Shown: one piece after another, positions 1 to 33,392 of the stretch
Position numbering within the stretch: position 1 is the first letter of the stretch
How the letters are laid out: each line of letters opens with the position of its first letter
Source: Octadecabacter sp.
Lineage (GTDB): Bacteria; Pseudomonadota; Alphaproteobacteria; Rhodobacterales; Rhodobacteraceae
Assembly: GCA_017886375.1 (NCBI GenBank)
Contig: JAGGNB010000174.1
Location: forward strand, 1 to 33,392
Length of the DNA stretch: 33,392 nt
Direction of reading: 5' to 3'
Position numbers and translations under genes: made by a program
Notes under the pieces: model-generated
Database searches by the model: none
Seen by the model: the letters and a program-made list of their open reading frames with translations, nothing else
Told to the model about the DNA's origin: nothing

Positions 1-745
1 TAAACAAAGACGCACCAAGCAGCGCATCAAAGCGATCAAACAAGCCACCATGCCCCGGAATAAGTGTCGAACTGTCTTTCACACCTTGGCGTCGTTTCAG
101 CGCGCTTTCCGCAATATCACCCATTTGACCCGCAAAGCTCATCACGACGGACAGCAGGATAATGGTCCAGCTTGCATTCGTGAGCATGACAAAAATAACT
201 CCGACAAGTGCTGCGCCAATCCAGCCACCAATCGTGCCGCTCCATGTTTTTTTGGGGCTGATCGCGGGCCAGAATTTCGGCCCACCAATCGACTTACCTA
301 CAAAATATCCCGCAATATCAGTCACAACAACAATACTGACGAGCCAGATCAACCACGTGAATCCGAAATCAATCCGGAAGTGCACAAGTCCGTAACCCGC
401 AATTTGCACACCCAATGAGAAAATGAAAAACGTGATGCGTTCGCGTTTCAGCACAACCGCACCAATGATCGGCACCACAAGGAAGAGCCCAAGGAATTCA
501 TAGTTCTGCGCGCCACCAAAGACTTGCGCCGACAAGACTGACGCAACAGCAGCGGCCAACAACATGCCAGACGTCGGCGACGCCCCACGGATCATGATCC
601 AGCATTCCCAGACCATCACAGCGGTCACAAAAACGGCGAGCATCTGGAACCAGACCCCACCGACGATAATCGCACCAATTCCAATAACAGCCATCCACGC
701 GCCCGACGTCAGGCGCACTTTCAGATCATCCCAATCAGCAGCCAT
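1..745 (-). CDS. cdsA: Phosphatidate cytidylyltransferase, C-terminus cut by window edge
   Basis: This enzyme makes CDP-diacylglycerol from phosphatidate and CTP, the branch point for membrane phospholipids, and sits in the inner membrane. I translated the minus strand by hand. The frame is open for 248 codons from an ATG at 745 to the left edge and starts MAADWDDLKVRLTSG. Several hydrophobic segments are visible, and near the edge lies the CdsA family signature, ALKRRQGVKDSS followed by PGHGGLFDRFD, which carries the metal-binding Asp residues. The stop codon lies outside the window, but little should be missing because the signature is normally near the C-terminus. The start is 1 base beyond the uppS stop, with AAAGG just upstream, so the two genes are almost certainly co-transcribed and translationally coupled. 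Confidence 0.93.
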   Translation of the reverse strand, partial: MAADWDDLKVRLTSGAWMAVIGIGAIIVGGVWFQMLAVFVTAVMVWECWIMIRGASPTSGMLLAAAVASVLSAQVFGGAQNYEFLGLFLVVPIIGAVVLKRERITFFIFSLGVQIAGYGLVHFRIDFGFTWLIWLVSIVVVTDIAGYFVGKSIGGPKFWPAISPKKTWSGTIGGWIGAALVGVIFVMLTNASWTIILLSVVMSFAGQMGDIAESALKRRQGVKDSSTLIPGHGGLFDRFDALLGASLF

Positions 746-746
746 A

Positions 747-1490
747 TCAGACCTTTACCGCGCCAAAGCGGCGGTCGCGCGCCTTAAAACTGGTCAGGAC
801 CTTGGCGAAAACGTCCGGCGTGAAATCCGGCCAAAGGGTGTCGATAAATTCATATTCCGCGTAGGCCGATTGCCAAAGCAGGAAATTCGAAATCCGCGCT
901 TCGCCGCTGGTGCGGATCACCAAATCGGGGTCGGGCAGAAAGTATGTATCGAGGTATTTTGGCAAGGTCTCATCGCCAACATCCGCAGGCGAAAGCTTAT
1001 CTGCAGCCACATCATAGGCCAAACGGCGCGCAGCGCGCGTCACCTCGTCGCGACCACCATAGTTAATCGCAACCGTAAGGTGCACGCGGTCGTTTTGCGA
1101 TGTCAGCAGTTCCAGTTCATCCATCAGGCGCACCAGTTTATCGTCCAACCGGACACGGTCACCGATGAAGCGTACGCGAACGCCGTTCGCCAATAAATCA
1201 CGTGCTTCGCGTTGAATATAACGGCGGAACAGTTTCATCAGACCAGCCACTTCGGCCTGGGTCCGTTTCCAGTTTTCTGTCGAAAAAGCGAATATTGTTA
1301 AATATTTAACGCCCTCACCGGGGCATGCCTCAACGATTTCACGCACACGGCGCGCACCCGCATGGTGGCCAAACAAACGCGGCCGATTGCGCATCTGCGC
1401 CCAACGACCATTGCCATCCATTATGATTGCGACGTGATTTGGTCCGCCGCTGGTGTCTTTGGCCATATGTGTGGCCCCCGTTCTACTCAT
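747..1490 (-). CDS. uppS: Isoprenyl transferase (undecaprenyl diphosphate synthase)
   Basis: It condenses isopentenyl diphosphate onto farnesyl diphosphate to make the C55 lipid carrier for peptidoglycan and other envelope glycans. The cis-prenyltransferase motifs are all visible: HVAIIMDGNGRWA near the N-terminus with the catalytic Asp, FSTENWKR, NYGGRDE, and DPDLVIRTSGEARISNFLLW near the C-terminus. The length of 247 residues is normal. The start is uncertain: the ATG at 1490 has only a weak GGGG upstream, whereas the in-frame ATG eight codons later (1466) is preceded by a GGGGG run and would give a start MAKDTSGGPNHVAI closer to the usual family length. It lies 46 bp after frr and 1 bp before cdsA in the same operon. 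Confidence 0.96.
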   Translation of the reverse strand: MSRTGATHMAKDTSGGPNHVAIIMDGNGRWAQMRNRPRLFGHHAGARRVREIVEACPGEGVKYLTIFAFSTENWKRTQAEVAGLMKLFRRYIQREARDLLANGVRVRFIGDRVRLDDKLVRLMDELELLTSQNDRVHLTVAINYGGRDEVTRAARRLAYDVAADKLSPADVGDETLPKYLDTYFLPDPDLVIRTSGEARISNFLLWQSAYAEYEFIDTLWPDFTPDVFAKVLTSFKARDRRFGAVKV

Positions 1491-1536
1491 TCACGCCCCG
1501 AAACACAGGGGCTTTGGTCCGGCCCGCGACTGCGGA

Positions 1537-2100
1537 TCAGACTTGCATGATCTCTGCCTGCTTGATCTCAAGCTGGTCATCAACACGCTTAATATAGTCG
1601 TTGGTCAATTCCTGAACGGCGCCTTCCCAGAACTTCTGGTCGTCCTCTGACATGCCATCGTTCTTGGCTTTCTTGATCTGGTCCATTCCGTCACGGCGCA
1701 CGTTGCGGATCGAGACCCGCCCGTTTTCGGCGTAAGTACCGGCAACTTTGGTCAGCTGCGTGCGGCGTTCTTCGTTCAATTCAGGGATTGGCAGCATAAT
1801 GATCGTGCCGTTGAGCTGCGGATTGATCCCAAGGCCGCTCTCTCGGATGGCCTTTTCGACCTTACCAACAAGACCTTTGTCCCAGACATTGACTGTGACC
1901 ATGCGCGATTCCGGCACGTTGACGGTGCCAACTTGGTTGATCGGGGTTTGGGAGCCATAGGCGTCGACCATGATCGGTTCCAAAATCGATGCGGATGCAC
2001 GACCGGTCCGAAGGGACGCGAATTCAACGCGCAAATTGGCAATTGCCCCGTCCATTCGGCGGGTCAAATCGTCGGTATCAAGGATAAAATCATCTGACAT
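1537..2100 (-). CDS. frr: Ribosome recycling factor
   Basis: The 187-residue protein splits post-termination ribosomes together with EF-G. The whole sequence reads as RRF: an N-terminal helix, then [21 protein letters not shown], the [11 protein letters not shown] segment, an [10 protein letters not shown] loop, and the C-terminal long helices ending in a lysine- and glutamate-rich stretch. Length matches the family (about 185). It follows pyrH after a gap of 107 bp, longer than the other junctions of this operon. That gap holds an imperfect direct repeat, GCGTTCTACAC and GCGTTCTATAC, and a possible promoter (TTGTGC, 17-bp spacer, TCTATA), so frr-uppS-cdsA may also be transcribed from an internal promoter. 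The promoter reading is an inference. Confidence 0.97.
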
Positions 2101-2207
2101 ATGTGCTGCTCTTTTCGAATTGTTTTGTTTGATATATCGTTAACGACACGCATTTGTATAGAACGCTGGTGTAGAACGCGCACAAGTTTGCCGATTTGGG
2201 GCTGAAT

Positions 2208-2933
2208 TTAGGCGCGCACTGTCGTCGATGTGCCTGTCCCGTCAAGGATCGCGCGAAACCCACCTGGTTCATCAAGGCTGAAGACGATGATTGGCAGGCT
2301 GTTTTCACGCGCCAACGCAATCGCGCTGGCATCCATCACACCAAGGTGCTGGGCCAACACTTCGTCGTAGGTGATTGTCTCATAGCGTTTAGCATCGTCG
2401 TATTTATTTGGGTCTTTGTCATACACGCCGTCAACTTTGGTACCCTTGAAAATCGCTTCGCAGGCCATTTCTGATGCCCGCAACGTCGCGGCAGTGTCCG
2501 TGGTGAAATACGGGTTACCAGTTCCGGCGGCAAAAATGCAGATCCGCTTCTTTTCCAAATGGCGCACAGCGCGGCGGCGAATGTAGGGTTCGGCGACTTC
2601 ATTCATTGTGATCGCAGAAATAACACGGGTGTGAATTTTCAGCCCTTCAAGGGCGGCCTGCATTGCCAGCGCATTCATCACCGTCGCCAACATGCCCATA
2701 TAGTCCGCCGTGGTGCGTTCCATTCCCTGCGCGGATCCTTGCAGCCCGCGAAAAATGTTGCCGCCGCCGATGACCATGCAAATCTCAACACCCATTTCTT
2801 GGACTGATTGAACTTCACGTGCGATGCGCTCGACGGTTGGCGGATGTAGGCCGTAGCCTTGATCGCCCATCAGGGCCTCACCGGAAATCTTCAGCATGAC
2901 CCTTTTATACGCTACTTTTTCGGGTTCAGGCAT
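2208..2933 (-). CDS. pyrH: UMP kinase
   Basis: It phosphorylates UMP to UDP in pyrimidine nucleotide synthesis; the bacterial enzyme is a hexamer of the amino acid kinase fold. Visible motifs are [14 protein letters not shown] at the N-terminus (phosphate-binding Lys), [10 protein letters not shown], the [19 protein letters not shown] helix typical of Pyr[13 protein letters not shown], and [10 protein letters not shown]. The length of 241 residues is standard. This is the first gene of the pyrH-frr-uppS-cdsA operon. Upstream there is no tsf or rpsB as in many bacteria; instead miaA is divergent, leaving less than 100 bp for both promoters. Confidence 0.97.
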
Positions 2934-3027
2934 GACAGGCTCCAGTGCTACTTTGCGTTCTGCATAAAATGTCGCAAAAGGGGCTCGGGTGCAACGTCAA
3001 ATGGGGCGTTGTGCAATGGGACAACTG

Positions 3028-3930
3028 ATGATTGAACTCTCGCAAATTCACCCCGACAAACCGGTGCTGATCTATGGGCCGACCGCGTCGGGCAAATCCG
3101 GTCTGGCTTTGGAGATCGCGCAGCGTCAAGGCGGTGTGATCGTCAACGCCGATGCGTTGCAGGCTTATCAGGGCTGGCCGATCTTGACAGCACAACCAAG
3201 TGCCGCGGATTTGGACCGCGCACCGCATCACCTTTATGGCCACCTTGCGTTTGATGCACCCTATTCTGTTGGCGATTGGCTGCGCGATGTCGCGCCGTTT
3301 GTGAAACGGCCACATCCCGCGGGGGAACGGCCAATCATTGTTGGCGGCACCGGGCTTTACTTTACTGCGCTGACCGAAGGGCTGGCCGAAATCCCGCCAA
3401 CCCCTGCCGGTATCAGGGCCAAAGCCGATGCAATCCCCCTGCCCGATCTGGTGTCCGCACTCGATCCTGCGACTGCCGCTGGCCTTGATCTAAACAATCG
3501 CGCCCGCGTGCAGCGCGCGTGGGAAGTGCAGCAAACGACAGGACGCACAATTCGCGACTGGCAAGATGCAACGCCGCCGCCGCTTTTGGCGTTGGAGGAG
3601 TGTAGCGCGCTTGCGTTGATGCCCGACGTGGACTGGCTGAACGCACGGATCGCGCAGCGGTTTGATATGATGATGGACGCGGGTGCGGTGGCCGAAGCAG
3701 AATCGATGTGGGCAAGATGGGACCCTCTCGCCCCGTCATCCAAAGCCATCGGCGCTGCAGAAATGATTCAGCTGTTGGAGGGCGATATCACCCCCGATTC
3801 GGCACGCGAGGCGATCATCATTGCCACACGACAGTATGCCAAACGACAACGCACTTGGCTGCGGTCCCGCATGAAGCGGTGGCAGATTATTGCACTACCA
3901 GATGTTGATGATGTCACTTTATCCACATAA
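3028..3930 (+). CDS. miaA: tRNA dimethylallyltransferase
   Basis: It transfers a dimethylallyl group to N6 of A37 in tRNAs that read codons starting with U. The P-loop GPTASGKS lies near the N-terminus, followed by [19 protein letters not shown], a version of the family motif with the catalytic Asp, then [27 protein letters not shown] and a C-terminal [12 protein letters not shown] helix that contacts tRNA. I chose the ATG at 3028 ([15 protein letters not shown]) because it puts the P-loop at the usual distance from the N-terminus, giving 300 residues. The frame continues upstream to an ATG at 3016 and a GTG at 2989; the GTG has a better AAGGGG ribosome site, so a 313-residue form is possible. 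Confidence 0.95.
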
Positions 3931-4000
3931 ATTTGGTTGATTTAGATATATATTCCAGCAAAATTGTCTAAATAGAACAAAAATCAGGACTTGAACCCCA

Positions 4001-4819
4001 ATGATGAGCGATCCGCAAAACCGCCTCGCGTTGACGTCGATCGGCCAGAACGCGGGTCATGGTCGCTGGCGCACCGAGACGATGCGCTCTCACACCTCCC
4101 CGCGCCTGATTTTTGTCGGGCGCGGTCAGGGGCGTATCACCGTGTCCGGTCTGACCAGCGGTTACGGCGCCAACAACCTGATCTATATTCCCGCTGGAAC
4201 CATGTATGGATTTGAGGTTGGCCAGACCGTGTTTGGCGTGATGCTGACAATCCCGTCCGCTATGGCAACCGAATGGCCACTGGTTCCGGTTCATCTGCGC
4301 CTGCGCGATGTTGCCGTGCAAAAAGAATTGGCCGGACAGATGGAGGCATTGGAACGCGAATTGAAATCGACCCAGTTGGGCCAGTCCCGCGCCGCCCACT
4401 ATCAGCTTGGCCTTTTGTCGATCTTCTTTGAACGTCAATTGGCGCTACGGCCGGAAACGACGGTGGATGCCCGCGCCAATACCGCCGCAGCCCGATTGGT
4501 GGCGGCCTATACCGACCTGATTGAACGCGACTACCACCAACATGCGCGGGTCGCGGATTATGCCGCCAATCTTGGTGTCACGCCGACTCACCTTACGCGC
4601 TGTTGCAAGCAGACAAGCGGAAAATCCGCACTGTCCCTTCTGAATGGCCGAATCCTGTTTGAGGCGCGGGTACTGCTGCGCGACGGAAAAACGCCGGTTC
4701 GACAGATCGCAGGCGATCTTGGATTTGGGTCTGCCGCCTATTTTTCCCGCGCATTTCAAGCCCACACAGGTCTGACGCCGTCGCAGTTTCGCAAAAAAGG
4801 CCCGCTTGTTCAGGCCTGA
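4001..4819 (+). CDS. AraC-family transcriptional regulator
   Basis: A 272-residue regulator. The C-terminal 100 residues form the double helix-turn-helix of AraC/XylS proteins: HARVADYAANLGVTPTHLTRCCKQ for the first motif and PVRQIAGDLGFGSAAYFSRAF followed by TGLTPSQFRK for the second, which is the family signature. The N-terminal half looks like a cupin-type ligand domain (RGQGRITVSG, NNLIYIPAGTMYGFEV). The ligand is unknown. It reads toward the ABC importer genes on the same strand, ending about 250 bp before the binding-protein start, so it is a natural candidate for their regulator. AGGA lies upstream of the start, and a second ATG follows immediately at 4004. Confidence 0.93.
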   Translation: MMSDPQNRLALTSIGQNAGHGRWRTETMRSHTSPRLIFVGRGQGRITVSGLTSGYGANNLIYIPAGTMYGFEVGQTVFGVMLTIPSAMATEWPLVPVHLRLRDVAVQKELAGQMEALERELKSTQLGQSRAAHYQLGLLSIFFERQLALRPETTVDARANTAAARLVAAYTDLIERDYHQHARVADYAANLGVTPTHLTRCCKQTSGKSALSLLNGRILFEARVLLRDGKTPVRQIAGDLGFGSAAYFSRAFQAHTGLTPSQFRKKGPLVQA

Positions 4820-4881
4820 AATGATGCTCTATCAGTCGTTTACGCTGCAGTGCAGAAACACATCCGTTCGCCCTGTGGCCA

Positions 4882-4908
4882 ATTTGCGACGTCGAAAACG
4901 TCGCAAAT
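4882..4908. repeat. Perfect 11-bp inverted repeat with 5-bp spacer, possible operator
   Basis: The arms are ATTTGCGACGT (4882-4892) and ACGTCGCAAAT (4898-4908), exact reverse complements, with spacer CGAAA. It lies 62 bp after the AraC-family gene and about 160 bp before the binding-protein start. No T-run follows on either strand, so an intrinsic terminator is unlikely. A dimeric repressor or activator site, or an RNA hairpin in a leader, fits better. The rest of 4820-5070 shows no other clear element apart from a loosely spaced TTGACC near 4934. Confidence 0.6.
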
Positions 4909-5070
4909 GTGATGGAACTTGCCGATTACAGCCGTTGACCGCAGTGAAAAAACTCTGCCCTAATGTGAACTCTTGTGGGGGGCATGATGAATGAGCGGAC
5001 GCAAACGACGTTCGCCGCCTTTGCCAAACACCTCGCTAATAATAAAAACGTGTCATCAGGGAGAACACGC

Positions 5071-6738
5071 ATGACCGATAAAACACTCACAGGCGCACCG
5101 CTGCATCCTGCAGTCGGCATCTATGTGAAAGACGCCAACGCCGGCAAACTGAGCCGTCGCGAATTCATCACACGCACGACTGCCCTCGGCGTTACGTCCG
5201 CTGCTGCATACGGTCTTTTGGGTCTGACCCAGCCAGCCGCCGCTGCAGGCCACGCCCAACAAGGCGGCACATTGCGCGTCTCGATGTCCGTCTATGCGTT
5301 GAAAGATCCACGCACATATGACTGGTCGGAAATCGCACACGTGTCATCGGGTTGGCTGGAATACCTCGTTGAATACAACTCCGACGGTTCGTTCGAGCCA
5401 ATGTTGTTGTCCAGCTGGGAAGTCAGCGCTGACGCTAAGACATACACATTGAAGGTCCGGGAAGGCGTTAAGTGGAACAATGGCGACGATTTCACAGCCG
5501 AAGACGTTGCGCGCAACATCGCTGGCTGGTGTGATAAAGCTGTTGAAGGCAACTCTATGGCGGGTCGTTTCGCTGTTCTGGTTGACGAAGCCACAGGTCA
5601 GGCCCTTGAGGGTTCCATCGAAGTTGTCGACGCGACAACCGTAAAGTTGAACCTGCCAGCACCTGACATTTCGCTGATTGCAGGCATGTCCGATTATCCG
5701 GCTGCCATTACCCATGCGTCCAACAATGTCGAAGATATGATGTCCACGCCAATCGGCACAGGCCCCTACACGCCCGAGCAAATCGATGCCGGCATCAAAG
5801 CTGTCAACGTTCGCAACGAAGGCCATGAATGGTGGGGCTACGCCGCCGGCAAAGGCGCGTACCTCGATCGCATCGAATGGGTCGATTACGGCACAGACCC
5901 GTCCTCGACTGCAGCCGCAGTTGCATCCGATGAGATCGATATGATCTACGAGACAATCAGCGACTTCGTCGATGTGATCGACGGTCTTGGCTGGGAACGC
6001 TCGGAGATTGCATCGGCTGCGACGATCGTTGTTCGTCCCAACCAGCTTGCCGAAGTCGACGGTATGAAACCCTACGAGGACGTGCGCGTGCGTAAAGCCA
6101 TCGCCATGGCCGTCAGCAATGACATCTGCCTTGAGCTTGGGTACGGCGGTCGCGGCCTTGCGGCACGTAACCAGCACGTAGGTTCAATGCACCCTGAATG
6201 GTCCGACGTTCCGGGCACGCCATTTGATCCGGAAGGTGCGCTTGCGTTGCTGACCGAAGCGGGCATGCAGGACTACGAATTCGAATTGATTTCGATTGAT
6301 GATAGCTGGCTGCGCAACACGAACGACGCTGTCGCAGCACAGATGCGCGACGCAGGTTTCAACGTGAAGCGCACAATCATTCCGGGTTCTACGTTCTGGA
6401 ACGACTGGACGAAGTATCCGTTCTCCTCCACCAACTGGAACCACCGTCCACTGGGCGTCCAGATCCTTGGCCTTGCTTACCGTTCCGGTGAAGCATGGAA
6501 CGAATCCGGCTTCGCAAACGCCGAGTTCGACGCCTTGCTGGATGAGGCAAACGGTATCGCTGATGCAGATGCACGCAGCGTCGTGATGGCGAAGATGCAG
6601 GCGATCATGGTCGATGAAGGCGTGACGATCCAGCCGTACTGGCGCTCGATCTATCGCCACGCCCGTCCGGGTCTGGTCGGCTGGGATATGCACATCGCGT
6701 ACCTGCCACAGTACTACAAGATAGGCTTCGCAGCCTAA
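5071..6738 (+). CDS. Peptide-type ABC transporter substrate-binding protein (family 5), Tat-exported
   Basis: Periplasmic binding protein of 555 residues for an importer of the dipeptide/oligopeptide class (SBP_bac_5). The N-terminus has a twin-arginine signal, [14 protein letters not shown] followed by a hydrophobic stretch and an alanine-rich cleavage region. The family pattern is visible: GGTLRVS after the signal, [46 protein letters not shown], and [10 protein letters not shown] later. I chose the ATG at 5071 because AGGGAG lies 7 bp upstream and the Tat motif is then properly placed; the frame extends to 4975 but that stretch lacks export features. The true substrate cannot be told from sequence. 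Permease and ATPase genes follow on the same strand. Confidence 0.93.
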
Positions 6739-6752
6739 ACACGATGACTTTG

Positions 6753-6780
6753 AGGGCCGCCCGATCACTCGGGCGGCCCT
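6753..6780 (+). terminator. Strong intercistronic hairpin between binding protein and permease
   Basis: A 12-bp perfect stem, AGGGCCGCCCGA paired with TCGGGCGGCCCT, encloses the 4-base loop TCAC, and TTTC follows. It lies 14 bp after the binding-protein stop and 65 bp before the permease start. The short T-run suggests partial termination or protection of the 3' end of the upstream message, which would raise binding protein over membrane components. That role is inferred from similar arrangements in other importer operons. Confidence 0.7.
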
Positions 6781-6845
6781 TTCCGCATACCGAATAGCAA
6801 AGACTGCGCGGCACGAACCGCGCGGCATAGCCAACAGGGACTTCT

Positions 6846-7895
6846 ATGGGACTGTTCATTCTGCGCCGCCTCGGATTGATGATACTTACGGCTTTGTGCC
6901 TGACCTTCATCGTCTTTTGGCTTACCAACCTTTTGCCGAACCTCGAAAAACTCGCCAAAACCCAAGGCAACGCCCGCATGTCGGACGAAGCCGTGGTAAG
7001 CTGGCTTGAGAACCGTGGATACGGGCAACCCACATTGATCAAATACGGTGAATGGCTTGGTGTGTTGCCCGGCTACGTGATCGAAGGTCAGGATGGTACC
7101 GTGCGTGCACGCTGTGCTCCGATAGGCGCCGAGGTCGATGATACCACACCCGCATTCTGCGGCGTGCTTCAAGGTGACTGGGGGCAATCCACGGTCTTTA
7201 GGAACCCTGTCAGCGAAATTATTGCCACACGGCTTGGCCTGACGGGTAAGTTGATGGGCTTTGTTTTGCTTCTCATGATCCCGGGCGCACTGATTATTGG
7301 TGTGCTGGCGGGGATGCGTGAAGGGTCACGGCTTGATCGTGGTCTGTCAACGGTATCTATCATGTCGACGGCGACGCCTGAATATGTGTCCGGTGTTGTT
7401 CTGATCGCTGTTTTTGCCACCCCGACGTTCGGGATGCAATTTTTCAAAGGCACCGCGACAAGCGCCATGGAAAATGCCACCTTCGAGAACTTCCTTTTGC
7501 CTGTCGTGACAATCGCGCTTTATGGCATGGGCTATATCGCCCGTATGACCCGCGCATCCATGACCGAAGTGATGACCGCGCAGTACGTCCGCACCGCCCG
7601 CCTTAAGGGTGTGAGTTTTACCAACATTGTCATGAAACACGCCCTGCGCAACGCATTGATCGCACCGTTTACGGTTATCATGTTGCAAGTGCCGTGGCTG
7701 CTCAACGGCGTTGTGATTGTCGAAACCTTGTTCAACTACAAAGGCTTCGGTTGGACGCTTGTACAGGCGGCCTCGAACAATGACATCGAATTGCTTTTAG
7801 GCGTCTCGGTGGTCTCGGTGTTTGTGGTGCTCTTCACGCAGCTGATTTCCGACATCGGCTATGTGTTCTTGAACCCACGCATTCGCATCTCATAA
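6846..7895 (+). CDS. ABC transporter permease, DppB type, with an enlarged periplasmic loop
   Basis: Inner-membrane channel subunit of 349 residues. It begins with the typical FILRRLGLMILTALCLTFIVFWL first membrane segment; the central part has IPGALIIGVLAGM, TPEYVSGVVLIAVF and the EAA cytoplasmic loop that contacts the ATPase (VRTARLKGVSFTNIVMKH, ALRNALI). GDWGQS matches the family GDxGxS motif. Between the first segment and that motif is a longer than usual insert, roughly residues 35-110, with a Cys pair (RARCAP and FCGVL) that could form a disulfide in the periplasm. CAGGGA precedes the start. The gene ends 12 bp before the second permease. Confidence 0.93.
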   Translation: MGLFILRRLGLMILTALCLTFIVFWLTNLLPNLEKLAKTQGNARMSDEAVVSWLENRGYGQPTLIKYGEWLGVLPGYVIEGQDGTVRARCAPIGAEVDDTTPAFCGVLQGDWGQSTVFRNPVSEIIATRLGLTGKLMGFVLLLMIPGALIIGVLAGMREGSRLDRGLSTVSIMSTATPEYVSGVVLIAVFATPTFGMQFFKGTATSAMENATFENFLLPVVTIALYGMGYIARMTRASMTEVMTAQYVRTARLKGVSFTNIVMKHALRNALIAPFTVIMLQVPWLLNGVVIVETLFNYKGFGWTLVQAASNNDIELLLGVSVVSVFVVLFTQLISDIGYVFLNPRIRIS

Positions 7896-7907
7896 AGGAG
7901 CCGATCA

Positions 7908-9362
7908 ATGGAAGAACTGTCTTGGACCGGCTCCTTCGGGAGCACCCTCATCCCCGCCATCACTATCGCATCTGCGGTGTTTTTGGCTGGCGTCATCTTG
8001 CAACTCGTCATGGGCTTCTTTGCGCCCGAGGTGAAACTGCAAGCCAATACCGACGGCACGCTGCAATCGCGCGGCGGCCTGCTTGGGCAACTTGAAAAGA
8101 TCAACGGTCAGGTGTTTACGCTGATCGTTCTGCTTGGCGCAGCGATCATCGTTGTGTCTTGGTTCATGCCCTACGGCAAAGCCGGAATTCTAGGCGAGAT
8201 CATCAAACGCTTCTTGCCAGTTTGGATTGCCTTGATCGTCACCTTCGCGCTGTCGATCACCTTCAAACGCAAGCTTGGCCTTTATGGTAAGTTGTTTGAC
8301 AGCACGATCGGCATGATTGGCTTTGCACTGGTGATGTTCTGGGTCTTTACGTCGATCTTTGTCGGCGTGTTCGACCTGATCGCAACCCATGATCCTTTGC
8401 AGCAAATCTCAGGCATCAAGAACAAGACACCGGGCTTCCCGGTTCCGGACGGGCAAGACGCGGACTTTTACCCGCATTACCTTTTGGGCGGCGATAACCT
8501 TGCACGCGATATCTTTAGCCGCGTGGTCCACGGGTCGGTGATTGTTATGCTCATCGCGCCACTGGCCACCGTCTTTGCCTTTATGGTCGGCATCACCTTG
8601 GGCCTGCCCGCTGGCTATCATGGCGGAAAGCTCGACACGTTCTTGTCGTTCGTTGCCAACCTGATCCTCGCCTTCCCTGTCATCTTGCTGTTCTACCTGC
8701 TGGTGACACCGGAAATTGTCGCGACGGGTTTGCCGAACTTCATGGGCGCGTTTTTGTTCATCTTCCCGCTGATCTTCTGCGGCGTGCTGATCAATTCGCG
8801 CTACAAAACCCAAGGCAGCAAAAACACTTTGTATCTGGCCATCGTCTTGGTTCCACTGGTGCTGATCTATCTCATGGTCATCAGCGACACCGCGAGCCCG
8901 CTGGTCGTCTGGCCACCGGCGCTTGATTTCATCGCCATCCCAAGCGGGATCCTTGTGGTGTTCGTGTCAGTGGTCTTTGTGAACTCGCCAACAGTGTTTC
9001 GTATCGTGCGCGGATTGGCACTCGACATCAAAACCCGCGACTACGTGGCAGCGGCGCAAACGCGCGGCGAAGGCACGTGGTACATCATGCTGTGGGAAAT
9101 TCTGCCCAACGCACGTGGCCCGCTGATCGTCGATTTCTGTCTGCGCATCGGCTACACAACGATCCTGCTCGGCACTTTGGGCTTCTTTGGCCTTGGTCTG
9201 CCACCTGAAAGCCCCGACTGGGGCAGCACGATCAATGAGGGTCGCAAACTGTTGTTGATCTACGCGCACCCTGCCCTGCCACCTGCGATCGCGCTGCTGT
9301 CGCTGGTACTCGGTCTCAACCTTCTCGCAGACGGTCTGCGTGAAGAAAGCTTGAAGGATTAA
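7908..9362 (+). CDS. ABC transporter permease, DppC type, unusually long (484 residues)
   Basis: Second channel subunit of the importer. The DppC core is clear: HYLLGGDNLARDIFSRVVHGSVIVML, the EAA loop TRDYVAAAQTRGEGTWYIMLWEILPNARGP, and the closing FFGLGLPPESPDWGSTINEGRKLL. Family members are usually about 280-310 residues. Here about 125 extra residues with three predicted membrane segments precede the canonical first segment, and about 80 further residues with two hydrophobic stretches are inserted between AFPVILLFYLLVTP and GILVVFVSVVFVNSP. AAGGAG 8 bp before the ATG supports the start. It is followed after 4 bp by the ATPase gene. Confidence 0.92.
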   Translation: MEELSWTGSFGSTLIPAITIASAVFLAGVILQLVMGFFAPEVKLQANTDGTLQSRGGLLGQLEKINGQVFTLIVLLGAAIIVVSWFMPYGKAGILGEIIKRFLPVWIALIVTFALSITFKRKLGLYGKLFDSTIGMIGFALVMFWVFTSIFVGVFDLIATHDPLQQISGIKNKTPGFPVPDGQDADFYPHYLLGGDNLARDIFSRVVHGSVIVMLIAPLATVFAFMVGITLGLPAGYHGGKLDTFLSFVANLILAFPVILLFYLLVTPEIVATGLPNFMGAFLFIFPLIFCGVLINSRYKTQGSKNTLYLAIVLVPLVLIYLMVISDTASPLVVWPPALDFIAIPSGILVVFVSVVFVNSPTVFRIVRGLALDIKTRDYVAAAQTRGEGTWYIMLWEILPNARGPLIVDFCLRIGYTTILLGTLGFFGLGLPPESPDWGSTINEGRKLLLIYAHPALPPAIALLSLVLGLNLLADGLREESLKD

Positions 9363-9366
9363 TCTC

Positions 9367-11445
9367 ATGGACAAAGCACCCTACGATGGTCCGATCCTTG
9401 AAATCGACCGCCTCTCCATCAGCTTCTTCACCCGCCTGCGCGAGATCCCTGCGGTGATGAACTTTTCGGCCTCGCTGCAACCCGGTGAAGCGCTGGGTAT
9501 TGTTGGCGAATCCGGTTGTGGTAAATCCACCGTTGCGCTGGGGGTGATGCAAGACCTCGGCGTGAACGGCCGCATTGTTGGCGGATCAATCAAGTTCAAG
9601 GGCCGTGAGATGAACACCATGACGCGCGAAGAATTGCGCGACATCCGTGGCTCAGAAATCGCGATGATCTATCAAGAACCCATGGCGTCGCTAAACCCCG
9701 CCATGCGCATCGGCAAACAGCTGATGGAAGTCCCGATGATCCACGAAGGTGTCTCCAAAGAAGACGCCTACGCCCGTGCGCTCGAAGTCGTAACGGACGT
9801 GAAACTGCCCGACCCCGAACGCATGCTAAACTCGTTCCCGCACCAATTATCCGGCGGACAACAACAGCGCATCGTGATCGCGATGGCCCTGATGTCAAAG
9901 CCGTCACTGTTGATTTTGGACGAACCGACAACTGCGCTTGACGTGACGGTCGAAGCTGCCGTTGTCGAATTGGTCAAAGATCTTGGCAAAAAGTACGGCA
10001 CGTCGATGTTGTTCATCAGCCACAACCTCGGCCTTGTGCTGGAAACCTGTGACCGGATTTGCGTTATGTATTCCGGCGAAGCGGTTGAACGTGGAACCAT
10101 TGAAGGCGTGTTTGATGAAATGCGCCATCCCTATACGCAGGCGCTGTTCCGTTCGATCCCATTGCCCGGGGCCGACAAGAACGCGCGTCCCTTGGTCGCC
10201 ATTCCGGGCAACTTCCCGCTGCCCCATGAACGCCCGACGGGCTGTAATTTTGGCCCGCGCTGCGATTATTTTGAGGCTGGTCGTTGCGATCAAGGCCATA
10301 TCTTTATGGAAGACACAGGGTTCGATCACGAGACCCGATGTCTGCGCCACGCTGAAATTGATTGGAACGCGCCGCTTGTCGCGGGTGCCCAGACTGAAAA
10401 ACCCGCCCCCGGGCGGGTGGTTCTAAAAATGGACAACCTGAAAAAATACTACGAGGTTGCGGCATCCGCCTTGTTCTCGGGCGGCAGCACGAAGGTTGTG
10501 AAGGCGAACGAGACCCTGACATTTGAGGCCCGCGAATCCGAAACGCTGGCCATTGTTGGTGAATCCGGTTGCGGTAAATCGACTTTCGCCAAAGTTCTTA
10601 TGGGGCTTGAAACGGCAACGTCTGGCGAAATCTTGCTCGATAACAAAAGCATCGGCGATATCCCGATTGAAAAGCGCGACACCAAAACGATTGCCGACGT
10701 GCAGATGGTGTTCCAAAACCCGTTTGACACACTGAACCCGTCGATGACTGTCGGGCGGCAGATCATGCGCGCGCTTGAGATTTTCAAGATCGGCAAAAAT
10801 GATGGCGAACGTCGCGCCCGTATGCTCGACTTGCTTGATCTGGTGAAACTGCCGCGCGAATTTGCTGGCCGTATGCCACGTCAATTGTCGGGTGGTCAGA
10901 AACAACGTGTCGGTATCGCGCGCGCCTTTGCGGGTGATGCGCGGATCGTGGTTGCTGATGAACCTGTGTCAGCGCTCGACGTGTCAGTGCAGGCCGCTGT
11001 GACGGACCTGTTGATGGAAATTCAGCGGGAACATAAAACCACGCTGCTGTTCATCAGCCACGACCTGAGCATCGTGCGCTATCTGTCTGATCGCGTTATG
11101 GTAATGTACCTTGGGCACGTGGTCGAAATGGGCACGACAGATCAGGTCTTTAGTCCACCGTACCACCCCTATACCGAAGCATTGCTGTCGGCCGTGCCAA
11201 TTGCGGACACCAAGGTCAAGAAAAAGCATATCGTGCTTGAAGGCGACATTCCGTCAGCGATGAACCCACCACCCGGTTGCCCGTTCCAGACGCGATGCAA
11301 CTGGAAAGACAAAGCCGGTCGCACCAAGTGCGAAACCGAAGTGCCGGTTGTGCGCACACTGGCCAATGGCCACCAGATAAAATGCCACCTCACCGACGCT
11401 GATATGGCCGAAATGGAACCGGTTATTCAGATGGCTGCTGAGTAA
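9367..11445 (+). CDS. Fused dipeptide-type ABC transporter ATPase, two nucleotide-binding domains
   Basis: A 692-residue fusion of the usual DppD- and DppF-type ATPases, powering the importer from the cytoplasm. First domain: Walker A GESGCGKST at residues 47-55, Q-loop YQEPMASLNP near 102, signature LSGGQ at 161-165, Walker B LLILDEP at 181-187. Second domain: Walker A GESGCGKST at 398-406, signature LSGGQ at 507-511, Walker B IVVADEP and DALDVSVQA-like D-loop after it. Each half ends with the cysteine-containing oligopeptide/dipeptide C-terminal region (GCNFGPRC, GCPFQTRC). Both domains look catalytically complete. The start ATG at 9367 is 4 bp after the permease stop. Confidence 0.95.
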   Translation: MDKAPYDGPILEIDRLSISFFTRLREIPAVMNFSASLQPGEALGIVGESGCGKSTVALGVMQDLGVNGRIVGGSIKFKGREMNTMTREELRDIRGSEIAMIYQEPMASLNPAMRIGKQLMEVPMIHEGVSKEDAYARALEVVTDVKLPDPERMLNSFPHQLSGGQQQRIVIAMALMSKPSLLILDEPTTALDVTVEAAVVELVKDLGKKYGTSMLFISHNLGLVLETCDRICVMYSGEAVERGTIEGVFDEMRHPYTQALFRSIPLPGADKNARPLVAIPGNFPLPHERPTGCNFGPRCDYFEAGRCDQGHIFMEDTGFDHETRCLRHAEIDWNAPLVAGAQTEKPAPGRVVLKMDNLKKYYEVAASALFSGGSTKVVKANETLTFEARESETLAIVGESGCGKSTFAKVLMGLETATSGEILLDNKSIGDIPIEKRDTKTIADVQMVFQNPFDTLNPSMTVGRQIMRALEIFKIGKNDGERRARMLDLLDLVKLPREFAGRMPRQLSGGQKQRVGIARAFAGDARIVVADEPVSALDVSVQAAVTDLLMEIQREHKTTLLFISHDLSIVRYLSDRVMVMYLGHVVEMGTTDQVFSPPYHPYTEALLSAVPIADTKVKKKHIVLEGDIPSAMNPPPGCPFQTRCNWKDKAGRTKCETEVPVVRTLANGHQIKCHLTDADMAEMEPVIQMAAE

Positions 11446-11465
11446 TTGTATTGCATTAACAATAG

Positions 11466-11496
11466 CTAAGGCGTCGCAGTTAATGTGACGCTTTAG
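11466..11496 (+). terminator. Hairpin terminator after the ABC importer operon
   Basis: A 13-bp stem with two G-U pairs, CTAAGGCGTCGCA against TGTGACGCTTTAG, encloses the loop GTTAA. It starts 20 bp after the ATPase stop. The T-run is only three bases and lies inside the stem, so termination may be partial. The convergent transglycosylase gene ends about 87 bp further on, and the stem could serve both directions. Confidence 0.6.
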
Positions 11497-11582
11497 GATT
11501 CAGGATGCCTTAACTTCTGGGTGTGAACGCATTTGAGCAAGCTCAAACGCTGCCTCACACCAGTTTAAAACGCTGCGCGTTT

Positions 11583-12170
11583 TTAACTGCCCCAAATGAC
11601 CCTGACGTAATTGCGGGTCTCGCGGTAAGGCGGCACGCCACCATGTTGCTGCACCGCACCGGGTCCGGCATTGTAGGCCGCCAACGCCAAACGCCACGAT
11701 CCAAATTCGTCATATTGTTCGCGCAGGTACCGCGCCCCACCGTCGAGGTTTTGATAGGGATCACGGGCATTTACCCGCAGGTATCGCGCGGTTCCGGGCA
11801 TCAGTTGCGCCAGCCCCATCGCCCCCGCTGATGACACCGCATTCGGGTTCCATGCACTTTCTTGTTGGACCAATCGCAGGAACAAATCCTCGGGCACATT
11901 GTTACGGCGCGCCGCTGACTTCGCCATGTCTAGAAATTGTCCGCGGTAGTTGCCGCTGTATTGCGGACCGGTGTTTCCCGCGGACGGAATGTCGACACGC
12001 GGCGGCTGCAAACGGACTGAATTGGCGTATTGCGACGACGCGCGGCCGTCCAAAACATCAAGTTGTGAGCTGAAAAGCGTCGTGCGATTGCGGGTCGACA
12101 GGCTATCCGCCGCCAGCGGCATACTGGACACCACAATGGCAAATCCGGCCAAAATTCCCAACACTCGCAT
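11583..12170 (-). CDS. Lytic transglycosylase, SLT (GH23) domain
   Basis: Exported peptidoglycan lytic transglycosylase of 195 residues. The catalytic domain holds the SLT motifs: [20 protein letters not shown] with the catalytic Glu at residue 104, then [22 protein letters not shown] and [10 protein letters not shown]. The N-terminus [23 protein letters not shown] is a signal peptide. I chose the ATG at 12170, preceded by GGGGG 8 bp upstream; the frame runs back to 12509 but would then overlap the divergent ssb gene and bury the signal peptide. No anchor or LysM domain is seen, so it is probably a soluble periplasmic enzyme. Confidence 0.92.
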
Positions 12171-12299
12171 GAAATAGCCCCCACGTTTCGGAAAACATAG
12201 CCTAAACCAAGCTGCAATTCCATACATTATGGGGTTATTTACCAGTTTCAGGTGAGGTAACAATCTACAACGCAAATCAGATTCTATAGGAGGCTCACC

Positions 12300-12824
12300 A
12301 TGGCCGGCTCGCTTAACAAAGTCATGATTATCGGCAATCTGGGTCGGGACCCGGAAGTGCGCAGCTTTCAGAACGGCGGCAAGGTGTGCAACCTGCGCAT
12401 CGCCACGTCTGAAACCTGGAAAGACAAGAACACCGGTGAGCGGCGCGAGAAGACCGAATGGCATTCCGTTGCGATCTTTCAAGAAGGGTTGGTGCGCGTG
12501 GCGGAACAATACCTCAAGAAGGGCTCAACCGTTTATATTGAGGGCAAATTGCAGACCCGCAAATGGCAGGACCAATCCGGCGCTGACAAATATTCGACCG
12601 AGATCGTGTTGCAGGGCTATGACGGCGTCATGACGATGATTGGCGGTCGCAATGATGGCGGCTCCGGTGGTGGTGGTGGATATTCCGGCGGTGATCAGGG
12701 CGGCGGTTACGGCGGTGGCGACCAAGGCGGCAATAGTGGTGGTTACGGCGGCGGCGATCAGGGCGGTGGCCAAGGTGGCGGCGGCGGTGGCAGCAGCGAC
12801 ATGGATGACGAAATCCCGTTCTAA
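12300..12824 (+). CDS. ssb: Single-stranded DNA-binding protein
   Basis: Binds and protects single-stranded DNA in replication, repair and recombination. The OB-fold domain occupies about residues 1-110 ([63 protein letters not shown]). A linker of some 50 residues rich in Gly, Gln, Asp and Tyr follows, and the chain ends with the acidic partner-binding tail MDDEIPF. AGGAGG 6 bp before the ATG is a near-ideal ribosome site. The repetitive GGC/GGT codons of the linker create spurious ORFs in other frames. I see no SOS box upstream. Confidence 0.97.
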
Positions 12825-12850
12825 AGACCCCCAACGACACAAATATATTT

Positions 12851-12884
12851 GAAACCCGCGTCGCCCTTGGCTGTCGCGGGTTTC
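12851..12884 (+). terminator. Hairpin terminator between ssb and aroB
   Basis: A 10-bp perfect stem GAAACCCGCG / CGCGGGTTTC with a 14-base loop lies 26 bp after the ssb stop and 19 bp before the aroB stop on the other strand. The stem begins with A/T pairs on both sides, so it can work for both converging transcripts. Confidence 0.7.
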
Positions 12885-12903
12885 TTCGTCTGCGGTTTCT
12901 AGT

Positions 12904-14043
12904 TTAGCGGGTCGCCAAAGCGTCGCGCAGCACCGACAGCACAGTATCGGCGGGGACGTCTGCCGTCATGAACGCGTCGCCGATTCCACGGGCCAGAATG
13001 AACCGCAGCTGGCCATCGACAACTTTTTTATCCTGCCCCATCAAAGCCAACAGCGCGTCGGCATCCGGCAGGGCGCCATTGATGTCGGCCAGATCAGTCT
13101 TCATGCCCATACCCTTGAGGTGGGCACGCACGCGGCTGGGGTCTTCTTGACTGCACAGACCCATCCGCGCTGACACTTCAAACGCAAGGGCGCAGCCAAT
13201 CGCCACGCCTTCGCCGTGCAAAAGTCGGTCCCCATATCCTGTCGCGGCCTCAAGCGCGTGACAGAATGTGTGGCCGAGGTTGAGAAGCGCGCGGTCGCCC
13301 TGTTCGGTTTCATCGCGTTCCACGATACGGGCTTTCATTTCAACGGATCGCTTGACCGCCCTGACCCGCGCCGCAACAACCTTATCCGCGGATAAGGTAT
13401 TAGTTAACAAAGGCTTAAGGTTTTGACCCTCAACCTCAAGCCATTCAAAAAACGCAGCATCCCCCAACAGGCCGTATTTCACGACTTCGCCGTAGCCCGA
13501 CAAAAAGTCCCGCGTGGTGAGCGTGTCGAGCAGGGACGTGTCTGCCAGAACCAACGTCGGCTGATGAAACGCGCCAATCAGGTTCTTACCGCTTGGCGAA
13601 TTGATCCCTGTCTTGCCGCCCACAGAACTGTCGACCTGTGCCAGCAGCGACGTGGGTATCTGCACGAACCGCACACCACGCCGCACCGTGGCGGCCGCAA
13701 AACCCACCAGATCGCCAATCACCCCGCCACCAAAGGCCACCACGACATCGCCGCGTTCTACCTTTTGGGACAGGAGCCATTCGACAGTTTGTTCAAGAAA
13801 CGGCCAGTTTTTGGTACCTGCGCCCGCAGGCAGCACGAGGGCGTCACTGGCAATTCCTGATGCGTCGAGCCCGGATTTCAATGCGTCAAGATGCAGGGCC
13901 GCGACGTTTTCTTCGGTCACGATCACCACGCGCGGGCGTTTCAGGAATGGCTTAATCCGTTCGCCAGCCTGCGCCAGCAATCGCGGCCCGATCACCACGT
14001 CATAGGCACGACCGGGCAGATCAACATGGATGGTTTCAATCAT
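12904..14043 (-). CDS. aroB: 3-Dehydroquinate synthase
   Basis: Second step of the shikimate pathway: cyclises DAHP to 3-dehydroquinate using NAD and a divalent metal. The 379-residue sequence has the family landmarks: VVVAFGGGVIGDLVGFAAAT for NAD binding, GVRFVQIPTSLLAQVDSSVGGKTGIN, SGYGEVVKYGLLGD, and the metal-binding His region LNLGHTFCHALEAATGY with LLHGEGVAIG. Length is normal. Its ATG overlaps the aroK stop by 4 nt (ATGA), so the two shikimate enzymes are translationally coupled. Confidence 0.97.
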   Translation of the reverse strand: MIETIHVDLPGRAYDVVIGPRLLAQAGERIKPFLKRPRVVIVTEENVAALHLDALKSGLDASGIASDALVLPAGAGTKNWPFLEQTVEWLLSQKVERGDVVVAFGGGVIGDLVGFAAATVRRGVRFVQIPTSLLAQVDSSVGGKTGINSPSGKNLIGAFHQPTLVLADTSLLDTLTTRDFLSGYGEVVKYGLLGDAAFFEWLEVEGQNLKPLLTNTLSADKVVAARVRAVKRSVEMKARIVERDETEQGDRALLNLGHTFCHALEAATGYGDRLLHGEGVAIGCALAFEVSARMGLCSQEDPSRVRAHLKGMGMKTDLADINGALPDADALLALMGQDKKVVDGQLRFILARGIGDAFMTADVPADTVLSVLRDALATR

Positions 14044-14651
14044 GTCACAGGCTCCAACACGTCGGTACGGGTGGCCAGCACGCGCAGCACCTCGGCCGTC
14101 ATCTCATCAATGGAAAATTCAGGTTTCGCTTCGGCCCGTAGATCGGCCATTTGATAAATCGGCGCGCGATCTTTGAAAATTTCGCCCAGGGTTTTGCGTG
14201 GATCAGGCGTGCGCAACAGCGGGCGCGTGTCCTTGTGCCGAACCCTCTCCCAGAGGAGATCAAGATCCGCGTCCAGCCACACCGCCACCCCGTGCTTGGA
14301 AATCGCAGCGCGGTTGCGCTCCGCGAGGTAAGCGCCGCCGCCTGTGGACAACACACAAGGGTCCGATTGCAGCAGACGCGCAATAACTTCGGCCTCGCGG
14401 TCGCGAAAAAACGGTTCACCGGAGCGGGCGAAAATTTCGGCGATTGTGGCATTGGCTGCCGCTTCAATTTCAGCATCAGAATCGACGTAAGGCACACCTA
14501 ATTTTAGCGCCAAGGCCCGACCGATGGCAGTTTTGCCCGATCCCATCATGCCCACAAGAACCACAGTGGCGCGCAAATGATCCCCTGGTTGGGTTGTTTG
14601 AGCGTTCTCAAGGTTGTCCATCGTCGCGTTCGCCCTTATTTTTGCCCGCAT
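14040..14651 (-). CDS. aroK: Shikimate kinase
   Basis: Phosphorylates shikimate at the 3-hydroxyl with ATP. The P-loop GMMGSGKT is at residues 34-41, followed by VPYVDSDAEIEAAA (substrate-binding Asp), GEPFFRDREAEVI (Arg contact), LSTGGGAYL and the RPLLRT lid region. At 203 residues it carries a longer N-terminus than the roughly 175-residue core. The ATG at 14651 has only GTGGATG upstream; an in-frame ATG at codon 11 (14621), with AAGGGCG upstream, is an equally good start (MDNLENAQTTQPGD). Co-transcribed with aroB. Confidence 0.95.
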   Translation of the reverse strand: MRAKIRANATMDNLENAQTTQPGDHLRATVVLVGMMGSGKTAIGRALALKLGVPYVDSDAEIEAAANATIAEIFARSGEPFFRDREAEVIARLLQSDPCVLSTGGGAYLAERNRAAISKHGVAVWLDADLDLLWERVRHKDTRPLLRTPDPRKTLGEIFKDRAPIYQMADLRAEAKPEFSIDEMTAEVLRVLATRTDVLEPVT

Positions 14652-14802
14652 TTACATCCACTTACTGACGCGACCTTGGCCCCAAACCGGACCAAAATCG
14701 GCAGCCCCCCGCCTGTCCAAAAATATTTACGACGTGATGGCGTGATCTTGCAGTGAAGGACATATATAACGAAAGACAAAGCAGCAACTGAAGCTGTGTA
14801 TT

Positions 14803-14822
14803 TCGGCCAGAAATATGGCCGA
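14803..14822 (+). repeat. Short hairpin just upstream of a ribosome-binding site
   Basis: A perfect 7-bp inverted repeat, TCGGCCA and TGGCCGA, with loop GAAATA ends 3 bp before the AAAAGGGG ribosome site of the 50-residue membrane protein. It would form a hairpin in the 5' leader. No role can be assigned from sequence. Confidence 0.4.
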
Positions 14823-14840
14823 GGAAAAGGGGCGAATTCC

Positions 14841-14993
14841 ATGTGGCGATTGATCAAATTCTTGTTTGTGCTCGTGGTTTTGGCGGCAATTGCATTTGTG
14901 GGATATGCTTATTTGGGTCCGATTTTCATGCCCAATGATTTTGCAGCCCCCGTGCAAGAGATTGTCGTCCCTGTGACGTTGGGCGGCGATTGA
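14841..14993 (+). CDS. Small single-span membrane protein, 50 residues
   Basis: I do not recognise a named family. The sequence starts MWRLIKFLFVLVVLAAIAFVG, a positively charged N-terminus followed by one membrane helix, then a short tail with YLGPIFMPNDFAAPVQEI ending in acidic residues, probably periplasmic. The ATG at 14841 has AAGGGG 8 bp upstream; the frame opens further back at 14796, but without a ribosome site. The stop TGA shares its final A with the ATG of the next gene, which points to translational coupling with the 523-residue exported protein. It could be an accessory subunit or anchor for that protein. Confidence 0.72.
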   Translation: MWRLIKFLFVLVVLAAIAFVGYAYLGPIFMPNDFAAPVQEIVVPVTLGGD

Positions 14994-16564
14994 TGGTTTT
15001 GCGCGGGACCATGGTTGGTGTGTTTTTGTCGTGTGTTGCCCCCGTTTGGGCCCAATCCACGCAAGATGCGCCCCAAGATGCACCCCTGTCGGCCATTGAT
15101 TGGCTGTCCGAGAGTGTCGAGCAGCCCGACGTCTTGGCCGCCGCCCCTGTTCTTGGCACCCAAGCCACCCGCACGCCCGATGCCAATGAAGCCCCCGTCG
15201 CCAATTCCGCGATCACGCCGGATGTGTCGGTCCAAACATTGGGCGGTGCCGCGCCGCGTGTGCTGGGCTTATTGCCTCCATCCTCAACGGGTCTGCCAGC
15301 CGATTTATGGGATGGCAGCGATGCTGCGACCTTGATTGCGCTGTTGCGGGCGGAACAGATCGACACGCTGCCTGCGGTGCAGGATTTATTGATCACGCTG
15401 GCCATCACCCAAGCCAATCCACCGCGTGACGCCGCGACATCGAATGCGTTTTTCTTGGCCCGCGTGGACAAACTTCTCGATTTTGGGGCGTTGGAACCGG
15501 CGCAGGCGATGCTTGAAGCCGCGACACCGGACACACCGGATTTATTTCGCCGCTGGTTTGATGTGTCCTTGTTAACCGGCACCGAAGATGTGGCGTGTCG
15601 TGCGTTGAGCACGAAACCCGATGTGGCCCCGACCCCGTCGGCGCGCATTTTTTGTTTGGCACGCTCTGGCGATTGGTCTGCGGCCGCGTTGACGTTGAAC
15701 ACTGGGCTGGCCCTTGAGGATATTGACCCCGACTCCGGCGCCTTGCTGGCGCGGTTTCTTGATCCGGATTTGTATGAAGGCGAGCAGGCGCTACGGCCGC
15801 CTGCCCGCGCCACGCCGCTGACGTTCCGGATGTTTGAAGCGATTGGATCGCCGCTCACGACGGCTGGTTTGCCACGGGCCTTTTCCCATGCCGATCTGCG
15901 CGCCAACGTCGGCTGGAAGGCCCAGCTTGAGGCGGCGGAACGCCTGTCACGGGCAGGCGCTATTTCGGACAATGCGCTGCTCGGGCTTTATACTGCGCGG
16001 GTTCCGGCGGCATCGGGTGGTGTTTGGGAGCGTGCAAAGGCAGTAAACGCGCTCAACGCCGCATTGGAGGGAAATGATCCTGAAATCACGTCGCGTGCGG
16101 TGTCAGACCTCTGGAACGAAGCGCGCACCATCGGCGTGGCCGTGCCCCTTGCGCGGGTGTTTGCGCGCCAGTTGATTGACGCAGACGTGGGCCGCGCGGC
16201 GACTGATGTGTTCACGTTACTGCTGTTGTCGGATCAATACGAACTGGCAGCGCTCAACGAAGACTTGGCCGCGACCGATCCGTTCCTTGCAGCCGTTGCG
16301 CGTGGTGATCCATCCGCAGCGTTGCCCGCCCGTGCGAATGACCCGCTGATACAAGACGCCTTTGCCGCCGATCCTGACGCGGCACTGGTGGCGATGGCCA
16401 GACAGGGGCGCACCGGAGAGGCGATCTTACGCGCCCTTGCAACGTTGCAGCAAGGCATCGACGGTGACCAAATCGCGTTCAAAGAAGGCTTCGCGACCCT
16501 GCGTGCTTTGGGACTTGAAGACGTAGCGCGGCGCGTGGCACTGCAATATCTGTTGTTGCCATGA
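14993..16564 (+). CDS. Exported protein of unknown function, upstream of xerD
   Basis: A 523-residue protein with no catalytic motif that I recognise. The N-terminus MVLRGTMVGVFLSCVAPVWAQ is a signal peptide with a likely cleavage after VWA. A low-complexity Ala/Pro/Asp/Thr-rich stretch follows to about residue 100, then the rest is alanine- and leucine-rich and probably made of paired helices (for example EPAQAMLEAATPDTPDLF, DWSAAALTLNTGLALEDI, QYELAALNEDLAATDPFLA), resembling an alpha-solenoid or TPR-like scaffold. Two cysteines, in VACRAL and RIFCLA, are about 22 residues apart. The start is the ATG in TGATG at 14993. It overlaps xerD by 4 nt. From general knowledge similar unnamed proteins sit beside xerD in other Rhodobacteraceae. 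Confidence 0.8.
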   Translation: MVLRGTMVGVFLSCVAPVWAQSTQDAPQDAPLSAIDWLSESVEQPDVLAAAPVLGTQATRTPDANEAPVANSAITPDVSVQTLGGAAPRVLGLLPPSSTGLPADLWDGSDAATLIALLRAEQIDTLPAVQDLLITLAITQANPPRDAATSNAFFLARVDKLLDFGALEPAQAMLEAATPDTPDLFRRWFDVSLLTGTEDVACRALSTKPDVAPTPSARIFCLARSGDWSAAALTLNTGLALEDIDPDSGALLARFLDPDLYEGEQALRPPARATPLTFRMFEAIGSPLTTAGLPRAFSHADLRANVGWKAQLEAAERLSRAGAISDNALLGLYTARVPAASGGVWERAKAVNALNAALEGNDPEITSRAVSDLWNEARTIGVAVPLARVFARQLIDADVGRAATDVFTLLLLSDQYELAALNEDLAATDPFLAAVARGDPSAALPARANDPLIQDAFAADPDAALVAMARQGRTGEAILRALATLQQGIDGDQIAFKEGFATLRALGLEDVARRVALQYLLLP

Positions 16565-17502
16565 CCGCTGCGGATCGCCCAAATGCCCATTGGATACAGG
16601 CGTTTCTAGAAGCGCAGGCGGCGGAGCTTGACGCGGCGACCAACACACAGCTGGCCTATGCCCGCGACCTGATAGATTTTTCCGACTGGCTGGCGGGCAC
16701 GCATTTTGCTGCTGTCGCGCAGGACCATGTGGAAAAATACCTGATCTGGTGCGACGCGCAGGGCCTTGCAAAGGCGACCCGCGCGCGGCGCCTGTCAGCG
16801 ATCAAACAAGTGTTCCGGTTTGCGTTTGAAGAAGGCTGGCGGACCGACAATCCGGCGATCCAAATCTCTGGCCCGGGTCGCGACAAACGTCTGCCAAAAA
16901 CGCTCAGCCATAGTGAAGTCGACGCACTTCTTAACGCGGCCCGCGATGCCAAAAAAGACCCGCTGCGCACGACCTGTTTGATGGAACTGTTGTATGCCAC
17001 GGGCATGCGCGTCACGGAATTGGTGTCGCTGCCGGTGTCGGCGGCACGGGGCGATCCGCGCATGTTGTTGGTGCGCGGCAAAGGCGACAAAGAACGCATG
17101 GTCCCGCTGTCGCCGCCCGCGCGCGCCGCCACGACCGTCTGGCTGAAAACCCGCGACGACACAGAAGACGCCGCGTTCAAAGACGGGACACCACGCTCAA
17201 AATTTTTGTTTCCGTCGCGTGGCAAACTTGGCCATTTGACGCGGCAAAGCTTCTTTAACCTGATCAAAGATCTGGCCACAGCGGGTGGCGTGACACGCTC
17301 CAAAGTAACGCCGCACACACTGCGCCACGCCTTTGCCACCCATCTACTTGAGGGCGGCGCTGACCTGCGATCAATCCAGACGCTATTGGGCCATGCGGAC
17401 GTGGCCACGACCGAAATTTACACCCATGTTCTGGATGAGCGGCTGAAACAACTTGTGCTCGATCACCATCCACTTGCGCAAAATAGGTCGAAAGACGACT
17501 GA
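16561..17502 (+). CDS. xerD: Site-specific tyrosine recombinase XerD
   Basis: Resolves chromosome dimers at dif, acting with XerC and FtsK. The 313-residue protein has an N-terminal SAM-like core-binding domain (to about residue 100) and a catalytic domain with all six conserved residues: R150 (GMRVTEL), K174 (RGKGDKER), H252 and R255 (HTLRHAFATHLL), H278 (LLGHADVATTE) and the nucleophile Y287 (IYTHV). The spacings match XerD. Nothing suggests a mobile-element integrase: no att-like repeats or cargo genes are nearby. ATGA overlap with the preceding gene indicates co-translation. Confidence 0.93.
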   Translation: MTAADRPNAHWIQAFLEAQAAELDAATNTQLAYARDLIDFSDWLAGTHFAAVAQDHVEKYLIWCDAQGLAKATRARRLSAIKQVFRFAFEEGWRTDNPAIQISGPGRDKRLPKTLSHSEVDALLNAARDAKKDPLRTTCLMELLYATGMRVTELVSLPVSAARGDPRMLLVRGKGDKERMVPLSPPARAATTVWLKTRDDTEDAAFKDGTPRSKFLFPSRGKLGHLTRQSFFNLIKDLATAGGVTRSKVTPHTLRHAFATHLLEGGADLRSIQTLLGHADVATTEIYTHVLDERLKQLVLDHHPLAQNRSKDD

Positions 17503-17503
17503 G

Positions 17504-17545
17504 TGCCCCTTGAACGTGACACCCCGCCCCTACATACAAGGGGCA
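17504..17545 (+). repeat. Inverted repeat between xerD and the CorC/HlyC gene
   Basis: Arms TGCCCCTTG (17504-17512) and CAAGGGGCA (17537-17545) are perfect reverse complements separated by 24 bases. The right arm contains AAGGGG, the only good ribosome-binding sequence in the gap, so folding would hide it. No T-run follows. Confidence 0.45.
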
Positions 17546-17565
17546 AATGACAAAGATTGACCCCC

Positions 17566-18858
17566 ATGCTTGATGCTGCCTTCTGGACCACCGTCGGTGC
17601 GATCCTGTTTCTTCTTGTGCTGTCCGGCTTCTTTTCGGGATCTGAAACCGCGCTCACGGCTGCGTCGCGCGCCAAATTGCGGGCCAATGCCGAAAAGGGC
17701 GACATCGGCGCACAAAAGGCGTTTGAAGTCACCGAAGACCGCGAGCGGCTGATCGGCTCGGTTCTGCTTGGTAACAATTTGGTTAATATCCTTGCCACAT
17801 CGCTTGCGACGACGATGTTCCTGCGCCTGTTTGGCGAAAATGGCGTGGCGTTGGCAACGATCATTATGACGCTGCTGGTGTTGGTGTTTGCCGAAGTGCT
17901 GCCCAAAACCTATGCAATCACCAACCCCGAACGCGCCGCCAGTCTTGCGGCACGCCCAATCGGTATCATTGTCACCGTCTTTGCGCCGATGGTTGCAGCG
18001 GTGCGCATGTTGGTGCGCGGCGTTCTCAGCTTGTTTGGCGTTCAGACTGACCCTGACACCAACATTCTTGCGGTGCGCGATGAAATCGCGGGTGCGTTGC
18101 AGTTGGGCCATTCCGAAGGTGTGGTCGAAAAAGAAGACCGCGACCGAATTTTGGGGGCGCTTGATCTGGCTGCACGCACAGTCGAAGAAGTCATGCTGCA
18201 CCGCAAAGAGATTGAGATGATCGACGCCGCCCTGCCCGTCGCGGAAATCCTGCGTCTGTGTCTGGACAGCAATCACACCCGCCTGCCGCTGTATCGCGAT
18301 GAGCCGGAAAATATCATCGGAACGCTGCACGCCAAAGACCTGTTGCGCGCGTTGCATAAAATGCTGGGTGATGGGCGGATTGAACCGCAAGAAATGGATG
18401 ACTTCGATATCCTGACAGTGTCGATGGCACCGTATTTCATTCCCGAAACCACGACGCTGGATGACCAGATGCGCCAGTTTCTGGCGCGGCGCACGCACTT
18501 CGCGCTGGTGGTGGACGAATATGGCACCCTGCAGGGGTTGATCACGCTCGAAGATATTCTTGAAGAGATCGTCGGCGAAATTACCGACGAATTCGACACC
18601 GACGAAGAAAACGAGGTCACGGTTGCCGAAGATGGCAGTTATACCGTCGATGGCACGATGACGATCCGCGATGTGAACCGCGCGACAGATTGGAACCTTC
18701 CCGACGATGAGGCCAACACGGTCGCGGGTCTGGTTATCCACGAAGCGCAGATGATTCCCGTTGTCGGTCAGGTGTTTAGCTTCCACGGCTTTCGGTTTGA
18801 AGTGCTGGCAAAAGACGAAAACCGGATTTCCGAATTGAAGATCGCGCCGCTGGGCTAG
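17566..18858 (+). CDS. CNNM/CorC-HlyC family membrane protein (DUF21, CBS pair, CorC domain)
   Basis: Probable Mg2+/Co2+ transport or efflux protein of 430 residues, often annotated as a hemolysin-related protein. The DUF21 membrane domain covers about residues 1-180, starting LDAAFWTTVGAILFLLVLSGFFSGSETALTAASRAK, a hallmark of the family. A pair of CBS domains follows (about 200-330; VEEVMLHRKEIEMID, TRLPLYRDEPENIIG, ALVVDEYGTLQGLITLEDILEEIVGEI), and a C-terminal CorC_HlyC domain (DGSYTVDGTMTIRDVNRATDW, FRFEVL). The start is unclear: ATG 17566 fits homology but has a poor ribosome site; TTG 17557 is in frame. The gene ends 45 bp from the convergent HerA-like gene. Confidence 0.9.
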   Translation: MLDAAFWTTVGAILFLLVLSGFFSGSETALTAASRAKLRANAEKGDIGAQKAFEVTEDRERLIGSVLLGNNLVNILATSLATTMFLRLFGENGVALATIIMTLLVLVFAEVLPKTYAITNPERAASLAARPIGIIVTVFAPMVAAVRMLVRGVLSLFGVQTDPDTNILAVRDEIAGALQLGHSEGVVEKEDRDRILGALDLAARTVEEVMLHRKEIEMIDAALPVAEILRLCLDSNHTRLPLYRDEPENIIGTLHAKDLLRALHKMLGDGRIEPQEMDDFDILTVSMAPYFIPETTTLDDQMRQFLARRTHFALVVDEYGTLQGLITLEDILEEIVGEITDEFDTDEENEVTVAEDGSYTVDGTMTIRDVNRATDWNLPDDEANTVAGLVIHEAQMIPVVGQVFSFHGFRFEVLAKDENRISELKIAPLG

Positions 18859-18903
18859 CAGCGGTCCGCAAAACGTGGCTAAGCGCCAATGCGAGGCGCC
18901 ATG

Positions 18904-20457
18904 TTACCGCCCGCGAAATAGCCCACCCAAAATGCCGCGCACGATGCGCCGCCCTGTGGTGCCTTTCAATTCTTTCGCAACAACCGTCGCAATCGCGCCG
19001 CCCCAGCTGTCGTCAGACTTGGTTGATCTGCGACTGGTTGAGCGTTCAACATCACGGCCCGTGTAGCGACGCCCTTGACGGTGTTCGCGCTCCTCCGCGT
19101 CCAGCTTTTCTTCTTCACCTTCCGCTTTTTCTGCCGCTTGCGCCGCAGCGCCCGCGCGCTTGGCGAGCATCTCAGCCGCGGAATCGCGATCCAGTCGTGC
19201 GTCGTATTTGCCCGCCATTGGCGACGCGGCCATAAGCGTCGCGCGTTCAGCTTTGGTAATTGGGCCCAGCTGCGATGACGGCGGGCGGATCAAGGTACGC
19301 TCAACAATTCCGGGCACGCCTTTGTCGATCAGCATTGATGTCACGGCCTCACCTGTGCCGACCTCGCGGATGGCCTGCGCGGTGTCGAATTTCGGGTTCG
19401 GGCGGTAGGTCGCGGCGGCCTGTTTTAGCGCCTTTTGATCGTTTGCGGTAAACGCCCGCAGTGCGTGTTGCACGCGGTTGCCAAGTTGTCCCAGCACGTC
19501 TTCGGGGACATCGGACGGGTTCTGGGTGATGAAATACACGCCGACGCCCTTGGACCTGATCAACCGCGCGACCTGTTCGACCTTGTCGATCAGCGCTTTG
19601 GGGGCGTCATCAAACAGCAAATGCGCCTCGTCAAAGAAGAACACGAGCTTGGGTTTGTCGGGGTTGCCGACCTCTGGAAGTTCTTCAAACAGTTCCGACA
19701 AAAGCCACAGCAGGAATGTGGCATAAAGTTTCGGGGACGCCATCAGCTTGTCAGACGCAAGGATATTGATCCGGCCCTGTCCCGCGTGCGGTCCATCCGT
19801 TTCGGTCGCGATGATGTCGCTCAAATCCAGCGCCGGTTCACCAAACATCCCCGCGCCACCCTGATTTTCGAGCACCAGCAATTGCCGCTGAATAGCACCG
19901 ACCGACGATGTCGCCACATTGCCATAGCGCAAGGATAGGTCTTTGGCATTTTGCCCGACCCAGACCAGCAGCGCCTGCAAATCCTCAAGGTCCAGCAGCG
20001 GCAGCCCGTCTTCGTCCGCCACGCGGAACGCGACGTTCAACACACCTTCTTGTGCGCCCGACAGTCCCATCAGGTTGGACAACAACAGCGGGCCCATTTC
20101 TGCGACGGTCGTGCGGATCGGGTGGCCCTGTTCGCCAAAAAGGTCCCAGAACGTGACGGGAAAAGCAGAATATTGCAGATCCAACCCGATGGTCGCGGCG
20201 CGTTTCATAAAGGGGTCGTGCAATTTAAAATCTGCGCTGCCGGATTTGGCCAAGCCGGACAGATCGCCCTTCACGTCAGACAAGAACACAGGAACACCAA
20301 TAGCCGAAAACCCCTCGGCAAGAATTTGCAGAGTCACTGTTTTTCCGGTGCCCGTGGCCCCCGCGATCAACCCGTGGCGATTGGCATATTGCAACAGCAG
20401 CTCTTGCGCGTCACCGTAATCATCACCACCGCCACCCATGAAAATTCCGTCGCTCAT
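18904..20457 (-). CDS. HerA-like ATPase (DUF853 family)
   Basis: A 517-residue P-loop ATPase of the FtsK/HerA superfamily, related to E. coli YjgR. Walker A GATGTGKT lies at residues 33-40, [14 protein letters not shown] follows, and a Walker B type strand [17 protein letters not shown] occurs near the middle, with the sensor-like [29 protein letters not shown] and an arginine-rich C-terminal tail ([18 protein letters not shown]). The biological role of this family is not settled. The ATG at 20457 has AGGA 9 bp upstream; a TTG two codons earlier is less likely. No nuclease partner (NurA-like) is adjacent, so a HerA-NurA repair unit or a defence island is not supported here. Confidence 0.9.
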
Positions 20458-20514
20458 CGCCAATGTCCTATTCTGGGGCAGACATCTGCACTGTCCCGCT
20501 TTTGTTCCGCTTTA

Positions 20515-20520
20515 ATTATA
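20515..20520 (-). promoter_or_regulatory. Possible -10 box for the HerA-like gene
   Basis: A perfect TATAAT on the minus strand lies about 58 bp before the ATG at 20457. No good -35 hexamer is found 16-18 bp upstream, so this is only suggestive. Confidence 0.3.
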
Positions 20521-20728
20521 GGCCAAAGTACATCCTTAACCTTTCTGGGCCAGTATATTCGTATCGACACCGCAAATGTTCTCCTGCGGCGTTGCAGACG
20601 CCCTCCTTAACGAATGTGTCGCGCCTTAGGTTTATATCTAGGGCGCGGCCCTTTTTGGGTGTTCCGGTCATCTCTCATTAACAAAAAAACCAATAAACAG
20701 ACTTGTCGGTATCGTGATAACGACCCTG

Positions 20729-20757
20729 TTGACGGGTTGCGTTCCAATCCGTAGCGT
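20729..20757 (+). promoter_or_regulatory. Possible promoter of a small RNA
   Basis: TTGACG (20729-20734), 17-bp spacer, TAGCGT (20752-20757). The -35 box is strong and the -10 box is weak. Transcription would start near 20764 and reach the terminator at 20800-20822 after about 60 nt. Confidence 0.4.
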
Positions 20758-20763
20758 AGCCAA

Positions 20764-20824
20764 AATAAGTCGGCTAAGTCCGATAGGGAGAAGACGAAGA
20801 AGGGCCTTTGCGGGCCCTTTTTCT
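20764..20824 (+). ncRNA. Candidate small RNA of about 60 nt
   Basis: The segment between a promoter-like sequence and an intrinsic terminator has no coding gene. It contains a small hairpin, TCGG (20770-20773) and CCGA (20780-20783) with loop CTAAGT, then a purine-rich stretch GATAGGGAGAAGACGAAG, then the terminator stem. That is the architecture of a trans-acting small RNA, with an open purine-rich region able to pair with targets. It could instead be a transcript attenuated ahead of the IalB-like gene. I do not recognise a known family. Confidence 0.35.
20800..20822 (+). terminator. Intrinsic terminator in the gap before the IalB-like gene
   Basis: Stem AAGGGCC (20800-20806) and GGCCCTT (20813-20819) with loop TTTGCG, followed to give a run of five T (20818-20822). 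It has no coding gene upstream on the same strand within this window: the nearest upstream ORF on the plus strand ends at 18858. Confidence 0.75.
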
Positions 20825-20977
20825 ATGGTACAACGGTTATTTCTTATCGTTGGATGCGGCATCAACGGCGTCACCTGCCCCGCTTAGGCCATGCTTTGCC
20901 GACGACAGCTTTTGCCCTGACACTGCTGAAAACCCGTGCTAAGCGTCGCGCAACAACAGATATTATTGGAGAAGCTC

Positions 20978-21646
20978 ATGACCTTTTACACCGCATCAAT
21001 TTCCAGAACTTTGAGCGCAACTGCCTTGGTCTGCGTCCTTGGCGCATCGGCTTTCGCGCAGGAAACAACCGACGAAACGCTGGTTGATCCCAGTGCTGCG
21101 ACAGGCGAAGAGCAGCCACAAAGCGTGTTTAACATGGGCGAGAACGTCGACGAAAATGGTGATCCGATCGCGTCAGACGAGGCCTTACCGCAAGACCCCC
21201 AACCGGGCCAGCAATACCTGAGCGAAGTGTTCGGCGACTGGGCGCTGCGCTGCCTGAAGGTAGAAGAAGGTGAAGACCCCTGCCAGATGTATCAATTGTT
21301 GAGTGATGCAGAGGGCAATGCGGTCGCTGAAATCGCTATCGTTTCGCTGCCAGACTCAGGGAATGCTGTTGCAGGTGCAACGATCGTGGCACCCCTTGAA
21401 ACACTGCTGACCGAACAGATCACCCTGCGGGTGGATGGCGGGCAGGCCCGCCGGTTCCCGTTCAATTTTTGCAACGTCGGCGGGTGCGTCACGCGCCTTG
21501 GCCTCACAGAAGAAGACTTGGCGCTCTTTCGGCGCGGCGCGACCGCCACGCTGAGCATGGTTCCAGCCGCCGCCCCTGATCAAATTGTGACAGTGACCAT
21601 GTCGCTTTCAGGTTTCACGGCGGCCTACACTGCAGCGTCGCAATAA
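20978..21646 (+). CDS. Invasion-associated locus B (IalB)-like exported protein
   Basis: A 222-residue protein with a signal peptide (MTFYTASISRTLSATALVCVLGASAFA, cleavage before QETTD), an acidic low-complexity segment to about residue 80, then the IalB domain: VFGDWALRCL, EEGEDPCQMYQLLSD, FPFNFCNVGGCVTRLGLT. The four cysteines (RCL, PCQ, FCN, GCV) are the usual disulfide-forming set of this family. IalB proteins are periplasmic or surface-exposed in Alphaproteobacteria; the name comes from Bartonella, and in free-living species the role is unknown. The ATG at 20978 has GGAG 8 bp upstream; an earlier in-frame start at 20936 is less likely. Confidence 0.88.
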   Translation: MTFYTASISRTLSATALVCVLGASAFAQETTDETLVDPSAATGEEQPQSVFNMGENVDENGDPIASDEALPQDPQPGQQYLSEVFGDWALRCLKVEEGEDPCQMYQLLSDAEGNAVAEIAIVSLPDSGNAVAGATIVAPLETLLTEQITLRVDGGQARRFPFNFCNVGGCVTRLGLTEEDLALFRRGATATLSMVPAAAPDQIVTVTMSLSGFTAAYTAASQ

Positions 21647-21670
21647 GTCGTCTTAAACCAAAGACCCACG

Positions 21671-21702
21671 AAACGCCGCCCGATCTGTTTGGGGCGGCGT
21701 TT
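21671..21702 (+). terminator. Terminator after the IalB-like gene
   Basis: An 11-bp perfect stem AAACGCCGCCC (21671-21681) / GGGCGGCGTTT (21692-21702) with a 10-base loop lies 24 bp after the stop codon and just before the end of the convergent ketoacyl synthase gene. The A/T ends make it suitable for both directions. Confidence 0.8.
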
Positions 21703-21707
21703 TGCGT

Positions 21708-22916
21708 TTAGGCTGATTTGAGGGCGATAACCGCGTTCAACCCGCCAAACGCAAAGGCATTTGACAGAACCGCAGTGACCTTCGCCTCGCGCGCCACATT
21801 CGGCACAACATCGAGCGCGCATTCGGGGTCCGGTTCTTCGTAACCAATTGTCGGCGCGATGATTCCGTCGCGAAGGGCCATGATACAGGCCAGCAATTCA
21901 ACAGCGCCAGTGCCACCTATCAGGTGACCATGCATGGATTTGGTGCTGGAAATCATCAGATTGTCAGCGTGGGCCCCAAAGACATCCGCAACAGCTGCGC
22001 ATTCGGTTTTATCGTTTGCCGCCGTTCCGGTTCCGTGTGCGTTGATGTAGCCCACGTCTTCGCGGTTGAATTTGGCATCCGTCAGGGCGCCTGCAATGGC
22101 GCGTGCAGCACCTTGTTTGGACGGCGTCACGATGTCGGACGCATCCGAACACATGGAAAACCCTGCGACTTCGGCTAAGATGGTAGCGCCACGTTTCAAT
22201 GCGTGATCGCGGTCCTCAAATACAAACACGCCCGCGCCCTCGCCCTGAACCATGCCGTTGCGGGTGGCGGAAAACGGGCGACATGCGTCCTTGGACATCA
22301 CCCGCAGACCTTCCCACGCTTTTACGCCGCCAAAACACAGCATGGATTCAGACCCGCCCGTGACCATCACATCCGCCATGCCAGACCGGATCATATAGAA
22401 CGCCTGCCCCATTGCATGATTGGACGACGCGCAGGCGGTGGCGACGGTAAATGACGGGCCGCGCAGGTTATATTGCATCGACACATGCGACGCGGCGGCG
22501 TTGTTCATCAACTTGGGGACGATGAACGGATGAACGCGGTTTTTACCCTCTTCGTAGACGGCGCGGTAGTTTTCGTCTTGCGTGTTCAACCCGCCACCAG
22601 ACGTGCCCAACACAACGCCGGACCGATCCGCCAGCGCACCCGAAAATGTCAGCCCCGCTTCGCCAATCGCTTGCGCGGCGGCGAGCAGGGTAAATTGGGT
22701 GAACCGATCATACAGGCTGATCTGTTGGCGGTTAAAATGGGTCTGTTCATCATAATCCGTCACCTGCCCGCCGATTTTGATGGCGAGCCGATCCACATCG
22801 CGAATGTTAAGCGGCCCGATGCCGCACCGCCCTTCGCGCATGGCCTCGAGCGTTGTGGCAACATCGTGCCCCAAAGCGTTGATTGTGCCAGAACCGGTGA
22901 TGACAACCCGCCTCAC
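21708..22916 (-). CDS. Beta-ketoacyl-ACP synthase, NodE/FabF type
   Basis: A 402-residue condensing enzyme that elongates an acyl chain held on an acyl carrier protein. The catalytic triad is complete: C162 (ATACASSNHAMG), H293 (NAHGTGT) and H330 (KSMHGHLIGG). The C-terminal half, with EVAGFSMCSDASDIVTPS, HGTGTAANDKTE and LSNAFAFGGLNAV, resembles NodE of rhizobia as I remember it more than housekeeping FabF. The start is a GTG that overlaps the stop of the adjacent acyl carrier protein gene by 4 nt (GTGA), so the two are a functional pair. The product may be a special acyl chain for lipid A or another envelope lipid; this is an inference from the adjacent lpxD. Confidence 0.92.
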   Translation of the reverse strand: MRRVVITGSGTINALGHDVATTLEAMREGRCGIGPLNIRDVDRLAIKIGGQVTDYDEQTHFNRQQISLYDRFTQFTLLAAAQAIGEAGLTFSGALADRSGVVLGTSGGGLNTQDENYRAVYEEGKNRVHPFIVPKLMNNAAASHVSMQYNLRGPSFTVATACASSNHAMGQAFYMIRSGMADVMVTGGSESMLCFGGVKAWEGLRVMSKDACRPFSATRNGMVQGEGAGVFVFEDRDHALKRGATILAEVAGFSMCSDASDIVTPSKQGAARAIAGALTDAKFNREDVGYINAHGTGTAANDKTECAAVADVFGAHADNLMISSTKSMHGHLIGGTGAVELLACIMALRDGIIAPTIGYEEPDPECALDVVPNVAREAKVTAVLSNAFAFGGLNAVIALKSA

Positions 22917-23170
22917 GTTTGGTCCTGCACCAGCGTTTGCACCGCTTTGATGATGGACCCGACCGTCGTGATATCGAAATCGCCACCGCTTGGGTCATTG
23001 GCATTGAACGGCACGGTGATATCAAAGGCCTCCTCGATGGCAAAAATGCTCTCGACCAAGCCCAAGCTGTCTATGCCAAGGTCTTCTAATGTGTGATCAA
23101 TTTTGACGTCGCTGGGTTGCAGCAATGCCTGTTGCGCAATAATTTCAATTACTTGTGCGGTAATATTCAT
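22913..23170 (-). CDS. Acyl carrier protein, specialised (NodF-like)
   Basis: An 85-residue acyl carrier protein. The phosphopantetheine attachment site is S35 in LGIDSLGLVESIF. It is not the housekeeping AcpP: the helix II region and the FDITVPFNANDPSGGDFDITTVGSIIKAV segment differ, and a longer acidic loop lies before the last helix. The LGIDSLGL motif and closing DITTVGSIIKAV are reminiscent of NodF. It lies 66 bp after lpxD and overlaps the ketoacyl synthase gene by 4 nt, so the carrier and its condensing enzyme are made together. Confidence 0.9.
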   Translation of the reverse strand: MNITAQVIEIIAQQALLQPSDVKIDHTLEDLGIDSLGLVESIFAIEEAFDITVPFNANDPSGGDFDITTVGSIIKAVQTLVQDQT

Positions 23171-23236
23171 CCAAGATCACCCATGTCTGTCCGATCTATT
23201 GCTTGATGTACTGCGCGCACGCAGGTTTTGGAACCG

Positions 23237-24283
23237 CTATGACTTTGTCAAACGCCGGACGGCCTTCAGGCCGGCGCGGTATTCGTGGCTGGGTTGGGCC
23301 GGATAGCCCGATACAAAAATACCATCTGCGATGTTGGCCAAAACGCCAGCGCCCCCACCAACAACAACATCGCGGCCAACTGTCAAATTGTCCGCCACGC
23401 CGGATTGTCCGCCCATGATCACCCGCGCGCCCAATACCGACGACCCAGCGACAGCCGTTTGCGCACACAAAAGGCAGTCTTCGCCAAGAATGACGTTGTG
23501 CGCGATCTGCACGAGGTTGTCGATCTTGACGCCATTTCCGATCCGCGTCGCGCGAACGGTGCCAGCATCAACCGTCGAATTGGCACCAATTTCAACGTTG
23601 TCACCGATCTCGACCCCGCCAAGGGAATGGATGCGATGCCATGTGCCATCCATCGGTTCAAGCGCGACACCGGGTCGCGAGCGCACGGCGCGCTCTACGT
23701 TGGATGGCCCACTTGTGGTAAATGAAAACCCGTCACTGCCAATGATGGCCCCGGCTTGCGCGATAAACCCGTCCCCGATGAACACCCGCGCGCCGATTTT
23801 CACCCCTGCATGGAGGGTGCAGCTTGCGCCAATGACGGTCTCAGCCCCGATGGACACGTGTGGTGCGATCCGCGCGTTTGGCCCAACCCGCGCCTGCGCG
23901 CCAATGACCACGAACGGACCGATCTGTGCGCCATCGCCAATGCTTGCGGTGTCATCAATCACAGCACTCGGATGGATGAAAGGTTCGCCTGAAAACGCAA
24001 GGCTGTCGTCCATGGCCTGGGTCAATCCCGCCATTGCAAGCCGGCTGTGCGGGGCGACGATTGCGCCATCAAGCCCAAGTGCGTCCAGATCAGCGCCAGC
24101 CCAAACCACGGCTGCACGCGCCGCCGATGCCTTTAGCTGCTCGGCGAATTTGGGCGCGACGGCCAGCGCCAGATCCCCGGCGCGTGCTTCCAATGGCTCC
24201 GCCAAGCGGTCCACCAAAAGCGATGCGTCGCCAAGGGTTTCAGCCCCAAGCGACGCAGCAAGATCTCTCAAAGTTTGTGGCAT
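23237..24283 (-). CDS. lpxD: UDP-3-O-(3-hydroxyacyl)glucosamine N-acyltransferase
   Basis: Third step of lipid A synthesis: transfers a 3-hydroxyacyl chain from ACP to the amino group of UDP-3-O-acylglucosamine. The N-terminal domain (about 1-100, ending [16 protein letters not shown]) is followed by a long left-handed beta-helix of hexapeptide repeats (for example [20 protein letters not shown]), with the catalytic His at 262 in QIAHNV. The C-terminus [19 protein letters not shown] is typical. Length 348 is normal. It sits between an L,D-transpeptidase gene and the acyl carrier protein/ketoacyl synthase pair, not beside bamA, fabZ and lpxA as in many Gram-negatives. Confidence 0.95.
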
Positions 24284-24321
24284 ATCATCCCCAATCCGGG
24301 CCCCTGAAGTCAGGGAATGAT

Positions 24322-25929
24322 TTACCCGCCAATTGCGCGAACAGCCACCCCTTCGTTTGCCAATGCATTCCAGATGCGGCTGTCACGGTCGTAAACGTCA
24401 CGGCGAAAGTTCAACTGACCCGTCGTGTGCGTAAACGCCGTGCGATACACCAAGTGGACCGGAACCGGTTCGTCAAGGTTAACGCGGGTTTCTCTGCCTG
24501 TGCTCAAGTACGACTGAAAAACGCCTTCTGGGTCGTTTTCTTGTGCCGCCAACAATGCATAGGCAAAATCAAACGGGTCGTTCAGACGGATGCAGCCATG
24601 GCTAAACGCGCGGACTTCGCGGCCAAACAACGACTTTGCGGGCGTGTCGTGCAGGTAGATATTGTACTGGTTGGGAAAGATGAATTTCACCAAACCAAGG
24701 GCATTGCCGCGACTGGGCGGCTGGCGCATTGAATAAGGGAACGTTCGGGAATTGAACTGGCTGAAATTTACGTTGCTGCGGTTTATGGCGCGGCCATTGC
24801 GATCGGTGATTTCGATGTGGCTGACCGCGTTGCGGTTGCTTTGCAGCGCTGGCAGATATTCATTCACGATGATGGAACGCGGGACATACCAGCTGGGGTT
24901 GATAACCATAAATTCCATGACGTCGGAAAATTCAGGGGTCTGGCGGTCGCTGACAGTGGCACCGATGACCGAACGGGTCTGAAACGTGACGCGGTCATTG
25001 TCCATGATTGCAGCAGAAAAATCAACGAGGTTGACCCAAACGTGGCGTTCCCCCCGTGGGCGGTTCATCCAACGTTCGCGTTCCATCGCAACGATGATCT
25101 GTTGCAAACGGCTGGCGGCGGGCACGTTAATCTCTGTCAGGGTTCCGGCACCTGCTTCACCGTCCTCAGTCAGGCCATGGGCCTGCTGGAACCGCTGAAC
25201 CGCCGCTTGAATCGTCGCGTCATAGGTTTGCGTCGCGGAGCGTTCCATATACCCCATGGCAACCAAGCGGTCGCGTAACGCCACAACCGCCACGCCCGAT
25301 GCCCCAACAGTGAGACTGCCAGATGGGACAGCCGGACCCCAACCGCCCTGCGCCAAAAGACGTTCAAGGGACATCTTTTCGCGCAACAGGCGGGCATATT
25401 CCGGAGAATTTGGCGGTAAACTGGCGAGGTAGGATGCCGGCGTGCTGGCAGCAAACCCCTGCAGATATCCAAGCCGTGAGCGCAGCGGCACTTCGCGACG
25501 AATTTCGGACACAACGCTTCTTGGAGTCAGGATGCCGGTCTGAACGTCACGCGCATACGACAAAAACAGGCGCGACATTTCAACTTCCATCGCGCCCTTT
25601 TCGGCAGGCGTGCTGGCGGCCTGCAATCGGGCCATCAATGCGTCTGGATCATATTCAGCGGCAGGCAAGCCGTGATCTCCGGCGCCCGCAAAGGCCCCCA
25701 ACAACGCATTGCGGCGTGCGCGGTCGCGTCCGGTGGTGCCTGTCCATATGCCTTCAAATTCGCGCCCACGATAAAATTCAGCCAATACGTCGTCGCGTGC
25801 GGCCCCCTCAGCGACAGCTTGGCGGAACGCTGTGGTCTGTGCCGTCGCAATTTGTGGCGCTGCAGCAAAGGACAAAACAATCGCCAAAAGCGCAAAAGCA
25901 CGCAGGAATAGGTGGTTAAAGGTCGGCAT
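24322..25929 (-). CDS. L,D-transpeptidase with peptidoglycan-binding domain (YcbB/LdtD type)
   Basis: A 535-residue periplasmic enzyme that forms 3-3 cross-links between meso-diaminopimelate residues of peptidoglycan, or attaches proteins to it. Signal peptide to about residue 30 ([19 protein letters not shown]), a helical scaffold region to about 200, a peptidoglycan-binding domain at 206-266 ([37 protein letters not shown]), and the YkuD catalytic domain at about 297-475 with the catalytic C446 in SHGCIRLND and the upstream IYLHDTP motif. The domain order matches LdtD/YcbB of E. coli. GGGGGA lies before the ATG. lpxD follows after 38 bp, probably in the same transcript. A DUF882 peptidase gene is divergent. 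Confidence 0.95.
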
Positions 25930-26286
25930 CAGGTCCCCCAGGAACAGTCTTGCCCTACGAACACGCGGGCTTAAGAGAAATTTTATTGTGGTTTTATGAA
26001 TCAGGCAGCAGGTGTGGTTAGTCTATTCACAAACGCGCTATGACGCGAATTGGTTTCAAACCGTCCCCGTGGCACCGCAATAATGGCGTGCACAAATGCA
26101 ACAACGTCGCGAATGCACACAAATTGCGCAAAGTTTCGCCTATTTCCCCCTGTTAATCACCCCAATTGATCGCAGGGCTTGGTCCACGAATCATTTTGTG
26201 GCATAGAGCAGGTGCATCCGGGGATGGAATGGCAGAAACGCCCGTGAAAACACGGGATTACAGGTACGTGACGGGACAGTGCTAAC
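25930..26286. other. 357-bp divergent promoter region between L,D-transpeptidase and DUF882 peptidase
   Basis: It holds no coding gene. On the plus strand a weak promoter-like pair is visible (TTGGTC, 17-bp spacer, CATAGA) about 80 bp before the peptidase gene. A perfect hairpin lies at 26241-26256. No promoter stands out on the minus strand apart from an AT-rich patch around 25978-25998. Confidence 0.45.
26241..26256 (+). repeat. Perfect hairpin upstream of the DUF882 peptidase gene
   Basis: CCCGTG and CACGGG with loop AAAA, 30 bp before the ATG at 26287. It would form a short stable stem in the 5' leader, or serve as a dimeric protein site. No function is known. Confidence 0.4.
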
Positions 26287-26856
26287 ATGACAGATAAAGC
26301 AACTTCGAGCATTTCTCGGCGTGGATTACTTGGTGCCTTTGCGGCAACCGCAGTGATCGCCGCCCCTACCTATTCAAGTGCCGCGGGCTTTTTGCGCGGC
26401 GGAGGCGACATCCGGCGTTTGAAAATGTATTCGGGGCGCACAGGCGAAAGCATCGACACGATCTACTGGATCGAGGGCAACTACATCCCCGAGGCGATTG
26501 CCGAAGTGAACCGGTTCTTCCGCGACTGGCGCGATGGCCAGACCCACCAGATCGACACGCGCACAATCGACATCGTGGCGGCGACGCAAAACCTTTTGGA
26601 CAGCAACCAACCCTACACCCTGATTTCGGGCTTCCGCTCTTCGCAGACAAACGCGATGTTGCGGTCCAATTCGTCCGGTGTTGCGCGCAATTCACTGCAC
26701 CTTCAGGGTCAAGCGGCCGATTTGCGCATGCAGGGCCGTTCAGTGAACCAAATGGCACGCGCAGCCGCAAGCTGTAGTGCTGGTGGCGTCGGCCGCTATT
26801 CCGGTTCCAACTTCGTTCACATGGATTGTGGCGCCGTGCGCAGCTGGGGCAGCTAA
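26287..26856 (+). CDS. DUF882 (MepK/YcbK-like) murein endopeptidase, Tat-exported
   Basis: A 189-residue zinc peptidase of the M15 type. The N-terminus has a twin-arginine signal (SISRRGLLGAFAATAVIAA). The metal site is visible: H138 (SLHLQGQAADLRM), D145 and H178 (FVHMDCG), with the SGFRSSQTN motif upstream. E. coli MepK (YcbK) of this family cleaves 3-3 peptidoglycan cross-links, the type that L,D-transpeptidases make. The ribosome site is weak (GGGACAG some distance upstream). It is divergent from the L,D-transpeptidase gene. Confidence 0.92.
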   Translation: MTDKATSSISRRGLLGAFAATAVIAAPTYSSAAGFLRGGGDIRRLKMYSGRTGESIDTIYWIEGNYIPEAIAEVNRFFRDWRDGQTHQIDTRTIDIVAATQNLLDSNQPYTLISGFRSSQTNAMLRSNSSGVARNSLHLQGQAADLRMQGRSVNQMARAAASCSAGGVGRYSGSNFVHMDCGAVRSWGS

Positions 26857-26898
26857 CCCAACTCGGTTAACCGCCACAATCGAAGATACAATACCAAG

Positions 26899-26925
26899 GC
26901 CCGAACATGATTGTTCGGGCTTTTT
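26899..26925 (+). terminator. Intrinsic terminator after the DUF882 gene
   Basis: A 9-bp perfect stem GCCCGAACA (26899-26907) / TGTTCGGGC (26912-26920) with loop TGAT is followed by TTTTT (26921-26925). It lies 42 bp after the stop codon and isolates the gene from the peroxidase downstream. Confidence 0.9.
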
Positions 26926-26955
26926 CGTTTACTAGGCCCTAAAATCACAAAATAT

Positions 26956-26984
26956 TTGTCAAACCCTTACCAATTTCCTAAAAT
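26956..26984 (+). promoter_or_regulatory. Probable sigma-70-type promoter for the haem peroxidase
   Basis: TTGTCA (26956-26961), 17-bp spacer, TAAAAT (26979-26984). A transcript would start near 26991, 23 bp before the ATG at 27014. This is after the ATG at 26987, so it also argues for the later start. The surrounding A/T richness could mimic a promoter by chance. Confidence 0.55.
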
Positions 26985-27013
26985 TTATGGTGGGGCGTGG
27001 TGAAGGTGGACTG

Positions 27014-29704
27014 ATGGCAAATAGCTGTCCTTTTCTTGCGAATATTCAAGCTCAAGAACGTCTCACTGGGGCGCGATATGACGACGACATCTCTGAAACG
27101 TTCAGCGGTGGCGCGGATCCGGTGCAGGTGTCGATGGTTGTGTTTGATCAAGACGGCGACAACCCCAACAGCGCCGGATTAAGCACTCTGTTTACCACGT
27201 TCGGCCAGTTCCTCGATCACGATATGGTTTTGACGCCAGAGGATCACGACGCGGGAATACTCAACCTCGTCGGAATGCCGCATGATATCGCGCGCTCGCA
27301 AGTCGCAGAGGAGATCGGCGACGGAGAAACCATTGCACCGACCAACGCGGTGACTTGGCAGATCGACGGTAGCCAAGTTTACGGGTCAACTGAGGCGCGG
27401 ATGGAGGATCTGCGTAGTTTTGAGGGTGGCAAACTGCGGATGCAGGACGATACGACATCCGCGTCCGATATGCTGCCTGATGCCGACGAAGACAGTTTTA
27501 TGGCGGGCGACATCAGCGGCGATGATCCGGTGTATCTTGCCGGTGACATCCGCGCCAATGAGAACCCTAACCTGCTGTCGTTGCAGACATTATTTGTGCG
27601 TGAACACAATCATTGGGCGGATAAGCTTGCGCAGGAACACCCCGATTGGTCCGACGAACAACTTTACGACGCCGCGCGATCCATTGTCGAATACGAACTG
27701 CAACAGATCACCTACAAGGAATGGTTGCCGCATCTGATTGGCGATGCCGTTGGGGAAGACACGGGATTTGATGCCAGTGTTTCGGGCGAGTCGTCAGTAG
27801 AATTCTCTACCGCAGCTTTCCGCTTTGGTCATACGCTTGTGTCATCCAGCATTGATCTGGTTGGCGAAGACGGGACCGATGCAGGTTCGGTCGCTTTGAT
27901 GGACGCATTCTTCAACCACTCGCCCGTGGAAGACAACGGCATCGAAGCGATCATGCGCGGCCAGTTGAGCGCGACTGCACAAGAACTCGACACCGAAATT
28001 GTCGATGATTTAAACTTTTTCCTTGAGACACCGGACGGCGTGTCGGGTTTTTCCCTCGCAGCGCTGAACCTCGCGCGGGGCCTTGATCATGGGCTCGACA
28101 GCTATATCGAGGTGCGTGCGCAATTGATCGGTGACATTGATCCTGCGACGCTGGACCCGCAAGATTTCTCAATCATAACGAGCGACGAAGACGTGCAAGC
28201 GCGCCTTGCGGCGGTTTATGACGATGTCTTTCAGGTCGACCTGTGGGTCGGCGGACTGGCCGAAGACGCAATTACGGGCACCCAGATGGGGCCCCTGTTC
28301 ACCCACATCATTACCGACCAATTCACCCGCACCCGCGCGGCGGACGACACGTTCGGCGACCTTGACCCCGCATTGGGCGACGACATCATTGCGGAAGTGA
28401 AGGCCAGTTCTTTCGCCACGATAATCGCGCGTAACACCGACGTGGACATGGTGCAGGACGACGTATTCCTCGCCGCTGACCGCAGCCTGACGGAGATTGA
28501 GGCGATTGAAACCTCATGGCGCGCAGACGTGATCGACTTGGCCGCAAAATCGCTGAACGGGTCGCTTTATACTGGGTCTGGCGATGACATTTTGACGCTG
28601 TCCGGCGGCACGGTGATCAGCGGCAATGTGCACATGGAACTCGGCAACGACACGCTGATCGCGAGCAGCGGCGTCATCACCGGCAGCGTCGATATGGGGC
28701 TTGGCGATGACACCGTCACGCTGACGGGCACCGCGGATGTGCTGGGTGACGTCAGCACCTACAACGGCGACGCCACTGTGACTTTAGCAGACATGGCGCA
28801 TGTTGGCGGCAGCGTGTTAACCGGCCACGGCGACGATGCTGTGGTGTTAACGGGCCGCGCGACGATTGACGGCGATCTGCGCACCGGGCACGGCCAAGAC
28901 GACATTTTCCTTGGCGCACGGACCACGGTGAGCGGCGAGGTAGATGCCGGCAAAGGCGACGATATCATCCGGCTTGAGGCTGGTGCATCGGTCAAAAGCA
29001 TCAATGGTGGTAAAGGGTTAGACACCTTAACGCGGTCGGAAAACACCCGCATCGAATATGACGAAGACCCCACCAATGGCACAGTTTTCTATCTGGACGA
29101 TGCTGGCAATGACACCGGCGAAAGTGTTGATTTCCAATCCATCGAACGCATCACCTGCTTCACCCTCGGCACGCTGATTATCACTGAACGCGGCAAGCAA
29201 GCGATAGAGACATTGCAGGTTGGTGATCGTGTCTGGACCCTCGACAACGGGCTGCGACCCATCGCATGGATTGGCCGCGCGACGGTTGCGGCCACGGGCG
29301 ATCTTGCGCCGATCCTGATCCGCAAAGGTGCGATGCACAACGCGCGTGATCTGCTGGTGTCACCGCAGCACCGCATGATGCTGGATGGATGGCGCGTGGA
29401 AATGCACTGTGGCGCGGATGAGGTTTTGGCCCCAGCAAAGGCGCTTATCAACGATCAAACGATCCGCCGCGTTGAGGGAGGCATTGTGACTTATGTTCAC
29501 ATCGCGTTCGACACCCATGAAATCGTTATGGCCGAAGGCATTGCATCCGAAAGCTTTTTCCCCGGTGCTGAGGCGCTCAACGCGTTGGACCACGCAGCAC
29601 GCAACGAAATCTTGACGCTTTTCCCGCAATGGCGCTGCCCCGCACACCGCCCAACCACAGCGCGGCCAGTGGTTACGACGCGTGAAGCGAAACCGTTGAT
29701 GTAA
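27014..29704 (+). CDS. Secreted animal-type haem peroxidase with repeat domain and C-terminal Hint domain
   Basis: An 896-residue protein in three parts. Residues 1-500 are an animal haem peroxidase: distal side LDHD with D68 and H69, R180 and E183 in LAGDIRANENP, LFVREHNHWADKL, and the proximal H273 in AAFRFGHTL. These match myeloperoxidase D94, H95, R239, E242 and H336. Residues about 516-672 are glycine/aspartate-rich repeats. Residues about 713-850 are a Hint domain of the roseobacter type (CFTLGT with C715, then LQVGDRVWTLDNGLRPIAWIG and SPQHRMML). There is no signal peptide, so type I secretion through a C-terminal signal is likely. AAGGTGG before 27014 and the promoter position favour that start over 26987. 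Peroxidase substrate and target are unknown. Confidence 0.93.
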   Translation: MANSCPFLANIQAQERLTGARYDDDISETFSGGADPVQVSMVVFDQDGDNPNSAGLSTLFTTFGQFLDHDMVLTPEDHDAGILNLVGMPHDIARSQVAEEIGDGETIAPTNAVTWQIDGSQVYGSTEARMEDLRSFEGGKLRMQDDTTSASDMLPDADEDSFMAGDISGDDPVYLAGDIRANENPNLLSLQTLFVREHNHWADKLAQEHPDWSDEQLYDAARSIVEYELQQITYKEWLPHLIGDAVGEDTGFDASVSGESSVEFSTAAFRFGHTLVSSSIDLVGEDGTDAGSVALMDAFFNHSPVEDNGIEAIMRGQLSATAQELDTEIVDDLNFFLETPDGVSGFSLAALNLARGLDHGLDSYIEVRAQLIGDIDPATLDPQDFSIITSDEDVQARLAAVYDDVFQVDLWVGGLAEDAITGTQMGPLFTHIITDQFTRTRAADDTFGDLDPALGDDIIAEVKASSFATIIARNTDVDMVQDDVFLAADRSLTEIEAIETSWRADVIDLAAKSLNGSLYTGSGDDILTLSGGTVISGNVHMELGNDTLIASSGVITGSVDMGLGDDTVTLTGTADVLGDVSTYNGDATVTLADMAHVGGSVLTGHGDDAVVLTGRATIDGDLRTGHGQDDIFLGARTTVSGEVDAGKGDDIIRLEAGASVKSINGGKGLDTLTRSENTRIEYDEDPTNGTVFYLDDAGNDTGESVDFQSIERITCFTLGTLIITERGKQAIETLQVGDRVWTLDNGLRPIAWIGRATVAATGDLAPILIRKGAMHNARDLLVSPQHRMMLDGWRVEMHCGADEVLAPAKALINDQTIRRVEGGIVTYVHIAFDTHEIVMAEGIASESFFPGAEALNALDHAARNEILTLFPQWRCPAHRPTTARPVVTTREAKPLM
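28559..29029 (+). repeat. Six to seven roughly 21-residue repeats inside the peroxidase
   Basis: Successive units share the pattern G-x-V/L-x-x-G-x-G-D-D-x-x-x-L, for example GSVDMGLGDDTVTL, GSVLTGHGDDAVVL and GEVDAGKGDDIIRL, with each unit ending in a valine- or isoleucine-rich turn. This looks like a calcium-binding or beta-helical repeat related to, but not identical with, the nine-residue RTX repeat. Confidence 0.75.
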
Positions 29705-29740
29705 ACGAATTCGCTAAGGTTTGAGAACGACCTGTCTGCG

Positions 29741-32290
29741 TCACGAATCACAGCGCCTCAACTCGATCGCATCACGGGGCGCATGTTGGTTGCGCATCAT
29801 TTCGTGACCATGATGACTCGTTTTGCGGGATCGCGCGACGTCGGGACCCGCTTGCGCACCACTGCGGGAGGCGACCAGCATCTTGGCAAACGCGGACTCG
29901 GCCATTGGGCGTGCAAGGATGAAACCCTGCAGCGCCTCACACTCCAGCTGCAATATCGCGTTGAGCTGCTTTTGCGTTTCAATTCCTTCAACCACGACAC
30001 CACACCCTTCAAGGGCCGCAACCCGCGCCAAGGCTTTGAGAATAAGAATTTGCGACGGATTTGTTTCGAGCGGGGCCACCAACTTCCGATCGATTTTTAC
30101 CCTGTCCGGCCGCACTGTTTGCAGCGCAACGATTGAAGATCGACCCGAGCCGAAATCATCCAATTCGAGCCGGATGCCCGCCGCGCGAAGTTGATTTAAT
30201 GTGTCGCTTATCGCGTTGTCGCAGGTGTCCAGAAAAGCAGTCTCCAACAGTTCAAATGAAATCGCGTGGTGCGGCTGAACCCGATCAGAAATATGTTGCA
30301 ACAAACCAGGTTCCTGCAGGCGGTCGAACGAGATATTTAACGCAACAATCGGCACTTCAAGCCCGGCTTTTGCCCATTTGGTTTGTGCGTCCAACACGAA
30401 ATCAAACACATAGTCATCAATGCGCGGCAGCAATCCGGTCTTGTGCGCGAGGGCCAAGAATTCATCCGGCCCGATCAAGCCGCGTTCAGGGCAATTCCAA
30501 CGCACGAGCGCCTCAGCCCCGATAAGGGCATTGGTTTTTGCATCAAATTGGGGTTGAAAATGGCAGATGATCTGACCTGATGTTAGCGCTGTGCGCAGGT
30601 TGTTATGCGCGTGCGCATCAATCTGGGTGACTGCACGCAGCCCCGGCGCGAAGACCTTAAAGCAGGACCGTCCGTCGGATTTCGCCGCATAAAGCGCAAC
30701 ATCGGCGTTGATAAACACCTCTGACGCGTCGGCAACATCGCCACGCCCCATCGCGCACCCAAGGCTCAACCCGAATGTTTTGGCCTGTTCATGAATGAAC
30801 ATCGGCTGCGCCATCAGATCAATAATGTCTTGGCACAGCTCATAGACTTCAGTTTCGTCCACAAAGTGTTCCAACAAGACGACAAATTCATCCCCCCCGA
30901 TCCGACAGACCAGACCGCGCGATCCCACAAGGTCGCGCAGGTTTTCAGACACCAGCACAAGCACGCTGTCGCCCGCGCCGTGGCCCAGTGTGTCGTTGAT
31001 TTGCTTGAAATGATCGAGGTCGATGTGCATGACCGCAAACTGGTCTTCGGCGTTGATCCGATCCAGCAGCGCTTGCGTGGTTTCATCCAGCAAGCGCCGG
31101 TTCGCCAAACCGGTCAACGCATCATGGCGCGAGTCGTGTTCTAGCAATTCACGGGCGCGTTCCAGTTCTTGCGCGCGGTGATAGTCATCCGTCACGTCAA
31201 TATTCACACCAAGCATTCTGCCATTGGACTTTGACGTACGCACAAACCGCGCAAGGCTGCGCACATGGCGCACTTCCCCGTCATCGCGCACAATCCGGAA
31301 ATCGCGGTTAAAATCATCCCTCTGCTGAAAACACAGTTGGGCGTAGTCCTTGGTTCCTTGGGCGTCATCGGGATGCAGGTGGGTTTCCCAGATTTCAGAC
31401 AGATCGAGATCTGTGTCGTTGGTAATGCCATACATTTCAAGCATCCGGTCGTCCCAGTCTTCCAAACCGGTCTCTGCGTCAAATTCCCACACACCGATCC
31501 CTGCCGCTTCAATCGCCAGCTGCATTTTATTGCTGAGCTTCGTAAGCTCTGTCTCATTTTCCTTAATCGCGGTGATGTCGGTATCGACGCCAACAATTTC
31601 AACAGGTTGACCGGCGGCGTCGTAGGACATCACCTTTGATCGGCACGAAAACCAGATCCAATGCCCGTCGGGATGCCAGCGGCGATACTGTGAATTCACC
31701 TTGTCTTTGTCGCCGCTCACTTGGCCATTGAACAAGGCCTGCACCATCTCGCGGTCATCGGGATGGATTTCTTGCAACCATTTCTCGCGGTGGGTGTGAT
31801 TTGTAGCGAGGTCTTCGTCCAACGCGATGCCCCGCATCCGGCGCCAGGCATCCGAGACGTTGAAGGATTTCTCCAACGTGTTGTAGTTCCATATCCCTTG
31901 ATCAAGATGTTCGAGCAAGAACCGCAACCGCGAACTGTCGATCGCATTATCCGGTGTGAGCTGGCATAAATAAAGCCCATGCTGTGTCGTTTGCGCGATG
32001 CTGTTTAGGGTTAATTTAAGATGCCCTGAGGCGGCGTTCACTTTGGTTACAAATGCTGTTTTGTGCCCAGTTCCACGCGCAAAAAAAGCGGCAACATCCG
32101 CGCCGCAACTTGGACGCAAAACATCCCATAAGGCAGCCCCGAACGTCTGCGGTGCAGTGACAGACAGGCACGACAGAAAGTCGCTGTTCCAAGATAAAAT
32201 CGTACCCGTCCCATCAACCACAGCGGCAGGCTGCGCCATGACGGACACTACAGCAGTGGCGAATGCGTGATCGGCCGGTGCGTCACCCAT
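29741..32290 (-). CDS. PAS-PAS-GGDEF-EAL cyclic-di-GMP turnover protein
   Basis: An 849-residue enzyme, probably cytoplasmic as no membrane segment is seen. The N-terminal part, to about residue 385, holds two or three PAS/PAC sensor units (IHPDDREMVQALFNG, VEIVGVDTDITA, THLHPDDAQGT, MLGVNIDVTD). The diguanylate cyclase domain follows (HDALTGLANRR, IDLDHFKQINDTLGH) with an intact GGDEF motif at 465-469. The EAL phosphodiesterase domain has EAL at 593-595 and the other catalytic landmarks (ALNISFDRL, FELLETAFLD, DDFGSGRSS, KIDRKLV, VVVEGIET), so both activities are possible. I chose the ATG at 32290; a GTG at 32329 is also open. Neither has a strong ribosome site. It converges on the peroxidase gene. 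Confidence 0.93.
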   Translation of the reverse strand: MGDAPADHAFATAVVSVMAQPAAVVDGTGTILSWNSDFLSCLSVTAPQTFGAALWDVLRPSCGADVAAFFARGTGHKTAFVTKVNAASGHLKLTLNSIAQTTQHGLYLCQLTPDNAIDSSRLRFLLEHLDQGIWNYNTLEKSFNVSDAWRRMRGIALDEDLATNHTHREKWLQEIHPDDREMVQALFNGQVSGDKDKVNSQYRRWHPDGHWIWFSCRSKVMSYDAAGQPVEIVGVDTDITAIKENETELTKLSNKMQLAIEAAGIGVWEFDAETGLEDWDDRMLEMYGITNDTDLDLSEIWETHLHPDDAQGTKDYAQLCFQQRDDFNRDFRIVRDDGEVRHVRSLARFVRTSKSNGRMLGVNIDVTDDYHRAQELERARELLEHDSRHDALTGLANRRLLDETTQALLDRINAEDQFAVMHIDLDHFKQINDTLGHGAGDSVLVLVSENLRDLVGSRGLVCRIGGDEFVVLLEHFVDETEVYELCQDIIDLMAQPMFIHEQAKTFGLSLGCAMGRGDVADASEVFINADVALYAAKSDGRSCFKVFAPGLRAVTQIDAHAHNNLRTALTSGQIICHFQPQFDAKTNALIGAEALVRWNCPERGLIGPDEFLALAHKTGLLPRIDDYVFDFVLDAQTKWAKAGLEVPIVALNISFDRLQEPGLLQHISDRVQPHHAISFELLETAFLDTCDNAISDTLNQLRAAGIRLELDDFGSGRSSIVALQTVRPDRVKIDRKLVAPLETNPSQILILKALARVAALEGCGVVVEGIETQKQLNAILQLECEALQGFILARPMAESAFAKMLVASRSGAQAGPDVARSRKTSHHGHEMMRNQHAPRDAIELRRCDS

Positions 32291-32347
32291 GATGAAAATC
32301 TCAACCAACTTGTGAACAAAACATCCCACAGGCGTAACGATCCAAAG

Positions 32348-32578
32348 TTACAAATTGGTTAACGGCGCAAAAATTTGCCCTGCGCGCGCGCCCAAAAGGG
32401 GCCATTTCTGACACGCACTGTTGGAAGTTTCATCACTTTCAACCTCCGTTAGGTCTTCCGCAATTGGCGGCAGTGTTGGCAAGTTGTTGCTGCCAACGGT
32501 GCGCCGCATGAGGGACATCCCACTGAGGCGCGCACGTTCGGTTATCGGACGCGTCGCCTTGGCCAATTCGCGTGCCAT
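32348..32578 (-). CDS. Possible small protein upstream of the c-di-GMP enzyme
   Basis: A 76-codon frame starting MARELAKATRPITERARLSG and ending at TAA at 32348, with AAGGCGG 5 bp before the ATG. It lies 57 bp before the start of the GGDEF-EAL gene. No recognised domain, no signal peptide. The composition looks moderately protein-like (basic N-terminal half, acidic middle), but it could be spurious, as the region to its right is degraded. Confidence 0.35.
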   Translation of the reverse strand: MARELAKATRPITERARLSGMSLMRRTVGSNNLPTLPPIAEDLTEVESDETSNSACQKWPLLGARAGQIFAPLTNL

Positions 32579-32829
32579 TGGCCGCCTTTAGGCCCAAGAA
32601 CAGCGGTGGGGTGTCAGGTTTAGACACATGCGGGGTGGTCCAAATTTCAAGAAAGCTAGGTTTTGGATCATCTGACGCAAGTCGCCAAAACAGCGCAGGT
32701 GCATCTGCTGGCAGTGGTTTGCGCGACGCCGCATTGCATTGCGACAGCCGATGATTGCCCGCTGGCATGACAATTTGAACAAGCGCGTGATCATGCCCAA
32801 TAGACGGTTTGGTTCAATCCCTCGATCAA
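32579..32829. other. Region without an assignable gene
   Basis: Overlapping short frames run through on the minus strand, but none resembles a known protein and no ribosome site or hairpin stands out. It may hold the unrecognisable 3' part of the glutamate-synthase-like pseudogene. Confidence 0.4.
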
Positions 32830-33392
32830 GGATTAGAGCGCATAATGTGGCGACCAGCAAAGTTAACGTTTCCACGCCCGCAGCCAAAGCGGCACCATGT
32901 CTTTTCTAATATGCTGCGCAGAGAGTTTGTAGCCGATAGGGATTCCGCCCGTAGGAGCGCGCATTTCGTCAGCAAGTTCCTTGATCTGGCTAACGTCGGT
33001 CCAGTCAGAATGCCGTGGCGCAGAGAATGCTGATGTCCGCGGTTGCAAGCAGCGCACCTGTGCAATTTTGCCCTGCACTTTGTCGCCAGGCAAGGGGCCG
33101 CCTGTGCCAGTTTTGGCCCCTTGCACACCCTTGAAATGGAACGCCTGCACCATATCCAATTTTCCCAACCAAAGCCGGACCGCGCCGACGCCAGGTCGTA
33201 AAAGTGGCGGCTAATTTCGGTTTGTTCTTCGGGCAACATGCCAGCTTTGCCCGCACAAATTCAGGTTCGTGCCATCTGCGCGCCGCGTGCGAAAGCGCCC
33301 TTTGCAGACCCCGATCAGGCACAAGACAGGACATGCCCAGCACATTGATGTAACTTCGTTTGTACCCCAAAAGGTCCCACGTTTTCGTTGGG
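32830..33392 (-). pseudogene. Decayed glutamate-synthase-like FMN-binding protein, cut by right edge
   Basis: Pieces of one protein are spread over three reading frames on the minus strand. From the edge inward: GMS and ADGTNLN in one frame, then AGKAGMLPEEQ and DLASARSGFGWE in another, then GKLDMVQAFHFKG, QGAKTGTGGPLPGDKVQGKIAQV, DWTDVSQIKELADE and GGIPIGYKLSAQHI in a third, then AALAAGVETL back in the first. This is the order expected in the FMN-binding domain of the glutamate synthase family (GltB-like, QGAKxGxGG and GGxPxGxK motifs). At least three frameshifts separate the pieces, so no full-length product can be made. The N-terminal end lies beyond the window; the C-terminal end is not recognisable past about 32830. 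Confidence 0.8.

What the first reader, a model, noticed from the sequence alone, without database searches (positions are those of the whole stretch)
27014..29704. Haem peroxidase fused to a repeat domain and a Hint domain
The sequence shows a complete animal-type peroxidase catalytic set (D68, H69, R180, E183, H273), a run of roughly 21-residue repeats with G-x-G-D-D cores, and a Hint domain whose leading residue is Cys715. Hint domains of inteins and hedgehog proteins cut the peptide bond before that Cys. If active, it would free the peroxidase-repeat part after secretion. This could be a secreted oxidant-generating enzyme, acting on rivals, surfaces or algal partners. The haem-linking residues D68 and E183 point to covalent haem as in myeloperoxidase; the residue after E183 is Asn, not the Met of myeloperoxidase.
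Basis: partly seen in the sequence, partly recalled or inferred. Interest (0 to 1): 0.7.

Follow-up and report, generated by a model that had tools for sequence, protein, structure and literature searches.

The report
Secreted peroxidase with self-cutting tail module
A marine bacterium carries a gene for an oxidant-making haem enzyme joined to a rigid calcium-type stalk and a probably self-cleaving tail, and a sister gene at the same chromosomal spot has that tail swapped for a classical secretion tail, which suggests what this very common but unstudied tail does.

Summary
Window 27014-29704 encodes an 896-residue protein: an animal-type haem peroxidase (residues 13-485), a beta-solenoid of 21-residue G-x-G-D-D-type repeats (about 500-690), a Hint_2 domain starting at Cys715, and a conserved 45-residue tail. 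No N-terminal signal peptide is seen. It is an Octadecabacter-group gene: 12 of 19 genus genomes hold a full-length copy, one a copy cut by a contig end, one a broken copy.

New points. (1) The gene sits at a conserved locus (KAS-hexapeptide-LDT-MepK-peroxidase). One relative at that locus (L019) has the same peroxidase and repeats but canonical RTX repeats instead of the Hint, the swap falling just before the cleavage Cys. It is nested inside the Hint clade; the five nearest outgroups examined carry RTX repeats. So Hint plus tail stands where a type I secretion C-terminus stands. (2) The repeats match the Ca-bound solenoid of the Marinomonas ice-binding protein (3p4g) but lack its Thr array. 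(3) Hint_2 is ordinary here: 104 of 120 family genomes have it.

Best reading: a type I-secreted peroxidase that self-cleaves at Cys715. Cleavage, secretion and substrate are inferred. New variant of a known kind.

The parts
27014..29704 (+). peroxidase-solenoid-Hint gene, 896 aa
   Evidence: ORF; orthologues aligned over full length
27003..27009 (+). Shine-Dalgarno-like AAGGTGG upstream of ATG 27014
   Evidence: sequence
27026..27034 (+). N-terminal Cys-Pro-Phe (residues 5-7), also in the Octadecabacter-group, Jannaschia (L054, L057) and L019 rows; absent from L023, L024, L055, L056
27050..28468 (+). An_peroxidase domain (residues 13-485): Q65 D68 H69 D70 R180 E183 H273 N352
   Evidence: PF03098 364 bits; residues; Foldseek 6erc, 8s6c
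28511..29083 (+). beta-solenoid of 21-residue G-x-G-D-D-type repeats (residues about 500-690)
   Evidence: period 21; block pLDDT 82-97 from residue 495 to 664, 56-66 after it; profile match to 3p4g E=2.2e-16
29084..29155 (+). cap/linker to residue 714 (F..IE.IT), shared up to F-x-x-I-E with the RTX-ended relative L019
29156..29566 (+). Hint_2 domain, residues 715-851; C715, S-P-Q-H motif, F-D-x-H motif
   Evidence: PF13403 172.5 bits; Foldseek BIL/intein hits, probability 1.00
29567..29701 (+). conserved C-terminal tail (residues 852-896), ...LFP....AR..[LV]...EA..L
   Evidence: low pLDDT, short helices
26287..26856 (+). MepK peptidoglycan endopeptidase, conserved upstream neighbour
   Evidence: NF053624; synteny
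24322..25929 (-). L,D-transpeptidase, conserved neighbour
   Evidence: synteny

Best explanation
A secreted haem peroxidase. Shown by sequence: an intact animal-type peroxidase domain, a Ca-type beta-solenoid, and a C-terminal Hint_2 domain with conserved nucleophile plus a conserved tail. Inferred: (1) the chain has no Sec/Tat signal and leaves the cell through a type I secretion system, the Hint+tail taking the place that RTX repeats plus C-terminal signal hold in its relatives; (2) outside, Ca2+ folds the solenoid, and haem is bound and ester-linked at D68 and E183 through H2O2; (3) the Hint folds, Cys715 makes the N-S acyl shift, and the thioester is resolved by water or a small nucleophile, freeing peroxidase+solenoid (residues 1-714, about 75 kDa) from Hint+tail (about 20 kDa); (4) compound I oxidises iodide, thiocyanate, perhaps bromide, or one-electron donors, using H2O2 in the water.
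For: Domains and catalytic residues. Domain swap: L019 keeps peroxidase, repeats and cap but ends in RTX repeats, the break falling just before Cys715; it lies at the same LDT-MepK locus and inside the Hint clade (fork 100/100), while the outgroups examined (L020, L158, L058, L017, L018) carry RTX repeats after the peroxidase. None of 15 Hint-clade rows has, within the first 80 residues counted from the upstream stop, an 11-residue hydrophobicity above 1.84, against 2.75 for LDT and 2.29 for MepK. Three ABC+HlyD sets in the genome. Hint_2 and type I HlyD co-occur in 120 family genomes (101 both, 11 HlyD only, 3 Hint only, 5 neither; Fisher p=0.001). 13 of 48 other Hint_2 proteins carry 3 or more GGxGxD upstream. 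Cys, S-P-x-H and F-block His kept in 12 of 12 complete rows of A2. Hint dN/dS about 0.09, peroxidase about 0.07.
Against: No direct evidence of secretion, haem binding or cleavage. No T1SS gene was recognised beside the peroxidase. The two Jannaschia Hint proteins that are sister to L019 do not lie at the LDT-MepK locus, so position and tree do not tell one simple story. The hydrophobicity test is crude: the PAS-GGDEF-EAL control scores 2.09, and the RTX outgroup L020 has a 2.62 stretch upstream of its likely start. G036 (100% complete) has 11 Hint_2 matches but no HlyD hit at E<=1e-60 and no ABC over the PrtD cut-off. 6 of 48 other Hint_2 domains lack the Cys (rows; one has Ser there), so the fold can persist without it. 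The F-block Asp is lost in 2 of 12 rows (L046, L050). The tail does not visibly resemble the C-termini of the RTX-ended relatives. dS is near saturation (medians 1.0-1.8).
Confidence: 0.5

Rival explanations
1. Hint and tail serve only as a folded T1SS secretion/retention module; the Hint does not cut, and the enzyme works as a full-length chain.
For: RTX/Hint swap; 6 of 48 other Hint_2 domains lack the Cys; no His-Asn at the end of the Hint.
Against: In the peroxidase clade the Cys, S-P-x-H and F-block His are kept in 12 of 12 complete rows, and the domain is under strong purifying selection, more than a spacer would need.
Confidence: 0.25
2. The Hint transfers the peroxidase-solenoid to a nucleophile (surface amine, lipid or polymer), as hedgehog's Hint does with cholesterol, so the enzyme becomes covalently displayed.
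For: Hint near the C-end with no C-extein, as in hedgehog; a shared tail after the Hint in many unrelated passengers could bind the acceptor.
Against: No room for a sterol-recognition-like region: the tail is about 45 residues with low model confidence; no acceptor known.
Confidence: 0.15
3. A MopA/AHP-type enzyme: an extracellular superoxide source and Mn(II) oxidase.
For: A secreted animal haem peroxidase does this in Roseobacter sp. AzwK-3b (PMC6414704, passages; PMC6247904, introduction).
Against: The long proteins of the family with An_peroxidase domains (MopA-like by size; four rows) form a separate clade on a long branch; this protein is 896 aa with one domain and no run of GGxGxD repeats. 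In P. putida GB-1 MopA showed no activity in wild type (PMC11930936, passages).
Confidence: 0.15
4. The solenoid is an ice-binding domain that tethers the enzyme to sea ice.
For: Profile match to MpAFP region IV, E=2.2e-16; Octadecabacter is known from polar ice (recalled).
Against: The Thr/Asn array is absent: Thr at the second core position in 3 of 79 cores and Asn at the fourth in 10 of 79, against Thr in 10 of 11 and Asn in 8 of 11 core matches in the 3p4g rows.
Confidence: 0.04

Closest known systems
Bacterial/cyanobacterial and Dictyostelium peroxidases of the peroxidase-cyclooxygenase superfamily (8s6c TDX16 peroxidase; 6erc DdPoxA; LspPOX known only from references and recall)
   Same: fold, distal Gln-His-Arg, proximal His-Asn, ester-forming Glu; best sequence and fold matches
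   Different: the solved chains (511-528 residues) are little longer than the peroxidase domain, with no room for solenoid or Hint; DdPoxA lacks the distal Asp ester (PMC5787809 passages)
RTX-ended peroxidases of Rhodobacteraceae (L019, L020, L158, L058) and MopA/long peroxicins
   Same: haem peroxidase joined to Ca-type glycine/Asp repeats, T1SS-type layout
   Different: here the canonical RTX and C-terminus are replaced by a 21-residue solenoid plus Hint_2; long peroxicins are 1600-3300 aa with duplicated peroxidase domains (PMC4420034 passages), though single-domain MopA exists (2138 aa, PMC6247904)
Hint_2 (PF13403) proteins; B-type bacterial intein-like domains
   Same: Hint fold, Cys1, B-block Ser-x-x-His, F-block His; no His-Asn at the end
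   Different: at the C-end (at most 70 residues follow in 61 of 62 domains), mostly with a shared tail; no experiment on Hint_2 activity seen
Marinomonas primoryensis ice-binding protein region IV (3p4g)
   Same: one GxGxD turn per rung, Ca-type beta-solenoid
   Different: 21 instead of about 19 residues; no Thr/Asn face

Membership tests
Peroxidase-cyclooxygenase superfamily (An_peroxidase) | Pfam profile, distal His, Arg-x-x-Glu, proximal His-Asn | tested here: met
   364 bits over 25; residues invariant in 22 chosen rows
Peroxidase-cyclooxygenase superfamily (An_peroxidase) | haem bound and covalently linked, peroxidase activity | not testable with these tools
   needs protein
MPO-type | Met forming the sulfonium link after the ester Glu (residue place recalled) | tested here: not met
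   N184 in that place
MopA / long peroxicin | 1600-3300 aa, hemolysin-type nonapeptides, often duplicated peroxidase domains | tested here: not met
   896 aa, one domain, 0 of 14 peroxidase-Hint proteins with 3 or more GGxGxD, separate clade from four long proteins (no MopA itself in the tree)
Hint_2 (PF13403) | profile score over the curated cut-off | tested here: met
   172.5 bits over 28.4
Intein | G-block His-Asn and C-extein nucleophile | tested here: not met
   S-E-S-F stands at the end of the Hint in 12 of 12 complete rows of A2
A-type BIL | C-terminal His-Asn | tested here: not met
B-type BIL | intein motifs A, B, F without the C-terminal motif, N-terminal cleavage | tested here: inconclusive
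   motifs present; fold hits are BIL and inteins; weak profile match 2lwy E=0.016; cleavage not tested
Hedgehog Hog domain | sterol-recognition region after Hint | tested here: not met
   only about 45 residues follow the Hint
RTX protein | tandem GGxGxDxUx nonapeptides | tested here: not met
   21-residue period; 0 of 14 with 3 or more GGxGxD
MpAFP-RIV ice-binding solenoid | Thr/Asn array on the turn | tested here: not met
Type I secretion substrate | no N-terminal signal; C-terminal signal | tested here: inconclusive
   no signal peptide by hydrophobicity; swap with RTX C-terminus; signal function untested

The most novel reading that the evidence does not exclude
Hint_2 plus its conserved tail is a family-wide bacterial counterpart of hedgehog processing: a C-terminal module, interchangeable with RTX/T1SS C-termini, that takes unrelated passengers out of Rhodobacteraceae cells and then cuts itself off at Cys1, possibly transferring the passenger to a surface nucleophile. 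The peroxidase is one client, and its same-locus RTX twin is the natural control.
Probability: 0.25. Interest if true: 0.8.

Novelty: new variant of a known kind. Interest (0 to 1): 0.48.

Why it matters
Hint_2 is present in 104 of 120 sampled genomes of the family, in up to 20 copies at E<=1e-25, yet only 2 papers of the held library name PF13403; one of them says that Hint, RTX and transpeptidase domains are overrepresented in strongly responding marine Rhodobacteraceae (PMC12487129, passages). An enzyme gene whose C-terminus is RTX in one lineage and Hint in its sisters gives a natural experiment on what the module does, with an enzyme activity as read-out. It may also add a secreted oxidant source to these marine bacteria.

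Tried and rejected
Ice-binding reading of the solenoid: rejected on the missing Thr/Asn array. MopA membership: rejected on size and tree; the four long family proteins in the tree were called MopA-like by size and domain content only, and no MopA sequence was fetched. Hint relatives in viral contigs: none confirmed. Repeat domain on plasmids: no match. Whole protein on plasmids: 279 records match in part, 0 over 80% of it. NCBIfam: no hit. Pfam for the repeats: nothing over cut-off. T1SS linkage: one Hint gene (L198) lies a few kb from an HlyD gene and a neighbouring ABC gene (ABC by eye), but on the other strand with a gene between, so no weight was given. T1SS co-occurrence has one clear exception, G036; of the other two, G028 has an ABC over the PrtD cut-off and G096 one at 316.5 bits, below it; relatedness was not corrected for. 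Phaeobacter exoproteome paper PMC3933643: none of my terms found. Cys-Pro motifs as haem-capture sites: noticed, not tested.

The tail motif was read off these same sequences, so its excess over shuffles (14 of 14 and 36 of 48, about 3.0 and 8.4 expected) is descriptive. One search dropped domains under 90 bits; one search shows two of those from this genome (L013, L015) without the Cys. Of its 9 'no Cys' rows, 3 are regex misses or a cut row (L191, L196, L195), so 6 lack it, one of them (L184) with Ser there. The core counts come from simple patterns that differ slightly between query and 3p4g and include a few off-register matches. In one search the ranges of L054, L055 and L057 began after the likely start; one search repeated the test from the upstream stops. 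dN/dS used 8 sequences and 28 pairs, up to 8 of them saturated for one domain.
Full report
What is there. The window is one contig (G000:C50) of an Octadecabacter-like draft genome (nearest named relatives). The gene at 27014-29704 encodes 896 residues. Pfam gives An_peroxidase at 13-485 (364 bits) and Hint_2 at 714-851 (172.5 bits). That these match the distal Gln-His-Arg, ester-forming Asp and Glu, and proximal His-Asn of mammalian enzymes, and that N184 stands where myeloperoxidase has its sulfonium Met, is recalled knowledge of the family. The best solved relatives are the TDX16 peroxidase 8s6c and Dictyostelium DdPoxA 6erc, before eosinophil, lacto- and myeloperoxidase. DdPoxA oxidises iodide and thiocyanate fast, bromide very slowly and chloride not at all, and the number of haem links tracks the redox potential (PMC5787809, passages). 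So iodide/thiocyanate, perhaps bromide, is the expected chemistry here; that is inference.

Repeats. The period is 21 residues (lag-21 autocorrelation 0.68; maximum of 2000 shuffles 0.18). AlphaFold with 13 rows models residues 495-664 as a beta-solenoid (block pLDDT 82-97), less surely after that (56-66 to about 694). A profile of the C-terminal half finds the Ca-bound region IV of the Marinomonas ice-binding protein, 3p4g, at E=2.2e-16, one of only 3 sequences at E<=1 (repeats can inflate such scores). Foldseek finds it at rank 40, probability 0.96, with a poor superposition (rmsd 8.9). Region IV is a Ca-dependent solenoid of 13 repeats of about 19 residues whose ice face is an array of Thr and Asn (PMC5014055, passages). 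In 79 cores from 13 rows Thr takes its place in 3 and Asn in 10; in the 3p4g rows, 10 and 8 of 11. So: Ca-type solenoid likely, ice binding unlikely.

Hint and tail. Cys715 opens the Hint in 12 of 12 complete rows; S-P-[QL]-H-R and the F-block H-x-I follow, while the F-block Asp is kept in 10 of 12, and the His-Asn that ends inteins and A-type BILs is missing (motif meaning from PMC7765530 section 5, part 1). Foldseek's best hits for the C-terminal half are a BIL domain and inteins, probability 1.00, E 6e-4 to 9e-4 for the first seven. Such a domain can at most cut on its N side. A 45-residue tail follows, with short helices and low confidence in the model. A tail motif AR..L...EA is seen in 14 of 14 peroxidase-Hint proteins and 36 of 48 other Hint_2 proteins, about 3.0 and 8.4 expected in shuffled tails; the motif was read off these sequences. 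Hint dN/dS is about 0.09, beside 0.07 for the peroxidase and 0.24 for the repeats, over 28 pairs near saturation.

How ordinary is the Hint? This genome has 15 Hint_2 matches and one peroxidase. At E<=1e-25 Hint_2 is found in 104 of 120 family genomes and in 3 of 142 genomes drawn from the class, this one included. The An_peroxidase family is found in 90 of 394 family genomes, most at far lower scores or in very long frames; in that sample I saw the Hint-ended kind in four genomes (G000, G049, G145, G333), the list of loci being capped. In the genus, 12 of 19 genomes hold a full-length match, one more a copy cut by its contig end, G535 a copy broken by several stops, and in five the best match covers only repeat/Hint parts.

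The domain swap. Many relatives sit at one place: KAS, hexapeptide protein, L,D-transpeptidase, MepK, peroxidase. This holds in the Octadecabacter-group rows as far as their contigs reach, in L055, L056, L023/L161 and L024/L162, and in L019/L159, but not in the two Jannaschia rows L054 and L057, nor in L020/L160, L158, L163 and L058. L019 has the peroxidase, the same repeats and the cap up to F-x-x-I-E, and then canonical RTX repeats to its end, with no Hint. In a tree of 43 peroxidase domains (IQ-TREE, LG+C20+F+G4) L019 is sister to the two Jannaschia Hint proteins (100/100) inside a 14-row clade (100/99) of otherwise Hint-ended proteins. The outgroups whose ends I examined, L020, L158, L058, L017 and L018, carry RTX repeats (L017 is cut by its contig end; other outgroups were not examined). 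The simplest history is one gain of Hint on an RTX ancestor and one replacement back; several gains are possible, and that L019's Hint sisters lie at another locus is a loose end. G230, which carries L019, has 12 Hint_2 matches, so the swap is not due to lack of Hint genes.

Secretion. Within the first 80 residues counted from the upstream stop, none of 15 Hint-clade rows (14 plus the cut L053) has an 11-residue hydrophobicity above 1.84, against 2.75 and 2.29 for LDT and MepK. This is crude: the PAS-GGDEF-EAL protein reaches 2.09 and another window gene 2.32. The genome has ABC/HlyD pairs at C4, C32 and C93; the ABC of the first two is over the PrtD cut-off, that of the third is not. In 120 genomes Hint_2 (E<=1e-25) and type I HlyD (E<=1e-60) give 101 both, 11 HlyD only, 3 Hint only, 5 neither, p=0.001, relatedness not corrected. 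Of the 3, G028 has an ABC over the PrtD cut-off and G096 one of 316.5 bits; G036 has neither and stands against the rule. 13 of 48 other Hint_2 proteins have 3 or more GGxGxD upstream, a lower bound since many loci are short, and one cluster of three RTX+Hint genes was seen (L200). Together: T1SS export is likely, not shown.

Mechanism and rivals. I put about one half on export by T1SS followed by self-cleavage at Cys715. A non-cutting secretion module is the main rival, since 6 of 48 other Hint_2 domains lack the Cys. Transfer to a surface nucleophile is the boldest reading left open. A Mn/superoxide role, as for the AzwK-3b peroxidase found in outer membrane and exudate (PMC6414704, passages) and for MopA (PMC6247904, abstract and introduction), is possible for any such enzyme, but the protein lies apart from the long MopA-like proteins.

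Prior knowledge. Searches for Hint with peroxidase, Hint with Rhodobacteraceae, Octadecabacter with peroxidase and PF13403 showed no paper on this fusion, and no test of Hint_2 activity, in the listings and passages that I saw; the library lacks most subscription papers. Public annotation of plasmid relatives already reads 'peroxidase family protein' or 'Hint domain-containing protein'. PMC4420034 (passages) describes bacterial peroxicins, the long ones with Ca-binding motifs, and calls the role of family 5 unknown. I file this as a new variant of a known kind: known domains in a combination not described in what I searched, with a useful natural swap.

Noticed in passing
27026-27034 and 29636-29641; L047, L050, L052, L056 C-termini: Two of the protein's four Cys precede Pro (C5-P, C875-P), and four orthologues end in C-P-[FLY]-G-[HS]-[GD]; this recalls Cys-Pro haem-regulatory motifs (recalled) and could serve haem capture after export.
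   Followed up: no
G535:C2:2352658-2355209 (same genus): A peroxidase-Hint copy broken by several stops in a 99% complete genome, so the gene is dispensable in at least one species.
   Followed up: no
G072:C1:360889-370414: A tandem array of seven short Hint_2 genes (open frames of 316-413 aa).
   Followed up: no
L168, L170, L172, L174, L176 (G418, another family): Hint_2 proteins with a shared extension of about 200 residues after the Hint (DDRR..LGVLV), a different kind of Hint_2 protein.
   Followed up: no
L200 (G230:C5:396000-412000): Three neighbouring genes coding for large RTX+Hint_2 proteins with the same kind of tail.
   Followed up: partly
29741-32329 (-): PAS-PAS-GGDEF-EAL protein convergent with the peroxidase gene; found directly beside it only in L047 among the relatives compared.
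   Followed up: no
L184, L011, L009, L012, L179, L197: Hint_2 domains without the first Cys (L184 has Ser there), so a non-cutting role of the fold may exist in the family.
   Followed up: partly
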